A DNA stretch of 64,000 bases from Halomontanus rarus. Lineage in GTDB: Archaea > Halobacteriota > Halobacteria > Halobacteriales > Natrialbaceae. This document shows, one piece after another, positions 1 to 64,000 of the stretch. Positions within the stretch are counted from its first letter, which is position 1; the number at the start of each line of letters is the position of its first letter. The notes under the pieces were generated by a model. It did not search any database. It was not told the origin of the DNA and worked only from the letters and a program-made list of their open reading frames with translations. Location: contig NZ_CP071597.1 in NCBI RefSeq assembly GCF_017357405.1, positions 2,232,001 to 2,296,000 of the forward strand, given 5' to 3'. The position numbers and the translations under genes are program-made.

Positions 1-2
1 CG

Positions 3-89
3 ACGACGGTCCGGTTCTGTACGCACCGCGACGTCGACCGCGGGGACGTCGAAACGGCGGTCGACGCGATCGCCGGTGTGGTCGGCTGA
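3..89 (+). CDS. Threonine aldolase-like PLP enzyme, C-terminal end (partial)
   Basis: Only the last 28 codons lie in the window; the frame is open from the left edge and ends at TGA 87-89. The tail reads VRFCTHRDVDRGDVETAV, which resembles the C-terminal domain of L-threonine aldolase / beta-eliminating lyase family PLP enzymes, where a V-R-x-x-T-H-x-D-V strand is followed by a helix. The catalytic lysine and the rest of the fold lie outside the window, so the assignment rests on this short tail. The gene converges on the small minus-strand membrane protein gene, with only six bases between them. Confidence 0.45.
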   Translation, partial: TTVRFCTHRDVDRGDVETAVDAIAGVVG

Positions 90-95
90 AGAGTC

Positions 96-227
96 CTACT
101 TCCCGTCCATGCCGTCGCGGAACTCGAGCATCGTCCGCCGGAGCATGAGATAGAGGAAGAAGACCAGCGAGAGCAGGATGAGAACGATCGCGATGATGAC
201 GGGATCGTCCGGGATGAAATCAACCAT
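96..227 (-). CDS. Small single-pass membrane protein (43 aa)
   Basis: A 43-residue ORF on the minus strand begins at ATG 227. It has a short N-terminal segment (MVDFIPDDP), one strongly hydrophobic helix at about residues 10-30 rich in Ile, Leu, Val and Phe, then a basic, soluble tail containing LRRTMLEFRDGMDGK. The pattern of an acidic outer end, one helix and Arg residues just after it predicts a single-span protein with its C-terminus inside the cell. I do not recognise the family or function. Tiny conserved membrane proteins of this kind are common in haloarchaea, and the clean hydrophobic segment in one frame argues that it is real. Confidence 0.6.
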   Translation of the reverse strand: MVDFIPDDPVIIAIVLILLSLVFFLYLMLRRTMLEFRDGMDGK

Positions 228-1022
228 ACCCGCCGAGTACACAGTCCGAGTGCAAAGTCGTTTCGACGTGTCTCAGCCGAGTTCTCGACGGGCGTCTCTC
301 GGAGCGCTCGTCCCGTTCAGCCTCGGATTAGCCGCCGAATCGCTCGTCGGAGTGTACGGTTCGTTCAGGTATCGGTGAAAGAGAGTCCGGTTCGTGGCGG
401 AGACCGCTTCGATCTCCCTAACTAAAATCGGTATTTCACCTTACGGAGACTACTTTGGTACCGAAGGCCTACACGAAGATGCGCCCCGGTCGTGGACGGT
501 TCCGCCGTCCGTCGGGGCCATCGATCCGATCACCCGCACGTCATCCGATCATCGCACCGCCGCCCGGACCGCCCCGTTTCCGATCCGGACTTCGGGATCG
601 ATGCCGATGCCGGTATCGAGCGCGGAACCGGTCGTTGCCAGCCCTCCACCGGCCCGACGTCCCTCCCACTCGAGTCGGGCCGGCTCGCTCGAGTCCGGGT
701 CGTTCACGCCGACCCGGGCTCGTCTCAGATCATCGCCGTCCGTGTCCCCGCTGGCGCGTTGGCCGGCTCCCGGTCGTCGATCGCGTTTCTGCGGTCTCGA
801 GCCGAGAGAGTCGTCGTGTAGAGATGTGTGCGACGTTCGTCCAGATGGCAAATAGTGTACCCATAGAGGATTCTACGCGGAATGTATAAAAAGGAAGCCG
901 AACAGACGAACCCCGTTTCCGCGCGATTCGTTCCGCGACCGTTGCTCTGACACTCGCAGTTCTCGCAGCCGCGATATTCTCGAGGATGAGACACTCGTCG
1001 TGGCAGCGAGCGTGTCCGGTAA
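228..1022. other. Long apparently non-coding stretch
   Basis: No convincing intact gene is seen in these 795 bases. Open frames exist on both strands, but most encode Arg/Ser-rich sequence unlike the acidic proteome. One minus-strand piece (about 549-760) reads more like real haloarchaeal protein, without a plausible start, and may be a decayed gene. An A/T-rich element (TATAAAAAGG) lies at about 884-893. Confidence 0.5.
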
Positions 1023-1532
1023 TCAACACTCGAGTTCGAACCGCTCCACCACCGTTCCGTCCAGATCGAACAGTCGGCCCTCGGCCCCGTTCGCGGTCGG
1101 CTCGAGCGTCGCGTACCCCGGCCGATTCCCGCGCGGATCGGCGTGACTGCCCGGGTTGAGGAGGACACAGTCGTCAGTCTCGGTCACCGTCGGCCGGTGG
1201 GTGTGTCCGGAGACGACGAGGTCCGCCTCGCGCGAGCGACCGAACATCCTGAGTCCCGTCTGCCCGCCGTCGCGACGGTGGGTGACCGCGATCCGCAGGT
1301 CGTCGTGTTCGACGGTTCGAGCCTCCGGCAACCGGTCGCGGACGCTCATCGAGTCGGTGTTGCCGAAGACGCCGTAGAGTCGCGAACACTCCGACTGGAA
1401 GGCCTCGAGTGCCGCCTCGCTGTTGAAATCGCCCGCGTGGATGACGGCCTCGGCCTCGCGAACCGCCTCGAGCGCGGGGCCCTCGAGTTCGTGGCCGCGG
1501 CTGCTATGTGTGTCCGAAAAGATCGCGATCAT
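1023..1532 (-). CDS. YfcE/MJ0936-type metallophosphoesterase
   Basis: This is a 169-residue calcineurin-like phosphoesterase of the compact YfcE/MJ0936 class, which hydrolyses phosphodiesters or phosphomonoesters at a two-metal site in the cytoplasm. All metal motifs are visible: SDTHS (D7, H9), AGDFN (D35), GNTD (N58, D60), VTH (H85) and SGHTHRP (H110, H112). The open frame extends 15 codons upstream, but ATG 1532 is chosen because these families start directly with the first beta strand (MIAIFSDTHS). The physiological substrate cannot be read from sequence. The gene stands alone between a long non-coding stretch and a divergent cation transporter gene. Confidence 0.85.
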   Translation of the reverse strand: MIAIFSDTHSSRGHELEGPALEAVREAEAVIHAGDFNSEAALEAFQSECSRLYGVFGNTDSMSVRDRLPEARTVEHDDLRIAVTHRRDGGQTGLRMFGRSREADLVVSGHTHRPTVTETDDCVLLNPGSHADPRGNRPGYATLEPTANGAEGRLFDLDGTVVERFELEC

Positions 1533-1860
1533 GACCGCTAGTACGGTAGTGGGGAAGACAATTGTTCCGATATTCAAGAACGGGTTCGAGTCCGAACCGA
1601 TGTCCTACCTGGACCGTTGTGATTTTACCTCGACCGCGAACCCGAAGAGGCCAAAGCGGAGCGAACAGAAGATTACGAGTTGCCCGGGTGCGCACCACGA
1701 CTCGAGGGAGTTTTCGACGACACCACGAAGGTCAGGATACCACCGAATACCAGAAACGTCGTTGCCAGGCGTTGTATTGGTGCACCGGTCGTCCAGGTCG
1801 ATCGTGCCGACCTGTCGGGAAAGCAGTACCTCTTTGATCCCCTCCTGAGTACGACCTCTC

Positions 1861-2805
1861 GTGGCAACTCAGACGTCAGTCGTCCTCGCAGCCCTGTTCG
1901 CCAACGGTGCGATCGCCGTCATGAAGTTCGGTGGGTTCTTGCTCACCGGCAGTCCGGCGATGCTCTCGGAGGTGTACCACTCGATTTCGGACACGGGCAA
2001 TCAGGTGTTCCTGTTGATCGGGATCCGCTACGGGGCTCAGGACGCGACCAGAGCGCACCCGTTCGGCTACGGGAAGGCACAGTTCTTCTACAGCTTTCTG
2101 GTCAGCGTCATGCTATTCGGCATCGCCGGCTGGGAGAGCGCGAGTCACGGGTACGAGGCGCTGACCCACGGCGGCGTCCACCGCGCGAACGACCCGGTCA
2201 CGCTCCTCGGGACGACGTTCGATCCCGTCTACGTCAACTACGCCGTCTTGCTCGGCGCGATCGCCTTCGAGACCTACGCGTTCAAGAAGGCCTACGTGGC
2301 CATCACGATGCAGATGGACGAACACGGCTGGGAGACCTTCCGCGAGGCGTTCCGAAAGACCAGCGACGTGACGACGCTGACGGCGCTCACCGAGGACTTC
2401 ATCGCGCTCGCGGGCGCGGGGATCGCCCTTTTCGGGATCTACCTCACCCGCCAGACCGGCAACTCGGTCTACGACGCCGGCGCCGCCCTGATAATCGGCC
2501 TCATGTTGATGGGCTTCGCTATCGCGCTCGCCTGGGAGAACAAACGCCTCCTGATCGGCGAGAGCATCTCCCAGACGGACGAACGGGAACTCCGTGATAT
2601 CATCATCGCCGGCGACGGCATCGTCGAGATCGACGACTTCCGGACCGTCTACTTCGGCCCCAGCCACCTGCTGGTCGCCGCCGACGTGGTGTTCGAGCCC
2701 GGCCTCGAGACGGCCGAGATCGACCGCTCGATTAGCGACATCGAACGCGAGTTGCGAGACCACAACGGGCACGTGAAGTCCGTCTACATCGAGCCGGAGG
2801 ATTGA
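1861..2805 (+). CDS. Cation diffusion facilitator (CDF) family transporter
   Basis: A 314-residue membrane protein starting at GTG 1861. It has the CDF arrangement: about six hydrophobic segments, then a C-terminal cytoplasmic domain (about 225-314). Metal-site residues are visible in TM2 (YHSISDTGNQ: H40, D44) and TM5 (LTEDFIALAG: E178, D179). HPFGYGK at 66-72, between TM2 and TM3, is typical of CDF members related to SLC30A9/YdfM. CDF proteins export divalent cations such as Zn, Mn, Fe or Co in exchange for protons; the exact metal is not predictable here. The gene stands alone, with no metal-responsive regulator next to it. Confidence 0.88.
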   Translation: MATQTSVVLAALFANGAIAVMKFGGFLLTGSPAMLSEVYHSISDTGNQVFLLIGIRYGAQDATRAHPFGYGKAQFFYSFLVSVMLFGIAGWESASHGYEALTHGGVHRANDPVTLLGTTFDPVYVNYAVLLGAIAFETYAFKKAYVAITMQMDEHGWETFREAFRKTSDVTTLTALTEDFIALAGAGIALFGIYLTRQTGNSVYDAGAALIIGLMLMGFAIALAWENKRLLIGESISQTDERELRDIIIAGDGIVEIDDFRTVYFGPSHLLVAADVVFEPGLETAEIDRSISDIERELRDHNGHVKSVYIEPED

Positions 2806-2939
2806 GGTCCGCACGGCTTCGGTCGCTCCGGGTCCCAAATCGCTCGAAACGCGCCGCGGGCGGCCGATATCGCCGCCTCGAGGTCTCGATCGAGTTCGGG
2901 CCCCGAACCCGAGTTCGGGTCCGAAACGGAACGAACCCT

Positions 2940-2945
2940 TTTATC
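2940..2945 (+). promoter_or_regulatory. TATA box of the XPD-like helicase gene
   Basis: TTTATC lies with its first T exactly 28 bases before GTG 2968. This spacing fits archaeal transcription starting at or within a base or two of the start codon, so the mRNA is probably leaderless. It supports GTG 2968 over the internal ATG 2989. Confidence 0.6.
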
Positions 2946-2967
2946 GGATGAGGAACCACTCTCCGGT

Positions 2968-5142
2968 GTGTCCGAGACTGCCGGGTACATGCGGTTCTTT
3001 CCGTACGAGACCCCGTACGAGAACCAGCACGAGGCGATGGACCGAATCCACAACGCCCTCGTTCGGGGCCAGGACGTCCTCTTCGAGGGGGCCTGCGGCA
3101 CTGGCAAGACGCTCTCCTCGCTCGTCCCCGCCCTCGAGGTCGCTCGCGAGCAGGACAAGACGGTCGTCATCACCACGAACGTCCACCAGCAGATGCGCCA
3201 GTTCGTCGCGGAAGCCAGCGCGATTACCCGCGAGGAACCCATCCGCGCGGTCGTGTTCAAGGGAAAGGCCTCGATGTGTCACATCGACGTCGGCTACGAG
3301 GAGTGTCAGGCGCTGCGGGACAACACCCGCGCGCTCGTCGACGCCGAACGCGACCGGACCCAATTAGAGCGCCGCCAGCGCGAACTCTTAGCGGAGAGCC
3401 AGGAGGGTGACGGCGGGGCCGCGGACGCCCGGAGCGCGGTCATGGACGAGTTGCAGTCGATCGAAGACGACATCGAGGACTTGGAGGAGCAGAACGTCTG
3501 CGAGCACTACCGGAACAACCTGCGCGAAGACACCGAGGCGTTCTTCGGCTGGCTGTTCGAGGACGTGCGCACGCCCGACGACGTCTACGAGTACGCCGAC
3601 GAGCGCCAGCTGTGTGGCTACGAACTGCTGAAGGAGGGAATGGAGGGCGTCGACCTCGTCGTCTGTAACTACCACCACCTGCTCGATTCGACCATTCGAG
3701 AGCAGTTCTTCCGGTGGATCGGCCGCGATCCAGAGGACATCATCGCGGTCTTCGACGAGGCCCACAACGTCGAGGACGCCGCTCGCGACCACGCCTCCCG
3801 ACACTGCTCGGAGCGCACGTTCGACTCCGCGCTCGACGAGTGCGAGGAGACCGACGATCCGCGGGCGGGCGACGCCGCGAACGTCCTCTCGGCGTTCCGT
3901 CGGGCCTTGGTCGAGACGTACGAGGACTCCTTCGGCTTCGGCGACCGCGAGCGGATCGGCGAGAACTGGGAGGACGTCTCCGTCACCAACGAGGACCGCC
4001 GGGACGACCTCACACTCGCCTTCCTCCAGCAGTACTCCGGGCAGGGCATCGACGGCGACCTCGAGGCGGCGATGAAACTCGGCCAGCAGTTAGACGAGGA
4101 GTACGAGGAGGCCTACCGCAACGGCGAGAGCGCGACCCGCACCGAGTGTCAGACCCTGCAGGCGGCGGCGTTCGTCAGCGCGTGGATGAACGAGGGGGCC
4201 AAGCAGGGACTGTACCCGGTCGTCTCCGTCACCCGCGACGCCGGCACTGACGAGATCTACGGCCGCGCGGAGCTGTACACCTGCCTTCCCCGGCAGGTTA
4301 CGGGCCGGCTGTTCGAGGAGGTGTACGCGACGGTCCTGATGAGCGCGACCATCCAGCCCTTCGACGTCACCGAGGACGTTCTCGGTCTCTCCGATCCCGT
4401 CACGATGGCCTACGGTCTCCAGTTCCCGGCCGATCGCCGCCGAACCTACGCGGTCGAGACGCCGGCGCTGTTCTCGAGCGATCGCGACGACCCCGCCGTC
4501 CAGGAGCGGGTCGCCGACGCCATCCGCGACGCGGTTCGCTTCACGCCCGGCAACACGCTCGTCTTCTTCCCGAACTACGCCGAGGCCGAGCGGTACGCGG
4601 ACCGACTCCGGCGAAGCGACTGCGAGGCGACGGTCTACCTCGACGAGCCGGGCGTCGCGGCGGAGGAGCTCCGCCGGCGGTTCGTCGCCGACGGGAACGG
4701 CGTGCTCCTGACGTCGCTGTGGGGGACCCTCGCGGAGGGCGTGAGTTTCGACGGCGAGGACGCCCGGACGGTGCTCGTGGTCGGCGTCCCCTACCCGCAC
4801 CTGGACGACCGGGCGGAGGCCGTCCAGGACGCCTACGACGCGGCTTTCGACGGAACCGAGACGGGGTGGCGCTACGCCGTCGAGATTCCGACCGTTCGCA
4901 AGACTCGACAGGCGCTCGGGCGGGTGATCCGCTCGCCGGAGGAAGTCGGCGTCAGAGCCCTTCTGGATCGGCGGTACTCGAAGCGAGCGAAGTCAGATCT
5001 CGGGAAGTACAGCGTCAACGGCACCTTCCCGCACGACGAACGCGAGGAGTTGATCGACATCGACCCCGAGAAGCTCAAGTTTGCGATGCTCAATTTCTTC
5101 GGCGATCACGACGCCTACGAGGGCGAGCCGCCAGCTCCCTGA
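2968..5142 (+). CDS. XPD/Rad3-family iron-sulfur DNA helicase
   Basis: A 724-residue superfamily 2 helicase, 5'-3' in characterised relatives and linked to repair. Visible elements are Walker A GACGTGKT (41-48), a DEAH box VFDEAHNVED (263-266) and four Cys placed like the XPD FeS ligands (C104, C113, C178, C216). The C-terminal helicase half has LMSATIQPF, LLTSLWGTLAEGVSF and the motif VI-like RQALGRVIRSPEE. A highly charged predicted coiled-coil of about 50 residues (about 125-175) separates the second and third FeS Cys, making this domain longer than in crenarchaeal XPD. GTG 2968 is preferred because of the TATA spacing. Confidence 0.9.
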   Translation: MSETAGYMRFFPYETPYENQHEAMDRIHNALVRGQDVLFEGACGTGKTLSSLVPALEVAREQDKTVVITTNVHQQMRQFVAEASAITREEPIRAVVFKGKASMCHIDVGYEECQALRDNTRALVDAERDRTQLERRQRELLAESQEGDGGAADARSAVMDELQSIEDDIEDLEEQNVCEHYRNNLREDTEAFFGWLFEDVRTPDDVYEYADERQLCGYELLKEGMEGVDLVVCNYHHLLDSTIREQFFRWIGRDPEDIIAVFDEAHNVEDAARDHASRHCSERTFDSALDECEETDDPRAGDAANVLSAFRRALVETYEDSFGFGDRERIGENWEDVSVTNEDRRDDLTLAFLQQYSGQGIDGDLEAAMKLGQQLDEEYEEAYRNGESATRTECQTLQAAAFVSAWMNEGAKQGLYPVVSVTRDAGTDEIYGRAELYTCLPRQVTGRLFEEVYATVLMSATIQPFDVTEDVLGLSDPVTMAYGLQFPADRRRTYAVETPALFSSDRDDPAVQERVADAIRDAVRFTPGNTLVFFPNYAEAERYADRLRRSDCEATVYLDEPGVAAEELRRRFVADGNGVLLTSLWGTLAEGVSFDGEDARTVLVVGVPYPHLDDRAEAVQDAYDAAFDGTETGWRYAVEIPTVRKTRQALGRVIRSPEEVGVRALLDRRYSKRAKSDLGKYSVNGTFPHDEREELIDIDPEKLKFAMLNFFGDHDAYEGEPPAP

Positions 5143-5202
5143 GCGGATCTCCCGAACTTCGAGCGGCGAGACGCTCCGAATCCCGAGCGTCGAGTCTCGA
5201 CG

Positions 5203-5709
5203 CTACGCCGGCAGCGAAACCGTGCTCACCGGCAACCGGTAGGTTCCGTCCCAGAACTCGAGTTCGCTCACCGTCCACTGCACGGGGTCGATCTCCCGGT
5301 CGGCCAGCCGGCGAGCCGTCTCGAGGTCGCCGCCGCGAGCGAGGGTCACGTGGGGGACGTAGTCCGATCCCTCGAGGCCCTCCACGGTCCCAAAGGCGTC
5401 GACGAGGTCGGCGTGGATCCCCTCGAGACCGGGGCTCTCGACGGCGAGGTAGACGACGGGGGCGCTGCCCAGCGGTGGGTCTTCGAAGTAGTCGATCCCC
5501 GTGATTCGGGCTTCGACGGCGGGAGAGCCCTCGAGTGCGCGGTGGGCGCGGTGTTGAAGCTGGGCGACGCGGTCCTCGTCGGCGTCACCGAGACGTTTGA
5601 GGAGACAGGAGTGGTCGTCGCGGACGGTCTCGAATCCCTGGAGGGCGGGGAAGAGATCGTTCGCGATCTGGCGGACGCGGCCGGGGACGGGGACGTTGAC
5701 GCTGTACAC
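5203..5709 (-). CDS. thpR: RNA 2',3'-cyclic phosphodiesterase (2H phosphoesterase)
   Basis: A 168-residue protein of the LigT/ThpR 2H phosphoesterase superfamily, which hydrolyses RNA 2',3'-cyclic phosphates and in vitro can join tRNA halves by a 2'-5' bond. The two catalytic His motifs are present: DDHSCLLKRLG near residue 32 (first motif, with Cys where Thr is usual) and YVPHVTLARGG near residue 118 (H-x-T-L). Length matches the family. The gene converges on the helicase gene and is followed on the same strand by a small membrane protein gene further upstream. The name follows family precedent; the in vivo substrate is unknown. Confidence 0.85.
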   Translation of the reverse strand: MYSVNVPVPGRVRQIANDLFPALQGFETVRDDHSCLLKRLGDADEDRVAQLQHRAHRALEGSPAVEARITGIDYFEDPPLGSAPVVYLAVESPGLEGIHADLVDAFGTVEGLEGSDYVPHVTLARGGDLETARRLADREIDPVQWTVSELEFWDGTYRLPVSTVSLPA

Positions 5710-5800
5710 TGTGCTATGTGGAAAGAGGAGTCGGAGCGAGTATGAGTCTGGTGTTCCCGGATCGATCGGCGGCCGCTCGTCGAGCGCGGTATCGCCGCGA

Positions 5801-6001
5801 TCAGAGTCGGTCCACCAGCCAGAGGACGATCAGAACGGCGATCGCGAGCTGAACGACGAAGAAGAACGGCCCCAGCAGGCTGGCGATGCTGTTGATGAGC
5901 GCGCCCGCGATCTGCAAGACGAGCAACACTGCGATCAGCGCCAGCACGATCTTGAGCAGGGTCTCCACTTCGAGTTCGCCACGAGTGGTTCGATTGCGCA
6001 T
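5801..6001 (-). CDS. Small two-helix membrane protein (66 aa)
   Basis: The protein has a short basic and acidic head (MRNRTTRGELEVE) followed by two closely spaced hydrophobic helices at about 15-35 and 45-63, ending LWLVDRL. This matches a family of conserved haloarchaeal small membrane proteins (possibly the one called DUF7554; that name is from memory). Function is unknown. It begins at ATG 6001 and diverges from the winged-helix membrane regulator gene, sharing a 113-base promoter region with it. Confidence 0.65.
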   Translation of the reverse strand: MRNRTTRGELEVETLLKIVLALIAVLLVLQIAGALINSIASLLGPFFFVVQLAIAVLIVLWLVDRL

Positions 6002-6085
6002 ACGTTCACGAACGTCTGAACGTGTGAAAAACGTATCGTCAGCGGGTCTCGAGAATCTCGCGGGGCAACTGCGGTCGGAAAGACC

Positions 6086-6092
6086 TATTTAC
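6086..6092 (+). promoter_or_regulatory. TATA box of the membrane winged-helix gene
   Basis: TATTTAC lies 29 bases before ATG 6115, the position expected for a leaderless transcript. It decides the start in favour of ATG 6115 over GTG 6109. Confidence 0.45.
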
Positions 6093-6114
6093 GCGGCCAT
6101 GCCATCTCGTGGTA

Positions 6115-7383
6115 ATGGACGTCAGGGCGGTTCGGGCGCTGCTTTGTTGTCTGGTGGTGCTCGGTGGGCTGGGTGTCGGTGCTGGAGTGGCACCATTCGC
6201 GGTCACGGGGTCGGGATTCGACGGGGGCGGTTCACCCGTCACAGCCGTTACAGAGCCCGCGACGGGGTCGGTTACCGATGGTGAGCGTGAAGCGGCGACG
6301 GCCCCAAACGTCGCCACCCTCCAGGAGGACGACGAACTGACGCTGAGCGGCTACCACAAGATCAGCGTCGAGATCGATCTGCACGGGAACGGCTCCGCGA
6401 CGTGGACCGTCGAGTACCGATATCGACTCGACGACGGGAACGACACCGTCGACTGGGAGTCGTTGCAAGCGGACGTCGAGAACAGACCCGACGCCTACCT
6501 CGAGTCGTTCGAGGCCGACCGGGAGCAGACCCTCGCCGTCGCGGAAAACGAGACCGATCGGAACATGACGATGGAGAACTTCGCCGTCGAAACCGACGAG
6601 AGTTCGGACCCACAGGAGTACGGCTACGTCCGCTTCACCTTCGACTGGGGTTCGTTCTCACACGTCGAGGTAAACCGGATCGAAGCGGGTGACGCCCTCG
6701 AGGGGTTCGTGATGGACGAGCGAACGCAACTCGTCATCACCTGGCCGGACGGGTACAACAACGTCTCGGTCGAACCGGAACCGGACGATACTGGGGAGAC
6801 GGCCGTCTTCTGGTTCGGTGACGAAACCCGCGAGTTCGTCGACGGCGAACCGCGGATCGAGTTGATCCAGACCGGCGGTGAGCCGATCGAGTCGCCGGAG
6901 GACACCCGCGAGGACGTGCCGCTTTCCTGGCTCGCCGGACTCGGAATCGCCCTGCTGGTGGTGGTTGCCCTCGCCCTCGGCTGGTGGTGGGCGACCCACA
7001 GGAACGGGGGCGAGGATCCGAGCGAGCACCCGGCCGGCCCGGCCACGAACGCGGAGCCACAGGTGGACGTCGACGAACCGAACGAACCGACGGGACCGCC
7101 GCTCGAACTCCTGAGCAACGAAGAACGCGTCATGCGACTGCTCGAGGAGCAGGGTGGACGGATCAAACAGCAACAGGTTGTCACCGAACTCGACTGGACG
7201 GAAGCCAAGACCAGTCAGGTCGTCAGCGGACTCCGCGAGGAAGACCAGATCGAGGTCTTCCGAATCGGACGCGAGAACGTCCTGTCGCTCCCCGACGACG
7301 CCAGCCGGTCGGATATCGATACCGATACGGAGACTTACACCGATGTCGACGAAGACGAACTCGACACCGGCGGCGAATCGTGA
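6115..7383 (+). CDS. Membrane-anchored protein with C-terminal winged helix
   Basis: A 422-residue protein with three parts. An N-terminal hydrophobic stretch (about 5-30) acts as signal or anchor. An acidic beta-rich exterior domain (about 60-265) resembles the haloarchaeal DUF7345 type. A transmembrane helix at about 270-290 (ending GWWWATHRNGG) is followed by a cytoplasmic tail whose last 80 residues form a winged helix (NEERVMRLLEEQGGRIKQQQ...WTEAKTSQVVSGLREE), DUF7343-like; DUF names are from memory. The layout suggests a one-component transmembrane regulator that senses outside and binds DNA inside, which is inference. Its targets are unknown and no operon partner is present. Confidence 0.75.
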   Translation: MDVRAVRALLCCLVVLGGLGVGAGVAPFAVTGSGFDGGGSPVTAVTEPATGSVTDGEREAATAPNVATLQEDDELTLSGYHKISVEIDLHGNGSATWTVEYRYRLDDGNDTVDWESLQADVENRPDAYLESFEADREQTLAVAENETDRNMTMENFAVETDESSDPQEYGYVRFTFDWGSFSHVEVNRIEAGDALEGFVMDERTQLVITWPDGYNNVSVEPEPDDTGETAVFWFGDETREFVDGEPRIELIQTGGEPIESPEDTREDVPLSWLAGLGIALLVVVALALGWWWATHRNGGEDPSEHPAGPATNAEPQVDVDEPNEPTGPPLELLSNEERVMRLLEEQGGRIKQQQVVTELDWTEAKTSQVVSGLREEDQIEVFRIGRENVLSLPDDASRSDIDTDTETYTDVDEDELDTGGES

Positions 7384-7500
7384 GGTTGACACGTTCCAAC
7401 ACACCACATAAACTGGACGAACGATCGTCAATTCGGGCCGCGAACGGTCCCGTGAGACCCTGGCGGGGCTGTAACATTTGCCTCACCGGAATGTTTTAAT

Positions 7501-7611
7501 ATGACGCTCACTAGAGTCTCTCAGTATATGCTGGAATCCGCGTCTACCGTCGACGTTCGCTTCGGTAGCGACGCGGCCGACGTTTCTCGACGACCGCGAC
7601 CGGGCCGGTAG
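7501..7611 (+). CDS. Possible 36-aa leader or small ORF
   Basis: A 36-codon ORF starts at an ATG directly after a TTTTAAT tract and ends TAG 7609-7611. The peptide begins MTLTRVSQYMLESAS and ends in an Arg/Pro-rich stretch. It has no recognisable domain and no strong Shine-Dalgarno sequence. It could be a small protein, an upstream ORF of the argG transcript, or chance. Only its isolation in a region with promoter-like sequence supports it. Confidence 0.2.
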   Translation: MTLTRVSQYMLESASTVDVRFGSDAADVSRRPRPGR

Positions 7612-7723
7612 GCCCAACAATATCTCACCTTTCGTCTTTCGTATTCGACCAAATTGCCGAGAGTTCAGAATATTCCGGTTAGCAACCGCTCTCTTTAAAT
7701 TTTTCACGTCTTAAACCGACGAA

Positions 7724-7729
7724 TTTAAG
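7724..7729 (+). promoter_or_regulatory. Probable argG TATA box
   Basis: TTTAAG lies 35 bases before ATG 7759, predicting a start site near 7752 and a leader of only about 7 bases. A second TTTAAA at 7694-7699 is a possible alternative. Confidence 0.4.
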
Positions 7730-7758
7730 GCCGTTCTTCGATTCCACTCGAGTACGAC

Positions 7759-8994
7759 ATGACACGCGTTGCACTCGCGTTTTCGGGCGGTCTGGACACG
7801 ACGATCTGTGTCCCGCTGCTCGAGGAAGAATACGGATACGACGACGTCATCGGCGTCACTGTCGACGTTGGCCAGCCAGCGTCGGAGTTCGACGAAGCCG
7901 AAGAAACCGCCGAGGCACTGGGTCTCGAGCACTACGTCGTCGATGCGCGAGCGGAATTCGCCCAACTCTGTCTCGACGGCGTCCGCGCGAACGCCACCTA
8001 TCAGGGCTACCCGCTCGGAACCGCACTCGCACGCCCGGTGATCGCCCAGGCGATCCTCGAGGTCGCGATCGAGAACGACTGCGACGCCCTCGCCCACGGC
8101 TGTACGGGCAAGGGCAACGACCAGCTCCGGTTCGAGGCCGTCTGGCGCGACTCGGATCTCGAGGTCTTCGCGCCGATCCGCGAACTCGGACTCACGCGCG
8201 AGTGGGAACAGGAGTACGCCGCCGAGAAGAACCTGCCCGTCGAGGGCGGGAACGAAGGCGACTGGAGTATCGACACCAACATCTGGAGTCGTTCGGTCGA
8301 GGGCGACGAACTCGAGGACCCCAACTACGTACCCCCCGCGGACATCTACGAGTGGACCGACGAACCCTCGGGCGAGACCGAGGAGATCGAGATCACCTTC
8401 GAGAAGGGCTATCCCGTCGCCGTCGACGGCGACGAGATGGACCCCGTCGAACTCATCGAGCACCTGAACGAACTCGCCGGCTCCTACGGCGTCGGTCGGA
8501 CCGACTCGATGGAAGACCGCATGCTCGGGCTCAAGGTTCGCGAGAACTACGAACACCCCGCGGCGACGACGCTGCTCAACGCCCACGAGGCCCTCGAGGG
8601 GCTCGTGCTCACGCAGGAAGAACGCGAGTTCAAGCAGCTGATCGATCAGCGCTGGTCGAAGAAGGGCTACGAGGGGCTGGTCGACGCCCCGCTCGTGGAC
8701 GCGCTCGAGGGCTTCATCGACGAGACCCAGAAACGCGTCACGGGAACGGTGAAGATCCGGTTCGAGGGCGGACAGGCCCGTCCAGTCGGTCGCGACAGCA
8801 AGTACGCGGCGTACTCGGCGGCACACGCCTCCTTCGACACCGAGACCGTCGGCAAGATCAAGCAGGAAGACGCCACGGGCGTCGCGAAGTACCACGGCTT
8901 CCAGCGTCGCCTGGCCAAGAAGGTCACCGAAGACGAGGACGGCGACGACGAGACCGTCGAACTCGCGACCGACGGCGGCGACCAAGAACGGTAA
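7759..8994 (+). CDS. argG: Argininosuccinate synthase
   Basis: A 411-residue cytoplasmic enzyme joining citrulline and aspartate with ATP to give argininosuccinate, the penultimate arginine step. The N-type ATP pyrophosphatase P-loop is at the start (FSGGLDTT, about 8-15), followed by GVTVDVGQP and the family motif HGCTGKGNDQ (about 114-123). Length is normal; the C-terminus carries an acidic tail typical of halophiles. It is the first gene of the arginine run, and argH starts one base after its stop. Transcription probably comes from the AT-rich region just upstream. Confidence 0.97.
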   Translation: MTRVALAFSGGLDTTICVPLLEEEYGYDDVIGVTVDVGQPASEFDEAEETAEALGLEHYVVDARAEFAQLCLDGVRANATYQGYPLGTALARPVIAQAILEVAIENDCDALAHGCTGKGNDQLRFEAVWRDSDLEVFAPIRELGLTREWEQEYAAEKNLPVEGGNEGDWSIDTNIWSRSVEGDELEDPNYVPPADIYEWTDEPSGETEEIEITFEKGYPVAVDGDEMDPVELIEHLNELAGSYGVGRTDSMEDRMLGLKVRENYEHPAATTLLNAHEALEGLVLTQEEREFKQLIDQRWSKKGYEGLVDAPLVDALEGFIDETQKRVTGTVKIRFEGGQARPVGRDSKYAAYSAAHASFDTETVGKIKQEDATGVAKYHGFQRRLAKKVTEDEDGDDETVELATDGGDQER

Positions 8995-8995
8995 C

Positions 8996-10456
8996 ATGAC
9001 CGGAGAGGACTCCACAGGGGGCGAGGGCGTCGTCCGCCGCGACCGCTTCAGCGGCGGCCCCGCCCGGAGTTTCCTCTCGTCGCTCGCGGCGGACGAACGG
9101 ATCTTCGCGGCCGACCTCGCGGTCGATCGCGCACACGTGGTGATGCTCACAGAGCAGGGGATCGTCGAGAGCGAGACCGCGGGCGAGATCCTCACCGCAC
9201 TCGATGCCGCCGAGGTCGACGGCCACGGCTCCCTACCCGACGGCGAGGACGTCCACGAGGCTATCGAAACCGCCGTCATCGAACGCGTCGGTCGCGACGG
9301 CGGGAAAATGCACACCGCGCGCTCGAGAAACGACGAGGTCGCGACGTGTATCCGCTATCGCTTCCGCGAGGACGTCCTCGAGGCCCTCGAGGCCACGATT
9401 GGGCTGCGCGAGGCGCTGTGCGAGGTAGCCGAGACGCACACTGAGACGGTGATGCCCGGCTACACCCACCTCCAGCCCGCCCAGCCGATCACGGTCGCCC
9501 ACTGGGCGTGCTCCTACGAGGGGGCCGTTCGCCGCGACACTGAACGCTTGCTCGAGGCCTACGCGAGGATCAACCAGTCGCCGCTGGGCGCCGCAGCGTT
9601 CGCCGGGACGACGTTCGGTATCGACCGCGAGCGCACCGCCGACCTGCTCGGTTTCGACGCCGTCCTCGCGAACTCGATGGACGCCTCCTCGAGTCGGGAC
9701 TTCTTACTCGAGACGACGCAGGCGCTGTCGACGCTCGCGACGACGCTGTCGGGACTCGCCGAGGACGTGATTATCTTCGCGAACCGCGGCTTCGTCGACC
9801 TCTCGGACGACTACTCCTCGACGTCGTCGATCATGCCCCAGAAGAAGAACCCGGACACGCTCGAGTTAGTCCGCGCGATCGCGGGCGACGCGGCGGGCGG
9901 GGTGCAGGGGCTGACGACGACGCTCAAAGGACTTCCCCGCGCGTACAACCGCGACCTCCAGCGGGCGACGCCACACGCCTGGGAGACGGTCGACGCCGTC
10001 ACCGACGCGACGGAAGTCGCGGCGGGCGCGGTCGCCTCGGCCGACTGGAACGAGGAAATCCTCGCCGCAGAGGCGGGGGTCGGCTTCTCGACGGCGACCG
10101 GCGTCGCCGACCTGCTGGCCGCGAACGGGTTGCCGTTCCGGACGGCTCACGAAGTGGTGGCGATCGCAGCAGAGAACGGCTCGGACTACGACGCCCTCGA
10201 GACGGCTGCCCGGGAAGTGCTGGGCGACGCCCTCGAGGACCACGTCGATCCGGCCGCCGTCGAGGCGGCCCTCGACCCCGTCGAGAGCGTCGCCTCACGG
10301 AACTCTCAGGGCGGGCCCGCACCCGAGGCCGTCGCAGCGCAACTCGAGTCCGCCGAGGACGCAGTCGGCGCCGACGAGACGCAGGTCGGCGAACTGCGAG
10401 ACGACCTCGAAGCGGCCTCGGCGGCCCTTCGCGAGGAGGTGAACGCGTATGTCTGA
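8996..10456 (+). CDS. argH: Argininosuccinate lyase
   Basis: A 486-residue fumarase/aspartase-superfamily enzyme splitting argininosuccinate into arginine and fumarate. The superfamily signature SSIMPQKKNPD is at about 278-288; HTARSRNDEV (about 103-112) and GYTHLQPAQP (about 156-165) supply active-site residues. Its start lies one base after the argG stop, so the two are co-transcribed and probably translationally linked. The C-terminal domain is acidic. The next gene, lysW, follows after a 252-base gap that contains its own promoter-like sequence. Confidence 0.97.
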   Translation: MTGEDSTGGEGVVRRDRFSGGPARSFLSSLAADERIFAADLAVDRAHVVMLTEQGIVESETAGEILTALDAAEVDGHGSLPDGEDVHEAIETAVIERVGRDGGKMHTARSRNDEVATCIRYRFREDVLEALEATIGLREALCEVAETHTETVMPGYTHLQPAQPITVAHWACSYEGAVRRDTERLLEAYARINQSPLGAAAFAGTTFGIDRERTADLLGFDAVLANSMDASSSRDFLLETTQALSTLATTLSGLAEDVIIFANRGFVDLSDDYSSTSSIMPQKKNPDTLELVRAIAGDAAGGVQGLTTTLKGLPRAYNRDLQRATPHAWETVDAVTDATEVAAGAVASADWNEEILAAEAGVGFSTATGVADLLAANGLPFRTAHEVVAIAAENGSDYDALETAAREVLGDALEDHVDPAAVEAALDPVESVASRNSQGGPAPEAVAAQLESAEDAVGADETQVGELRDDLEAASAALREEVNAYV

Positions 10457-10708
10457 TTCGCGTTTACGTCCGCGGATCGGAAATTCGCGTCCGCGTTCGC
10501 GAACCGCGGAGTCGCGTCTGCGGCCGCTTGCGCGGGCCGTGGGCCCGCCGCCGTCCCCCTCCGGGGACAAACTACCTACCTGATGATACGTCACGAACCA
10601 TCCGGCACGCGGCAGGACTCTCACGCGATTAGACGGTAGTCTCGATCACTTAATTTTCCTGGTAAGTTCGAAGGGTTTAAGGGTGATGGCCTCCGAGTTG
10701 GGGGTACA
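10457..10708. promoter_or_regulatory. Spacer with probable second promoter of the arginine genes
   Basis: The left part is a repetitive TCGCGT/CCGCG-rich stretch without a credible gene. The right part becomes AT-rich (CTTAATTTTCC near 10650, GTTTAAGGG near 10675), which fits a terminator after argH plus a TATA element about 30 bases before lysW. The arg genes may therefore form two transcripts, argGH and lysW-argF. Confidence 0.4.
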
Positions 10709-10873
10709 ATGACCGAATGTGTCGAGTGCGGGGCGGACGTGGCCCTGCACGACGATCTGGAAGTCGGAGAAATCGTCGACTGTACCACCTGCGGAGCCGA
10801 ACTGGAAGTCGTCGACACCGAGCCGCCAGTCCTCGAGCGAGCCCCGGAGCTCGAAGAGGACTGGGGTGAATAG
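10709..10873 (+). CDS. lysW: LysW amino-group carrier protein
   Basis: A 54-residue acidic carrier protein. It has a zinc ribbon with two Cys pairs (C-V-E-C at 4-7 and C-T-T-C at 25-28) and the diagnostic C-terminus EDWGE, whose terminal glutamate gamma-carboxyl is linked to the amino group of glutamate so that intermediates stay protein-bound. In arginine synthesis LysW replaces N-acetylation. It is followed by argX, which charges it, and argC, argB, argD and argE, which process and release the cargo. In this arginine-only context it most likely serves ornithine formation. Confidence 0.95.
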   Translation: MTECVECGADVALHDDLEVGEIVDCTTCGAELEVVDTEPPVLERAPELEEDWGE

Positions 10874-10940
10874 CTTTGCAGACAGTCACAACGAGAACAC
10901 AAACACACGCACGCGGTGACCACCGGAGGACTCACACAAC

Positions 10941-11813
10941 ATGAACGTCGGACTACTTTATTCCCGGATACGGAAGGACGAGAAGCTCCTGCTGTCCGAG
11001 CTTCGCGAGCGCGGCCACGACGTCGAGAAGATCGACGTCCGCAAACAGCGGTTCAACCTCGCGAATGCCCCGGAGGCCTTCGCGGATCTCGACATCGTCG
11101 TCGACCGCTGTCTCGCGACCAGCCGCAGCCTCTACGCCACGCAGTTCTGTGAGGCCTACGGCGTCCCCGTCGTCAACAGCCACGAGACGGCCGAGATCTG
11201 CTCGGACAAAGTGAAAAACAGCTTAGCACTCGAGGCCGCGGGCGTCCCGACGCCCAACACGGACGTCGCCTTCACGACGGAGGCGGCCCTCGAGTCCATC
11301 GAGGACTTCGGCTACCCCTGCGTCCTCAAGCCGGTCATCGGCTCCTGGGGACGCCTAATGGCTAAGATCGATTCTCGAGATGCGGCGGAAGCGATCTTAG
11401 AGCACAAGGCGACGCTCGGCCACTACGAACACAAGGTGTTCTACGTCCAGGAGTTCGTCGAGAAACCCGGTCGCGACATCCGCGTGCTCGCGGTCGACGG
11501 CGAACCGATCGCCGCGATGGCTCGCTCCTCGGATCACTGGCTGACCAACGCCGCGAAGGGTGCGGAGACCGAGCCGTTCGAACTCGACGCGCGCGCAGAG
11601 GAGCTGGTCCAGCAGGCCAGCGACGCCGTCGGCGGCGGACTGCTGGGGGTGGACCTCATGGAAGCCGGCGACGACTACACGATTCACGAGGTCAACCACA
11701 CCGTCGAGTTCAAAGCCCTCGACGGCGCCGTCGAAACCGACGTCGCCGGCACCGTCGTCGACTGGCTCGAACGGAAGGCCGCCGAGGCCGAGACCGTCGA
11801 GGTGACAGCCTGA
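10941..11813 (+). CDS. argX: Glutamate--LysW ligase (ArgX/LysX, ATP-grasp)
   Basis: A 290-residue RimK-like ATP-grasp ligase that attaches the amino group of glutamate to the C-terminal glutamate of LysW using ATP. ATP-grasp features are visible: a central lysine in CVLKPVIGSWG (about 132-142), the hinge YVQEFVEKPGRDIR (about 168-181) and metal-binding acidic residues near GVDLMEAGDDYTIHEVNHT. The stop codon TGA shares its A with the next ATG (TGATG at 11811-11815), so translation is coupled to argC. Substrate choice (glutamate rather than aminoadipate) is inferred from the surrounding arginine genes. Confidence 0.92.
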   Translation: MNVGLLYSRIRKDEKLLLSELRERGHDVEKIDVRKQRFNLANAPEAFADLDIVVDRCLATSRSLYATQFCEAYGVPVVNSHETAEICSDKVKNSLALEAAGVPTPNTDVAFTTEAALESIEDFGYPCVLKPVIGSWGRLMAKIDSRDAAEAILEHKATLGHYEHKVFYVQEFVEKPGRDIRVLAVDGEPIAAMARSSDHWLTNAAKGAETEPFELDARAEELVQQASDAVGGGLLGVDLMEAGDDYTIHEVNHTVEFKALDGAVETDVAGTVVDWLERKAAEAETVEVTA

Positions 11814-12895
11814 TGGCGGCCGGCACCGAAACGCAGGAGTCGGACGCCGCGAGCGCGGAGACCGTCACCGCCTCGATCATCGGCGGCAGCGGCTTCACGG
11901 GCGGCGAACTGCTTCGCCTGCTCGCCGGCCACCCCAATTTCGAGGTTAGCGAGGTCACCAGTCGCTCGAAGGCAGGCAAGAGCGTCGGCTCGGTCCACCC
12001 GCCGCTTCGCGGGACCGACCTTCGCTTCACCGAACCCGACGATCTCGAGAGCGTCGACGTGCTCTTCGCCGCGACGCCCCACGGCGTCTCGATGGGCCAG
12101 GTCGACGAGTTCTTCGAGATCGCCGACACCGTCGTCGACCTCTCGGCGGATTTCCGCCTCGAGACCGAAGACCAGTACGACGAGTGGTACGACGGACACC
12201 AGTGTCCAGAATACCTCGAGAAGGCCGAGTACGCCCTGCCGGAGATCAACCGGGAGAACCTGCCCGGTGCCGAACTCATCGCCGGTGGCGGCTGTAACGC
12301 GACGGCGACGATTCTGGGGCTGTACCCGCTGTTCGAGAACGGGATTTTGGAGGGCGACGAACAGATCGTCGTCGACGTGAAAGTCGGCTCCTCAGAAGGC
12401 GGGGCCGGCGGCGGCGACGCCTCCTCACATCCGGAACGCTCGGGCGTCGTGCGCCCGTACGCGCCGACGGGCCACCGTCACGAGGCCGAGATCGAGCAGT
12501 TCCTCGGAACCAGCGTCTCGTTCACCTGCCACGCCGTGGACATGATCCGCGGCGCCAGCGCGACCAGCCACGTCTTCCCCTCGGGACCGGTCTCGAAGGG
12601 CGACCTCTGGAAAGCCTACCGCGGGGCCTACGAGGACGAGCCGTTCGTCCGTATGGCCGCCGGCGGTTCCGGCGTCTACCGCTATCCGGAGCCGAAGTCG
12701 GTCGCCGGGACCAATATGGCGGAAGTCGGGTTCGAACTCGACCCCTCGAACAAGCGCATCGTCGTCTTCTCGGCGATCGACAACATGATGAAGGGATCGG
12801 CCGGGCAGGCCGTCCACGCCGCGAACATCGCGCTCGGCTTCGAGGAAACCGCCGGACTCGAGTTCCTCGGATTACATCCCGTGGGGGCACCCTGA
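11813..12895 (+). CDS. argC: LysW-gamma-L-glutamyl-6-phosphate reductase (ArgC/LysY)
   Basis: A 360-residue NADPH-dependent reductase converting LysW-linked glutamyl phosphate to the semialdehyde. The N-terminus carries an 18-residue Ala/Glu-rich extension, then the Rossmann strand IIGGSGFTGGEL. The catalytic Cys is C161 in AGGGCNATATIL and the partner His lies in PTGHRHEAE. It overlaps argX by one base and is separated from argB by one base. The enzyme acts third in the carrier-bound series although it is encoded before the kinase argB. Confidence 0.95.
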   Translation: MAAGTETQESDAASAETVTASIIGGSGFTGGELLRLLAGHPNFEVSEVTSRSKAGKSVGSVHPPLRGTDLRFTEPDDLESVDVLFAATPHGVSMGQVDEFFEIADTVVDLSADFRLETEDQYDEWYDGHQCPEYLEKAEYALPEINRENLPGAELIAGGGCNATATILGLYPLFENGILEGDEQIVVDVKVGSSEGGAGGGDASSHPERSGVVRPYAPTGHRHEAEIEQFLGTSVSFTCHAVDMIRGASATSHVFPSGPVSKGDLWKAYRGAYEDEPFVRMAAGGSGVYRYPEPKSVAGTNMAEVGFELDPSNKRIVVFSAIDNMMKGSAGQAVHAANIALGFEETAGLEFLGLHPVGAP

Positions 12896-12896
12896 G

Positions 12897-13763
12897 ATGA
12901 CGACCGTCGTCAAAATCGGCGGCGCTCGCGCGGTGAATCCCGAAGGCGCGCTCGCGGACGTCGCGAACCTCGTCGCCGAGGGCGAGGACGTCGTTCTCAC
13001 CCACGGCGGTTCGACCGCCGTCGACGAGACGCTCGAGGACCTCGGTCAGGAACCCACGTACGTCGAAACCCCTGGAGGGGTGGTGGGGCGATTCACCGAC
13101 GAGGACACGATGGACGTCTTCAAGATGGTCATGCCGGGCAAGCTCAACACGGACCTCGTGGAGAGTCTGCAGAACCTCGAGGTCGACGCGGTCGGCCTCT
13201 CGGGAACCGACGGCAAACTCCTCGAAGGGAAGCGGAAGTCAGCCGTTCGCGTGAAAGAAGACGGCAAGAAGAAGATCAAGCGCGGCGACCACTCGGGGAA
13301 GATCGAGTCCGTGAACGCGGACCTCCTCGAAACCGTCCTCGAGGGCGGCTACACGCCCGTCGTCTCCGTTCCCATGCTGGGCAAAGAGAAGGGCGGCGGC
13401 TACACCGCGGTCAACGCCGACGCCGACCGCGCCGCCGCGGCGATCGCGGGGGCGCTCGAGGCCGATCTCGTCGTGCTCACGGACGTCTCGGGGATCTACG
13501 AGGACCCCGACGACGAGTCGACGAAGATCGATTCGGCGGCGACGCCCGGGGAGTTCGAGGCCGTCAAGAACGCTGCTGAAGGCTTCATGACGAAGAAAGT
13601 GATGGCGGCGGAGGAAGCGCTCGAGGGCGGTGCGACCTCGGTGATCGTCGCGACCGCAAACGCCGACGAGCCGATCTCGAGTGCGCTGGCCGGCGAGGGA
13701 ACGACCCTCGAGCCGGGCGTGCTCGCGGACGAGAAAGGAGAGGAAGAGGAGGTAGCCCAATGA
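12897..13763 (+). CDS. argB: LysW-glutamate kinase (ArgB/LysZ)
   Basis: A 288-residue amino-acid kinase family enzyme related to N-acetylglutamate kinase, phosphorylating the side-chain carboxyl of LysW-bound glutamate. Characteristic pieces are VVKIGGARA at the N-terminus, LTHGGSTAVDE (about 34-44), the nucleotide-binding TDVSGIYEDPDD (about 199-210) and GFMTKKVMAAEEA (about 229-241). An acidic tail (KGEEEEVAQ) extends the C-terminus. The stop overlaps the argD start in an ATGA arrangement, so translation is coupled. Confidence 0.95.
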   Translation: MTTVVKIGGARAVNPEGALADVANLVAEGEDVVLTHGGSTAVDETLEDLGQEPTYVETPGGVVGRFTDEDTMDVFKMVMPGKLNTDLVESLQNLEVDAVGLSGTDGKLLEGKRKSAVRVKEDGKKKIKRGDHSGKIESVNADLLETVLEGGYTPVVSVPMLGKEKGGGYTAVNADADRAAAAIAGALEADLVVLTDVSGIYEDPDDESTKIDSAATPGEFEAVKNAAEGFMTKKVMAAEEALEGGATSVIVATANADEPISSALAGEGTTLEPGVLADEKGEEEEVAQ

Positions 13764-14914
13764 GCGACCTCGACTTCGTCTCCGGGGGGAAGCCCATCGC
13801 CATTGAACGCGGCGAGGGACCGTACCTCTACAGTACGGACGGAACCGAGTACGTCGACGCCGGCGCGAGTTTCGCGTGCACGCCACTCGGCCACAGCCAC
13901 CCGGCGGTCGTCGACGCGGTGCAAGAACAGGTCGGAGACCTGACGTTCGTCGACTCCTCGTACCCCGTCCAGGCCCGCGAGGACGCCTACGCCGCGCTGG
14001 TCGCGGCGGCGCCCGACGGCCTCGAGTCCGCCTGGTTCTGTAACTCCGGGACCGAGGCCAACGAGGCCGCGCTGAAGTTCGCTCGCTCGGCCACGGGGAA
14101 TTCGAAGATCGTCGCCGCGACCCGCTCGTTCCACGGCCGGACGATGGGCGCGCTCGCGGCGACCTGGAAGGACAAGTACAAGAAACCCTTCGAGCCGCTG
14201 GCCGGCGACGTCGAGTTCGTCCCCTACGGCGACGGCGAGGAGCTCGCGGCCGCCGTGGACGACGAGACCGCAGCCGTGATCCTCGAGCCGATTCAGGGCG
14301 AAGGCGGGATCAACGTTCCGCCCGCGGGCTACCTCGAGACCGCGCGAGAGACCACTGAAGATGCCGGCGCGGCGCTGGTCTTAGACGAGGTCCAGACTGG
14401 AATGGGCCGCACGGGGGAGATGTGGGCCTGCCAGCGGGCGGGCGTCACGCCCGACGTGCTCACGACGGCGAAGGGGCTGGGCAACGGCCTGCCCGTCGGC
14501 GCGGTCGCGGTGACGGATTGGATCGCCGACGGCGCGGCCTCGCACAACGCGACGTTCAGCGGCGGCCCCGTCGTCGCCGCGGCGGTCCACGCGACCGTCT
14601 CGACGCTGGTCGAGGAGGAGTGGCCCGCCCACGCCGCCGACGTGGGGGAGTACCTCGCGGCGGAACTCGAGGCGGCGCTGGACGACGAGATACGCGAAGT
14701 CCGCGGGGACGGCCTGCTCGTCGGCATCGAGTTGAAACGCGGCGCGAACCGCGTCGCCCGCGACCTGGCGATGGATCACCAGATTCTGGCTCTACCTGCG
14801 GGGCGGACCGTCCTGCGACTGCTCCCGCCGCTCGTGATCGACGAGGAGGTGGCCGACCACCTCGTGAACGCGTTGACCGCGGTCATCGCGCCCGAAGCCC
14901 AGTCAGAAGCATGA
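13760..14914 (+). CDS. argD: LysW-glutamate semialdehyde aminotransferase (ArgD/LysJ)
   Basis: A 384-residue class III PLP aminotransferase turning the carrier-bound semialdehyde into LysW-ornithine, with glutamate as amino donor. The PLP lysine is K238 in LTTAKGLGNG; FCNSGTEANEAALKF (about 93-107), SFHGRTMG and LDEVQTGMGRTG (about 208-219) are the class signatures. ATGA overlaps exist at both ends, with argB and argE. Length is normal for the family. Confidence 0.96.
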   Translation: MSDLDFVSGGKPIAIERGEGPYLYSTDGTEYVDAGASFACTPLGHSHPAVVDAVQEQVGDLTFVDSSYPVQAREDAYAALVAAAPDGLESAWFCNSGTEANEAALKFARSATGNSKIVAATRSFHGRTMGALAATWKDKYKKPFEPLAGDVEFVPYGDGEELAAAVDDETAAVILEPIQGEGGINVPPAGYLETARETTEDAGAALVLDEVQTGMGRTGEMWACQRAGVTPDVLTTAKGLGNGLPVGAVAVTDWIADGAASHNATFSGGPVVAAAVHATVSTLVEEEWPAHAADVGEYLAAELEAALDDEIREVRGDGLLVGIELKRGANRVARDLAMDHQILALPAGRTVLRLLPPLVIDEEVADHLVNALTAVIAPEAQSEA

Positions 14915-15990
14915 ACGTGAGTATGACCGACACCGACGCGGCGAACGTATCGCTCAAAGACGCACGCGAGCTCCTGATCGACCTCGTCTCGATCCCCTCG
15001 CCCTCGGGCGAGGAGGAGGCGGCGGCCGAGCGACTCGCCGACTTCTTCGAGTCCCACGACCGCGAGGTCTGGATCGACGACGTCGGGAACGTGCGCGCGC
15101 CGGGGGACGATTCCGTCCTGCTGACCTCGCACATCGACACGGTTCCGGGGGAGATTCCGGTTCGAGTCGAAGACGAGGACGGCGAGGAGATCCTCTGGGG
15201 ACGAGGCAGCGTCGACGCCACCGGCCCGCTCGCGGCGATGGCCGCAGCGGCGGTCCGGTCCGGCGTCTCCTTCGTCGGCGTCGTCGGCGAGGAGACGAAC
15301 TCGAGGGGGGCCCGCCACCTCGTCGAAGATCGCGAGGCGCCCGAGGCGGTCGTCAACGGCGAACCGAGCGGCGTGACGGGTATCACCCTCGGCTACCGCG
15401 GATTCCTCGCGGGAACCTACGTCGCGACCAGCGAGTCGGGTCACACCTCGCGTCCCGACGCGAACGCCATCCAGCACGCGATGCGCTGGTGGACGACCGT
15501 CGAGGACGCGTTCGAGACCGACGACTACGAACCCGTCTTCGAGCAGGTGACGACCAAACCCGTCGACGTCGTCGGCGGGACCAGCGAGGACGGCCTCTCC
15601 GTCGAGACGACGATGGACGTCCAGCTTCGGATCCCGCCGAGTCTGGACGCCGAGTCGGTCCGCGAGACCGCCGAAGCCCACCTCGAGGTGGGCACCGTCT
15701 CGTGGGACGAGCCGATTCCGCCGGTGATGGAGAGTCCGCGAACCGAAATCGCACGCGCGTTCCGCGTCGCGATTCGAGCCGAAGACGAGGAGCCGCGCCT
15801 GCTCCGCAAGACCGGAACCAGCGACATGAACCTCTACGCCGGCGCGTGGGACTGTCCGATGGTTACCTACGGCCCCGGCGACTCCGACCTGGATCACGCC
15901 CCCGACGAGCGACTGTCGCTCTCGGCGTTCGATCGATCGGTCGCCGTTCTGGAACGTGTCGCGACGACGCTGGTAGGTGGAGACGAATGA
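14911..15990 (+). CDS. argE: LysW-ornithine hydrolase (ArgE/LysK, M20 peptidase)
   Basis: A 359-residue M20 zinc peptidase releasing free ornithine from LysW. Metal and catalytic motifs are visible: LTSHIDTVPGE (about 71-81), RGSVDATGPLAAM (about 99-111) and GEETNSRGARHL (about 130-141). The start ATG 14911 overlaps the argD stop (ATGA); an in-frame ATG four codons later is an alternative. The stop overlaps the argF start in another ATGA. The role in releasing ornithine rather than lysine follows from the operon. Confidence 0.94.
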   Translation: MNVSMTDTDAANVSLKDARELLIDLVSIPSPSGEEEAAAERLADFFESHDREVWIDDVGNVRAPGDDSVLLTSHIDTVPGEIPVRVEDEDGEEILWGRGSVDATGPLAAMAAAAVRSGVSFVGVVGEETNSRGARHLVEDREAPEAVVNGEPSGVTGITLGYRGFLAGTYVATSESGHTSRPDANAIQHAMRWWTTVEDAFETDDYEPVFEQVTTKPVDVVGGTSEDGLSVETTMDVQLRIPPSLDAESVRETAEAHLEVGTVSWDEPIPPVMESPRTEIARAFRVAIRAEDEEPRLLRKTGTSDMNLYAGAWDCPMVTYGPGDSDLDHAPDERLSLSAFDRSVAVLERVATTLVGGDE

Positions 15991-16922
15991 GTACACAGAC
16001 CGATACCGACGAGACAGACGTCAGACACTTCATCGACGTCGACGACCTCTCTCGAGACGAACTGTTCGCGGTTCTCGACCGGGCGGCGGCGTACAAACTC
16101 GCCCAGCAGAACGGCGAGGACCACGCCGATCTGGCGGGGAAGACCCTCGGCATGCTCTTCCAGAAGCCGAGTACGCGCACCCGCGTCTCCTTCGAGACGG
16201 GGATGACCCAGTTGGGCGGTCACGCGATCTTCCTCGGAGCCGATGACATCCAACTCGGACGGGGTGAACCCCTGAAGGACACCTCGAGAACCCTCTCGCG
16301 GTACGTGGACGCGGTAATGGCGCGGGTGTTCAAACACGAGAACATCGAGGTGCTCGCGGAGTACGCCGACGTCCCGATCGTCAACGGACTCACCGACGAC
16401 GCCCACCCCTGCCAGACGCTGGCGGATCTACTGACGATCCGCGAGCACTTCGGTGGGTTCGAGGACGTGTCGGTGACGTGGATCGGCGACGGCAACAACG
16501 TCGCCCAGTCGCTCGTCATCGGCTGTGCGATCACCGGGATCGACCTCACCGTCGTCACGCCGCCCGAACACGCCGTCGACGAGGACGTCATCGAGCGCGC
16601 CGCCGAACTCGGCGAGACGCCGACGACGACGACCGATCCGCTCGAGGCGGTCGAGGGCGCGAACGTCATCTACACCGACGTTTGGGTGAGCATGGGCCAG
16701 GAGGACGAACGCGACACGCGCCTGCGCCGGTTCGAGGGCTTTCAGGTCAACGAGTCGTTACTCGCGGCGGCCGACGACCCGGTCGTCATGCACTGTCTGC
16801 CCGCCCACCGCGGGGAGGAGATTACCGACGACGTCGTCGAGAGCGAGCAGTCGATCGTCTTCGAACAGGCCGAGAATCGCCTGCACGCCCAGAAGGCGCT
16901 GTTGGCGACGCTGGTCGAGTAG
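15987..16922 (+). CDS. argF: Ornithine carbamoyltransferase
   Basis: A 311-residue transcarbamoylase making citrulline from ornithine and carbamoyl phosphate. The carbamoyl-phosphate loop is KPSTRTRVSFE (about 55-65); HPCQTLADLL (about 135-144) and the ornithine-binding HCLPAHRGEEI (about 271-281) are present. It is the last gene of the arginine run, overlapping argE by ATGA. A T-rich tract and a perfect hairpin follow downstream. Confidence 0.96.
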   Translation: MSTQTDTDETDVRHFIDVDDLSRDELFAVLDRAAAYKLAQQNGEDHADLAGKTLGMLFQKPSTRTRVSFETGMTQLGGHAIFLGADDIQLGRGEPLKDTSRTLSRYVDAVMARVFKHENIEVLAEYADVPIVNGLTDDAHPCQTLADLLTIREHFGGFEDVSVTWIGDGNNVAQSLVIGCAITGIDLTVVTPPEHAVDEDVIERAAELGETPTTTTDPLEAVEGANVIYTDVWVSMGQEDERDTRLRRFEGFQVNESLLAAADDPVVMHCLPAHRGEEITDDVVESEQSIVFEQAENRLHAQKALLATLVE

Positions 16923-16964
16923 CGGAGTCGACCTGTTTTAGGGTTTTAGGAAGCGACGCCCTCT

Positions 16965-16985
16965 CCGGGAGACATCGTCTCCCGG
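16965..16985. repeat. Perfect inverted repeat downstream of argF
   Basis: Nine-base arms CCGGGAGAC and GTCTCCCGG flank a 3-base loop (ATC). It can form a GC-rich RNA hairpin about 45 bases after the argF stop. No T-run follows it, so it is not a bacterial-type terminator; mRNA 3'-end stabilisation is one option. Confidence 0.6.
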
Positions 16986-17222
16986 TCGACCGATCGGGCT
17001 TCGTCCGAAATGGCACTCCTCGAGTACTGGGACGAGATCGGCCCGTCGCACCGCCGAATCGGTTTCGGATCGCGGCCGTGCGAGCCACAGTAAGTCGTGA
17101 TTGGGCGACACAGCGTCTCGTTCCGCGGGCGTTAGCAACTTCATTACTACACTGGTTCCGAGTCTCCATCGACCTAGCAGCACGACGTTCGGGCTGCTGC
17201 TCGCCGCGCGTTACGCTGGGGG

Positions 17223-17245
17223 CCGTAGTAACAGTCGTACTACGG
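17223..17245. repeat. Inverted repeat upstream of the TrmB-like gene
   Basis: Eight-base arms CCGTAGTA and TACTACGG are separated by 7 bases. The spacing is compatible with a dimeric winged-helix operator or an RNA hairpin. It lies about 240 bases before the TrmB-like regulator gene. Confidence 0.5.
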
Positions 17246-17487
17246 TTCGCGCGAGTGAGCGATGGGACGACGGGATCACGAACCATCGGGTGGCGACCAT
17301 TTTTGGCCGTCTTCGATCACTCGAGCAACGCGTACGCGACGCGAAGGCCGGTCACCCACGACACGAGGAGTGGCTCCGGAGTGTCGACGGTAGGGCCGTC
17401 GTCCGTTCGAGCCGTCGGACGATGCTACTCGAGTCGAGTACGCACTGCTGTCGCACCGACTTTTTGACTGGAGACCGTACCGGAACT

Positions 17488-17877
17488 ATGGCCGACGGAC
17501 CCAAGCACCGACTCGGGGAGTTGATGGAACGGTCGAACCCGCAGTTCGAGGCGGTCATGAGCTGCGTATTCGGAATCGAGGACCACGAGACGCGAACGTA
17601 TCTCGCCGTGCTCGAGCAGCCGGGGTGTACGATCGACGAACTGACGGGCTCGCTCGACCGGGATCGGAGCACGGTCAATCGATCGCTGGCGACGCTCGAC
17701 GACCGCGGCCTCGTCAGCCGGGATCGGCGGCTGCTCGACGGCGGCGGCTACGTCTACCAGTACACCGCGATCGCACTTCCGGAGGTGAAAACGATGCTCC
17801 ACGAGGCGCTGGACGTCTGGACCGAGACCGTCCACGGAGTCATCGACGACTTCGACGGCGAACGGGAAACTGAGTGA
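17488..17877 (+). CDS. TrmB-like winged-helix regulator (129 aa)
   Basis: A small DNA-binding protein whose centre (about 40-90) is a winged helix: ETRTYLAVLEQPGCTIDELTGS, then the recognition helix DRSTVNRSLATLDDRGLVSR and a wing with RRLLDGGGYVYQYTA. The short C-terminal helix ends DDFDGERETE. It lacks the long sugar-binding domain of full TrmB proteins. ATG 17488 is chosen because the residues before it are Arg-rich noise and a T-rich box lies about 28 bases upstream. Targets are unknown; thrC begins 62 bases downstream on the same strand. Confidence 0.75.
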   Translation: MADGPKHRLGELMERSNPQFEAVMSCVFGIEDHETRTYLAVLEQPGCTIDELTGSLDRDRSTVNRSLATLDDRGLVSRDRRLLDGGGYVYQYTAIALPEVKTMLHEALDVWTETVHGVIDDFDGERETE

Positions 17878-17939
17878 GACGCGTCCCCGCCGGATCCAAA
17901 CCCACCCACTTTTCCTCCCCGCCCGCCTCTCGCCACGTA

Positions 17940-19199
17940 ATGAGTCTCAGCCTGTCCGCCGAGAGACGGGAGCCACCGGCCGAGGCGGCCGACGGCGCCT
18001 GGCTCGAGTGCATCGAGTGCGGTGACACCTTCGCCCCCTTCGACGCGGTCCGCTACACCTGCGACGACTGCGACGGCCTCCTCGAGGTCCGCTACACCGA
18101 TCTACCGAGTTTCGATGACTTCTCCGGAGACGGTGTCTGGCGATACAACACCGCCTTACCGCTGGAATCGGGCGTCACGATCCAGGAGGGGTCGACGCCG
18201 CTGTACCGCGTGCCCCGACTCGAGGAAGACGTCGGCGTCGAGGCCCTGCGCATCAAACACGAGGGAATGAACCCGACGGGGTCGTTCAAGGATCGGGGAA
18301 TGACCGTCGGGGTCGCCGTCGCCCGCGAACTCGGCGTCGACCGACTCGCCTGCGCCTCCACAGGGAACACGAGCGCCGCCCTCGCCGCCTACGGCTCGCG
18401 AGCGGGGATGCAGACGCTCGTCCTCCTGCCCGCCGGGAAGGTCGCCGCCGGGAAGGTCGCCCAGGCCAGCCTCCACGGCGCGCGCATCCTCGAGGTCGAC
18501 GGCAATTTCGACGCTTGCCTCGATATCGTCCAAGACCTCGCCGCCCGCGGCGAGGCGTATCTGCTAAACTCGCTGAATCCCTTCCGGCTCGAGGGCCAGA
18601 AGACGATCGGCCTCGAGATTCTCGAGGCCTGTCTGGACGACTACGACGCCGTCCCGGACCGGATCGTCCTGCCGGTCGGCAACGCGGGGAACACCGCGGC
18701 GCTGTACAAGGCGTTCCGGGAACTCGTCCAGTCGGGCGCGCTGGCTCTCGAGGACGTCCCCAAGCTGACCGGCGTGCAGGCCGAGGGTGCGGCGCCGATG
18801 GTCGAAGCCGTCGAGAACGACGCCGACGAGGTCCGCCGCTGGGACGAGGTCGAGACACGGGCGACCGCGATCCGGATCGGGAACCCGGTCAACGCGCCGA
18901 AGGCGCTGCCGGGGATCCGCGAGACCGGCGGCACCGCGGTCTCGGTGACCGACGAGGAGATCACCGACGCCCAGCGCGACCTCGCGGGCGAGGGCATCGG
19001 CGTCGAACCCGCCTCCGCGGCCTCGCTCGCGGGACTGCGGAAGCTGCGCGCCGAGGGCGTCGTCGAGAGCGACGAGCGCGTCGTCTGTCTCACGACCGGC
19101 CACCTGCTGAAGGACCCGGATGCTGCGGCGGCGGCCGGCAACGATCCGGAACCGGTGCCGGCGGAGACGGAGGGCGTCCTCGAGCACTTGCAACGCTGA
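17940..19199 (+). CDS. thrC: Threonine synthase
   Basis: A 419-residue PLP enzyme converting O-phosphohomoserine to threonine. An N-terminal zinc ribbon (WLECIECGDTF and YTCDDCDG, about 20-45) is typical of archaeal ThrC. The PLP lysine lies in NPTGSFKDRGMT (about 112-123), and the phosphate-binding loop is in VLPVGNAGNTAALY. ATG 17940 removes an implausible basic extension. The gene may be co-transcribed with the small regulator just upstream. Homoserine is also the substrate of metX, encoded about 5 kb away, so the two enzymes share that branch point. Confidence 0.93.
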   Translation: MSLSLSAERREPPAEAADGAWLECIECGDTFAPFDAVRYTCDDCDGLLEVRYTDLPSFDDFSGDGVWRYNTALPLESGVTIQEGSTPLYRVPRLEEDVGVEALRIKHEGMNPTGSFKDRGMTVGVAVARELGVDRLACASTGNTSAALAAYGSRAGMQTLVLLPAGKVAAGKVAQASLHGARILEVDGNFDACLDIVQDLAARGEAYLLNSLNPFRLEGQKTIGLEILEACLDDYDAVPDRIVLPVGNAGNTAALYKAFRELVQSGALALEDVPKLTGVQAEGAAPMVEAVENDADEVRRWDEVETRATAIRIGNPVNAPKALPGIRETGGTAVSVTDEEITDAQRDLAGEGIGVEPASAASLAGLRKLRAEGVVESDERVVCLTTGHLLKDPDAAAAAGNDPEPVPAETEGVLEHLQR

Positions 19200-19306
19200 C
19201 TTCCCGCTTCGACTCGGTTTTCGGACGCTCGAACGACACCCGTCAGACTCGTCTGACGGACGACTGACTGACACTTTAGTCGGTTGGGAGCGAAGGAATA
19301 TTCCCG

Positions 19307-19858
19307 ATGTCAGCCGCGCATCGACACACCACTCCCGACCTTAATCGCCCCGCTGACGCTTCCTCGTCGCACCTCGAGGTACCCCAGACCCACGACCACA
19401 TCGACTCGAGCGCCGACGACGCGTCACCTCCGAGTGTACCGCCAACCGATCACAGTCAGGCCCAGTCTCGGTCCCGCAGTCACACGCACAGACGAACGAA
19501 CGAGAACGAGAACACGCACGCACTCGCCGCCCGGATCGAACACACGCGATTACGCACTCGCGTCGCCGCGCTCGAGCGAGAACTCGCCGCGAGCCGGCGC
19601 AACCAGCAAGCGATCGTCGACCAGTACGAACGCGTCCTCGAGGACCGCGAGTGTCCCACCGAGAGACGAGACCGCGAGACGGAGTCGGCTGTCACCGGAC
19701 ACCGGCGAGCGGGTACCGGAGACGACGCTCGGTCCCGGACCGAGGCTGGTTCGGACTCGAGTTCGAGTTCGAGTTCGAGGTCGAGTTCGGATTCGAACGG
19801 CCGTCTCGTCGATTTCGGCACCCACGTTCGACGGTTGCTCGCGACCGTTGCTCGCTGA
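19307..19858 (+). CDS. Coiled-coil hypothetical protein with Ser-rich tail
   Basis: A 183-residue soluble protein. Residues 1-70 are polar and disordered with many His, Ser and Thr. Residues about 72-115 form a predicted coiled coil (THALAARIEHTRLRTRVAAL, ELAASRRNQQAIVDQYERVL). A second disordered segment contains a run of Ser encoded by GAGTTC-type hexamer repeats, and the C-terminus FGTHVRRLLATVAR could be an amphipathic helix. The heptad pattern in a single frame supports reality. I recall similar haloarchaeal hypothetical proteins but no function. Confidence 0.6.
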   Translation: MSAAHRHTTPDLNRPADASSSHLEVPQTHDHIDSSADDASPPSVPPTDHSQAQSRSRSHTHRRTNENENTHALAARIEHTRLRTRVAALERELAASRRNQQAIVDQYERVLEDRECPTERRDRETESAVTGHRRAGTGDDARSRTEAGSDSSSSSSSRSSSDSNGRLVDFGTHVRRLLATVAR

Positions 19859-20194
19859 TCGACGGTTCCACCCCCGTCTCCCGCTCCACCACACCCCCAT
19901 TTCCACACCCACAGAGGCACCCGTTTCGCCGGTCGGTTCGTTTTTCTCTCTACAGGACTGGAGACCGCGAGCGGGTCGCTCGCCGAACGCCCCGGACACG
20001 GGTCTCGAGAGTCACGACGAAGCCATCGACGGATTGCCCGTGAAAACTGCAGTCGTGATGGAAGACGGGATAGGACGGAATGGGGTTCGAACGATAGATT
20101 GAGGTCGAACTCGAACTGACCCTGACCGACCAGTGACCGTCGGCGTTCGAACTGTCCGAAAAAACGTCCGGATGACAGCGGATTCGAAACGCGA
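19859..20194. other. Spacer between convergent genes
   Basis: This 336-base stretch separates the coiled-coil protein from convergent serA. No gene, strong hairpin or T-rich terminator stands out, apart from the A-rich CCGAAAAAACG at about 20155-20165, which reads as a T-tract for serA transcription on the minus strand. Confidence 0.4.
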
Positions 20195-21781
20195 TCAGGA
20201 CTGGCCGTTCAGCGTGATGTACCGGACGCCGATGACCCGCTCGTCGGACTCGAGTTCCTCGCGCGCGGCGTCGGGGACTTCGCCGTCGACGTTGTACACC
20301 GTCAGCGCCTCGCCGCCGATGGCTTCGCGGGCGTTGAACATGCCGGCAATGTTGACGCCGTGGTTGCCCATGACGGTTCCGATGAGGCCGATGACGCCCG
20401 GTTCGTCCGTGTTGCGCGTGATGACCATCCGACCGTGAGGGATGGCGTCGACGCGGTAGCCGTCGACGCGGACGATCCGCGGATCGTTGCCCGCGAAGAG
20501 GGTTCCGTCGACGGAGACCTCGTCCTCGCCGTCGCTAACGGCCACGGAGATCAGGCTCTGGAAGTCCTCTGCCTGTTTGGTCTTGGACTCGGTGACGTCG
20601 ACACCGCGGTCCTCGGCGATCTGGGGCGCGTTGACCGCGTTGACCTGCCACTCGAGGGGCGCGAAGACGCCTTTGAGCGCCGAGGCGGTGACGAAGTCGA
20701 TATCCTCGTCGGCGATGTCGCCCTCGTAGGTGACCTCGATCGACTCGATGCGGCCGTCGAGCAACTGCGCGGCGACCTTGCCGGCGGTCTCGGCCAGTTC
20801 GACGTAGGGCTCGAGGCGGGGGAACGCGCTCTCGTCGATCGAGGGGGCGTTGAGCGCGTTCATGACGGGTTCGTTCTGGAGCGCGGCGACGACCTGTTCT
20901 GCGGTCGAGGTCGCGACGTTCTCCTGGGCCGCCTCCGTGGAGGCGCCGAGGTGGGGCGTGACGATGATGTCGTCGACGTACAGCAGCGGCGAATCCTCGG
21001 GGAGCGGTTCCTCCGCGAAGACGTCGAGTGCCGCGCCGGCGACGGTTCCGTCCTCGACTTTCGCCGCGAGGGCGTCCTCGTCGACGACGCCACCGCGGGC
21101 GCAGTTGACCAAGTAGCCGCCCTCGAGCAGGTCGAGTTCCTCGTCGCTGATCAGGTCCTCGGTCTCGGGAGTCAGCGGCGTGTGGACGGTCAGGAAGTCC
21201 GCGCGCTCGATACACTCCTCGAACTCGACGAGTTCGGCGCCGATGCGCTCGACGCGTTCCTCGCTGATGTAGGGGTCGAACGTGACGACGTCCATCCCCA
21301 GCGAATCGAGTTTCTTCGCGACCTCCTGGCCGACGCGGCCGAAGCCGACGACGCCCAGGGTCTTTCCGTTGACCTCGGCCCCGAGGTAGTCGCTTTTGGC
21401 CCACTCGCCGGCTTTCAGCCGGGCGTGTGCTTGCGGGATCGAGCGCGCGGCGGCGAACGCCATCGCGACGGTGTGCTCTGCGGCCGCGCGAACGTTCCCT
21501 TCGGGCGCGTTCGCGACGATCACGCCGTGTTCGGTGGCGGCGTCTCTGTCGATGTTGTCGACGCCGATGCCCGCCCGACCGACGATGACGAGTTCCTCGG
21601 CCGCCTCGAACACCGCTTCGGTGACCTCGGTTCCCGACCGCACGATCAGTGCGTTCGCGTCGGAAACTTCCTCGAGGAGGTCCTCACCCTCGATTTCGTA
21701 GTCTGTTCGGACGTCGTGGCCTGCTTCGCGGAGTACGTCAAGACCCGCATCGGCGATCGGGTCCGTGACCAGCACCTTCAT
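20195..21781 (-). CDS. serA: D-3-phosphoglycerate dehydrogenase
   Basis: A 528-residue NAD-dependent enzyme for the first step of phosphorylated serine synthesis. It has the long (type I) architecture: substrate-binding halves around a Rossmann domain (GVVGFGRVGQEVAKKL, about 147-162), catalytic Arg in NCARGGVVDE and His in TPHLGASTEAAQ. The allosteric substrate-binding domain is at about 315-450 and an ACT domain at about 455-528 (VITRNTDEPGVIGLIGTVMG), probably for serine feedback. It diverges from serB, and a TTTACC box lies 28 bases before its ATG. Confidence 0.96.
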   Translation of the reverse strand: MKVLVTDPIADAGLDVLREAGHDVRTDYEIEGEDLLEEVSDANALIVRSGTEVTEAVFEAAEELVIVGRAGIGVDNIDRDAATEHGVIVANAPEGNVRAAAEHTVAMAFAAARSIPQAHARLKAGEWAKSDYLGAEVNGKTLGVVGFGRVGQEVAKKLDSLGMDVVTFDPYISEERVERIGAELVEFEECIERADFLTVHTPLTPETEDLISDEELDLLEGGYLVNCARGGVVDEDALAAKVEDGTVAGAALDVFAEEPLPEDSPLLYVDDIIVTPHLGASTEAAQENVATSTAEQVVAALQNEPVMNALNAPSIDESAFPRLEPYVELAETAGKVAAQLLDGRIESIEVTYEGDIADEDIDFVTASALKGVFAPLEWQVNAVNAPQIAEDRGVDVTESKTKQAEDFQSLISVAVSDGEDEVSVDGTLFAGNDPRIVRVDGYRVDAIPHGRMVITRNTDEPGVIGLIGTVMGNHGVNIAGMFNAREAIGGEALTVYNVDGEVPDAAREELESDERVIGVRYITLNGQS

Positions 21782-21804
21782 GCGCGACTCAATCGTACGG
21801 AGCG

Positions 21805-21810
21805 GGTAAA
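21805..21810 (-). promoter_or_regulatory. serA TATA box
   Basis: TTTACC on the minus strand begins 29 bases before ATG 21781, as expected for a leaderless mRNA. It sits inside the short palindrome GGGTAAACCC. Confidence 0.5.
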
Positions 21811-21944
21811 CCCTTCCGTTGTGTGCAGAACTGGCAGTTTTCGGTCCGCGTTAGCGTGTGACTTGCCCGTTCGTTCGAAAATTGGAGATCGGGCCGTCGC
21901 CGCGAGTTCGCCGTTCGACGCCGCGAAGTCGAAACCTGAACTGG

Positions 21945-21950
21945 TTTATC
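21945..21950 (+). promoter_or_regulatory. serB TATA box
   Basis: TTTATC begins exactly 28 bases before ATG 21973, again predicting a leaderless transcript. The serA and serB promoters share a 191-base divergent region. Confidence 0.55.
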
Positions 21951-21972
21951 CCGCCGGCGATAAGCGCGCAGC

Positions 21973-22623
21973 ATGACACTCGTCGCCTTCGACTTCGACG
22001 GGACGCTATCGGACTCGGAGATGACCGTCCTCCTCGGCGACCGCTGTGGCGTCGCCGACGAGATGGCTGACATCACCGAACGAGCGATGAACGACGAAAT
22101 CGGCTACGCCGAGAGCCTACGCCAGCGCGCGGCGCTGCTCGAGGGACTTCCGAACGCGGAGGCCGAGGCGGCCTACGAACGGGTGGAACTCCGTCCGGAC
22201 GCAGCGGCCCTCATCGACGCTCTCAACGCCGCGGGCATCACGACCGCCGTCCTCACCGGCGGCTTCCAGCGCGGCGTCGAAAGCGCCCTCGAGCGCGAGG
22301 GGACCGCGGTCGACCACATCGTCTCCAACCGCCTGCCAGTCGCCGACGACGAACTCACCGGCGGCGTCGAGGGATCACTCATCGAGGGCACCAAGGACAC
22401 GGCGCTCGAGAACCTCGCGGACGCGCAGGGCGTCGACCTCTCCGAGACGGTCGCCGTCGGCGACGGAGCCAACGACCTGCCGATGTTGAAGGTCGCCGGG
22501 CTCGCGGTTGGCTTCGATCCGAAACCGGCCGTCGAACCCCACTGCGACGTCGTCGTTACCTCGATGCGCGAACTCCGCGAATTGTTGGTCGAAGAGGGTG
22601 TCCTCGAGGGCGAACCCGCGTAA
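21973..22623 (+). CDS. serB: Phosphoserine phosphatase
   Basis: A 216-residue HAD-superfamily phosphatase for the last step of serine synthesis. The nucleophile motif FDFDGTLSDSE is at about 6-16, the motif II Thr is in TAVLTGGFQRG (about 84-94) and motif III/IV is AVGDGANDLPML (about 156-167). Length and motifs match SerB. It is divergent from serA. A phosphoserine aminotransferase is not adjacent; a class V aminotransferase lies about 10 kb away. Confidence 0.92.
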   Translation: MTLVAFDFDGTLSDSEMTVLLGDRCGVADEMADITERAMNDEIGYAESLRQRAALLEGLPNAEAEAAYERVELRPDAAALIDALNAAGITTAVLTGGFQRGVESALEREGTAVDHIVSNRLPVADDELTGGVEGSLIEGTKDTALENLADAQGVDLSETVAVGDGANDLPMLKVAGLAVGFDPKPAVEPHCDVVVTSMRELRELLVEEGVLEGEPA

Positions 22624-22747
22624 GCGAGCGGATACGGGGAGAGAGCGAGCGGTCGCGGCGGTTCGCCGTCGGCGGTCTCGGTTCACCGGTCGAGTTAACC
22701 TTCCAGTCGGCCGAAACGACAATACTGCTTCAGGGAAAGAACCCTGC

Positions 22748-24562
22748 ATGGCGGCGATGTCACCGGTATTCGGGCTCGCACTCCTCTCGGGAATCACGAG
22801 CATCGTCTGCGGGATACTCGTCAGTCGCCGGTGGCACAAGCCCGGGGCGGACTGGTTCGTCGTCTGTGCCGTCGGTGCCAGTTGCTGGTCGCTGGCGTAC
22901 GCCGCCAGCATGCTGGTCTCGGACCTCTCGATTCGATGGCTGTTCGAAATCCCCGTCTGGATCGGTCACGGAATCGTTCCGGTCGCGTTTTTCGTCTTCG
23001 TACTCTGCTACACCGGTCGCGTCGAGTCGCTCTCGGCCGTCCACCACCTGCTGTTGTGGACGATTCCGCTCCTGACCGTCGTCGTCGTTCTCACGAACGA
23101 CGTCCATCACCTGATGTGGACGGACTTCCAGTTCGAGCGTGTCGCCGGTGCGGCGACAGTGTACTACGACAAGGGGCCGTGGCTCTACGCTCACAAGCTC
23201 TACAGTTACACGCTCGTCGGCGCGGCGGCGGTCGTCCTCGGGCAGATGCTCGCCGCGCGCGACTCGCTGTACACCGTCCAGGCAGTCGTACTCGTCGCGG
23301 TTTCGGTCCCGCTGGTGGCGGGAAGCCTGATCTGGCTGCTCGAAGTCGGACCCTATCCACAGGTGACGGCGACCCCGTTACTGTTCGCTCCCGTGTTCGC
23401 CGTCGCCACGCTCGTCCTCTTTCGCAGTACCCTCTTCGACTCCGCGCCGGCCGCCCGCCGAATCGGGAAACGACGGGTGATCGACGACTTCGACGACAGC
23501 GTCGTCCTGCTCGACGACACCGACCGGATCGTCGACGCCAACGACGCCGCCGAACGAACGCTCGAGACCGAGCGCACCGAACTGGTCGGCCAGTCCATCG
23601 ACGTCATCCTGTCCGAAACCGCGGCCGGTGTCGAGCCTGGCCGGTTCACGACCCAACTCGAATCGACCGCGGGCTACCGAACGTACGAGATTACCATCTC
23701 GAGGGTTTCCGACGGTCGCGAAAACGCGCTCGGCCACTCGCTGGTGTTCCACGATATCACCGCCGAAACGCAGCGTCGACAGCGATTGACCGTCCTCAAT
23801 CGTGTCCTTCGGCACAACCTCCGCAACGACCTCAACGTGGTCCAGTCCTACGCGGCGCAACTCGAGGAGAGCGTCGATCCGCCCCACGACGAACTCGCGT
23901 CGGTGATCGTCGAACAGTCGGCCGAACTGGCCGCACTCGGCGAGAAAGCCCGACGGATCGAGCGAACCCTCGACGTTCCCGACGGAACACCTGCCCGCGT
24001 GTCGGTCGCGGACGTACTCGCCCCGATCGTCGAGCGCTACGACGAGACCGACGCCACGTTTACGATCGAACTCGGCGGACGGTCGCTCTCCCAAGACGCG
24101 TTTCTCGACGCAGACGGCGCTCACCGTCACGACGGCGATATCGATACCGATATCGACATCGAGTTCTCGACCTATCGGACCATCCTCGAGACCGTTCTCG
24201 AGGATGCGGTCGAAAACGCGGTCGTCCACGGCGGCGACCGGCCGTCGGTTCGGATCGCTGCGACCCTTCGGGACAAGAGCGTCGAACTCACCGTCACCGA
24301 CGACGGACCGGGACTTCCCGAGGTCGAACGCACACCCCTCGAGACCGGGACGGAGACGGCACTCGACCACGGGAGCGGACTCGGCCTGTGGCTGATCTCC
24401 TGGGGTGCCTCACAGCTCGGCGGCTCGGTGTCGTTTACGTGTCTCGAGGGGGCAGAGAGTGACGATGACGGTGACGGTACCGAAAACGACAGCGAGGGCC
24501 GAGACGAACCGGCCGGAACGGAAGTCAAACTCGAGTTACCGCTGTGTCTCGAGCGGCGGTGA
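22748..24562 (+). CDS. 7TM-N-terminal PAS sensor histidine kinase
   Basis: A 604-residue sensor kinase. Residues 1-230 contain about seven hydrophobic helices of the histidine-kinase N-terminal 7TM type. A PAS domain follows (about 245-340). The phospho-acceptor is H356 in LRHNLRNDLNVV, the haloarchaeal HisKA variant. The ATPase domain has an N-box (EDAVENAVVHGG), G1 VTDDGPGLP and G2 GSGLGLWLISW. An acidic insert (about 572-592) sits near the end. ATG 22748 is chosen because it opens the first helix; ATG 22757 is an alternative. No cognate response regulator is adjacent. The signal is unknown. Confidence 0.88.
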   Translation: MAAMSPVFGLALLSGITSIVCGILVSRRWHKPGADWFVVCAVGASCWSLAYAASMLVSDLSIRWLFEIPVWIGHGIVPVAFFVFVLCYTGRVESLSAVHHLLLWTIPLLTVVVVLTNDVHHLMWTDFQFERVAGAATVYYDKGPWLYAHKLYSYTLVGAAAVVLGQMLAARDSLYTVQAVVLVAVSVPLVAGSLIWLLEVGPYPQVTATPLLFAPVFAVATLVLFRSTLFDSAPAARRIGKRRVIDDFDDSVVLLDDTDRIVDANDAAERTLETERTELVGQSIDVILSETAAGVEPGRFTTQLESTAGYRTYEITISRVSDGRENALGHSLVFHDITAETQRRQRLTVLNRVLRHNLRNDLNVVQSYAAQLEESVDPPHDELASVIVEQSAELAALGEKARRIERTLDVPDGTPARVSVADVLAPIVERYDETDATFTIELGGRSLSQDAFLDADGAHRHDGDIDTDIDIEFSTYRTILETVLEDAVENAVVHGGDRPSVRIAATLRDKSVELTVTDDGPGLPEVERTPLETGTETALDHGSGLGLWLISWGASQLGGSVSFTCLEGAESDDDGDGTENDSEGRDEPAGTEVKLELPLCLERR

Positions 24563-24596
24563 CCGTTTCGACGGCGCACGAGCCGACGGTCAGTGG

Positions 24597-25796
24597 TCAG
24601 TCGGAGAAGAGACTCGTGTGGACGGGTGCGAACTCGTCCTCGTCCGGTTCCTTCGTGTCCGAAATCGCCCGCCCGGAGAGCCCCTCGTCGAGCAGCGCCG
24701 ACAGCGGCGGGCCGATCTTCTCGGGTTCGACCAGGAACGCGTCGTGGCCGTGGTCCGAGTCGATGATGTGGTGGGCGACGCTCACGCCCGCCTCGCGACA
24801 GGCGTCCGCGAGCGCGTCGGATTGCTCGACGGTGAAGTGCCAGTCGCCGGTGAAGGAACAGACGAGTAACTCGCCCTCGAAGGCCGCCAGCGCGTCCGCG
24901 TCGGACTCGTAGCCCGCCGAGAGGTCGAAGTCGTCCATCGCCCGCGTCAGGTAGAGGTAGCTGTTGGCGTCGAAGCGGTCGGTGAACTTCTCGGCCTGGT
25001 AGTCGAGGTACGACTCGACCTCCCGGTAGGGAAAGAAAGCCGCCGCGGCGTCCGGCGGTTCGTCCCGAGCGGCCTCTCGACCCGCCGACCGACGGCCGAA
25101 CTTCCGGCCCATCGAGGCCTTCGAGAGGTACATGACGTGGCCGATCTGGCGCGCTCGAGCGAGCCCCTCCTCAGGCGGGTCGCCGTCGTAGTAGTGACCG
25201 CCGTTCCAGTTCGGATCGGCGGTGATCGCTCGCCGGGCGATGGCGTCGAGGCCGAGACACTGGGCGTCCAGTCGGGCGGCCCCCGCGACGGAGGCCGCGC
25301 GTTCGACGTCGTCCGGATACCGTCGCAGCCAGTCGAGGACGTTCATCGCGCCGACGCTGCCGCCGATGACGGCGTGGAGGCGACCGACGCCGAGTTCGTC
25401 CAGCAGCGTCCGCTGGGCGTGCGTCCAGTCGCCGACCGTCACGGGCGGAAAGTCCGTGCCGTAGGGCTCGCCAGTCTCGGGGTTCGTACTCGAGGGCCCT
25501 GTCGTCCCGTAACACGATCCGGGGACGTTCGCGCAGACGACGTAGTACTCGGTGGTATCGATGGCCTTGCCGGGGCCGACGACGTCGCCCCACCACGCAC
25601 GAGCCTGGCCAGCCGTGACGTCGCCCGCGTCGGGTCGTCGGGCGACGTGGGCGCTGCCGGTCAGCGCGTGACAGAGCAGGACGGCGTTGTCGCCGGTGAA
25701 CTCGCCGTACGTCTCGTAGGCGACCTCGAGCGACGGAATCGATTCCCCGGACTCGAAGGTGAACGAGCCGAGGCCGATGGTGTCCTGTGTAGTCAT
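24597..25796 (-). CDS. metX: Homoserine O-acetyltransferase
   Basis: A 399-residue alpha/beta-hydrolase-fold enzyme that acetylates homoserine for transsulfhydrylation to homocysteine. The nucleophile serine is in [14 protein letters not shown], and the acid/base pair lies in [14 protein letters not shown] near the C-terminus. [12 protein letters not shown] forms the oxyanion region and length matches MetX. Its ATG overlaps the stop of an upstream 67-codon ORF in an ATGA arrangement. The transcript probably starts near 25999 under a promoter element shared with metY. Distinguishing acetyl from succinyl donor by sequence alone is not certain. Confidence 0.92.
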
Positions 25797-25996
25797 GTGG
25801 GGGTTACTGTCTCCGTCTCCGTCGCTGTCACTGTCACTGTCACTGTTGCTATCGCGGTTTCGGCCGGCGGATTCGTACGTTCTATCGTCGTTGTCGGTCG
25901 ACCGCAGGACTCGAGACGAAAAGAGAACGAGTCACCGGTAGCGGTCACTCGAGAGAGAGACGTCGGACGGTCGGCAGGCTGTTCCCGTGCGCTCAT
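25793..25996 (-). CDS. Candidate 67-aa leader ORF of metX
   Basis: This ORF starts at ATG 25996, 28 bases after the TATA element shared with metY, and ends exactly over the metX start (ATGA). The peptide begins [18 protein letters not shown] and ends in a Thr/Val/Glu repeat encoded by a near-perfect hexamer array (ACAGTG-type, about 25805-25845). It has no domain. It may be translated from a leaderless mRNA and pass ribosomes to metX by reinitiation. Alternatives are an untranslated leader, or a remnant of an N-terminal extension. Confidence 0.35.
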
Positions 25997-26022
25997 ACGT
26001 GAGATGCATAGTACCTCGAGAG

Positions 26023-26045
26023 TTTATAACTGGTAGTTACGGTAA
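26023..26045 (-). promoter_or_regulatory. metX-transcript promoter with shared met element
   Basis: On the minus strand this reads CCGTAACTACCAGTTATAA followed by AC. AACT/AGTT arms flank three bases, with the TATA box (TTATAAA) directly next to them. A closely related element with the same 28-base spacing to an ATG precedes metY. Confidence 0.5.
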
Positions 26046-26113
26046 TTTCTGCATGTCGTGCTATCCCATCGCACGCAATCCGGAGATCGGATCGGGATCG
26101 TGGCGGAGCTCGC

Positions 26114-26548
26114 TCACCACGTCCTCGTCGGGAGCAAGTCGATCGCCCGTGCGACTCGGTCGTCGCCGTCGACGGGAACGATCACCCGCAAGTCGTCCCG
26201 GTAGTCGGCCAGGAGTTCGCGACACGTTCCGCAGGGTGGAACGACGCGTACCTCGTCGGCGTCGTGAGCCGCCATCGGGTACGCGACCGCGACGCAGGTC
26301 TCGAGGTCGGCTCGAGCGACACCGTCGGCGACGGCCGAGCCGACCGCGACCGGTTCGCCACAGGAGGAGGCCGAACCGACGCTCGCGGGGAGGCTAACGC
26401 CGTCGTAAACGTCGCCGTCCGTCGTTCGAACCGCCGCGGCGACGATGTGCGCTCCGTCGAAGAAGTCCGGATCGAACGTTCGCTCGCAGGTCTCGGTCGC
26501 GTGTGCGACGAGCGCCTCGTCGTCCGAAGTCAACGCGTGCGTTTCCAT
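26114..26548 (-). CDS. cdd: Cytidine deaminase-like protein
   Basis: A 144-residue member of the cytidine deaminase fold, which hydrolytically deaminates (deoxy)cytidine with zinc. The ligand pattern is C63-G-E65 (SCGEPVAVG) and C106-x-x-C109 (PPCGTCREL), with E65 as proton shuttle. Three cysteine ligands place it with homotetrameric CDA or blasticidin-deaminase-like members. Unlike most genes here it has a clear Shine-Dalgarno stretch (GGAGGGAGG, about 6 bases before ATG 26548). It lies between metY and metX on the same strand. Substrate specificity within the family is uncertain. Confidence 0.78.
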   Translation of the reverse strand: METHALTSDDEALVAHATETCERTFDPDFFDGAHIVAAAVRTTDGDVYDGVSLPASVGSASSCGEPVAVGSAVADGVARADLETCVAVAYPMAAHDADEVRVVPPCGTCRELLADYRDDLRVIVPVDGDDRVARAIDLLPTRTW

Positions 26549-26690
26549 ATCCTCCCTCCGCAGGCCCGCGACAATTGCGTTTCCCCGCCGTGGCTGTGGT
26601 TCGCACGTCGCGTTTCCGCTCGACCTCGAGAGCGATCGTCGTCAGAATAGAACCGAATCCAACTGCGGATTGTTCCATCCGCTCACCCGC

Positions 26691-28001
26691 TCACTCGCTC
26701 GCTCGAGTCGCCGCCGCGATCGCTTGCTCGAGGTCCGCCAAAATGTCCTCGGGATCCTCGATTCCCACGGACAGACGGATCAGATCCGTCGTCACGCCCG
26801 CCTCCTCCTGTTCCTCGGGGGTCAGCTGGCCGTGGGTCGTGCTCGCGGGGTGGATGACCAGCGTCTTCGCGTCGCCGATGTTCGCGAGGAACTGGGCGAC
26901 CTCGACGTGCTCGCAGAGGGTTTTCCCGGCTTCGTAGCCTCCCTCGAGGCCGAAGGCGATCATCCCGCCGTCGTCGGAGAGGTACGTCGATGCGTTCTCG
27001 TGGGTCGGATGATCCTCGAGTCCCGGATACGTCACCCAGGCGACGTCGTCGTGGTCTGCCAGGTAGTCGGCGACGATTGCGGCGTTTTCGCAGTGCTGGC
27101 GCATCCGCAGGGGTAGAGTCTCGAGTCCCTGCAGGGTCTGCCAGGCGTCGAACGGCGACTGCTGGTTACCCAGACTGCGCAGCGATCGGAAGCGGGCCGT
27201 CGCGGCGAAGGGCGCGTCGGCGAAGTCCCGCGAGAAGTCGACGTCGTGGTAGGCCTGGTTCTGCCCCGCGATCTCCTCGTAGCTGTGTTCGCCCCACGGG
27301 AAGCTCCCGCCGTCCAGCAAAATTCCCCCGACCGTCGTCCCCGATCCGTGGATCCACTTGGTCGTCGACTCCCAGACGACGTCCGCCCCGTGCTCGAGCG
27401 GTCGACACAGCGCCGGCGTCGCGAAGGTGTTGTCGACCACCAGCGGGACGCCGTGGTCGTGGGCGATCTCGGCGACGCGCTCGAAGTCCGGCGTCACCAG
27501 CGACGGATTCCCCACGGTCTCGACGTGGACGAACGCGGTGTCCTCGTCGATCGCTTCCTCGTACCGATCGTACTCGAGGGTCGGCACGAACCGCGTCTCG
27601 ACGTTTCGCCGGGACGCGGTCTTTGCGAAGTAGGCCGTCGTCCCGCCGTAGGTGTCCGTCGAACAGACGACGTTGTCGCCCGCCTTCGCGAGGATCAGGA
27701 CGGCCGAGTCGAGGGCGGCCATCCCGCTCGCCGTTGCGACGGCGCCTGCGGCCCCCTCGAGTGCGGCCAGTCGATCCTCGAGGGTCTCGACCGTCGGGTT
27801 GGAGATTCGCGAATAGATGTGACCCTCACCCTCGAGGGCGTAGAGGTCGGCCGCCGTATCGGCGTCCGGAAAACTGTAGGAGGTCGTCTGGTAGATCGGC
27901 GGCGCCATCGCGCCCGTCGCGGGATCCGGCGACTGGCCGGCGTGGACGCTCCGCGTGCCGAATCCAGGACTCGAGTCCCGCTCGCGCTCGTCGTCGCTCA
28001 T
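26691..28001 (-). CDS. metY: O-acetylhomoserine sulfhydrylase-type enzyme (MetY)
   Basis: A 436-residue Cys/Met-metabolism PLP enzyme making homocysteine from O-acetylhomoserine and sulfide. The PLP lysine is in ESTTKWIHGSGTT (about 210-222). Other family motifs are YSRISNPTVETLE, ATASGMAALDSAV and the C-terminal DLIRLSVGIEDPEDI. ATG 28001 is chosen over upstream GTG 28022 because it lies 28 bases after the TATA element, predicting a leaderless mRNA. Pairing with metX supports MetY rather than cystathionine gamma-synthase, though sequence alone cannot fully separate them. Confidence 0.88.
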   Translation of the reverse strand: MSDDERERDSSPGFGTRSVHAGQSPDPATGAMAPPIYQTTSYSFPDADTAADLYALEGEGHIYSRISNPTVETLEDRLAALEGAAGAVATASGMAALDSAVLILAKAGDNVVCSTDTYGGTTAYFAKTASRRNVETRFVPTLEYDRYEEAIDEDTAFVHVETVGNPSLVTPDFERVAEIAHDHGVPLVVDNTFATPALCRPLEHGADVVWESTTKWIHGSGTTVGGILLDGGSFPWGEHSYEEIAGQNQAYHDVDFSRDFADAPFAATARFRSLRSLGNQQSPFDAWQTLQGLETLPLRMRQHCENAAIVADYLADHDDVAWVTYPGLEDHPTHENASTYLSDDGGMIAFGLEGGYEAGKTLCEHVEVAQFLANIGDAKTLVIHPASTTHGQLTPEEQEEAGVTTDLIRLSVGIEDPEDILADLEQAIAAATRASE

Positions 28002-28028
28002 GTTTTGTACGCATACTTCCACACGGTC

Positions 28029-28054
28029 TTATGACTGCCAGTAACGGCAAGTTT
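28029..28054 (-). promoter_or_regulatory. metY promoter with shared met element
   Basis: The minus strand reads CCGTTACTGGCAGTCATAA, containing the perfect dyad ACTG-G-CAGT directly beside the TATA-like ATAA. It matches the metX element at 15 of 19 positions. The spacing to ATG 28001 is 28 bases. Confidence 0.5.
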
Positions 28055-28276
28055 GGCTGGCCGTGGGCGTGACTGTCTCGCATTCGTCGACCTTCGGACA
28101 GCGGTTACAGACAACGCTACAGAGACGATAATTACAAAGAACGGTTATGGGTCTGAACGAGAATAGTGAAAAAGAGACGGCGAAAGACGTCGAAGAGAAC
28201 AGTCGAAGTACTTGCCGCCGAAGTCGACGAAGACGACGAGTAGTTACGCCTCCGAGCGATCCACCCGACGATCGGA

Positions 28277-28753
28277 ATGGCGGAACGCGAACAGTTTTCG
28301 TCGGTCAGTAGGAAGGGTTTCGATGATAATATCGTGTCCCAGTTCACCCGTCGGCACGTACTCACTGGCTTTGGATCGGTAGTATCCGTACTCTGTGGTG
28401 GATGTCTCGATTCGCTCACGATTGGCTCTCGATCGATCCGATATTGTGGGACGTGGATCTACAATTGGCATTCCGAAAACCACGACGTGTCTGTGCAGGT
28501 TTTTGACGACAACGAGCTACTCTTCGAACAGGATGTGACTGTGGGCTCACACCAGGAAACGAGTATTGGAATTCCAGCGGAAGATACGTTTGCACATACC
28601 GAAGGTGAATTCTCGATACGAGCCCGAGTGGACGCAGGCGAGTGGGTGGAGAGCGACCTGTATACTGCAGATTCCGAGGCAGCGTTCGCTTCGGTGATCG
28701 TCTCTCGAGATGGTGACGAGGTATCGATAGATCCTGTTTCGACTAACTGTTAG
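28277..28753 (+). CDS. Tat-exported lipoprotein (158 aa), unknown function
   Basis: A 158-residue protein with a Tat signal (TRRHVLTGFGSVVSVL) and lipobox GGC at about 41-43, predicting lipid anchoring outside the membrane. The mature part is a beta-rich domain (about 55-150) with alternating strands such as VSVQVFDDNELLFEQDVTV and FSIRARVDAGEWVESDL, reminiscent of small Ig-like or haloarchaeal lipoprotein domains. Local GC is clearly lower than in the flanks and codon use is less biased, suggesting recent acquisition. The family is not recognised. The Tat motif and single Cys strongly support ATG 28277. Confidence 0.7.
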   Translation: MAEREQFSSVSRKGFDDNIVSQFTRRHVLTGFGSVVSVLCGGCLDSLTIGSRSIRYCGTWIYNWHSENHDVSVQVFDDNELLFEQDVTVGSHQETSIGIPAEDTFAHTEGEFSIRARVDAGEWVESDLYTADSEAAFASVIVSRDGDEVSIDPVSTNC

Positions 28754-28820
28754 ATTTGTACATCCGAGCCCGTGACTCGAGACGAACGCCTTCATACTCC
28801 CCTGGTTCCTACGGGCGACC

Positions 28821-30101
28821 GTGTACTCGAGCGACCGCGAACGCGACCGGGACGACACCGACGGCCGACTCGAGGGAGTGGCGCGCGATCGGTTCGTCCT
28901 CGCGAGCGTCGTCTTCGCCGTGATGTTCTCCCAGCTGTTGCTCTACCCGGGCGTCTCCACGCTGGTCGAGGCGCTCGGGGCCGACGCGGCCGAGTCGGCG
29001 TTCGCCACGACGCCGCTGGACGCGAGCATGTGGTTCCTCGTCGCGGAGTTCGCCGCCTACGTCGCCTTCGTCGGCGTCTGGGGCGTCGCCAGCGACGTGG
29101 CCGGCCGCCGGACACCGTTTATCGTCGCCAGCGCGCTCGCGGGCGCGGTCGGCTACGCCGCGCTGGCGGTCGCCCCCTCGATCGGCGGCGGCGTCGCCTT
29201 CGAGACCGTCCTCCTCCTGCGAGTCGTTCAGGGCGCGATGACCATCGGCGCCTTCTCGCTGACGATGACGATGCTTATGGACCTCGAGGGCGGCCACGGG
29301 AAGAACATGGGGGCGGCCGGAATCGCGATCGGGCTGGGTGCCGCCCTCGGCGCACCGATCGGCGGGCAGTTGACGACGGTCGATCCGCTGGCGCCGCTGG
29401 TCGCCGCCGCGGCCCTCCTCGTCTGCGTCGGCGGGCTCGTCTCGCTGGTTCCCGACCGCGCACCCAGCGACCGCCGAACGGCGCGAGCGGTGCTGTCGGG
29501 GGTTCGCCGGACGCCGGCGCTGACCATTCCGTTCGCGTTCGGGCTCATCGATCGGTTGACGGCGGGCTTTTTCGCCCTCGTCGGGACGCTGTACTTTCAG
29601 GACACCTTCGGGCTCGATCCGGGCACGACCGGCCTGTTACTGGCGTGTTTCTTCGCCCCGTTCGCCCTGCTACAGTACCCGATGGGCGCGCTCTCCGACC
29701 GCATCGGCCGCGTGCCGCCGATCGTCGTCGGCTCGATCTGCTACGGCTTCGGCATCGTCGGCGTCGGCGCGGCACCGACGGTCGCCACCGCCGCCATCGC
29801 GATGGTCGTCGTCGGCGTCCTCGGCGCGCTCGTCTCGCCGTCGACGATGGCGCTGGTCACCGACCTCGCCGCCGACGGGGAACGGGGAATCGCCATGGCC
29901 GGCTTCAACGTCGCCGGCAGCGTCGGCTTTCTCGGCGGCTTCCTCGTCGGCGGCACCGTTGCCGGCACGTACGGCTACGACGTCGCCTTCCTCGCCGTCG
30001 GCGGCCTCGAGATCGCGATCGCGGTCGTGGCCGTTCCGGCGTTCCTCCGGCTGTCGATCGACCGCTCGGCGCGCTTCTCGCTCGAGGACGGGGAACTGTA
30101 G
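28821..30101 (+). CDS. Major facilitator superfamily transporter
   Basis: A 426-residue polytopic protein with about twelve hydrophobic segments in two halves. The MFS loop 2-3 motif appears as GVASDVAGRRTPF (about 94-106) and again in the second half as GALSDRIGRVPP (about 289-300). Such proteins exchange or co-transport small solutes or drugs. An N-terminal acidic/basic cytoplasmic stretch (1-25) precedes TM1. The start is GTG 28821. No neighbouring catabolic or regulatory gene points to a substrate. Confidence 0.85.
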   Translation: MYSSDRERDRDDTDGRLEGVARDRFVLASVVFAVMFSQLLLYPGVSTLVEALGADAAESAFATTPLDASMWFLVAEFAAYVAFVGVWGVASDVAGRRTPFIVASALAGAVGYAALAVAPSIGGGVAFETVLLLRVVQGAMTIGAFSLTMTMLMDLEGGHGKNMGAAGIAIGLGAALGAPIGGQLTTVDPLAPLVAAAALLVCVGGLVSLVPDRAPSDRRTARAVLSGVRRTPALTIPFAFGLIDRLTAGFFALVGTLYFQDTFGLDPGTTGLLLACFFAPFALLQYPMGALSDRIGRVPPIVVGSICYGFGIVGVGAAPTVATAAIAMVVVGVLGALVSPSTMALVTDLAADGERGIAMAGFNVAGSVGFLGGFLVGGTVAGTYGYDVAFLAVGGLEIAIAVVAVPAFLRLSIDRSARFSLEDGEL

Positions 30102-30367
30102 TCGTATCAGTCGCGGAGACGAACGCGAACGATTGTTTCGGCCGGTCTCGTCGTCGATCATACGACTCTCAGCGAGTGTCGACCGTCGTGGCGTCCCGTC
30201 GAGCTCGAACGGTGCGCTAGTGTCGGATTCATCCCACTCCGGTACGGATCGTCCGTTCGTGTCGATGTTCGTAACGGCGAATTGCCGTCTCGTACGCTCG
30301 GACTACCCGTATCGGCCCCGCGAGTGACGGCCGTCGACTTTTCTTCGTCGACCCGGAAGCGCTGGTG
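30102..30367. other. Spacer upstream of the cupredoxin gene
   Basis: A 266-base stretch without a convincing gene. It carries several CG-rich short repeats and a pyrimidine-rich CTTTTCTTCG about 25-30 bases before ATG 30368, where a promoter would be expected. Confidence 0.35.
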
Positions 30368-31087
30368 ATGACACGAGATACTCGGTTTTCGCGACGATCT
30401 ATCGTCAAATTAGTCGGCGCGTCGGCGGCGACCGCAGCCCTCGCGGGTTGCGGTGGACCAGAGGGAGACAACGAGACCGATGGCGACGAAACCGGAGCGA
30501 ACGACACCGGACTCGGAGCGGACAACGAGACCGGCGGTATGAACGAGACCGAAGATAACGAAACCGACGGCTTCGGTAACGAGACTGAGGACAACGAAAC
30601 CGACGGTCTCGGTAACGAGACTGAGGACAACGAGACGGCGGACAACGAAACCGCGAACGAGACGGCAGATAACGAAACCGCGAACGAGACGGCGGACAAC
30701 GAAACCGCAGGTAACGAATCCGCAGGCAACGAGAGCGGAAGCGTGAGCGAAGAGTGGCAGGACGTCGAGGAGATCGAACTCGGCGGCGAGACCGCGGCCT
30801 GGCAAGGCGTCGCGCCCGCCCCGATCGAGGGCGAGGAGAATCCGACGCTCGAGCTCACCGAGGGTACCGAGTACGACATCACGTGGGAGAACATCGACGC
30901 ACAGCCCCACAACATCGAGATCTGGGACGACAACGAGGAGATCGTCGAGGACTACCAGACCGAGATCATAGAGGAGGAAGGCGAGACCCAGACGCTGACG
31001 TTCGAGGCGACCTCGGAGATGGCCGAGTACGTCTGTCAGGTCCACGTCAGTACGATGATCGGCGATATCGAGGTCCAGTCCGGGTAG
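30368..31087 (+). CDS. Halocyanin-like cupredoxin lipoprotein with NET-repeat linker
   Basis: A 239-residue exported blue-copper protein. A Tat signal (FSRRSIVKLVGASAA) ends in lipobox LAGC, so the protein is membrane-tethered outside the cell. Residues about 35-120 are a low-complexity linker of NETxDNET-type repeats with 16 N-x-S/T sequons. The C-terminal cupredoxin domain (about 130-239) has ligands His in AQPHNIEIWD and Cys, His, Met in YVCQVHVSTM. Such proteins carry electrons between membrane complexes. ATG 30368 is preferred over GTG 30365. No redox partner gene is adjacent. Confidence 0.88.
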   Translation: MTRDTRFSRRSIVKLVGASAATAALAGCGGPEGDNETDGDETGANDTGLGADNETGGMNETEDNETDGFGNETEDNETDGLGNETEDNETADNETANETADNETANETADNETAGNESAGNESGSVSEEWQDVEEIELGGETAAWQGVAPAPIEGEENPTLELTEGTEYDITWENIDAQPHNIEIWDDNEEIVEDYQTEIIEEEGETQTLTFEATSEMAEYVCQVHVSTMIGDIEVQSG

Positions 31088-31188
31088 TCGATCCGCCGAC
31101 AGCACGACGCGTCGTCGAAAGGTACCCGCGGCGGAAGACGTACCCTTGATCGAGCGTTTTTTCACGCCCTGGGATGACAGGATACTGA

Positions 31189-31842
31189 ATGGATTCGCGG
31201 TCCGATCCTCGATGTCCGGTGTGTGAAGAGAAAGTGAGTGCAACCGCAATCCACTGCGTACACTGTGGCGAGGAATTCGACGACCCCACCGGCACCGAAC
31301 CGGGCTCGGTCCCGGCGGCGGAAACCAACGGAGACCGACCGCGACCGAGAACGCGAGCATCGATACCAGACGCCCTCGAGGGATCGCTCGAAGTCGTTTT
31401 GAAACCACTCGTCGCAATCGGCGGGGCGATTGTCATCGGCGGCGTGCTGTTCTTCCTCGCGGTCGCCGCACAACTCCCAGATTGGGCCGCCTTCTTCACG
31501 CTCGTGTACGGTGTCGCCGGAACGGCGATCCTGATCGATCGCCGGCAGACGGTCCGTAGAGCGGGACGTGTGACCTGCTACGGAACGGCGGTCTCGCTGC
31601 TCGCCGTTCCGTTCATCGCGTTCAGTCCGATCGCGGGGGACCAGAGTCTGGGCGAGAGAGTCGGTATCTTTCTGGTCGCCGGATTCGTCTGCGCTCTCGT
31701 CGCGGTCGCACTGGTTGGTGTCGGACGGTGGATCGGTCACACGGGGGCATCGACTTCGTCCTCGTCGTCTTCAGCGTCTCCATCGTCCTCCTCTTCGTTG
31801 CAGCCATCGTCTTCGTCGTCACCCGCTGAAACCGAGCCGTAG
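31189..31842 (+). CDS. Zinc-ribbon membrane protein with Ser-rich tail
   Basis: A 217-residue protein. The N-terminus is a zinc ribbon (CPVCEEKVSATAIHCVHCGE, C9/C12 and C23/C26) in the cytoplasm, then a polar linker. About four membrane helices follow, arranged as two pairs (about 69-120 and 130-184). The tail (about 186-217) is almost pure Ser with a few Ala, Pro and Gln. Zinc-ribbon plus TM proteins are common in haloarchaea; function is unknown. The downstream aminotransferase is on the same strand. Confidence 0.7.
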   Translation: MDSRSDPRCPVCEEKVSATAIHCVHCGEEFDDPTGTEPGSVPAAETNGDRPRPRTRASIPDALEGSLEVVLKPLVAIGGAIVIGGVLFFLAVAAQLPDWAAFFTLVYGVAGTAILIDRRQTVRRAGRVTCYGTAVSLLAVPFIAFSPIAGDQSLGERVGIFLVAGFVCALVAVALVGVGRWIGHTGASTSSSSSSASPSSSSSLQPSSSSSPAETEP

Positions 31843-31988
31843 AGTTCGCGTTCGTGTTCGCGGCCAGCCCACCCGTCGGTTCGCCGACTCGTCGACGGAC
31901 ACGATACCCGACACCGTCCGGTTCTCGAGAGGGCATCAAAAGTACCATACCGTCTCGCTCCGCAGTAAGCCGTACTCAGGTGGTTTCA

Positions 31989-33101
31989 GTGCCCACAAAA
32001 CGCGAATACAGAGACGATTATCCCGACAAGACGCTGTACATCCCGGGCCCGACCGAAGTACGCGAGGACGTCATCGAGGCGATGTGCGAGCCGATGTTCG
32101 GCCACCGGATGGACCGCATGACGGACCTGTACACGACCATCGTCGAAGACACGAAGACGTTCCTCGGCACCGACAACGACGTCATCGTCCTGACGGGGTC
32201 GGGAACCGAGTTCATGGAGAGTTCGATCCTCAACCTCGTCGACGAGAACGTGCTCGTGACGACCTGCGGCAGTTTCAGCGAGCGACAGGCCAACGTCGCC
32301 GAACGACTGGGCAAGACCGTCGACACGCTCGAGTACGAGTGGGGGCAGGCAGTCAAACCCGAGGACGTGCGCGAAGCGCTCGAGGAGAGCGACACGCACT
32401 ACGACGTCGTCACCTGCGTCATGAACGAGAGTTCCACGGGGGTCCGAAACCCGATCGAGGAGATCGGCGACGTCGTCGCCGACTATCCGGACACGTACTT
32501 CGTCGTCGACGCCGTCTCCGCGCTGGGCGGCGACTACGTCGATATCGACGAGCACGATATCGACGTCATCTTCACGTCGGTCCAGAAGGCCTTCGCCATG
32601 CCGCCGGGACTCGCCGTCTGCGCCGTCAGCGACGACGCTTACGAGCGCGAACTCGAGTCCGACTCGGCGTCGTGGTACGGCGGCTTCCAGCGGACGCTCG
32701 ACTACTACGATCGGAAGGGCCAGACCCACTCGACGCCCGCGATTCCGGTCATGCTCGCGTATCGAACGCAGATGAAGTACATGCTCGAAGAGAGCCACGA
32801 GGCCCGGGACGAACGCCACCGCGAGATGGCCGAGTACACGCAGGAGTGGGCTCGCGAGCACTTCGATATGTTCCCCGAGGAGGGCTACGAATCGCAGACG
32901 GTGAGCTGTATCGAGAACACGCAGGGCATCGACGTCGCCGAGACCATCGACGCCGTCAGCGAGGAGTACGACTTCGTCTTCTCGAACGGCTACGGCTCGG
33001 CCCTCGGCGAGAAAACGTTCCGAATCGGCCACATGGGCGAACACGACCTCGAGAGCATCGAGGCGCTGACCGACGCCATCGAAGACGTCGCCGGGTTGTA
33101 G
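31989..33101 (+). CDS. Class V aminotransferase (alanine/serine-glyoxylate type)
   Basis: A 370-residue PLP enzyme of the AGXT/serine-pyruvate class. The PLP lysine is in FTSVQKAFAMPPG (about 198-210), preceded by FVVDAVSALGGDYVD, where Asp contacts the pyridine nitrogen; the substrate loop YIPGPTEVRED is at the N-terminus. The likely start is GTG 31989 because the basic sequence before it is atypical; GTG 31980 is also possible. The enzyme could interconvert serine, alanine and glyoxylate, or could serve serine synthesis with serA/serB, which have no obvious partner here; that is inference. Confidence 0.82.
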   Translation: MPTKREYRDDYPDKTLYIPGPTEVREDVIEAMCEPMFGHRMDRMTDLYTTIVEDTKTFLGTDNDVIVLTGSGTEFMESSILNLVDENVLVTTCGSFSERQANVAERLGKTVDTLEYEWGQAVKPEDVREALEESDTHYDVVTCVMNESSTGVRNPIEEIGDVVADYPDTYFVVDAVSALGGDYVDIDEHDIDVIFTSVQKAFAMPPGLAVCAVSDDAYERELESDSASWYGGFQRTLDYYDRKGQTHSTPAIPVMLAYRTQMKYMLEESHEARDERHREMAEYTQEWAREHFDMFPEEGYESQTVSCIENTQGIDVAETIDAVSEEYDFVFSNGYGSALGEKTFRIGHMGEHDLESIEALTDAIEDVAGL

Positions 33102-33170
33102 TCGTAGTCGGAGCCGACGATTCCGCCCTCGAGAGTGGGTGCATCCGTTCCCGTCCGCACTCGCCCGCGG

Positions 33171-34532
33171 TTAGCCAAACAGCCCGCGGAGCCACTCGAC
33201 GATCGCTGTGATCACGTTCGCGACCCACTCGAATGCCGCTTTCAGCCAGCCGTCGCCGGTGACGCCGCCCTCTCGACCTGTCGTCGGTTCGTTCTCGACC
33301 GCATCGTCGTCCTCGACCATACCGTCCTCGTCGAGCGCAGCGCGGGCGTCCACGAGACCGTGGCCTTCCTCACACGTGCCGAGGACCGGTTCCGCCGTCT
33401 CGGTGAGCGTCCGGCGAACGGCCTCGTTCGGGCCGGGCCCGTCCGCGCCCCTATGTCCCCAGACCAGCGCCGCGACGCCGGTGACGAACGGGCACGCGAT
33501 GCTCGTCCCGCTCGCCTCGGCGTATCGGTTCCCGGCGACGCTCGAGACGATGTTCGTCCCCGGCGCCAGCAGGTCGACGGCGGCGCCGACGCTGCTGTAA
33601 GACGCCAGCGTGTCGTCCTCGTTCATCGCGGCGACCGCGACGACGTCCTCGTGGGTCGCCGGGTAGGTCATCGTCTCCGCGTCGCAGGAGCCGTTCCCTG
33701 CGTTCCCCTCGTTTCCGGCCGCCGAGAGGAGGAGGTGGCCCGCCGCGTGGGCGGTCTCGATCGCCTTCGCGAGCGCGTCGCTCTCGGCCTCGCCGCCGAG
33801 GCTCATCGAGATGAGTTCGATCTCGTTCTCCATGCACCAGTCGATGCCGGCGATCAGTTCGCTGTACCGACCCTGCCCGTCGTCGTCGAGCACCTTCACG
33901 GCGTAGAGGTTCGCGTTCGGCGCCGTCCCGACGACGCCGAGGTCGTTGTCCACCGCACCGGCGACGCCGGCGACGTGGGTCCCGTGTCCGTGGCGGTCCT
34001 CGTAATCGCCGGGCATCCCGGCGGCCGTGAAGTTCCGGCCACCCGCGACCGAGAGACTACAGTGGTCGGACTGGATGCCCGTGTCGAGGATGCCGACGTC
34101 GACGCCCGTCCCGTCCGGTTCGACGCGGTCCGCACCGATCCGTTCGATCCCCCACGAGGCCCGCTGTGACGGGTGAGTCGAACAATCCGTGCGGTCCGGG
34201 GACAGCAACGCGTCCAGCAGCGACGGCGACCAGTCGTCGGGAATCCCCGTTTCGTCGTCGTCCTCGACGGAAGCGATACCGGGGGCGGCGAGAAGGTCGT
34301 CCAGTCGATTCGACGGGATCTCCGCGACCACGAAATCGAAGTTGTCGTACTCGAGAACCGTCGTCCCGCCGACCGATTCGACCACGCCGAGGAGGTCCCC
34401 GAGCAGCCCGCCTTTCGGGTGGACGAACACCCGGCTGGTGTCCGACGCGGACGCCGACCCGACCGTCCCGAGTACCCCCGCAGCAACGCCGGCTCCGACG
34501 CCCTGCAGGAGCTGGCGACGACTGAGAGTCAT
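33171..34532 (-). CDS. Tat-exported subtilisin-like (S8) serine protease
   Basis: A 453-residue secreted protease. A Tat signal (LSRRQLLQGVGAG) without lipobox predicts release. An inhibitor-like propeptide (about 31-115) contains FVVAEIPSNRLDDLLAAPGI. The catalytic triad is D150 (VGILDTGI), H183 (GHGTHVAG) and S344 (SGTSIACPF), with N274 as oxyanion residue. A short acidic linker leads to a Trp-rich hydrophobic C-terminus (AFEWVANVITAIVEWLRGLF) instead of the domain seen in classical halolysins; it may be an amphipathic or membrane-binding helix. ATG 34532 is chosen for the Tat motif and a TTATCA box upstream. Confidence 0.92.
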   Translation of the reverse strand: MTLSRRQLLQGVGAGVAAGVLGTVGSASASDTSRVFVHPKGGLLGDLLGVVESVGGTTVLEYDNFDFVVAEIPSNRLDDLLAAPGIASVEDDDETGIPDDWSPSLLDALLSPDRTDCSTHPSQRASWGIERIGADRVEPDGTGVDVGILDTGIQSDHCSLSVAGGRNFTAAGMPGDYEDRHGHGTHVAGVAGAVDNDLGVVGTAPNANLYAVKVLDDDGQGRYSELIAGIDWCMENEIELISMSLGGEAESDALAKAIETAHAAGHLLLSAAGNEGNAGNGSCDAETMTYPATHEDVVAVAAMNEDDTLASYSSVGAAVDLLAPGTNIVSSVAGNRYAEASGTSIACPFVTGVAALVWGHRGADGPGPNEAVRRTLTETAEPVLGTCEEGHGLVDARAALDEDGMVEDDDAVENEPTTGREGGVTGDGWLKAAFEWVANVITAIVEWLRGLFG

Positions 34533-34875
34533 GCGTTCCGGAATGTAAACCGAGGTGATAAGCTTTCTGTGCTGCGCCGACGATCCGTCCGTTCGGGAGT
34601 TCACCGACGGCGAGTTCGTCGCACTCGCCGCCGTTTCGGCGATGACCGCCGGAATGATGTGGGCAAACGTAACTGACGGGTCGATCGAACGGTGGGAGCT
34701 CAGTTCGGCCGGCATCGAATCGACACCGTTCACCGACCGCTCAACGCTCGGGCCGACGAGCGATGTGGAGTGACGTGAAGCGTCACGGAACGGAGAGAGG
34801 AGTGCTTTTCATCGAAGTTTTGCCGAGGGGTGCCGGACACCCCGTAGCGTAAAAGTTCGGTGTCAAAAGGTCGTG
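34533..34875. other. Intergenic region with two hairpins
   Basis: This 343-base stretch lies between the protease promoter and the 3' end of eif1A. It holds the protease TATA-like element (about 34557-34562, minus) and two dyads: 34770-34786 (GTGACG/CGTCAC) and 34827-34843 (GGGGTG/CACCCC). The second lies just past the eif1A stop, with T-rich sequence around it, and may help end that transcript. Confidence 0.45.
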
Positions 34876-35163
34876 TTACTGAATGTGGCCTTCGCGTCGA
34901 AGCTGGTCGGCGTCGGACTTCTCGTAACGCCAGGTGATGTCTGCCTTCTCGTCCTGCCAATCCCACGGCTCGACGAGGACGACGTCGTCTTCGCGGATCC
35001 AGATGCGCTTTTGCATCTTCCCCGGAATGCGCGCGGTGCGCTCTTCCCCGTCCGCACACCGTACCTTGACGCGATTCGCCCCGAGCATGTTGGTGACGGT
35101 CGCGAACACCTCGTCGTCTTCGGGCATTCGGAGGTTTTTGCGACCGCCGCTGTCCTCACTCAT
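34876..35163 (-). CDS. eif1A: Translation initiation factor aIF-1A
   Basis: A 95-residue S1/OB-fold initiation factor that binds the 30S A site and supports start-codon scanning and subunit assembly. Family motifs are visible: [39 protein letters not shown] and [19 protein letters not shown]. Length matches archaeal aIF1A. It diverges from a small membrane protein gene. Confidence 0.96.
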
Positions 35164-35301
35164 ACGTCGTCGTTGGGTTTCCGGGCGTTTAACGTTTTAT
35201 CGATTTTCCCGTGCGAAAACGCACCATACGGCGGATATCGTCGCGCGTTCGCTCGGTGGCATATCATCGCGTTTAATTCACCGGAGCGTGCAGTCGGCCC
35301 T

Positions 35302-35481
35302 ATGTACGACAAACTCGGCCCGGTCGGTATCGTCGGTATCGTCGTGATGATCGCCGGAATCGGGCTCATCGCCTCCCAGAACCTCCTCATCGCCGCCGGA
35401 ATGGCGCTGATCGTCGCCGGCCTCGGCGTCGTCGTCAAAGCCCTCGTCAGCAACGTGCTCTCCTCGTTCGGCATGATGTGA
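35302..35481 (+). CDS. Small two-helix membrane protein (59 aa)
   Basis: A 59-residue protein starting MYDKLGPVGIVGIVV, with two hydrophobic helices (about 6-25 and 29-47) and a short C-terminal end NVLSSFGMM. It resembles a conserved haloarchaeal family (possibly DUF7470; name from memory). TTTAAT about 30 bases before ATG 35302 is a good leaderless promoter. Function is unknown. Confidence 0.72.
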   Translation: MYDKLGPVGIVGIVVMIAGIGLIASQNLLIAAGMALIVAGLGVVVKALVSNVLSSFGMM

Positions 35482-35597
35482 GCGGCCGGACGATCGGATC
35501 ACCGCTCGAGTCGGACGGGGTATCGACGACGCGTCAGTGATGTCGGTGAACGCCGTTCTCGAGACGGTCCGGCACACGCCCAAGTGAAAACCGACGC

Positions 35598-37571
35598 TCA
35601 GGCCTCGTTGTCGCCGGCCCGATGCTCGCTGATAAGCCGGTCGACCATCGACGCCTTCTGTTGTTTCTGTCGTTCTTTCGCCCGGTCGTGCCAGTCGTCG
35701 ATCACGCCCTCGACGTCTTCCTCACGGGCGACGGCGAGTTCGTCGACTTCCTGCATGGCCACGTCGTCGGCCGGACCGACCGGAATATCGCGGTCGAAGA
35801 GGATCGCGTCGGCCATCTCAGAGAGGCCGCCCTCCTTGAGGACGACCCGCGGCTCGAAGTCGGCGAGCAACTCCGCCGTCGACCGCCCGGCACCGCTGGC
35901 ATCGCGCAGGTAGACCACGTCGCCGGCGGAGATGCCGTACTGGTCGTCGGCCTCGCGGATCGCGCCGTTGGTGAACTTCTCGACGACCTTCACCGGCATG
36001 AGCCCGGCTTTCTTCGCCGAAACGTCGGCGAAGTTCGAGTGGTCCAGTTTCCACAGCTCCTTCATCCGCTCGACTTTCTTCTCGAGGGCCTCGGTCTCCT
36101 CGCGGGCCTCGTCACGTTCGCGCTCGAGTTGATTCGCACGGCGCTCGAGACGGGTTACCTCCCGGTTCTGTCGTACCTCGCGGCGTTCCTCCTGACGGGT
36201 CGCGGTGAGTTCGCCCTCGAGTTCCTCGATCCGGTCGTCTTTCGCCTCGAGGCGATCCTCGAGCGTGCCGACGTGTGACTGGAGCCGGTCGACCTGCTGC
36301 TCGAGGTCGCGGATCCGCTTTTCCTCGTCGGTGAGTTCCCGCGGTTCGTGTTCGGTCGACTCCTCCTCCGACTCGTCGTCCTCGGTGAGATCGCGGAGGA
36401 CGGCCTCGACGCTCTCCTCACCGGCGACGACGCGGGCGGTAACCTCGCCGTGGTCCGTTCCGGGCGGGATCTTGCGGGCGATGCGTTCGAACTGGTCCTC
36501 GTGGGCGTCGAAGGCGAACAGCGCCGCGGCCATCGCGTCGCGCTGGTGGTCGTCGTCGTAGGGTTCCTCGCGCGTGCGATGTTGTTTCTCGTCGATCGGG
36601 AGGTCGCTCCGGGGCGTCCAGGGGGCGGCGTCGAAGCTCCGGCGGAACTTCTCGACCGTCTCGGGGATCGGCGTCACGTCCGCGGCGACGACGATCGGCC
36701 GCCCGCGCTCGACGATCCACTCGATCACGTCGGCGGTGTCGCTCGTCCGCGAACTCCAGACGTCGAGGACGGAGCCGTCGAGCGAGACGACCGCGACCGC
36801 CGTCGTCGTCCCGGGGTCGATTCCGACGAGAACGTGATCGCGGCGTTTCACGAGCGGGTGGAACTCGATACCGTCTCGACGCTTTCGTTCGATTTCGACG
36901 CGGACGTCTCCCGACCGGTTCCGCGAGACCGGAATGTCGCTCGGCCTGGCCTCGACGGTGAAGACGGCGTTGGCGAGGCCGCCGTAGGCCTCCCGAACGT
37001 CCTTCTCGTACTCGAGGTTCTCGGCCTCGAGGTCGGATTCGACCTCGCGGGCGCGTTTCCTGACGGAGCCGTGGATACGACGCGTGTAGCGGTCCTCGCT
37101 CCAGCCGCCGCTGCCGGTCGACCGACCTCTCGCGACCTTGACCTCGGTGGTGTCGGTGAACGCGGAGACTTCCTGGCCGACGTTGTGGGCGGCCAGTCTG
37201 GCGGCGGCTTCGGCCTCCTGCATCGGGTCCTTCCCGTAGGGGATCCCGTGTCGTTTGGCCACTCGAGAGAGCGGTTCCGGTTGCGCCGCGCCGGTCACCT
37301 GGACCAGCTTCGTCTCCGCGGGCAGCGAGCCGAGGAAGTGGACGAGCTGGTCCTTGTCGGCGGCCAGCTCGTACATGTTGTCGGTCGCGACGATCGCGGG
37401 TTCGACGTCCTCGATCAGTCGGCGCAACTTGCGGTGGGAGACGACGTCGCGCGTGACGTCCTCGCCGTCGTACTGGACCAGTGCGTAAGAAGGTGCGTCG
37501 CCGCGCACGTCGCCGCTCTGGATATCGACTCCGAAGACGACTGCGTCGAGCGCACTCGTTCGCGTGCTCAC
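35598..37571 (-). CDS. DUF460 protein: RuvC/YqgF-like nuclease fold with coiled coil
   Basis: A 657-residue archaeal protein of the COG2433/DUF460 type, predicted to be an RNase H-like nuclease or RNA-binding factor. An N-terminal domain (about 1-230) contains YELAADKDQLVHFL. The RuvC-like core has its first Asp in VLVGIDPGTTTAVAVV (about 252-267) and later acidic residues in YDDDHQRDAMAAALFAF. A long coiled coil rich in Glu and Arg (about 430-540) precedes a conserved C-terminal domain. GTG 37571 is chosen since TTTATA (37596-37601) lies about 30 bases upstream. Function is not experimentally established, as far as I know. Confidence 0.88.
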   Translation of the reverse strand: MSTRTSALDAVVFGVDIQSGDVRGDAPSYALVQYDGEDVTRDVVSHRKLRRLIEDVEPAIVATDNMYELAADKDQLVHFLGSLPAETKLVQVTGAAQPEPLSRVAKRHGIPYGKDPMQEAEAAARLAAHNVGQEVSAFTDTTEVKVARGRSTGSGGWSEDRYTRRIHGSVRKRAREVESDLEAENLEYEKDVREAYGGLANAVFTVEARPSDIPVSRNRSGDVRVEIERKRRDGIEFHPLVKRRDHVLVGIDPGTTTAVAVVSLDGSVLDVWSSRTSDTADVIEWIVERGRPIVVAADVTPIPETVEKFRRSFDAAPWTPRSDLPIDEKQHRTREEPYDDDHQRDAMAAALFAFDAHEDQFERIARKIPPGTDHGEVTARVVAGEESVEAVLRDLTEDDESEEESTEHEPRELTDEEKRIRDLEQQVDRLQSHVGTLEDRLEAKDDRIEELEGELTATRQEERREVRQNREVTRLERRANQLERERDEAREETEALEKKVERMKELWKLDHSNFADVSAKKAGLMPVKVVEKFTNGAIREADDQYGISAGDVVYLRDASGAGRSTAELLADFEPRVVLKEGGLSEMADAILFDRDIPVGPADDVAMQEVDELAVAREEDVEGVIDDWHDRAKERQKQQKASMVDRLISEHRAGDNEA

Positions 37572-37595
37572 GACTCCGTATAGGGACGTGTGACG

Positions 37596-37601
37596 TATAA
37601 A
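37596..37601 (-). promoter_or_regulatory. TATA box of the DUF460 gene
   Basis: TTTATA on the minus strand is 30 bases before GTG 37571 and supports that start over the far-upstream open frame. Confidence 0.5.
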
Positions 37602-37725
37602 TCCGACGCGGGTGTGAAGCTGTGACAGTGTCGAGCAGAAGCCGCGCTGTCGGTGTCGAGTCGACCCGACTCGCGTCCTGCCGGTGGCCTCGATTATTTG
37701 ACCCCGCTTCCCGTGGCATCTCCGT

Positions 37726-38694
37726 ATGGAGTACACGACACTCGGTAGCACGGGAATGGAGGTCAGTGAGATCTGTCTGGGCTGTATGAGCTTCGGCTCG
37801 AGCGACGAGTGGATGCTCGACGAGGGAGAGAGCCGCGAGATCATCGAGCGAGCGATCGACCTCGGTATCAACTTCTTCGACACGGCGAACGTCTACTCGC
37901 GGGGCGAGTCCGAGGAAATTCTCGGAAACGTGCTCGCCGACTACGATCGCGACAAGCAGGTCGTCGCGACCAAGGTCTACGGCGAGATGGGCGAGGGACC
38001 GAACCAGCAGGGGCTGTCGCGAAAGACGATCGAGCAGGAGCTTTCGAACTCGCTCGAGCGACTGGGGATGGACACCGTCGACCTCTACCAGATCCACCGC
38101 TGGGATTACGACACGCCGATCGAGACGACGCTTCGCGCACTCGACGACGCCGTCGAACGCGGGCAGGTCCGACACGTCGGCGCCTCCTCGATGTGGGCCC
38201 ACCAGTTCCAGCGGGCGCTCGATATCGCAGAGCGCGAGGGACTGGCACGCTTCGAGACGATGCAGAACCTCTACCACCTCACCTACCGCGAGGAGGAACG
38301 AGAGATGTACCCGATCTGTCGGCGGGAGAACGTCGGCGTCATCCCGTGGAGTCCGCTGGGCGCGGGCTATCTCACCCGCCCGCACGAGGACTTCGACGAG
38401 ACCGCCCGCGGCGAGCACGAACTCGACTACGGCACGCAGTACCATGAGGGCCCCGGCAGCGAGGAGATCAACGCCCGCGTGCAGGAATTGGCCGACGAGA
38501 AGGACGTCACGATGGCCCAGATCGCCCTCGCGTGGCACTTCCACAAGGAACACGTCACCGCGCCTATCCTCGGGACCTCGAGCATCGAACACCTGGAACA
38601 GGCCGTGGAAGCACTGGATATCTCGTTGTCGGAGAGCGACCTCGAGTATCTGGAGGAGCCGTATCATCCGGTGCCGATCTACGGGCACGACTAG
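37726..38694 (+). CDS. Aldo/keto reductase
   Basis: A 322-residue TIM-barrel NADPH-dependent oxidoreductase. The catalytic tetrad is visible: D52 and Y57 in FDTANVYSRGE, K83 in ATKVYGE and H124 in YQIHRWDYD. The C-terminal cofactor-binding segment contains APILGTSSIEHLEQAVEAL. The subgroup resembles the YajO/Tas-like class acting on small aldehydes. TTATTTGAC about 30 bases before the ATG is a likely promoter. It converges on the GH43-like gene; no pathway neighbour reveals the substrate. Confidence 0.88.
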   Translation: MEYTTLGSTGMEVSEICLGCMSFGSSDEWMLDEGESREIIERAIDLGINFFDTANVYSRGESEEILGNVLADYDRDKQVVATKVYGEMGEGPNQQGLSRKTIEQELSNSLERLGMDTVDLYQIHRWDYDTPIETTLRALDDAVERGQVRHVGASSMWAHQFQRALDIAEREGLARFETMQNLYHLTYREEEREMYPICRRENVGVIPWSPLGAGYLTRPHEDFDETARGEHELDYGTQYHEGPGSEEINARVQELADEKDVTMAQIALAWHFHKEHVTAPILGTSSIEHLEQAVEALDISLSESDLEYLEEPYHPVPIYGHD

Positions 38695-38759
38695 CGGGTC
38701 GATCGACCGGTCAACGTAGCCTTGTCGGCGGACCCCTCGAGCGGACCCGACGTCGACGC

Positions 38760-39767
38760 CTACTCCTCGGTCACGTCGCCAGCGTACCGGTCCCGATCAC
38801 AGACCAACCACCCGTCTTCGACCTCGAGTTCGGCCACCTGCAGGACCGTCTGCCGTGCTTTCCCCATCCCCGTCTCGTAGCGCTGTCCCGCAGCAGGCTG
38901 GTGGACGTGATAGAGGATGTACGCCCGGTCGCCGACGACGAAGACGTCCGGATGGCCGCCCTGGAAGTCGTCGCAGGGGCGCTGCCCCTCGCCGGTGAGG
39001 AGGCCGTCGGGTTGGGCCTCCCACTCCTCGCCGTCCGGCGATCGGTAGACGCTCAACCCGTCCCACGAGTCGGTGAGCTGCCAGAACCGGTCGCGCCACT
39101 CGAAGACGATCGGCGCCTCCTGGGCTTTGTCGTCGAGCGCGGGCTCCTCGCTCGCGGTCCACTCGAACAGGTCGTCGCTGTCGGCGGTGTAAATGTGCGA
39201 CTCGTTGGCCTCGTCCTTGTACCACATCCGCCACGTCCCGTCGGGAAGCCGGTGGACGTCCGGATCGATCACGTACTCGGTGGTCAACGAGAGCCGCCCC
39301 TCGAACTCCCAATTCCAGAGGTCGGGGCTCGTGAAGTGAACGATGTACCGGTTGCCCTCCCAGGTCTGGGGGACGCCGCGGAGGTAACTCACGAACAGGT
39401 GGTAGGTGCCCTCGTGGTGGAGGATCTCGGGTGCCCAGTAGGTGTTGTGACCCCGCTCGATGTCCAACTCGAGCGTCCCCCGGTACAGGAACCGCCGGCC
39501 GTCGTCGGAGGTCGCGACACCGATGTCCGAGCCGTGGATCCAGCCTTTCCCCGGGACGTCGACGTTCGCACGCCGTTGCGTGTAGAGCATCCACCACTCC
39601 TCGGTCTCGTGGTTCCACGCCATCGACGGGTCCGCGGCGCCGTCGAAAATAGGGTCGCGAAACAGCGGTGCGGGTGCGTCCTCGATGGCGAACGACGGAG
39701 ACTGCTCTCGGTCCGGTTCCGCGTCACCGACACGCTCCTCGAGTATCGGATTCCAGTTGCTACCCAT
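38760..39767 (-). CDS. GH43/GH117-like beta-propeller glycosidase
   Basis: A 335-residue five-bladed beta-propeller protein of the GH43/GH32-related clan. Probable catalytic acids are D46 (FDGAADPSMAW), D168/D170 (EYVIDPDVHRL) and E217 (AQEAPIVFEW). Repeated blade motifs include WWMLYTQRR, YHLFVSYLRG and WRMWYKDEA. No signal peptide is seen, so action is intracellular or by an unrecognised route. Substrate (arabinan, xylan, agar-type or other) cannot be fixed. It is a lone carbohydrate gene here, converging on the aldo/keto reductase gene. Confidence 0.72.
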   Translation of the reverse strand: MGSNWNPILEERVGDAEPDREQSPSFAIEDAPAPLFRDPIFDGAADPSMAWNHETEEWWMLYTQRRANVDVPGKGWIHGSDIGVATSDDGRRFLYRGTLELDIERGHNTYWAPEILHHEGTYHLFVSYLRGVPQTWEGNRYIVHFTSPDLWNWEFEGRLSLTTEYVIDPDVHRLPDGTWRMWYKDEANESHIYTADSDDLFEWTASEEPALDDKAQEAPIVFEWRDRFWQLTDSWDGLSVYRSPDGEEWEAQPDGLLTGEGQRPCDDFQGGHPDVFVVGDRAYILYHVHQPAAGQRYETGMGKARQTVLQVAELEVEDGWLVCDRDRYAGDVTEE

Positions 39768-39873
39768 AGTACCGGACGCTCGAGAACCCGGATGAAGATT
39801 GCGGATGCGGGCTCTCGACGGACTCGGTTCCCGCTCGAGGACGATCCGTCAGCTCGAGGCCGTGCGGACTCCG

Positions 39874-40824
39874 TCAGTCGCCATCGGGTGAGACGTCTCC
39901 CCCATCGGGATACGGGATCTCGAGTTCGTCACCGTCCGACGGAACGAACACCTCGCCGTCGAACACCTCGCGAGCCTCCGCGAGGTGGTCGTCGGTGTAC
40001 CCCGCGTACCGCGAGGAGAGGTGCATCAGCGCCAACCGGCGCGCGTCCGACCGGCTGGCGATCTCGGCGGCCTGCCGGGCGGTGGAGTGGGCGGTGTCGC
40101 TCGCGCGCTCGACGCGGTCGTCGGCGAAGGTGGCGTCGTGGATCAGCAGGTCGGGTTCCGCCGCGACCTCGACCGTGGCCGCAGTCGGTCTCGTGTCGCC
40201 GGTGTAGACCAGCGACCGTCCCGGACGGGGCTCGCCGACGACTTCGTCGGGTTCGACGACGGTCCCGTCCTCGAGTTCGACGGGCTCTCCCTCGTGGAGT
40301 CTCGAGAACTTCGGTCCCACGGGGACGCCCAGCTCTTCGGCTCGCTCGCGGTCGAACCGTCCCTTACGGTCGTCTTCGACGAGGGCGTAGCCCACGGATC
40401 GCGTGTCGTGGTCGGACGCGAAGGCGCGGACCTCGTACTCGTCGGCCCGGTAGGCGACGTCGCCGGGGCCGACTTCGCTGATTCGCACGGGAAACGTCGG
40501 CCGGTTCCCGAGCGCGCGGACGAGCGATTTGATCTGGCGACGCGTTCCGTGGGGGACGTGGATGGCGAGCGGGTCCTCGCGGTCGTTGAAGTCCATCGTC
40601 TGGATCAGTCCCGGAATCCCGAGGACGTGGTCGCCGTGGAGGTGCGTGACGAACAGGTGGGACACCGAGAAGCCGGTCCCGAAGAGCATCATCTGACGCT
40701 GGGTTCCCTCGCCGGCGTCGAACAGCAGCTCCTCGCCCTCGCGGGCAACGAAGATACTGCTCGGATTTCGATCCGTCGTCGGGACGGCCCCGCTGGTCCC
40801 CAGGAACGTCACGCGCAGTGGCAT
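39874..40824 (-). CDS. rnz: Ribonuclease Z
   Basis: A 316-residue metallo-beta-lactamase-fold tRNA 3' endonuclease that removes 3' trailers from pre-tRNA. The zinc motif is FVTHLHGDHVLG (H61, H63, D65, H66), with later ligands in VYTGDTRPT and LALMHLSSRY. The protein has the short RNase Z length. ATG 40824 is preceded by TTTAGCC about 30 bases upstream. The protein ends in a halophile-type acidic tail. Confidence 0.94.
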   Translation of the reverse strand: MPLRVTFLGTSGAVPTTDRNPSSIFVAREGEELLFDAGEGTQRQMMLFGTGFSVSHLFVTHLHGDHVLGIPGLIQTMDFNDREDPLAIHVPHGTRRQIKSLVRALGNRPTFPVRISEVGPGDVAYRADEYEVRAFASDHDTRSVGYALVEDDRKGRFDRERAEELGVPVGPKFSRLHEGEPVELEDGTVVEPDEVVGEPRPGRSLVYTGDTRPTAATVEVAAEPDLLIHDATFADDRVERASDTAHSTARQAAEIASRSDARRLALMHLSSRYAGYTDDHLAEAREVFDGEVFVPSDGDELEIPYPDGGDVSPDGD

Positions 40825-41093
40825 CGCCCACCTCTCGGTGGGGCGCGGCTAAACCGCCTTCGAATCGGTCGTTGTCCGATCGCCCGAATACGCGATCTCG
40901 ACAGTCGCCGGAGACCGCGCTCTCGAAATTGAGGCAATCGAGACACTCGAGACGATCGAAACTGTCAGCGAAGACCGGTGTGAAACGATTATAATCTCAC
41001 TGAACGGTTTGCGTGTGCCTGCAACGGAGGGTGTATTTTACATCCGTGGGGACCGAACAGTCGACTAATCCACCCGGAAGTACCCGCGACACA

Positions 41094-42386
41094 ATGAGCA
41101 CGATACTAGAGTTCAGTACGATTAAGCAAATCGGCGCGGTGTTGATCGCCGTCGTGATCGTCCTCGCCGCCGGGACGGTCGTCGGGCAGGCACCCATGCT
41201 CTTCGGCGCCGACGTCGCTAGCGACCCCGAGGCGTCGATCGAGTTCCCCGACCAGAGCAGCGACGGGACGAGCGTTACGGTCGACACCGTCTCGCTCTCG
41301 GACGGCGGCTTCGTCGTCGTCACCAACGGCGACACCATCGTCGGCGTCTCCGAACACCTCGAGTCGGGCACCCACGAGAATGTCACCGTCGAGCAACGCG
41401 ACGACGAGGAAGTCGAGATGCTCGGCCAGTTGACCGCGACGGCCCACCAGGATACGACCGACAGCGGAACGTTCGTCAGCGAAGCCGAGGCGAGCGAGGA
41501 CGAGGAGATCGACGAGCACGACCGACCGTACACCGACGGCGGCTACCCGGTCAGCGACACGGCGACCGTGACGGCGTCCGAACGGCCCGACCAGAACGAG
41601 AGCACCTCGTTCGTCGTCGAATCCGTCGACGCACCCGAGTCGGCAACGGCCAACGGCTCGGTCGAGGTCACCACCGAGATTCGCAATCCCAACGAGTTCG
41701 ACGACCGCCAGCACGTCGACTTCCGCCTCGACGGTCAGTTGATCGAACGACAGGTCCTCTCGCTCGGTGCCGACGAGACGCGCGAACTCAACGTCACGGT
41801 CGACCTCGACGGCGTCGAACCGGGGGAACACATCTACGGGATCTACACGAGCGACGACGGCGCGCTCGGAGAGTTACAGGTCGATCCCGACGATGCTAGC
41901 GTGACGGTCCGCGAGGTCGACTCCGACCGCGTCGTCGCGAACGCGACGCTCACAGTCGACGGCTTCCTCGCCGTCGAAGCCGCCGGCAACGGCACCGAGA
42001 CCAGCACAGACAACGACACGGGGAACGAGAGCGACGCGGACAACGACACCGGAGACGACAACGACACGGAAACCGAACCCGAACCCGAAATCCTCGGCAC
42101 CTCCGAGTCGCTCGAGTCGGGAGACCACGAAAACGTCAGCATCGACCTCGAGGAGCCACTCGAGGACGGCGAGACGGTCTCCGTCGTCGTCTACGAGGGC
42201 AGCGTCGACGACCTCGAGAACGCCTCGGCCTACAGCGTGGGCGACGAGCGCATCGAGCAGACGGTCGTCGTGGGTGAGGAGCTCGATGCGGGTGCTGACG
42301 ACGCCGAGAGCGGAGAGAGTGCGGGCACGGAGAGCGCAGACACAGAGACCGACAACAGTACCGAAGCCCCCGACACGGACGACTAA
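41094..42386 (+). CDS. Membrane-anchored surface protein with two DUF7282-like domains
   Basis: A 430-residue protein with an N-terminal hydrophobic helix (about 10-33) as signal or anchor. The first DUF7282-like domain (about 50-200) has TVDTVSLSDGGFVVVTNGD and VSEHLESGTHENVTVE. A CARDB/Ig-like domain follows (about 180-280; NPNEFDDRQHVDFRLDGQ). The second DUF7282-like domain (about 290-400) repeats ESLESGDHENVSIDL, but is interrupted by a linker of NDTxN repeats. The tail is acidic Glu/Asp/Ser. The domain name is from memory. It is likely exposed outside the cell; function is unknown. Confidence 0.78.
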   Translation: MSTILEFSTIKQIGAVLIAVVIVLAAGTVVGQAPMLFGADVASDPEASIEFPDQSSDGTSVTVDTVSLSDGGFVVVTNGDTIVGVSEHLESGTHENVTVEQRDDEEVEMLGQLTATAHQDTTDSGTFVSEAEASEDEEIDEHDRPYTDGGYPVSDTATVTASERPDQNESTSFVVESVDAPESATANGSVEVTTEIRNPNEFDDRQHVDFRLDGQLIERQVLSLGADETRELNVTVDLDGVEPGEHIYGIYTSDDGALGELQVDPDDASVTVREVDSDRVVANATLTVDGFLAVEAAGNGTETSTDNDTGNESDADNDTGDDNDTETEPEPEILGTSESLESGDHENVSIDLEEPLEDGETVSVVVYEGSVDDLENASAYSVGDERIEQTVVVGEELDAGADDAESGESAGTESADTETDNSTEAPDTDD

Positions 42387-42489
42387 GGACGGCGACCCGC
42401 GACCGAGACGCGACCGCCACTCGACCGCCACTCGGCCAACTCGAGGACAACCGACCGATTCTTACCCGATCACACCCTACCGACGGGCG

Positions 42490-43548
42490 ATGGACGCGCC
42501 GCTGTGGACCGAGACGCACGCGCCGACGCTGTCGGAACTCCCCCAGGACGACGCCCGCGAGTACCTCCAGCGGGCCGTCGAGGAGCCGATCAACCTCGTC
42601 CTCCAGGGACCGCCGGGAAGCGGGAAGACGGCGGCAGCGCGTGCACTAGCACGCGAGATCCACGACGACCCGGACAACGACCTCGTCGAGATCAACGTCG
42701 CGGACTTCTTCGATCGCACGAAAAAGGAGATCCGCTCGGACCCGCGGTTCGAACACTTCCTGCAGGGCCAGACCGAGTTCTCCAAACAGTACCGGCGCGG
42801 AACGGACCAGCGTAACAAGTACAAACGCGAGTGGTCCAAGCGCGACATGATCGCCCACGTCCTCAAGGAACAGGCCGGCTACGCCCCCTCGAGCGGGACG
42901 TACAAGACCATCCTGCTGGACAACACCGAGAACATTCGCGAGGACTTCCAGCACGCGCTGCGGCGGATCATGGAGCAACACCACCGGACGACCCAGTTTA
43001 TCATCGCCACCCGCCAGCCGACCAAACTCATCCCGCCGATCCGCTCGCGGTGTTTCCCCGTCTCCATCCGTTCTCCCTCGAGCGAAGAGACCGTCGCCGT
43101 CCTCGAACGCATCGTCGAACGGGAGGGCGTCGAGTACGACGCCGACGGCCTCGAGTTCATCGCGGGCTACGCCAACGGCAACCTCCGGCAGGCGATTCTG
43201 GCGGCCCAGACGACGGCGCTCGAGGAAGGCGAGATCACGATGCAGACCGCCTACGAGACGATCGGTGCGGTCGGCCTCGACGAGGAGATCGAGTCGATGC
43301 TCGACGACGCCGAGGCCGGGGAGTTCACCGACGCTCGCAAGACCTTAGACGACCTACTCGTCGACGAGGGGTTGAGCGGGAACGAGGTCCTCGACTCGAT
43401 CCTCTCGATCGCGCGCAAACGGTATCAGGGCGACGAACTCGCCCGGATCCACCGGCTGGCCGCGGACGTCGAGTTCGAGATGAACGAGGGGACGAGCGAC
43501 CGAATCCACGTCTCGCACCTGCTGGCGGAGTTAGGCCGGGACACGTAG
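42490..43548 (+). CDS. rfcC: Replication factor C small subunit, RfcC type
   Basis: A 352-residue AAA+ clamp-loader subunit that helps load PCNA on DNA. Walker A is LQGPPGSGKTAAAR (about 37-50), the arginine-finger motif SRC is in PPIRSRCFPV and the collar domain lies at about 230-350. Walker B is degenerate: TILLDNTENI in place of DEAD, so ATP hydrolysis may be weak. Between Walker A and B there is a charged insert (RRGTDQRNKYKREW). These features suit the divergent second small subunit of haloarchaea rather than the main RfcA subunit; the symbol is by that analogy. Confidence 0.82.
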   Translation: MDAPLWTETHAPTLSELPQDDAREYLQRAVEEPINLVLQGPPGSGKTAAARALAREIHDDPDNDLVEINVADFFDRTKKEIRSDPRFEHFLQGQTEFSKQYRRGTDQRNKYKREWSKRDMIAHVLKEQAGYAPSSGTYKTILLDNTENIREDFQHALRRIMEQHHRTTQFIIATRQPTKLIPPIRSRCFPVSIRSPSSEETVAVLERIVEREGVEYDADGLEFIAGYANGNLRQAILAAQTTALEEGEITMQTAYETIGAVGLDEEIESMLDDAEAGEFTDARKTLDDLLVDEGLSGNEVLDSILSIARKRYQGDELARIHRLAADVEFEMNEGTSDRIHVSHLLAELGRDT

Positions 43549-43730
43549 AGAGTCGGTCGTCGTCCGCTGGCAATACGTGAGCGTCTCGAGAGTCTCGGCG
43601 TCTGTTCTCACTCCGTTCTGCGATCACGGAGAGACGTCCGCTCCAGTTCTGTGACTGTGGTTGGGCGGTGCAGACGGGTCGATTTCCGCTATCGACAGCC
43701 ATTATCCGCCTCCCCCACGCACGTACTCGT

Positions 43731-44168
43731 ATGCCAACCGTCCTCGAGACGCGCATTCAGAACCGATTCCGCGTCCAGCCACATCACGCGAACAACTACG
43801 AGACGCTCCACGGCGGGAACCTCATGAAGTGGCTCGACGAGGTGGGCGCGATGTCGGCGATGCGCTTCGCGGGCGAGACCTGCGTCACCGCTCGCGTCGA
43901 GGAACTGGACTTCAACCAGCCGATTCTCATCGGCGACACGGCGCTCGTCGAGGGCTACGTCTACCGGGCGGGAACGACGAGCGCCCGCGTCGCACTCCGC
44001 GCCTGGCGAGAGGAACCGCGGACCGGCGAGACCGAACTGACGACCGAGTCGACGTTCATCTTCGTCGCGATCGACGAAGACGGCTCGCCGGTTCCCGTCC
44101 CGGAGCTCACCGTCGAGACCGACGAGGGCGAGGAGCTTCGAGAACGGGCGCTGACGTCGCTCGAGTAG
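43731..44168 (+). CDS. Hotdog-fold acyl-CoA thioesterase
   Basis: A 145-residue protein of the YciA/BFIT-like acyl-CoA thioesterase class. The hotdog helix and catalytic surroundings are visible in NNYETLHGGNLMKWLDEVGA (about 22-41), followed by strands CVTARVEELDFNQPILIGD and STFIFVAIDEDG. These enzymes hydrolyse acyl-CoA to free acid and CoA in the cytoplasm. ATG 43731 is favoured by a TTATCC box 28 bases upstream. Chain-length preference is unknown. Confidence 0.85.
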   Translation: MPTVLETRIQNRFRVQPHHANNYETLHGGNLMKWLDEVGAMSAMRFAGETCVTARVEELDFNQPILIGDTALVEGYVYRAGTTSARVALRAWREEPRTGETELTTESTFIFVAIDEDGSPVPVPELTVETDEGEELRERALTSLE

Positions 44169-44249
44169 CGGGTCGATCGACGGACCCCCGCGTGCGAAAC
44201 GCGAGACGCTGACCGCAGAACTGGACGACCAGAGATCTCACTCTCACTC

Positions 44250-45314
44250 TCACTCCGCGTCCGTCAACACCAGCACGTACCGCGTCAGCGACCGGTGGAC
44301 GCGCCGTTCGAAGGTCGCCTCGAGTTCCCATCCGGCAGCACCCGCTTCTTCGACCCACGACCGATCCGCGACGACGACCGCGCGATCCGCGACGCGCCGC
44401 GCTTCCGCGAGCGCGCCCGAGACGAGGTCCTCGAGGCGGTGGGTGGCGATCTTCGACTGGCGACCGTACGGGGCGTCGAAGACGACGGCGTCGACGGCGT
44501 CGTCTCGAAGCGGGAGCTGCGTGCCGTCGCCGAGCGCGGTGTGCCAGTCGCCGCGGGCGACGCCGACGGGCGACGGATCCTCGCGGTCGAGAAAGGACGA
44601 GAGGTTCTCGGCGGCACCGGCGGCCATCTTTCGCTGGGCGTCGGTTCCGATCACGTCGGCGCCGACGAGCCCCGCCTCGACGAGGCCTCCGCCGGTGCCG
44701 CACATGGGGTCGAGAACCGTCGCACCCGGTCGGGCGCCCGCGATGTTCGCGATCGCGCGGGCGAGAAGGGGGTCCATACTGCCGGGCTGGAAGAACGGTT
44801 TGTCCGTCGGCGCCCGCGAGCCGAAATCGCGGACGCTCTCGCTTTCGAGCCAGCCCAGCGCGCAGACGGAGACGTCAGTCTCGGTCGCGTTCCCGTCGCG
44901 GCTCGTGGGCTCGCTCTCGAGTTCACCCACCGAAAACGCCGCCCGCAACACGTGGTCTGGCTCCTCGAGGTCGACGTCGAACCCGCGGTCGACCAGCACC
45001 TGTCCGAGCGTCCGCTCGACGCGGCCGGTGCCGATCCCGCTCGCGCCGTGGACGTCGGTCGCGCGGACGGCGACGGTCCCCTCGCGGTCGATACCGGCGG
45101 CCTCGAGGAGGGCGCGGGCGCTCTCGAGGTCGGCGTCGGTCCGACCGAGCAGTTCGCTCGCGTACCGGGTGAAGGCGAGTCCGCGGACGCGTTCGGGAGC
45201 GACGGCCCGGGCGACGGCCAGTCCGGGCGCGATTCGCTCGACGTCGGCCGCGGCGCTGGCGGCTTCGCAGGCCGCGAACCGGTCGTCCTCGCCGGCGAAC
45301 TCGAGGAAGTACAC
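44250..45314 (-). CDS. trmG10: tRNA (guanine10-N2)-dimethyltransferase, Trm-G10 type
   Basis: A 354-residue THUMP-containing SAM-dependent tRNA methyltransferase. The N-terminal NFLD/THUMP half (about 1-155) leads to a Rossmann methyltransferase with VLDPMCGTGGGLVEA (about 200-214) for SAM and the N-methylation motif FDAPYG (about 279-284; Ala in place of the first Pro of DPPYG). Length and layout match archaeal Trm-G10. The start is GTG 45314. It diverges from tbp. Confidence 0.9.
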   Translation of the reverse strand: MYFLEFAGEDDRFAACEAASAAADVERIAPGLAVARAVAPERVRGLAFTRYASELLGRTDADLESARALLEAAGIDREGTVAVRATDVHGASGIGTGRVERTLGQVLVDRGFDVDLEEPDHVLRAAFSVGELESEPTSRDGNATETDVSVCALGWLESESVRDFGSRAPTDKPFFQPGSMDPLLARAIANIAGARPGATVLDPMCGTGGGLVEAGLVGADVIGTDAQRKMAAGAAENLSSFLDREDPSPVGVARGDWHTALGDGTQLPLRDDAVDAVVFDAPYGRQSKIATHRLEDLVSGALAEARRVADRAVVVADRSWVEEAGAAGWELEATFERRVHRSLTRYVLVLTDAE

Positions 45315-45408
45315 GATCCACCGTCACCGGCCGCGAGCTATGAGCCTACCGTTTTCGACGAGTTAGTGACTTCCTAAATACCGGACAGATCAGGTGCCGG
45401 TACTAACC

Positions 45409-45416
45409 TTTATAAA
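45409..45416 (+). promoter_or_regulatory. tbp TATA box
   Basis: TTTATAAA is the best TATA consensus seen in the window. It predicts a start site near 45437 and a leader of about 7 bases before ATG 45444. A second T-rich TTTTTAAG follows at about 45430. The gene for TBP may thus be controlled by TBP itself. Confidence 0.6.
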
Positions 45417-45443
45417 CCTTAAATACGTCTTTTTAAGCGACTT

Positions 45444-46004
45444 ATGACGGATCCGAAGGACACCATCAACATCGAAAACGTGGTGGCGTCGACCGGCATC
45501 GGCCAGGAACTCGATCTCCAGAGCGTCGCGATGGACCTCGAGGGGGCAGATTACGATCCCGAGCAGTTTCCCGGCCTCGTGTACCGTACGCAAAATCCCA
45601 AGTCCGCTGCGTTGATCTTCCGCTCGGGGAAGATCGTCTGCACCGGCGCGAAGAGTACCGACGACGTTCACGAGAGCCTCCGTATCGTCTTCGACAAGCT
45701 CCGCGAACTCCAGATTCAGGTCAACGACGACCCCGAGATCGTCGTCCAGAACATCGTCACCTCCGCCGACCTCGGACGCAATCTCAACCTGAACGCGATC
45801 GCGATCGGCCTCGGCTTAGAGAACATCGAGTACGAGCCCGAGCAGTTCCCCGGCCTCGTCTACCGGCTCGACGAACCCGAAGTCGTCGCCCTGCTCTTTG
45901 GCTCCGGCAAGCTCGTCATCACCGGCGGGAAACAGCCCGTCGACGCCGAACACGCCGTCGACAAGATCGTCTCCCGGCTCGAGGACCTCGGCTTGCTCGA
46001 GTAA
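45444..46004 (+). CDS. tbp: TATA-box-binding protein
   Basis: A 186-residue general transcription factor. The two direct repeats of the saddle are evident: IENVVASTGIGQELDLQSVA ... EQFPGLVYRTQNPKSAALIF and then VQNIVTSADLGRNLNLNAIA ... EQFPGLVYRLDEPEVVALLF. It binds promoter TATA elements and recruits TFB and RNA polymerase. Haloarchaea often have several TBPs; this one has the conserved core length and a strong promoter of its own. Confidence 0.97.
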   Translation: MTDPKDTINIENVVASTGIGQELDLQSVAMDLEGADYDPEQFPGLVYRTQNPKSAALIFRSGKIVCTGAKSTDDVHESLRIVFDKLRELQIQVNDDPEIVVQNIVTSADLGRNLNLNAIAIGLGLENIEYEPEQFPGLVYRLDEPEVVALLFGSGKLVITGGKQPVDAEHAVDKIVSRLEDLGLLE

Positions 46005-46197
46005 CGCGCACTCGCCCACTCCTTCTCGACTCCGATCGCGATCGACCGTGTCTACCCTCGAGCGGTGTCGCGGTCGAGTCGAGAAGAACGAACGGGAATC
46101 GAAACGGGTCGGTGTCGGAGGAGCTCGAAACCGAAATCGAGACCGAAGCTGAGACCGCATTCGGCAGGCACAAATCGGTGGGGTCGAACACTCGAGT

Positions 46198-46608
46198 ATG
46201 GCTCCGGTTTCGGCGCTCGTACTGCCGTCGTCACTGTCCCCCGTCGTCGCACAACTCGAGCCGGCTTCGGGAGGTCTCCTCGCGTATCTCGGCACGTTCG
46301 TAGTCGTCACGATATTTTACGGTCTGACCCTGCACATCGCCGCCAGGTACGTGCTCGGCGACGTCAGCGTTCGACAGGCGTTTCGCGTCGCACCGATCCT
46401 GGCGCTGTTCTCGATCGTCTTGCAACAGGCCGGGCCGGCGATCACCGCCGGCGTGTCGGTCGTGGTCGCCTACACCCTGATCTACGTGATTTACGATCTC
46501 AGTCACAGACTAACGGCGTTCGTGACGGTTATCTACTACACCGTCGCCCTGCTCTTCGGACTCGTCATCTACAATCTCGTGTTCCTGATCGGGCAGGCAC
46601 CCGGATGA
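46198..46608 (+). CDS. Four-helix membrane protein (136 aa)
   Basis: A 136-residue integral membrane protein with about four hydrophobic segments (about 27-48, 60-80, 83-98, 105-130). Conserved-looking pieces are YGLTLHIAARYVLGDVSVRQ and the end LVFLIGQAPG. It resembles a haloarchaeal family that may be called DUF7473 (from memory). Function is unknown. It converges on hisG with about 30 bases between the stops. Confidence 0.72.
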   Translation: MAPVSALVLPSSLSPVVAQLEPASGGLLAYLGTFVVVTIFYGLTLHIAARYVLGDVSVRQAFRVAPILALFSIVLQQAGPAITAGVSVVVAYTLIYVIYDLSHRLTAFVTVIYYTVALLFGLVIYNLVFLIGQAPG

Positions 46609-46637
46609 TGGACGGTGGATTCAGCGTTCGCGGAATC

Positions 46638-47489
46638 TCACTCGACTAACCGCTCGATCTCCGTCACCAAAATCCCGCTCGCGCCCCGCTTTTTGACGTC
46701 GGTGATCGTCTCGAAGACGTCCCGCTCGTCGACGACGGCGTGAACGGCCACTTTCTCGCCGCCGTTCGCGATGTCCATGATCGTCGGTCCATCGAGGCCG
46801 GGAATCTCCTCGCGGATCTCCTCGAGTCGATCCTCCGGGACGTTCATCATCAGGTAGCGCTTCCCGTCGGCGGCCAGCACCGACGAGAGCGCGGTCCGGA
46901 TCTCCTGGACTTTCGGGTCGTCGACGACGTCCTCGCGGGCGAACAGCTGGACGGAGCTCGAGAGCACCTCGTCGATGATCGCGAGCCGGTTGACCTTCAG
47001 CGTCGTACCGGTGCTCGTGATGTCGACGATCGCGTCGGCCATCTCGACGTGGGGCGTGAGCTCGGTCGCGCCGGTCACCTCGACGATCTCGGGGTCGACG
47101 CCGGTGTCCGCGAAGAAGTTCCGCGTGATGGTGGGGAACTCCGTGGCGACGGTCTTCCCCCCGAGGTCCTCGATCGCGGTGATGTCCCCGTCTTCGGGTG
47201 CGGCGAGGACGAGCCGGCAGCGGCCGAACGCGAGGTCGAGCAGGTCGACGATGTCGTCGTGGCCGCTCTCGCGGACCTGATCCAGCCCCGTGATGCCGAC
47301 GTCGGCGGCGCCGTCGGCGATGTACTCGGGGATGTCGGCGGCTCGAGCGAAGAGGACGGTCACGTCCGGATCGACGGTCTCGGCGTAGAGTTTGCGGTCG
47401 GCACCGTTCTCGAGGTGGAGCCCCGCCCGCTCTAGGAGATCGATCGTCGGCTGGTGCAGGCGGCCCTTGTTGGAGACGGCGATACGCAT
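46638..47489 (-). CDS. hisG: ATP phosphoribosyltransferase (long form)
   Basis: A 283-residue enzyme for the first step of histidine synthesis, joining ATP and PRPP. The N-terminal [32 protein letters not shown] and the PRPP-binding loop [12 protein letters not shown] are visible. Residues about 210-283 form the C-terminal regulatory domain ([17 protein letters not shown]), so this is the long HisG that does not need HisZ and is histidine-inhibited. No other his genes are adjacent. Confidence 0.96.
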
Positions 47490-47737
47490 GTACCGGTCGT
47501 TCGGGTGGGAATGGGAATTGTCTTTCTATTGGGCTGGTGGCTCGGGGCGGTACGATGCGGACGAGTGTCAGTATTTCGAGAACGGCTCTCCCGACGACTC
47601 TCGACCGGGGGATTCGTTCCACGCTCCGAGACCGATCGCCTACGACGTACTCCCAGAGAAGTCGTTCTGAGTACGTGAGATAACGCGATAATGTGATCGA
47701 AAATATATACTGTAATTAGTGAAATTTTGAGTGATAC

Positions 47738-47908
47738 ATGTGCGCTGAAAGACAAAAAGACGTTCTTTCGATGCTGTTTGCCGTACAGTTCTCGATACTC
47801 GTCCTCGTGATTCCGTCACTCTGGCCACTGCTGCTACTCCCGGTAGCCGTTACACTCCGAGTGCTGAAAAGGGAATACGAACGCCGGCTCGCTGAAGCGT
47901 CCGAGTAG
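47738..47908 (+). CDS. Small membrane protein (56 aa)
   Basis: This 56-codon ORF starts at ATG 47738. After a polar head (MCAERQKDVLSM) come two short hydrophobic segments split by a Pro (LFAVQFSILVLVIPSLW, LLLLPVAVTLRVL), then a charged tail KREYERRLAEASE. It lies downstream of a very AT-rich promoter-like tract (AAATATATAC, about 47700). A seven-base-pair hairpin lies about 24 bases after the stop. The family is not recognised, but the hydrophobic pattern and amphipathic end look real. Confidence 0.6.
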   Translation: MCAERQKDVLSMLFAVQFSILVLVIPSLWPLLLLPVAVTLRVLKREYERRLAEASE

Positions 47909-48296
47909 GAGGGTCCTGTCACGAGGGTTCTGAGACGGCGTTCCACCGTCTCTTCCGGCACCCATTCTCGCAGACAGTCGAGCGAACGCAGCGAGGCTAG
48001 AATCACAAAGTCACGACGATTGGATCGACGGTGGCTCACCCGGCGAAGTTTCGCTTCTCCGTGGGTCGTGGCATCGCCCAAACACTCGTCGATCGCCCGC
48101 CGTCAGGGGCGGCTTCGCGAATCGGTCGTCCAACTCGTCGTCGACGAGTTGACATCGTCTCTCACATCGCTCGAATCGGATCGGTGATTCGCTACTCGCA
48201 CAGTACCCGCTGTTCGGATATTCCGAACCAGCGAGTGTTCACTCTCGGATCGACCGAGATTTTTTGAGTGTCGTCTGCGACACGAGTGTAGAGTGT
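47909..48296. other. Non-coding stretch with hairpins and a partial reading frame
   Basis: This 388-base stretch lies upstream of the Nudix gene. It contains a hairpin at 47932-47952 (GAGACGG/CCGTCTC), a perfect palindrome at 48131-48151 and protein-like frames on both strands that lack starts. The last 50 bases carry TTTTTT at about 48260. It may be a decayed mobile or repeat element, or a structured RNA. Confidence 0.4.
48131..48151. repeat. Perfect 10-bp inverted repeat
   Basis: CAACTCGTCG and CGACGAGTTG are separated by one base. It is the longest perfect palindrome noticed in non-coding sequence of this window. With so short a loop it is more likely a protein-binding dyad or a cruciform than an RNA hairpin. 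Confidence 0.6.
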
Positions 48297-48863
48297 ATGT
48301 CGATCGACGAGCGAACGCGCGCCGAGGTCGACCGCCGTCTCGAGCGCCTCGAATCCGAGTACGGCTCGTTTCCGATCCGCGAGGAGACGGTGACGAACGA
48401 GTCCTCATTTTTCGAGCAGGGTGTCGAGTTGGCCAGAGAGGGCTGGATCGGCGACGCCGGCGCGTGGGTTACCGACGCGGCCGACCGCGCGCTGTTGATC
48501 CGCCACGAGGCCGATCCCGAGCGCTGGGGAACGCCCGGCGGCGGCCACGAACCCGGTGAGACGATGGGCGAGACCGCCCGCCGCGAGGTCCGCGAGGAGA
48601 CCGGCCTCGAACCGACGCTGACCGGTGTCTGTTTCGCCCGGCAGAAGACGGTCGTCCACGAGGACGACCCGGAGCGTCGGTTTCGGATGCTGACGGTGAT
48701 CTTCGAGGCCGACGTCGACGCCGGTGACGTCGTCGAAACGGCGATCCAGATCGGAGACGACGAGATACTCGAGGCGCGGTGGTTCGAAGCCGATGACCCG
48801 CCGGAAGCGGTTCACGGGTTTCTCGAGGAGCGAGTCGAAGACTGGGAGACAGTGACAGATTGA
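48297..48863 (+). CDS. Nudix hydrolase (188 aa)
   Basis: A 188-residue Nudix protein. The Nudix box is complete: GGGHEPGETMGETARREVRE followed by ETGL (about 91-114), with all catalytic glutamates. An N-terminal region of about 65 residues (RAEVDRRLERLESEYGSF) precedes the Nudix core, as in several haloarchaeal members. Such enzymes hydrolyse nucleoside diphosphates linked to X; the substrate is unknown. ATG 48297 follows family length better than GTG 48264. Confidence 0.85.
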   Translation: MSIDERTRAEVDRRLERLESEYGSFPIREETVTNESSFFEQGVELAREGWIGDAGAWVTDAADRALLIRHEADPERWGTPGGGHEPGETMGETARREVREETGLEPTLTGVCFARQKTVVHEDDPERRFRMLTVIFEADVDAGDVVETAIQIGDDEILEARWFEADDPPEAVHGFLEERVEDWETVTD

Positions 48864-48952
48864 GAAACGAGCGAAGGGGCCAGTACTAGAGTGACAATTG
48901 AGACGAGTAAACGACTACAGGTCGGGTGATCCGTGGAACTCTCGCCGTCTCT

Positions 48953-49621
48953 TTAGAACTCGCCCGGGAACAGCAGTTCGGCGACCTCGATGGTGACGTA
49001 GGCCTCGATGACCGCCGCGAGGAGGAGCATGAGATAGCCGAGGAGGACGAAGAGTCCGGTCCGGTAGAGGTACGGTTTCGTGACGAACGCGTCGCGTCTC
49101 CCGAAAATCCGCTGGGCGAAGCGGTGGACGAGTCGGAACCCGACACCCGCAGCGACGAACAGCGCCGGCAGTTCGAAGATTCCGTGGGGAACGAGTAAGG
49201 CGAGGATGAGGCCGAATCCCATCTCCTGTCCGATCGCGTACGCGATATTCCCCAGCAGGACGCCGTTGAACAGCATGATCGCCGCCGTAAGCAACCCGAT
49301 CGTCACCGCGCCGACGATCGAGAGCAGGAACGGCGGCGTGTTGTTGAGGACGAAAAACTGCGCCGAGAGTTCGACGCCCCGTCCACCGCCCATCGTCTCC
49401 TCGTCGACCATCAGGTCCTCCTCGAGCAACTCGAGCATGAGTTCGAGCAGGTCGTACCCCGCGAGGACGAGCGCGATACCGACGAGGACGCCGACCAGAA
49501 ACAGGGCCGTCGCGAAGCCGACGTACCGGCGGTGTTCGTCCCACGCGTCGGTCAGCGCCTCGCGGACGGTGTACTCTCGGACGAACGTCCCGAACCGAGC
49601 GCGCCTCGAGCCATCGTTCAT
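48953..49621 (-). CDS. SpoIIM-like (stage II sporulation protein M / DUF95) membrane protein
   Basis: A 222-residue polytopic membrane protein with about five helices. The family signature PHGIFELPALFVAAGVGFRL (about 145-164) and FNGVLLGNIAYAIGQEMGFG identify it. Archaeal homologues have no sporulation role; the family may take part in membrane remodelling or serve as a partner of RDD/DUF58-type proteins, but the function is open. It stands alone here, convergent with the first Nudix gene. Confidence 0.85.
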   Translation of the reverse strand: MNDGSRRARFGTFVREYTVREALTDAWDEHRRYVGFATALFLVGVLVGIALVLAGYDLLELMLELLEEDLMVDEETMGGGRGVELSAQFFVLNNTPPFLLSIVGAVTIGLLTAAIMLFNGVLLGNIAYAIGQEMGFGLILALLVPHGIFELPALFVAAGVGFRLVHRFAQRIFGRRDAFVTKPYLYRTGLFVLLGYLMLLLAAVIEAYVTIEVAELLFPGEF

Positions 49622-49752
49622 GCGTCCCCGTTAGATCAGGGAATCGATAAATCCGCCGACTGCCCCGGTCACGGATGCAGACCGCAGTAGCGTCGACTGA
49701 ACGGGGGAACCGACGCGTTTTTGCCGAATCGATCGGTACTCGAGCAGTCCCG

Positions 49753-50196
49753 ATGACCGAAAGCTGGCAGCGGATACGGCCGGTCGCCCTCGGCGCGATT
49801 CGACGCGACGACGAACTCCTCGTCACCGAGGACCACGACCCTGGTGCGGACGAACGGTTCTACCGACTTCCCGGCGGCGGCGTGGAGTTCGGCGAGTACG
49901 CCGCCGACGCGGTCGAACGGGAGTTCGACGAGGAGTTCGGCGTGACGCTCACCGACGTCTCCCGTTCGGGGACCTACGAGAACGTGTTCTCGTTCGACGG
50001 GGAACGGGGGCACGAACACTGGTGGGTGTACGAGGCGTCGATCGTCGAGGACTGGCCCTACGAGCGAGACGAGTTCACCGGCTACGAACACGCGGTCGAC
50101 GAGGAGATTACCGCCGTCTGGAAACCGATCACCGACCTCGAGTCGCCCGACACGACGTTCTACGACGAGTGCGTACTCGAGGGCCTCGAGGACTGA
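49753..50196 (+). CDS. Nudix hydrolase (147 aa)
   Basis: A 147-residue single-domain Nudix protein. The box reads GGGVEFGEYAADAVEREFDE then EFGV (about 40-63), with all metal-binding glutamates. Trp/Tyr-rich HEHWWVYEASIVEDWPY may form the substrate pocket. It differs from the other Nudix protein 1 kb away in length and flanks, so it is not a recent tandem copy. The SAH deaminase gene follows after 74 bases on the same strand. Confidence 0.85.
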   Translation: MTESWQRIRPVALGAIRRDDELLVTEDHDPGADERFYRLPGGGVEFGEYAADAVEREFDEEFGVTLTDVSRSGTYENVFSFDGERGHEHWWVYEASIVEDWPYERDEFTGYEHAVDEEITAVWKPITDLESPDTTFYDECVLEGLED

Positions 50197-50270
50197 CCGT
50201 TGTCGAGTCGCGTCTCCGACGCCGTCGGAAAGACGGCAGATTGACGCTTCCGGCCCGAAAACCACCTGCC

Positions 50271-51569
50271 ATGACCACGCTGTCGATCACCGATGGACGG
50301 GTCCTGCGACCGAACGGGACGATCGAACGCGCCGACGTCCTCGTCGATCAGGAATCGGGCGAGATCCTCGAGATCGCACCCGACCTCGCAGGTGACGGAG
50401 ACGAGACGCTCGACGCCGCGAACTCGCTCGTGACCCCCGGCTTCGTCAACGGCCACTGCCACGTCGCGATGACCCTCTTGCGGGGCTACGCCGACGACAA
50501 ACCGCTCGAGGCGTGGCTGCGCGAGGACATCTGGCCCGTCGAGGGCGCGTTCACGACCGAAGACATTCGGGCGGGGACCGAGTTGGGGCTGCTCGAGATG
50601 ATCAAGTCCGGGACGACGGCCTTCGCGGACATGTACTTCGAGGTTCCCGAGATCGCCGACGCCGTCGAAGCGGCGGGACTGCGCGCGCTGCTGGGACACG
50701 CGACCGTGACGGTCGCGAAGGACAGCGAGGCGGCGCTGGCGGACACCCAGGAGAGCCTCGACGTCGCTCGCGACCTCGACGGCGCGGCGGACGGACGCAT
50801 CTCGACGGCCTTCATGCCCCACTCGCTGACGACCGTCGGGAGCGAATACCTAGAGGAGTTCGTCCCGAAGGCGCGCGAGGCCGGCGTGCCGATCCACTAC
50901 CACGCCAACGAGACCCGCGAGGAGGTGACGCCGATCGTCGAGTCCGAGGGCGTTCGACCGCTGGCCTACGCCGCCGAACGCGGGATGCTCGAACCCGAGG
51001 ACTTCCTCGCCCACGGCGTCCACCTCGACGAGAGCGAGATCGGCCTGCTCGCGGAGGCGGGCACGAGCGTGATCCACTGTCCGGCCTCGAACATGAAACT
51101 CGCCAGCGGAATGGCGCCTGTCCAGCGCATGCTCGAGGCCGGCGTGACGGTGGGGCTGGGAACCGACGGCGCAGCGTCGAACAACGACCTCTCGATGCTC
51201 GACGAGGCCCGCGACGCCGCCATGCTCGGCAAGCTCGCCGCCGAGGACGCCTCCGCGGTGCCGGCGGAGACAGTCGTCGAGATGGCCACGCTGGGCAGCG
51301 CAGACGCGCTCGGATTCGAGTCGGGCCGCCTCGAGGCGGGCGCTCCCGCCGATCTCGCGGTGATCGACCTCGAGAAACCCCACCTGACGCCCCACCACGA
51401 CCTCGTGAGCCACCTCGCCTACGCGGCGGCGGCCGCGGACGTCCGCCACACGGTCTGTGACGGGCGGGTCCTGATGCGCGATCGGGACGTACTGTCGCTC
51501 GACGAGGCGGCCGTGCGAGAGCGAGCGCTCGAACGGGCGTCGTCGCTGGACGCTCGCGTAGCCGAATAA
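50271..51569 (+). CDS. S-adenosylhomocysteine/methylthioadenosine deaminase-type amidohydrolase
   Basis: A 432-residue amidohydrolase that deaminates SAH (and often MTA or adenosine derivatives) to inosyl forms. Metal ligands are HCH in GFVNGHCHVAMTLLRGY (about 57-73), His in IHYHANETREE, His in LAHGVHLDE and Asp in GLGTDGAASNNDLSM. SNMKLASGM is typical of the MtaD/DadD group. ahcY lies 1.5 kb downstream, so both known SAH disposal routes are close together. Exact substrate preference is inferred. Confidence 0.85.
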   Translation: MTTLSITDGRVLRPNGTIERADVLVDQESGEILEIAPDLAGDGDETLDAANSLVTPGFVNGHCHVAMTLLRGYADDKPLEAWLREDIWPVEGAFTTEDIRAGTELGLLEMIKSGTTAFADMYFEVPEIADAVEAAGLRALLGHATVTVAKDSEAALADTQESLDVARDLDGAADGRISTAFMPHSLTTVGSEYLEEFVPKAREAGVPIHYHANETREEVTPIVESEGVRPLAYAAERGMLEPEDFLAHGVHLDESEIGLLAEAGTSVIHCPASNMKLASGMAPVQRMLEAGVTVGLGTDGAASNNDLSMLDEARDAAMLGKLAAEDASAVPAETVVEMATLGSADALGFESGRLEAGAPADLAVIDLEKPHLTPHHDLVSHLAYAAAAADVRHTVCDGRVLMRDRDVLSLDEAAVRERALERASSLDARVAE

Positions 51570-51697
51570 TCACGGGAGTTGAACACTCAGAACTTTCTAT
51601 AAACGCTCTAAACGATTCTCGAGTCGTTTGATATCGTCCCGAACGAGTCGAACTGCTGACGGGGTTTATCCACGATTCCCTGAAAGTCAGGGTTGCA

Positions 51698-52780
51698 ATG
51701 AATAACAAACGAGTCTTCGCGGTTGGACTGGCGCTCGTCATGTGCCTGTCCGTGCTCGCACCACTGGGAACGGTAGCTGCCCAGACGGTCGAGGACGATG
51801 TCGACGAGGAGCTGTCGGTCGCCGTCGATCAGGATAACGTGATGGTGACCGTAACCGATAACGGCACCGCAGTATCGAACGCGAACGTCTCGGTGTCGAT
51901 CAACGACACGACAGACGAGAACGTGACGTACGCGGGCGTCGGCGAGTACGAGACCGACGCGAACGGAACGATCGAACTTCCGGCACCCGACGAAACCGTC
52001 ACGATCGACGTAGCCGCGACCGACGGGAACAACTCCGACTCGACGACGGTGACGCTCGCGGTCGAAGAGGAGGAGGAAGAGGAGTTCTCGATCGACGTCA
52101 CCCAGGGTAACGACACCGTAACCGTGACGGTCACCGAGAACGCCAGCGGCGTCGACGCCGCGTCCGTCGAGGTCTCGACGGTCGACGAGAACGCGTCGTA
52201 CGCCGACGAAGGATCGTACGAGACGGACGCGAACGGGACGCTCTCGCTCTCCGCGCCGTTGACCGAGGCCGTCGAGGTCGAGTTCGTCGCGACGTCCGGG
52301 AACGACTCCGCCGAAACGACGGCGACGCTCGAGCCGGTCGAAGCGCAGAGCTTCGGCTCGCTCGTCTCCATGTTCGTCGAGAACGCGAAGAACAACTCCG
52401 ACGGACCGCTCGGACTCTCGGTCGCGAGTTTCGTGGTCGAGAACAACCCGGGTAACGCACCCGATCACGCGGGACCGCCGGACCACGCGGGACCGCCGAG
52501 TGACGACGACGGCGAGAGCGAGGACGAGAACGGTGGCCAGCCATCGTGGGCTGGAAACGGAAACGACGACAAGGACGAGAAGAACAAGAAAGACAAGAAG
52601 GACGAAGACGACAAAGGCGGTCCACCGAGCCACGCAGGACCGCACGGAGACGACACCGAAGCTGACGACGAAGAAGAAGACGAAGCGGACGATAGCGAGG
52701 TCGAGGACGGTGACGATGACGAAGAAGAAGACGACGCTGAGAACACGGATGAAGACGGTGACGACGACGCCGACAGCTGA
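51698..52780 (+). CDS. Secreted two-repeat Ig-like protein with acidic tail
   Basis: A 360-residue exported protein. A Sec-type signal peptide (1-29, ending TVAAQ) is followed by two tandem beta-sandwich repeats (about 36-118 and 122-205), each containing YETDANGT. N-x-S/T sequons are frequent. Then come a segment with PDHAGPP and PPSHAGP repeats (about 250-312) and a very acidic Asp/Glu/Lys tail without a membrane anchor. It is likely a surface or secreted protein adapted to high salt; family and function are not recognised. Confidence 0.78.
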   Translation: MNNKRVFAVGLALVMCLSVLAPLGTVAAQTVEDDVDEELSVAVDQDNVMVTVTDNGTAVSNANVSVSINDTTDENVTYAGVGEYETDANGTIELPAPDETVTIDVAATDGNNSDSTTVTLAVEEEEEEEFSIDVTQGNDTVTVTVTENASGVDAASVEVSTVDENASYADEGSYETDANGTLSLSAPLTEAVEVEFVATSGNDSAETTATLEPVEAQSFGSLVSMFVENAKNNSDGPLGLSVASFVVENNPGNAPDHAGPPDHAGPPSDDDGESEDENGGQPSWAGNGNDDKDEKNKKDKKDEDDKGGPPSHAGPHGDDTEADDEEEDEADDSEVEDGDDDEEEDDAENTDEDGDDDADS

Positions 52781-53104
52781 TCACCCACGCGAACGCGACA
52801 ATCGACACAGCAGTTGACACCACTACCGACGAACACCAGCTTTCAGAGGCACCCCGTTCGTCGGTCGAACGACACCCATTCGACAGCAGAACACGCTCGA
52901 GCGCGATCGTCTGCGGACGGTAACGGAGCCGTAACCGCCACATCGGTCGCCATCTCGAGTACACCGACACCGACACCGACATCGTTTGGCGCTGCATCGA
53001 AACCGGTTCGATGCACGATTCGAAGCCGACACTCGTTTTTTCACACCCCGTCGATGTCAACCGGCTTCGGTACCGTTTTGAGCGCGGTCACTCTCTATCG
53101 GTGT
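52781..53104. other. Spacer upstream of ahcY
   Basis: No gene is seen in 324 bases. A T-run (CTCGTTTTTTCAC, about 53033-53045) could end transcription of the secreted-protein gene. GTTTTGAGC about 30 bases before ATG 53105 may serve ahcY. Confidence 0.4.
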
Positions 53105-54394
53105 ATGACCGAATCCGAGTATCCCCCGATCAGCGAGCAACTGGACGATACCGAAACCGCTCGAGCGGAGGGACGACGAAAGATGGACTGGGCCGCCCAG
53201 CACATGCCCATCTTAGAGCGCGTCGGCGAGGAGTTCGAGGCCGAACAGCCCTTCGAGGGCGAGCGCATCGGCATGGCGATGCACGTCGAGGCCAAGACAG
53301 CTATCCTCGTCGAGACGCTGGCCGACGGCGGCGCGGAAGTCGCTGTCACCGGCTGTAACCCGCTCTCGACCCACGACGACGTCTCGGCGGCGCTCGATAC
53401 CCACGAGAACATCACGAGCTACGCCAAACGCGAGGTCGACGACGAGGAGTACTACGCCGCGATCGAAGCCGTCATCGGCCACGAGCCCACGGTTACCGTC
53501 GACGACGGGATGGACCTCGTCGCTGCGATCCACGAGGACTACCCCGAACTCATCGACTCGATCGTCGGCGGCTGCGAGGAGACCACCACCGGCGTCCACC
53601 GCCTGCGTGCGATGGACGCGGACGGCGCCCTCGAGTACCCCGTCTTCGCGGTCAACGACACCCCGATGAAGCGCCTGTTCGACAACGTCCACGGCACCGG
53701 CGAGTCCTCGCTCGCGTCGATCGCGATGACCACGAACCTCTCGTGGGCCGGCAAGAACGTCGTCGTCGCGGGCTACGGCTACTGCGGGAAAGGCGTCGCG
53801 AAGAAAGCCTCGGGCCAGAACGCGAACGTCATCGTCACCGAAGTCGAGCCCCGACGCGCGCTCGAGGCCCACATGGAAGGCTACGACGTGATGCCGATGG
53901 CCGAGGCCGCCGAGGTCGGCGACGTCTTCCTCACCACGACCGGCAACCGGGACGTGATCGTCCGCGAGCACTTCGAGCGGATGAACGACGGCGTCCTCCT
54001 CGCCAACGCCGGCCACTTCGACATCGAGATCGACCTCGACGCACTGGACGACCTCGCGGTCGACCGGCACGAGGCTCGAGACGGCGTCGAAGCCTACGAA
54101 CTCGAGGACGGCCGACAGCTCAACGTCATCGCCGAGGGGCGACTCGTCAACCTCGCCGCACCGATCTCGCTGGGCCACCCCGTCGAGGTCATGGACCAGT
54201 CGTTCGGCGTGCAGGCGGTCTGCGTACGGGAGATGCTCGAGAACAGCGACGAGTACGAGGCGGGGGTTCACGACGTCCCCGACGAACTGGACAAAGAGAT
54301 CGCCGAGATCAAACTCGAGGCCGAGGGGGTCGCGTTCGACTCCCTGACCGACGTCCAACACGAGTACATGGATTCGTGGGACCACGGGACGTGA
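53105..54394 (+). CDS. ahcY: Adenosylhomocysteinase
   Basis: A 429-residue NAD-dependent enzyme cleaving SAH to adenosine and homocysteine in the methyl cycle. Substrate-side motifs include VAVTGCNPLSTHDDV and EETTTGVHRLRAM; the NAD Rossmann domain has VVAGYGYCGKGVAKKA (about 218-233) and NAGHFDIEID. Length is typical. It works with the metX/metY homocysteine route, and the SAH deaminase gene is upstream. The start is ATG 53105, after an Arg/Ser-rich out-of-family extension. Confidence 0.96.
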   Translation: MTESEYPPISEQLDDTETARAEGRRKMDWAAQHMPILERVGEEFEAEQPFEGERIGMAMHVEAKTAILVETLADGGAEVAVTGCNPLSTHDDVSAALDTHENITSYAKREVDDEEYYAAIEAVIGHEPTVTVDDGMDLVAAIHEDYPELIDSIVGGCEETTTGVHRLRAMDADGALEYPVFAVNDTPMKRLFDNVHGTGESSLASIAMTTNLSWAGKNVVVAGYGYCGKGVAKKASGQNANVIVTEVEPRRALEAHMEGYDVMPMAEAAEVGDVFLTTTGNRDVIVREHFERMNDGVLLANAGHFDIEIDLDALDDLAVDRHEARDGVEAYELEDGRQLNVIAEGRLVNLAAPISLGHPVEVMDQSFGVQAVCVREMLENSDEYEAGVHDVPDELDKEIAEIKLEAEGVAFDSLTDVQHEYMDSWDHGT

Positions 54395-54415
54395 GATCGT
54401 CGGTGAAGCGCTCGG

Positions 54416-55351
54416 CTACGCGCCGTCCCCGTCGCTCGAGCGAGATTCGGACGACGCACCGAGGACGAATACCAGTCCCCCGTCCTCGAGGCCCACGATA
54501 CCGGTTCGGGCGGTGAACGTCGTTCCGTCGGTGCGCCTCCCGACGCATCGACCCGTCCACCGCCAGCCGTCTTCGACCGTCGGGAGCGCCGTCGACCTGA
54601 GGCGGTCGGCCTCCTCGTCGGGATAGACGGTGTGCCAGGGCCGGCCGAGCAGGTCGTCGCGATCGGCCCCGAACTCCGCCGCGAACACCCGATCGACGAG
54701 TTCGAACGTCCCGGCGGGCGTGACGATCGCGACGCCGTTCGGGGCGGTTTCGAGCGCGACTAACGCTCGCCGAGCCAGCGCCGATCGTCGCTGCCGGTCG
54801 ACGATGGCGCGAATTCGACAGCCGAGAAGCGCCATCGTCGTTTCGTCGGCACCTTTCTGTAGAAAGTCGACTCGCCGTGTCGAGCAGAGCTGGGTGAGGA
54901 TCGCCTCGCTACACTCGTCGACGAAGTAGACGACCGGAAGTTCCGGGTCGCGCTCGCGGACGGTTTCGAGCGTCCGGTTCTCGAGTTCGTGTTCGGTTTC
55001 GGTTTCGGTTCCGGTTCCGTCTTCGTTCCTCGTCGGCGCGTTTCCGCTGACCACGCAATCGATCGACTCGATGCGTCTCGTCGACTCCTGAAGCGACGAT
55101 GCCGTCCTGACCTCGAGTCGGTCGTCGTCCTCGAACGCGGCCCGGACGAGGTCGCGGAAGGTTGGGTCGTCGTCGAGATAGCAGACGGTGATCGGGTCGG
55201 AGGTCGGGTTCGGACTCAGTGCTCGACGGCGCGTGGATTCGATCGGGAGTGCGGGGAGACGAGATGGATCGATCCCGTCGACTCGCTGGCGGTGGTCCTC
55301 GGAACGGTCACGAATCGACGTGCCGGACCGTGTCGAATTATCTCCGGTCAT
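54416..55351 (-). CDS. Pseudo-receiver-PAS signalling protein
   Basis: A 311-residue soluble protein with a receiver-like domain (about 50-185) and a PAS domain (about 195-305). The receiver keeps the acidic cluster YLDDDPTFRDLV and the switch lysine in DFLQKGADE, but the phospho-acceptor position reads DCVVSGNAP where relatives have DCVVSDYDMP; Asp is replaced by Gly. A Thr/Glu-rich insert (GTGTETETEHE) interrupts the fold. There is no kinase or DNA-binding domain. ATG 55351 is used; GTG 55384, overlapping the HalOD1 stop (TAGTG), is a good alternative. Confidence 0.75.
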   Translation of the reverse strand: MTGDNSTRSGTSIRDRSEDHRQRVDGIDPSRLPALPIESTRRRALSPNPTSDPITVCYLDDDPTFRDLVRAAFEDDDRLEVRTASSLQESTRRIESIDCVVSGNAPTRNEDGTGTETETEHELENRTLETVRERDPELPVVYFVDECSEAILTQLCSTRRVDFLQKGADETTMALLGCRIRAIVDRQRRSALARRALVALETAPNGVAIVTPAGTFELVDRVFAAEFGADRDDLLGRPWHTVYPDEEADRLRSTALPTVEDGWRWTGRCVGRRTDGTTFTARTGIVGLEDGGLVFVLGASSESRSSDGDGA

Positions 55352-55383
55352 ACCGTCACCAGTGAACGCGTCACTGTCGGTCA

Positions 55384-55662
55384 CTAGCTGCCGGACGCGG
55401 GTTCGTCGACCGAGACGGTTCCGTCCCCCCGAACCGTCACCGTGTAGCCCCTGTACTCGAACCGGATCCATCCGTCGAGTCCGGCACACAGGAGCCGGTC
55501 GAGTGCTTCCGGATCGATCGAGCGGTACAGCGGCGGCTCGAGATCGATCGGATCGGTTCCCGCAGCCTCGGCGACGGCGGTGACGACGCGGATACTAATC
55601 GGGTCGTGCGTTCGGGTGGGTGTTGGTGCGTTCACAGTCGGACAGACGCGAGCGACCGGCAT
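55384..55662 (-). CDS. HalOD1 output-domain protein (92 aa)
   Basis: A 92-residue protein with the haloarchaeal HalOD1 output domain: SIRVVTAVAEAAGTDPIDLE, YRSIDPEALDRLL and the closing beta hairpin FEYRGYTVTVRGDGTVSV. HalOD1 proteins often accompany or fuse to receiver domains. Here the pseudo-receiver-PAS gene follows immediately (32 bases, or overlapping by TAGTG), so the two probably form one operon, divergent from the LOV sensor gene. Its biochemical role is unknown. Confidence 0.85.
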   Translation of the reverse strand: MPVARVCPTVNAPTPTRTHDPISIRVVTAVAEAAGTDPIDLEPPLYRSIDPEALDRLLCAGLDGWIRFEYRGYTVTVRGDGTVSVDEPASGS

Positions 55663-55836
55663 CCGACTGGCCAGTATATGCGTAGTACGACCGCGAAATC
55701 GGGGGTAACGTGTATAGCGTCGCGATCGAAACCGACGGACGGCGCCCTGGCCGATTCCCGCATCCTCGTCACTCGAGCCGGCGGCCACGCGTTTGACCGC
55801 CGTGGAATAATCCCTGTTCAACTCGAACGGGTTAGT

Positions 55837-57501
55837 ATGGCTACCCCCTCGATTCGACGGGCGGGTTCCGAACGGGTGACATCGTTCCGTTCCCTGACGA
55901 TACTGACGGGGATGCTCGCCGCCGTTGCAGTCGCGGTCGTCGTCGCGGCTAGCACGACCGACGCCGCGAGCGCCCTGCCGCCGTGGACCGTTCCGCTCGG
56001 CCTCGTCGGACTGAGCGTCCGGGACGACGACGGGAGCGATCTCGAGCGGGTGACGGCCGAAGTTCGGCGGCTCGCGGCGGGCGACGACGGCGAGGGCGAG
56101 GTCGCGGGCGTGAACGAGAACGCGGACGCAGACGCGGACCTCCCGACCGACCGAGACGACGAGGTCGGAGCGCTCGCCCGAGCGGTCGACCAACTGGGGG
56201 AGACGCTGCGAACGCGCGAGCGACGCACGCTGGAGAGCGAACGATATCGCAAGGAGCTCTACCGGCTCACCTCGAGTCAGGACCTGAGCGACGAGGCGAA
56301 ACGCGAGGCGCTGCTCGAACTCGGGTGCGAGCGTCTGGGGGTCGAAACCGGGTTCGTCGCCCGGATCGACGACTCGACGGGGAGCTTCGAGATTCGGACT
56401 GCCGCTGGCGGTGACTTCGTCCGGGCCGGAATGGAGGCCCCGCTCTCGAACACGATCTGTCGAAAGACGATCACCTCGGACGACATTTTGGGGATTCACG
56501 ACACCGGCGATGGGGAGTGGGGTGCGGACCCGGCCCCCGAGCGGTGGTCGATCGGATGTTACGTGGGCGGAAAGGTTCTGGTCGACGGCGACCTCGTCGG
56601 AACGGTCTGTTTCGTCGACCGGGAGCCCCGCGAGGAGCCGTTCTCCCACGAGGAAAAGGCGTTCGTCGACCTCGTGACTCGGTGGGTGAGTTACGTGAGC
56701 GAACGACGCGAGTACACACAGGACCTCCGACTCGTCGAGCGCGCGATGGATGCCGCGCCGATCGGCATCACGATCACGGACCCCGACCGGGCGGATAACC
56801 CTCTCGTGTACGCGAACGAGGGATTCGAGCGCGTAACCGGGTACGCACCCGAGGAGGCGGTCGGTCGGAACTGTCGGTTCCTGCAGGGCGAGGCGACGGA
56901 TCCGAATCGCGTCGCGAAACTGCGCGCGGCGATCGACGCGGAAGAATCCGTCTCGGTCGAACTCCGCAACTATCGCAGCGACGGGACGCCGTTCTGGAAC
57001 CGGGTGACGGTCGCGCCGGTCGAAGCTGACCGCGAGAGCGACGTCGAACGCGAAACCGGAGACGAAGGCGAAGACGGAAACAACGGCGAAAGCGAGGTCA
57101 CCCACTTCGTCGGCTTTCAAGAGGACGTTACCGAGCGCGTCGAACGCGAGCATGAACTGGAACACTATCGGGAGTACATCGACGACGTCCTCGACGCCGT
57201 CGACGACGTGTTCTACATCCTCGACCGGGACGGAGAACTCGAGCGCTGGAACGAGACGCTCACCGAGGTGACCGGCTACTCGGACGACGAACTCGAGTCG
57301 ATGAACGCCGTCGAATTCTTCGGTGAAGACGACCGGGACGAGCTCGTCGACGCCATCGAAACGGTCCTCGAGACGGGGCGCGTTCGCGTCGACCTGCCGT
57401 ACCTGACCAAGAGCGGGGACGACGTCCCCTACGAGTTCGTCGCCTCCCGTCTCGAGGATATCGATGGCGACCCGATAGTGGTCGTATCGGTCGAGACGTG
57501 A
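55837..57501 (+). CDS. Membrane GAF-LOV-PAS sensor (5' half of a split Bat-like gene)
   Basis: A 554-residue protein: a transmembrane helix (about 20-40), a HAMP-like linker (about 68-135), a GAF domain (about 140-292), a LOV-type PAS (about 298-435) and a second PAS (about 445-554). The LOV core has GRNCRFLQGEATDP with flavin-adduct C346, plus N378, N388 and Q428, so a blue-light flavin photoreceptor is likely. The protein stops abruptly after VVVSV, just where a PAS domain should continue RDVTER. That continuation is found in the overlapping frame (next gene, GTGA overlap), pointing to a one-base frameshift. The start is ATG 55837. Confidence 0.82.
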   Translation: MATPSIRRAGSERVTSFRSLTILTGMLAAVAVAVVVAASTTDAASALPPWTVPLGLVGLSVRDDDGSDLERVTAEVRRLAAGDDGEGEVAGVNENADADADLPTDRDDEVGALARAVDQLGETLRTRERRTLESERYRKELYRLTSSQDLSDEAKREALLELGCERLGVETGFVARIDDSTGSFEIRTAAGGDFVRAGMEAPLSNTICRKTITSDDILGIHDTGDGEWGADPAPERWSIGCYVGGKVLVDGDLVGTVCFVDREPREEPFSHEEKAFVDLVTRWVSYVSERREYTQDLRLVERAMDAAPIGITITDPDRADNPLVYANEGFERVTGYAPEEAVGRNCRFLQGEATDPNRVAKLRAAIDAEESVSVELRNYRSDGTPFWNRVTVAPVEADRESDVERETGDEGEDGNNGESEVTHFVGFQEDVTERVEREHELEHYREYIDDVLDAVDDVFYILDRDGELERWNETLTEVTGYSDDELESMNAVEFFGEDDRDELVDAIETVLETGRVRVDLPYLTKSGDDVPYEFVASRLEDIDGDPIVVVSVET

Positions 57502-59765
57502 CCGAACGGACACGGTACGAACGGGAACTCGAACGGACGGCCGACCTGCTCGAGCGAATCCAGGCGATGGCGGACATCGGCGGGTTCGAACTCGACGTGC
57601 GGTCCGAGCCGCCCGACTCGATCTGGACCGAGGAACTCTATCGCGTCCACGACCTGCCCCGTGACGCGGACCTCGACCTCGAGACGGTCCTCGAGTGCTA
57701 TCACCCCGACGATCGCCAGCGGGTGCGCCAGCGACTCGAGCGTGCGCTCGAAACCGAGACGAGCTACGACTTCGAAGCGCGACTGCTCACTCGAGTCGGC
57801 GAGACGCGTTGGGTGCGAGCCATGGGCGAGCCGATCCACGAGGACGGACGGCTCGTCAAATACCGCGGCTCGATACAGGACATCACGGCCCAGAAAGAAC
57901 GGGAGCTGGCGCTCAGTTCACTCCACGAGGCCACTCGCGACTTGCTCCACGCTGAGACCGAACCCGACGTCGCCGAACTGGTCGTCGACGCCGCCGCCGA
58001 CGTCCTCGACGTCTCCGGTATCGGACTCTACCTGCTCGACACAGCGACGAACGCGCTCGAACCGGCCGCAGCCACGTCCGGATTCATCGGCGGATCCGAT
58101 GGAACTGACGACCCATCCGGCGCTGACGACACGGGCGAACCCGACGTGCCCTCGATCGCCGTCGGCGACCGTGACTCCGCCCTCTGGAACACGTTCGTCG
58201 CGGGAAGCCAGACCGTCTTCGACGACCTCGAGATCGGCGGTCGGTCCGTCGATACCGACGGTGAACGACGGTCGTCGGGCCAGTCGGTCGACGCCGACGA
58301 CGTCGAGGGGCAGAGCGGTCTGGCCGTCCCGATCGACGACCACGGCGTGTTCGTCGTCGTCACACCGCCGTCGACGATCGACGGCGAGATGCGGCGATTG
58401 GTCGAGACGCTCGTCGCGACGGCGACGGCCGCGTTCGACCGCCTCGAGAGCGAAGCGAGCCTGCGAGAACGGGACCTCGAACTGCAGGAACGAAACCGCC
58501 GTCTGAGAGGACAGATCCAGATCAACGAGATCATCCGAACGATCGATCGGTCGCTCGTCGAGGCCACCAGTCGAGCGGAGATCGAGCAAACCGTCTGCGA
58601 TCGACTGGCCGCGACCGAAGAGGTCGCGTTCGCCTGGATCGGCGCTCCCGACGTGAGCGAAACCGAACTCGTCCCGCGAGCGTGGGCCGGCGCCGGCCCG
58701 GAGTATCTGGACGAGATCTCGCTCGACGCGACCGCCGCCGGCGGTTCGGAACCCGCCGTCAGCACCGTCCGAACGGAACGGCCGACGGTCGTCGCGAACG
58801 TCCTCGAGGACCTGCAAACCGACGCCTGGCGAACGGCCGCGCTCGCTCGAGGCTTCGTCTCCTGTCTCAGCGTTCCGCTCGCCGTCGACGATTACTCCTA
58901 CGGCGTTCTCACGGTGTACGCGACGGAGTCGGAGACGTTCGGAGACCTCGAGCGAACGGTGTTCGCGGAACTGGGAGAGAGCATCGCGAACGCGATTACC
59001 GCCGTGAATACCCGACAGGCGCTCCACGCCGATACCCACCTCGAACTCGAACTCGAATTCGACAGTTCGGAGACATTTCTCGGCCGTCTCGCCCGAAAAA
59101 CCGGCTGTCGCGTCACGTACGATGGACTGGCGACGCATTCGGCCGACGAAACGCGTCTGTTCTTTACGACGACCGGGTGCGATCCCGACGCCGTCTGCGC
59201 GTTCCTCGAGAATCTCGTCTCCGTTACCGACTGTCGGCTGATCGGGGGGCGTGTGTCCGGAGCAGACGGAGAGGGCGAGAGCGAGGCCGAGGGCGAGAAC
59301 GAGGAATCCGAATACCGCTTCGAAGCGACCGTCTCCGGCCCGACCGTCCCCTCGAGACTCCTCCGATACGGCGCCACGCCGCGAACGATTCGCGCCACCG
59401 AAACGAGGCTCGAGGCGGTCGTCGACCTCCCGACGGACAGCGACGTCCGCGAGCTAGTCGAGGCGCTCGGCGACCGATATCCGTCGGTCGAACTCACCGG
59501 CCGGCGTGACGTCGAACGGGACAGCCAGACCAGACGCGAGGTGACCACCTCGCTGGTCGAACCGCTGACCGACCGGCAACTCGAAGTCCTCAGGACGGCC
59601 TACTTCGCCGGCTTCTTCGACTGGCCCAGAGAGAGCACGGGCGAGGAAGTCGCCGCGATGCTCGGGGTCACGCAACCGACCGTCAACCGACACCTCAGAC
59701 TCGGACAGCGACGGCTCCTCGAGCAGTTGTTCGAGGATGAGTCGGTCGCGGTCCCAAGAGCGTAG
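57498..59765 (+). CDS. Bat-like PAS-GAF-HTH_10 regulator (3' half of a split gene)
   Basis: A 755-residue bacterio-opsin-activator-type regulator. A PAS domain (about 15-135; GGFELDVRSEPPDSIWTEEL, YRGSIQDITAQKE) is followed by a GAF-like domain (about 140-320), a coiled linker and a second GAF domain of the Bat type (about 345-505; AFAWIGAPDVSETELVPRAW). An HTH_10 DNA-binding region ends the protein (LTDRQLEVLRTAYFAGFFDW, TGEEVAAMLGVTQPTVNRHL). Codons just before GTG 57498, in this frame, still read RDVTER, the natural continuation of the upstream gene. Target genes are unknown; no opsin gene is in the window. Confidence 0.85.
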   Translation: MTERTRYERELERTADLLERIQAMADIGGFELDVRSEPPDSIWTEELYRVHDLPRDADLDLETVLECYHPDDRQRVRQRLERALETETSYDFEARLLTRVGETRWVRAMGEPIHEDGRLVKYRGSIQDITAQKERELALSSLHEATRDLLHAETEPDVAELVVDAAADVLDVSGIGLYLLDTATNALEPAAATSGFIGGSDGTDDPSGADDTGEPDVPSIAVGDRDSALWNTFVAGSQTVFDDLEIGGRSVDTDGERRSSGQSVDADDVEGQSGLAVPIDDHGVFVVVTPPSTIDGEMRRLVETLVATATAAFDRLESEASLRERDLELQERNRRLRGQIQINEIIRTIDRSLVEATSRAEIEQTVCDRLAATEEVAFAWIGAPDVSETELVPRAWAGAGPEYLDEISLDATAAGGSEPAVSTVRTERPTVVANVLEDLQTDAWRTAALARGFVSCLSVPLAVDDYSYGVLTVYATESETFGDLERTVFAELGESIANAITAVNTRQALHADTHLELELEFDSSETFLGRLARKTGCRVTYDGLATHSADETRLFFTTTGCDPDAVCAFLENLVSVTDCRLIGGRVSGADGEGESEAEGENEESEYRFEATVSGPTVPSRLLRYGATPRTIRATETRLEAVVDLPTDSDVRELVEALGDRYPSVELTGRRDVERDSQTRREVTTSLVEPLTDRQLEVLRTAYFAGFFDWPRESTGEEVAAMLGVTQPTVNRHLRLGQRRLLEQLFEDESVAVPRA

Positions 59766-59985
59766 GTGTCGGCGTCACTGGCAGTGGTATGCAGGCGTCG
59801 CGGTCGAAGGGTCTCGAGAGCAGCGGTGGTCGGTGTAGGCGTCGCGGTCGCCGGAGCGTCGGTGGGGGTTGCGGTGTTGTTGTCGGTACGGGCATCAGTT
59901 CGCGGTAGCCAGGAGACGTCACGGTCGCCGGTACACCGATCATCGGAGAGGAACGCCCAAGGGGACGGCCCGTGAACGAGACGGT

Positions 59986-60810
59986 ATGGAAACGTCTTCG
60001 CGTCAACGGGCGGACGGCCCGGTTCGTTCGACTCTCGTCGGCATCGGCCTCGCGCTGTTGGGGTTGCTCACCGCGGAGTTCGCAACCCTACCCGCGTTCT
60101 TGCTCGACCCCACGCTCCTCGAATCGCCGGCAGACGCGTCGAATACGGCGATAGTTGCCCTGTTGACGCTGAACTTCCTCGGCTTCTTCGTCGCCGGCGG
60201 TCTGTATCTCTGGTGGACGGACCGAAGTTGGGACTGGCTCGACCTCGACGTCCCATCGTGGCGCGGCTGGCGCTACGTCCTCGTCGGAATTTTCGGCAGC
60301 ATCGTGTTCGTGATGGCCGTCAACGTCGTTGCGACGGCGTTCGACCTCCCCTCCTCGGAAAATCAGGTGATGACGCTGATCGGAGACGATCCGAACATGG
60401 TGCTGGTGATGATCGTCATCGTGTTCCTGCTGAACGCCCCCGCGGAGGAGTTTCTGTTCCGAAACGTCATCCAGAAGCGCCTGTACGCCGCGTTCGGCCG
60501 TATGAACGCGGTCATCGTCGCGAGCGCCATCTTCGCACTGGTCCACATCCCCTCCTACGCGCTGGTTTCCGACGGCAGCTTCGCCCCGGCGGGAGCGATC
60601 GGCGTCTCGCTCGCCGTCGTCTTCGGCGGGTCGATCATCTTCGGCACCCTCTACGCGAAAACCGACAACCTCTTCGTCCCGATCGCAGCCCACGCCGCGT
60701 TCAACGCCGTCCAGTTCGGAGTCCTCTACCTCGTGCTTCGCTTCGCACCCGAAGAACTCGAGACCGCGACGGCCGCGGTCGTCGAGTTCGCTCCGGTACT
60801 CCCGTTCTAG
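59986..60810 (+). CDS. CPBP-family intramembrane metalloprotease
   Basis: A 274-residue membrane protein with about seven helices and the CPBP (Abi/Rce1-like) motifs: [14 protein letters not shown] (glutamate pair and Arg, about 151-164), the first His in [11 protein letters not shown] and the second in [12 protein letters not shown]. The family contains prenyl-protein proteases and bacteriocin-immunity proteins. The substrate is unknown. ATG 59986 removes an Arg-rich leader. The gene is followed by an extremely C-rich spacer and hjc. Confidence 0.85.
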
Positions 60811-60835
60811 GTGTGACGTTCACTCGCCGCCTTCT

Positions 60836-60879
60836 CCCCCTTACCCTCATCCCCACCCCCACCCCACCTCACCCCACCC
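60836..60879 (-). repeat. G-run tract with G-quadruplex potential
   Basis: The minus strand carries eight runs of three to five G separated by one to six bases, meeting the usual G3+N1-7 pattern several times over. The plus strand (C-rich) would be in the 3' untranslated part of the CPBP mRNA. It lies about 80 bases before the hjc start, just upstream of its TATA box. Confidence 0.6.
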
Positions 60880-60926
60880 TCTCCGCCGCTCCCCTCTCTC
60901 CACCTCGAGGCCCGCGGTTCGCCCCG

Positions 60927-60933
60927 TTTATTA
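60927..60933 (+). promoter_or_regulatory. hjc TATA box
   Basis: TTTATTA lies about 28-30 bases before ATG 60957, predicting a leaderless mRNA. It favours ATG 60957 over the upstream in-frame ATG 60948. Confidence 0.5.
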
Positions 60934-60956
60934 ACACGCCTCGACGAATGACCCGT

Positions 60957-61475
60957 ATGTCCCAAGCGAAGGGTGATCGACGCGAGCGCGAACTCGTCAA
61001 TCTCCTCGACGAGGCCGGGTTCGCCGTCATGCGCGCACCCGCCAGCGGCTCCGCGACCGAACGGGAACTGCCGGACGTCTTGGCTGGCGACGGCGAAACC
61101 TTCTACGCTGTCGAGGCCAAGTCCAGTTCGGGCAAGCCGATCTACCTCACCGGCGAGGAAGTCGAGGCGCTGATCTACTTCTCGCAGAACTTCGGCGCGA
61201 AGCCACGAATCGGCGTCCGCTTCGACCGCGAGGACTGGTACTTCTTCCACCCCGGCGACTTGCACGTGACCGACGGCGGCAACTACCGGGTCAAAAAGGA
61301 GACCGCCGTCGCGGAGGGAACCGACTTCGCGGAGTTCGTCGGCACGTCGAAGAAGGTCACCCTCGACGACCTCGGCGACAGCGGCCCCGATCACGACCCG
61401 AACGTGTTGCGGGTGCTCACGGCCGTCGAACAGGGCGAACTGTCGGTCGACGAAGCCGCAACCATGCTCGAGTAG
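60957..61475 (+). CDS. hjc: Holliday junction resolvase Hjc
   Basis: A 172-residue archaeal resolvase that cleaves four-way DNA junctions. The core (about 1-120) has [20 protein letters not shown] with the first catalytic Glu, then the nuclease motif [20 protein letters not shown] (D..E-x-K). The C-terminus is about 50 residues longer than crenarchaeal Hjc and ends in a small helical motif ([17 protein letters not shown]), which looks like a SHOCT-like element. This extension appears to be a haloarchaeal feature. Confidence 0.93.
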
Positions 61476-61681
61476 CCTATCGCTCGAGGCGCGGTATCGA
61501 CGAGACCGACTCTGCGGGCCGAACTCGAGTGGTTGGAACGGAATCGTACCAACAGAAACGGGTGACACACCCGTCGCACAGTCCGCGGCTCTCGCTCACG
61601 GAGTGCGCCCAAGCGCGCTCCCGTCGTACGATCAGCTGTGCAGTGACGTCCAGTGGCTACGAGAGGTCAGGGCGAGTCGGG

Positions 61682-62464
61682 TCAGGACTGAGCCGACCGT
61701 TCGGTTCGTTCCGTCCGAGAACGAGAACGAGAACGAGAACGAGAGCGGGAGCGGGTCTGTGACTCGGGTTCGGACTCGGACTCCGTCTCGGACCTGAACC
61801 GAGACGCGGCGAACGTCTCGTCGGACGAGACCGACACCTTCTGCAGGCGCGTCCGCGGGAAGACGTACACCTTCAGCGAGTCCGGAACGACGCCGTTTCG
61901 AGCGACTCGAGCGTGCGGGTAGACCGCGCCGACGACCGGGACGTCCGGATCGTAGTTCTCGTTCGTTCCGTACTCGGCGACGGAACAGCCGGCAGACTGG
62001 ATCCGGACGCTGTCGGCTCGGCGATCGGAGACGTCGACGACGGTGAGCCGGTCCTCCGTCTCGCGGTCGAGAACCGCATCCCCCGGGTAGAGGGTGTGGT
62101 CCTCGCAGTAGAACGGTCCCGGTGCGTCCTCGTCGACGAAGACCGACCTCTCGCAGTCGTGACAGACGACCGCGCGCCGTCCTGGTGGCGGCACCCGTCC
62201 TTCGGTGATCTCGATCGCGATGCGGCGAATGTGCTTACAGCGAGCGTCCCGAAAGACGTGATCCGGACAGGTACAGCGGGCCGCGTCCATGTCGACGAGA
62301 TACGTGTGTCCGGCGCCCGACTCGATCTCGTAGAGACTGTCGCCGAGTGGCAGGACGGACATCGGTTCGAGTCGCGCCCGCCGCGATCGATCGTCGAGGT
62401 TCCGGTCGGCCGGCAACGAGAGCGATGCTTTCGGTGACGCGGGTGTGTTCAGTGAGTGCGTCAT
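61682..62464 (-). CDS. SWIM zinc-finger protein with RS-repeat tail
   Basis: A 260-residue protein. The SWIM motif CTCPDHVFRDARCKHIRR (about 68-85) provides a C-x-C...C-x-H zinc site for DNA or protein binding. A second metal-like site (VVCHDCERSV ... FYCEDH) lies at about 105-130. A C-terminal disordered region with Glu/Ser repeats ends in a run of Arg-Ser encoded by hexamer repeats (about 61716-61756). SWIM proteins are found with recombination and transposition factors; here hjc is the convergent neighbour. Function is unknown. Confidence 0.8.
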   Translation of the reverse strand: MTHSLNTPASPKASLSLPADRNLDDRSRRARLEPMSVLPLGDSLYEIESGAGHTYLVDMDAARCTCPDHVFRDARCKHIRRIAIEITEGRVPPPGRRAVVCHDCERSVFVDEDAPGPFYCEDHTLYPGDAVLDRETEDRLTVVDVSDRRADSVRIQSAGCSVAEYGTNENYDPDVPVVGAVYPHARVARNGVVPDSLKVYVFPRTRLQKVSVSSDETFAASRFRSETESESEPESQTRSRSRSRSRSRSRTERTERSAQS

Positions 62465-62670
62465 GTGTGGTGTGCGATGTGCGATGTGATTCGGTAATCG
62501 ATATTCGGTCGGCTATTCGGTAGAGGTAGGTGCCCAACGAACCTAACGGTCGCGCCTGCGTGATCCTGCACGGATCGAGACGCTCGAACCGCAACTCCCG
62601 AACCGCGAACGACCGCTATCGATCGTCCGTTCGAAGCGCTTTTGTCCGGTCCGGAGAAAGCCGACACATA

Positions 62671-62946
62671 ATGCTCGAGCGCGAGCGGATCATCGAAATC
62701 GTCGCCGCCGTCAGTGCGGTCCTGATAATGCTGAGTACGATGTACTGGATCGGGATCACCTACAGCGACGGCAACGGCAGCGGCCTCGAGGCCGAAGGAG
62801 GCGAGTTACTCGTCGGTGCGATCATCGGGTTCGTCGTTCTCATGACCATCGTCGGCGTCGCACTGGCCTACACGCTGAACGACCCCGAAGACGAACTGGA
62901 AAGCGGAGACGGCGAAACGGACGTAGAGAACAAAAACGCAATCTGA
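62671..62946 (+). CDS. Small two-helix membrane protein (91 aa)
   Basis: A 91-residue protein starting MLERERIIEIVAAVSA, with one helix at about 8-30 (ending WIGITYSDGNGSG), a second at about 44-66 and an acidic C-terminal tail (EDELESGDGETDVEN). It resembles a conserved haloarchaeal family (possibly DUF7472; name from memory). Function is unknown. It converges on priL with about 90 bases between the stops. Confidence 0.7.
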   Translation: MLERERIIEIVAAVSAVLIMLSTMYWIGITYSDGNGSGLEAEGGELLVGAIIGFVVLMTIVGVALAYTLNDPEDELESGDGETDVENKNAI

Positions 62947-63036
62947 CCGGAGCCGGGTGTTTTCTCGACCGCTCGCGTTCTTCTTTTCGCTTCGTCCTCT
63001 CTCACTTGACACACTCACACCTACGCAGTCGCCCGC

Positions 63037-64000
63037 TCAGGCCTCACTCTCGCTCTCGCCCTCGCCTTCGGCCGCCTTGCGCCAGTCCTCGAGGTCGTCC
63101 TCGTCTTCGTCGTCCAGTCGGTTCTCGTAGTAGGCCATCGGGTGTGCGATGCGCTCGCAGAGATCGTCTTTGTTGACGCAATCGCCGTAGGACTGCATCG
63201 TCGCACACGACGGGGCCGAGTACTCCGTCGGCGAGCTATCGCCGCGGATGTGGTCGGTCTGGTAGCGGGTCATCTCCTCGCCGAAGGAGGAGTTCACCCG
63301 GTAGAGTTCGACGATCTCGTCCGTGCTCATCCCGATACTCGTCAGGAAGGCAGTGATGGCGAATCGGGAGTGGTGGGCCAGATGCTCACCTTTCTGAATA
63401 CTGTCGAGTAAGGCCTTCATACACGGCGGGAACAGATCCGGGACGACTGTGTCGATCTCGCGAGTCAGTTCCAGGTTCGCCAGCACCTCGTGGATGTCCT
63501 CGACTTCCTCCGTAAGCGCCTGCGCGATGGGGTCGGGGACGTCGAACGGCAATCCGTCCTCGACGCGCTCGCGGACGGCCTCCTGGACGAGGACGTGGAG
63601 TTCTCGCTCGTCGATCGGCACCTCGCCGTCTGCCAGCGCGCGGTTGACCAGCCGCCATTCGTCGCCCCAGCAGTCCGCCGCCAGTGGTAGGTACGTCCCG
63701 ACGTCGATCCGGTAGCCGTCCGAAACCTCGCGAACCGCGTTCTCGAGATCGAACTCCGAGAGCAACGTTTCGAGTGAGAGGCCGTCGTTGCTCGCGCTCT
63801 TGAGTTCGACCGTCTCCTCGAAGTCGCTCGTGAAGCGCTCGAAGGCGTCCTCCGCCTCGGCGCGGGCGTACTTGCGCACGAGGATTCGCTCGTTCACCAG
63901 CGAGACGAGCACGCGCGCGACGGGGTAGGAGAGCAACTCCGTGCGCGTGTCCCGGTGTGGCTCGCCCGTGTCCCCCGCCTCGAGTGCGGCTACGACCCGT
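63037..64000 (-). CDS. priL: DNA primase large subunit (5' end outside window)
   Basis: The last about 320 residues of the iron-sulfur large subunit of the archaeo-eukaryotic primase, which supports PriS in primer synthesis. The frame stays open to the right edge; TTG 63936 is internal, not the true start. The FeS ligands are visible as PPCMKALL and, further on, SAPSCATMQSYGDCVNKDDLC split over about 60 residues. HHSRFAITAFLTSIGMS is the conserved helical segment before the third Cys. The C-terminal tail is acidic with Glu/Ser repeats. Confidence 0.93.
   Translation of the reverse strand, partial: RVVAALEAGDTGEPHRDTRTELLSYPVARVLVSLVNERILVRKYARAEAEDAFERFTSDFEETVELKSASNDGLSLETLLSEFDLENAVREVSDGYRIDVGTYLPLAADCWGDEWRLVNRALADGEVPIDERELHVLVQEAVRERVEDGLPFDVPDPIAQALTEEVEDIHEVLANLELTREIDTVVPDLFPPCMKALLDSIQKGEHLAHHSRFAITAFLTSIGMSTDEIVELYRVNSSFGEEMTRYQTDHIRGDSSPTEYSAPSCATMQSYGDCVNKDDLCERIAHPMAYYENRLDDEDEDDLEDWRKAAEGEGESESEA

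Follow-up and report, generated by a model that had tools for sequence, protein, structure and literature searches.

The window, by which we mean the whole 64,000-nucleotide stretch analysed (G000:C1:2232001-2296000, in an assembly of 5.17 Mb with two contigs and 99.95% completeness), contains two overlapping open reading frames (ORFs) that together resemble one sensory regulator. The locus raises the question of whether these are two genes or a single gene with a broken frame and, in the latter case, whether the break lies in the strain or in the assembly. The ORFs and their main features are as follows.

55837..57501, + strand: upstream ORF, 554 aa, with a hydrophobic N-terminal stretch, HAMP, GAF, LOV-type PAS and PAS (ORF reading, Pfam)
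56764..57036, + strand: PAS_9 match, residues 310-400 of the upstream ORF, containing GRNCRFLQ (Pfam for PAS_9; LOV label by motif)
57498..59765, + strand: downstream ORF, 755 aa counted from GTG, with PAS, GAFs, BAT and HTH_10 (ORF reading, Pfam)
57498..57501, + strand: GTGA, in which the first GTG of the downstream frame shares bases with the TGA of the upstream frame (4 nt; ORF reading)
59565..59720, + strand: HTH_10, the DNA-binding output domain, which falls in the second ORF as the frames stand (Pfam, 59.9 bits against a cut-off of 23.1)

The upstream frame ended in ...DIDGDPIVVVSVET, followed by TGA at 57499-57501, which agrees with the VVVSV-E-T-stop read by the first-pass annotation of this DNA. 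The downstream frame read ...IGRDVTERTRYERELERT..., with GTG at 57498-57500 as its earliest start codon and the next in-frame ATG at 57567; the broken frames and the GTGA overlap described earlier are thus present in the sequence. Pfam matches in the upstream ORF covered residues 69-125 (HAMP, narrowly above threshold at 26.8 versus 25 bits), 159-285 (GAF), and 310-400 and 450-544 (PAS), and its hydrophobic N-terminus was judged by eye. The motif GRNCRFLQ in the first PAS, which we take to be the LOV photocysteine motif, is the basis of the LOV label. In the downstream ORF, PAS_3 (residues 48-125), two stretches of GAF (best 357-500), BAT (PF15915, 512-682) and HTH_10 (PF04967, 690-741) were found, both BAT and HTH_10 being above their cut-offs. 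The domain order proposed at first sight was thus backed by Pfam, except that BAT had been missing from it. Like haloarchaeal Bat-type regulators, the downstream half has PAS, GAF, BAT and HTH_10 in sequence, the usual Bat order. According to the Pfam matches, the break sits between whole domains.

Relatives of the two ORFs were then compared. Among the 125 family genomes searched, G001 is the only further member of the genus; at the syntenic place it carries a single uninterrupted ORF, which measures 1603 aa between stops. The upstream half shared 74% amino-acid identity with its residues 161-729, and the downstream half 79% with its residues 863-1603. Since G001 keeps an open frame from end to end of this region, with both halves aligning to it, the frame break exceeds chance. 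Searching the 125 genomes at E <= 1e-150, with the best 8 first-look candidates per genome scored, gave 78 matches in 69 genomes, window included, and the open frame was at least 937 aa in 75 of the 77 other matches. The two shorter exceptions were G009 (693 aa), which is broken inside a PAS at a different place from the window (locus L043), and G139 (517 aa). The frames of G139 and of G117 run into contig ends; G134, G072, a second copy in G019 and G068 (1035 aa) were all shorter one-piece genes. The match of the second copy in G019 extends beyond a TAG at its end.

Thirty loci were fetched. With the window's own left out, all 29 (G001 included) had a frame that continued open ahead of the matched half for 255 to 516 residues, a count that stops at the edge of the fetched piece in 24 of them. 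Unlike Bat-type regulators, the intact relatives are long proteins with multiple PAS domains, their stop-to-stop length being 1213-2156 aa at 17 of 18 loci. None of the relatives examined showed a pair of genes meeting at this boundary; an ancestral two-gene arrangement was rejected on this ground, which also speaks against a coupled two-gene operon. Since G001 is uninterrupted and all 29 fetched relatives are open upstream, the sequences indicate a single gene whose frame was broken in this lineage or this assembly, and no old two-gene arrangement. The first-pass annotation had proposed that a one-base shift of frame divides what was one gene, with an alignment of orthologues as the check; the relatives proved to be fused, and the proposal held.

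Two places at which the window differs from G001 lie close together.

57481..57486, + strand: site of the frame change, at which the window lacks one nucleotide present in G001 (between 57483 and 57485; DNA alignment and codon comparison with G001)
57536..57543, + strand: junction of the in-frame absence of a PAS relative to G001 (codon differences read by eye; the G001 linker repeats lie 393 bases, or 131 codons, apart)

In the DNA alignment to G001, a single small indel accounted for the frame change. Since the bases from 57484 on match G001 in the downstream frame, the missing nucleotide was placed at 57483/57484. This is a few bases upstream of the earlier placement after a "GTC" at 57484-57486, where the bases are in fact GTA. 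Past the site, the downstream frame reads IGRDVTER and the corresponding G001 residues are ...VVGIGRDVTER, in place of the junction VVSVRDVTER that had been suggested; the upstream ORF is already out of frame in its final five residues (VSVET).

A whole PAS domain is absent right beside the break, which the first reading had missed. G001 has an extra PAS (PAS3a, residues 735-866) between the two aligned parts, and the window gene is without it. In a codon-level comparison by eye, the window tracks the first G001 linker as far as 57536 and the second one from 57539 or 57543 onwards, so the missing nucleotide lies about 55 bases upstream of this junction. Since the two G001 PAS copies, PAS3a and the next PAS (PAS3b), share only 45-46% of residues, a collapsed repeat is an unlikely source of the 393-bp in-frame difference, which is probably genuine irrespective of the single base. 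PAS3a shared 62-65% with PAS domains of L044, L046 and L048, and 53-60% with the PAS of several other relatives. A PAS3a-like domain directly followed a PAS2-like domain in 8 of 16 outgroup loci (L040, L041, L042, L044, L046, L048, L049 and L053). In L042, a few residues lie between the two. In a PAS tree of the 16 outgroup loci, with the broken L043 left out, the last PAS of the window paired with G001 PAS3b (99) and the window PAS2 with G001 PAS2 (99), and G001 PAS3a was in no well-supported group; support was SH-aLRT only, and 37 of 67 inner branches were unresolved. From the outgroups, the simpler reading is that PAS3a was lost from the window rather than gained in G001. Two differences so close together within 3.9 kb of gene hint at a single event or a single fragile spot.

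The GTGA overlap was examined in intact relatives. In 17 intact full-length ORFs, G001 included, 5 of 61 D[VI]T[DE] junctions contained GTGA within the coding frame, and G001 itself, with its intact gene, carries identical GAC GTG ACC codons at the matching place. The overlap is for these two reasons no sign of an evolved stop-start arrangement; judged from these codons, GTGA is a by-product of Asp-Val-Thr (GAC GTG ACC) in the shifted frame, though an infrequent one. A separate scan for D-[VIL]-[TS] near the start of the downstream half, which misread minus-strand loci, gave GTGA in 0 of 11 loci.

We then compared the substitution patterns of the two halves. Against G001, dN/dS was 0.31 for the upstream half (548 codons) and 0.23 for the downstream half (721 codons), values that span all the time since the G001 split and are blind to very recent loss. 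By part, it ranged from 0.12 (PAS3b) to 0.66 (TM-HAMP) and 0.75 (a 22-codon linker). Thirteen other genes of the window gave 0.02-0.64; 11 of these had lower values than the upstream half, and 10 had lower values than the downstream half. Differences from G001 by codon position on the two sides of the break were 57/67/142 and 77/65/197, with a third-position excess on both sides. In Tajima-type counts, the outgroup comparisons of which are not mutually independent, window-specific changes in the upstream half outnumbered G001-specific ones in 11 of 16 outgroups, and chi-square exceeded 3.84 in one (L045, 27 vs 11). For the downstream half, counted with 10 of 28 outgroups, they did so in 6, with 2 ties, and chi-square exceeded 3.84 in none of the 10. 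Both halves may thus be constrained without clear acceleration, mild acceleration being possible, and on this pattern the break would be recent, tolerated or an error. Preserved constraint is equally expected from a sequence error or from a still-working pair.

The frequency of frame breaks elsewhere in the assembly was estimated by comparing 224 kb of G000 with 298 kb of G001. Among 155 G001 ORFs with a relative, 13 were flagged for a frame break, and the reverse comparison (154 G000 ORFs on G001) gave 15 flagged rows. A clear third-position excess on both sides was seen in 2 of the 13, namely the window gene and an ORF near G000:C1:2366081-2366894, judged hydrolase-like from its translation, which has a multi-base out-of-frame deletion. 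In the other 11, the second stretch was too short to tell or was without clear excess; one of them lay upstream of a start codon, one showed an antisense-frame pattern and two were weak (script coordinates 29436 and 86082). With only 2 clear breaks among 155 ORFs, the assembly is not riddled with frame errors. The density of clear single-nucleotide breaks, one in about 165 kb, is compatible with a real mutation or a residual error, and neither proves nor excludes error.

Based on these results, the break most likely reflects either an ordinary mutation of recent date or an error in the sequence, rather than a novel gene arrangement. To the reading that a formerly single gene was disrupted by a one-nucleotide loss and is now a young disrupted gene, we give a probability of about 0.58; in a genome holding 54 HTH_10 matches, it is the simplest account. 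The ancestor would have been one gene encoding a LOV/PAS/GAF sensor anchored in the membrane, with HTH_10 as its output, that is, a Bat-like regulator. One PAS would have been lost in frame, most simply via recombination between two similar inter-PAS linkers, and the single nucleotide upstream of the resulting junction would also have been lost; either event may have come first. As follows from the sequence, translation from the original start would then stop at 57501 and yield a 554-aa sensor half without the DNA-binding domain, and production of the DNA-binding half would presumably require either a restart (GTG 57498 or ATG 57567) or a transcript of its own. The change would probably be recent, since neither half shows clear relaxation or acceleration. 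A sequence or assembly error, in which the organism itself would carry the gene in one piece and the consensus would be short by one nucleotide, would also explain why the examined relatives are intact at this place and why the halves still look constrained without clear acceleration, and the only clear single-nucleotide break among the 155 compared ORFs is at a density that residual assembly errors could give. However, the assembly is near-complete, and the site lies outside any homopolymer of four or more: in a scan of 57324-57501, no such run occurred within 50 bases upstream of the site, the last one ending at 57429. We therefore consider an error somewhat unlikely, while giving it real weight. 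The scan also bears on the earlier suggestion of a phase-variable allele, which was dropped since no homopolymer or short repeat was present at the site.

The remaining explanations keep both ORFs in use. A working split would make the second half by termination-reinitiation at GTGA, giving a membrane LOV sensor without output and a soluble PAS-GAF-BAT-HTH_10 regulator. In line with this, stop and start overlap by 4 nt, no start in the downstream frame precedes this GTG, the break falls between whole domains, and both halves look constrained. Yet the overlap appears to be a by-product of a coding motif, none of five Shine-Dalgarno-like strings tried was present in the 17 bases at 57478-57494, and the arrangement was seen in none of the examined relatives. 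Coupled termination-reinitiation at overlapping gene pairs is established in Haloferax volcanii according to PMC6728339. The present stop and start codons overlap like those pairs, but in GTGA, from a coding motif and in one genome only, rather than in the ATGA and TGATG named in that source, from whose main text the string GTGA is absent. Reinitiation rescue of the second half is thus possible but unsupported beyond the chance overlap, and we regard a working split as improbable. Programmed -1 frameshifting would join the two frames, and since no stop interrupts the downstream frame after about 57327, which leaves an overlap of about 170 bases with the upstream frame, a shift anywhere in the overlap would give a fused protein. 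Against this idea, which the first-pass annotation had also raised, 57324-57501 contains no X XXY YYZ heptamer, the examined relatives have one frame and conserve no such shift, and the archaeal fucA case, as given in PMC8211752, relies on a slippery site that is missing here; we consider it very improbable. An Rfam search of 55000-60500 gave no match reaching gathering scores. It is likewise improbable, in our estimate, that the locus is a natural, very young gene fission, in which linker recombination removed a sensor domain, the nearby nucleotide loss split the rest and the pre-existing GTGA served as an instant restart site. If so, a membrane light sensor would have been uncoupled from a constitutive or differently controlled soluble regulator.

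Returning to the favoured reading, a young disrupted gene, there are known counterparts. Curated disrupted genes of haloarchaea (frameshift pseudogenes) are described in PMC4500146, with small deletions among the listed causes. The present locus is like them in being one ORF in relatives and two fragments here through a small deletion, and unlike them in that the absent domain adjoins the break in frame and its two fragments seem to remain under constraint. The string "HTH" was absent from the main text of PMC12202551, on archaeal LOV domains. Our search found no paper joining at least three of frameshift, haloarchaea, LOV domain and bacterioopsin activator, a result that makes no claim about what is in print. 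A search of the strain's own genome, run with no positive control, gave no bacteriorhodopsin or rhodopsin match. If the break is real, it would show modular PAS/GAF regulators eroding or splitting by domain loss between similar linkers, with a frame break at a motif already holding an overlapping stop and start; otherwise, it would be an ordinary broken gene or an error. For annotators, the two adjacent "genes" here are to be counted as one family member.

The comparison with the uninterrupted gene of a same-genus relative (G001) also revealed the in-frame absence of one PAS domain beside the frame break, and ca. 55 bases separate its junction from the break. The upstream half of the split gene is, besides, overlapped on the opposite strand by a long open frame; this frame is most likely artefactual and due to high G+C.

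Window 57536-57543: junction at which one PAS domain of the G001 gene (131 codons) is absent in frame
Window 55384-57513, minus strand: antisense open frame of 709 aa over the upstream half

Synteny with G001 was interrupted at window 30086-30748 and 47535-48303, where the G001 counterparts span ca. 13.8 kb and ca. 7.0 kb, respectively, and the window less than 0.8 kb each.

The whole H. rarus genome contained 54 matches to HTH_10, the output domain of the regulator, every one above the cut-off; the open frame of one (C1:937253-937411) is just 62 aa long.

A second family member with its frame broken within a PAS domain was observed at locus L043 of another genome from the family (G009 C4:277000-289000; parts 4665-5939 and 5804-7882). 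Outside the window, a hydrolase-like ORF of H. rarus (C1:2366081-2366894, in locus L187) carries a multi-base out-of-frame deletion as compared to G001, and both sides of this deletion showed a coding signature in the same comparison.
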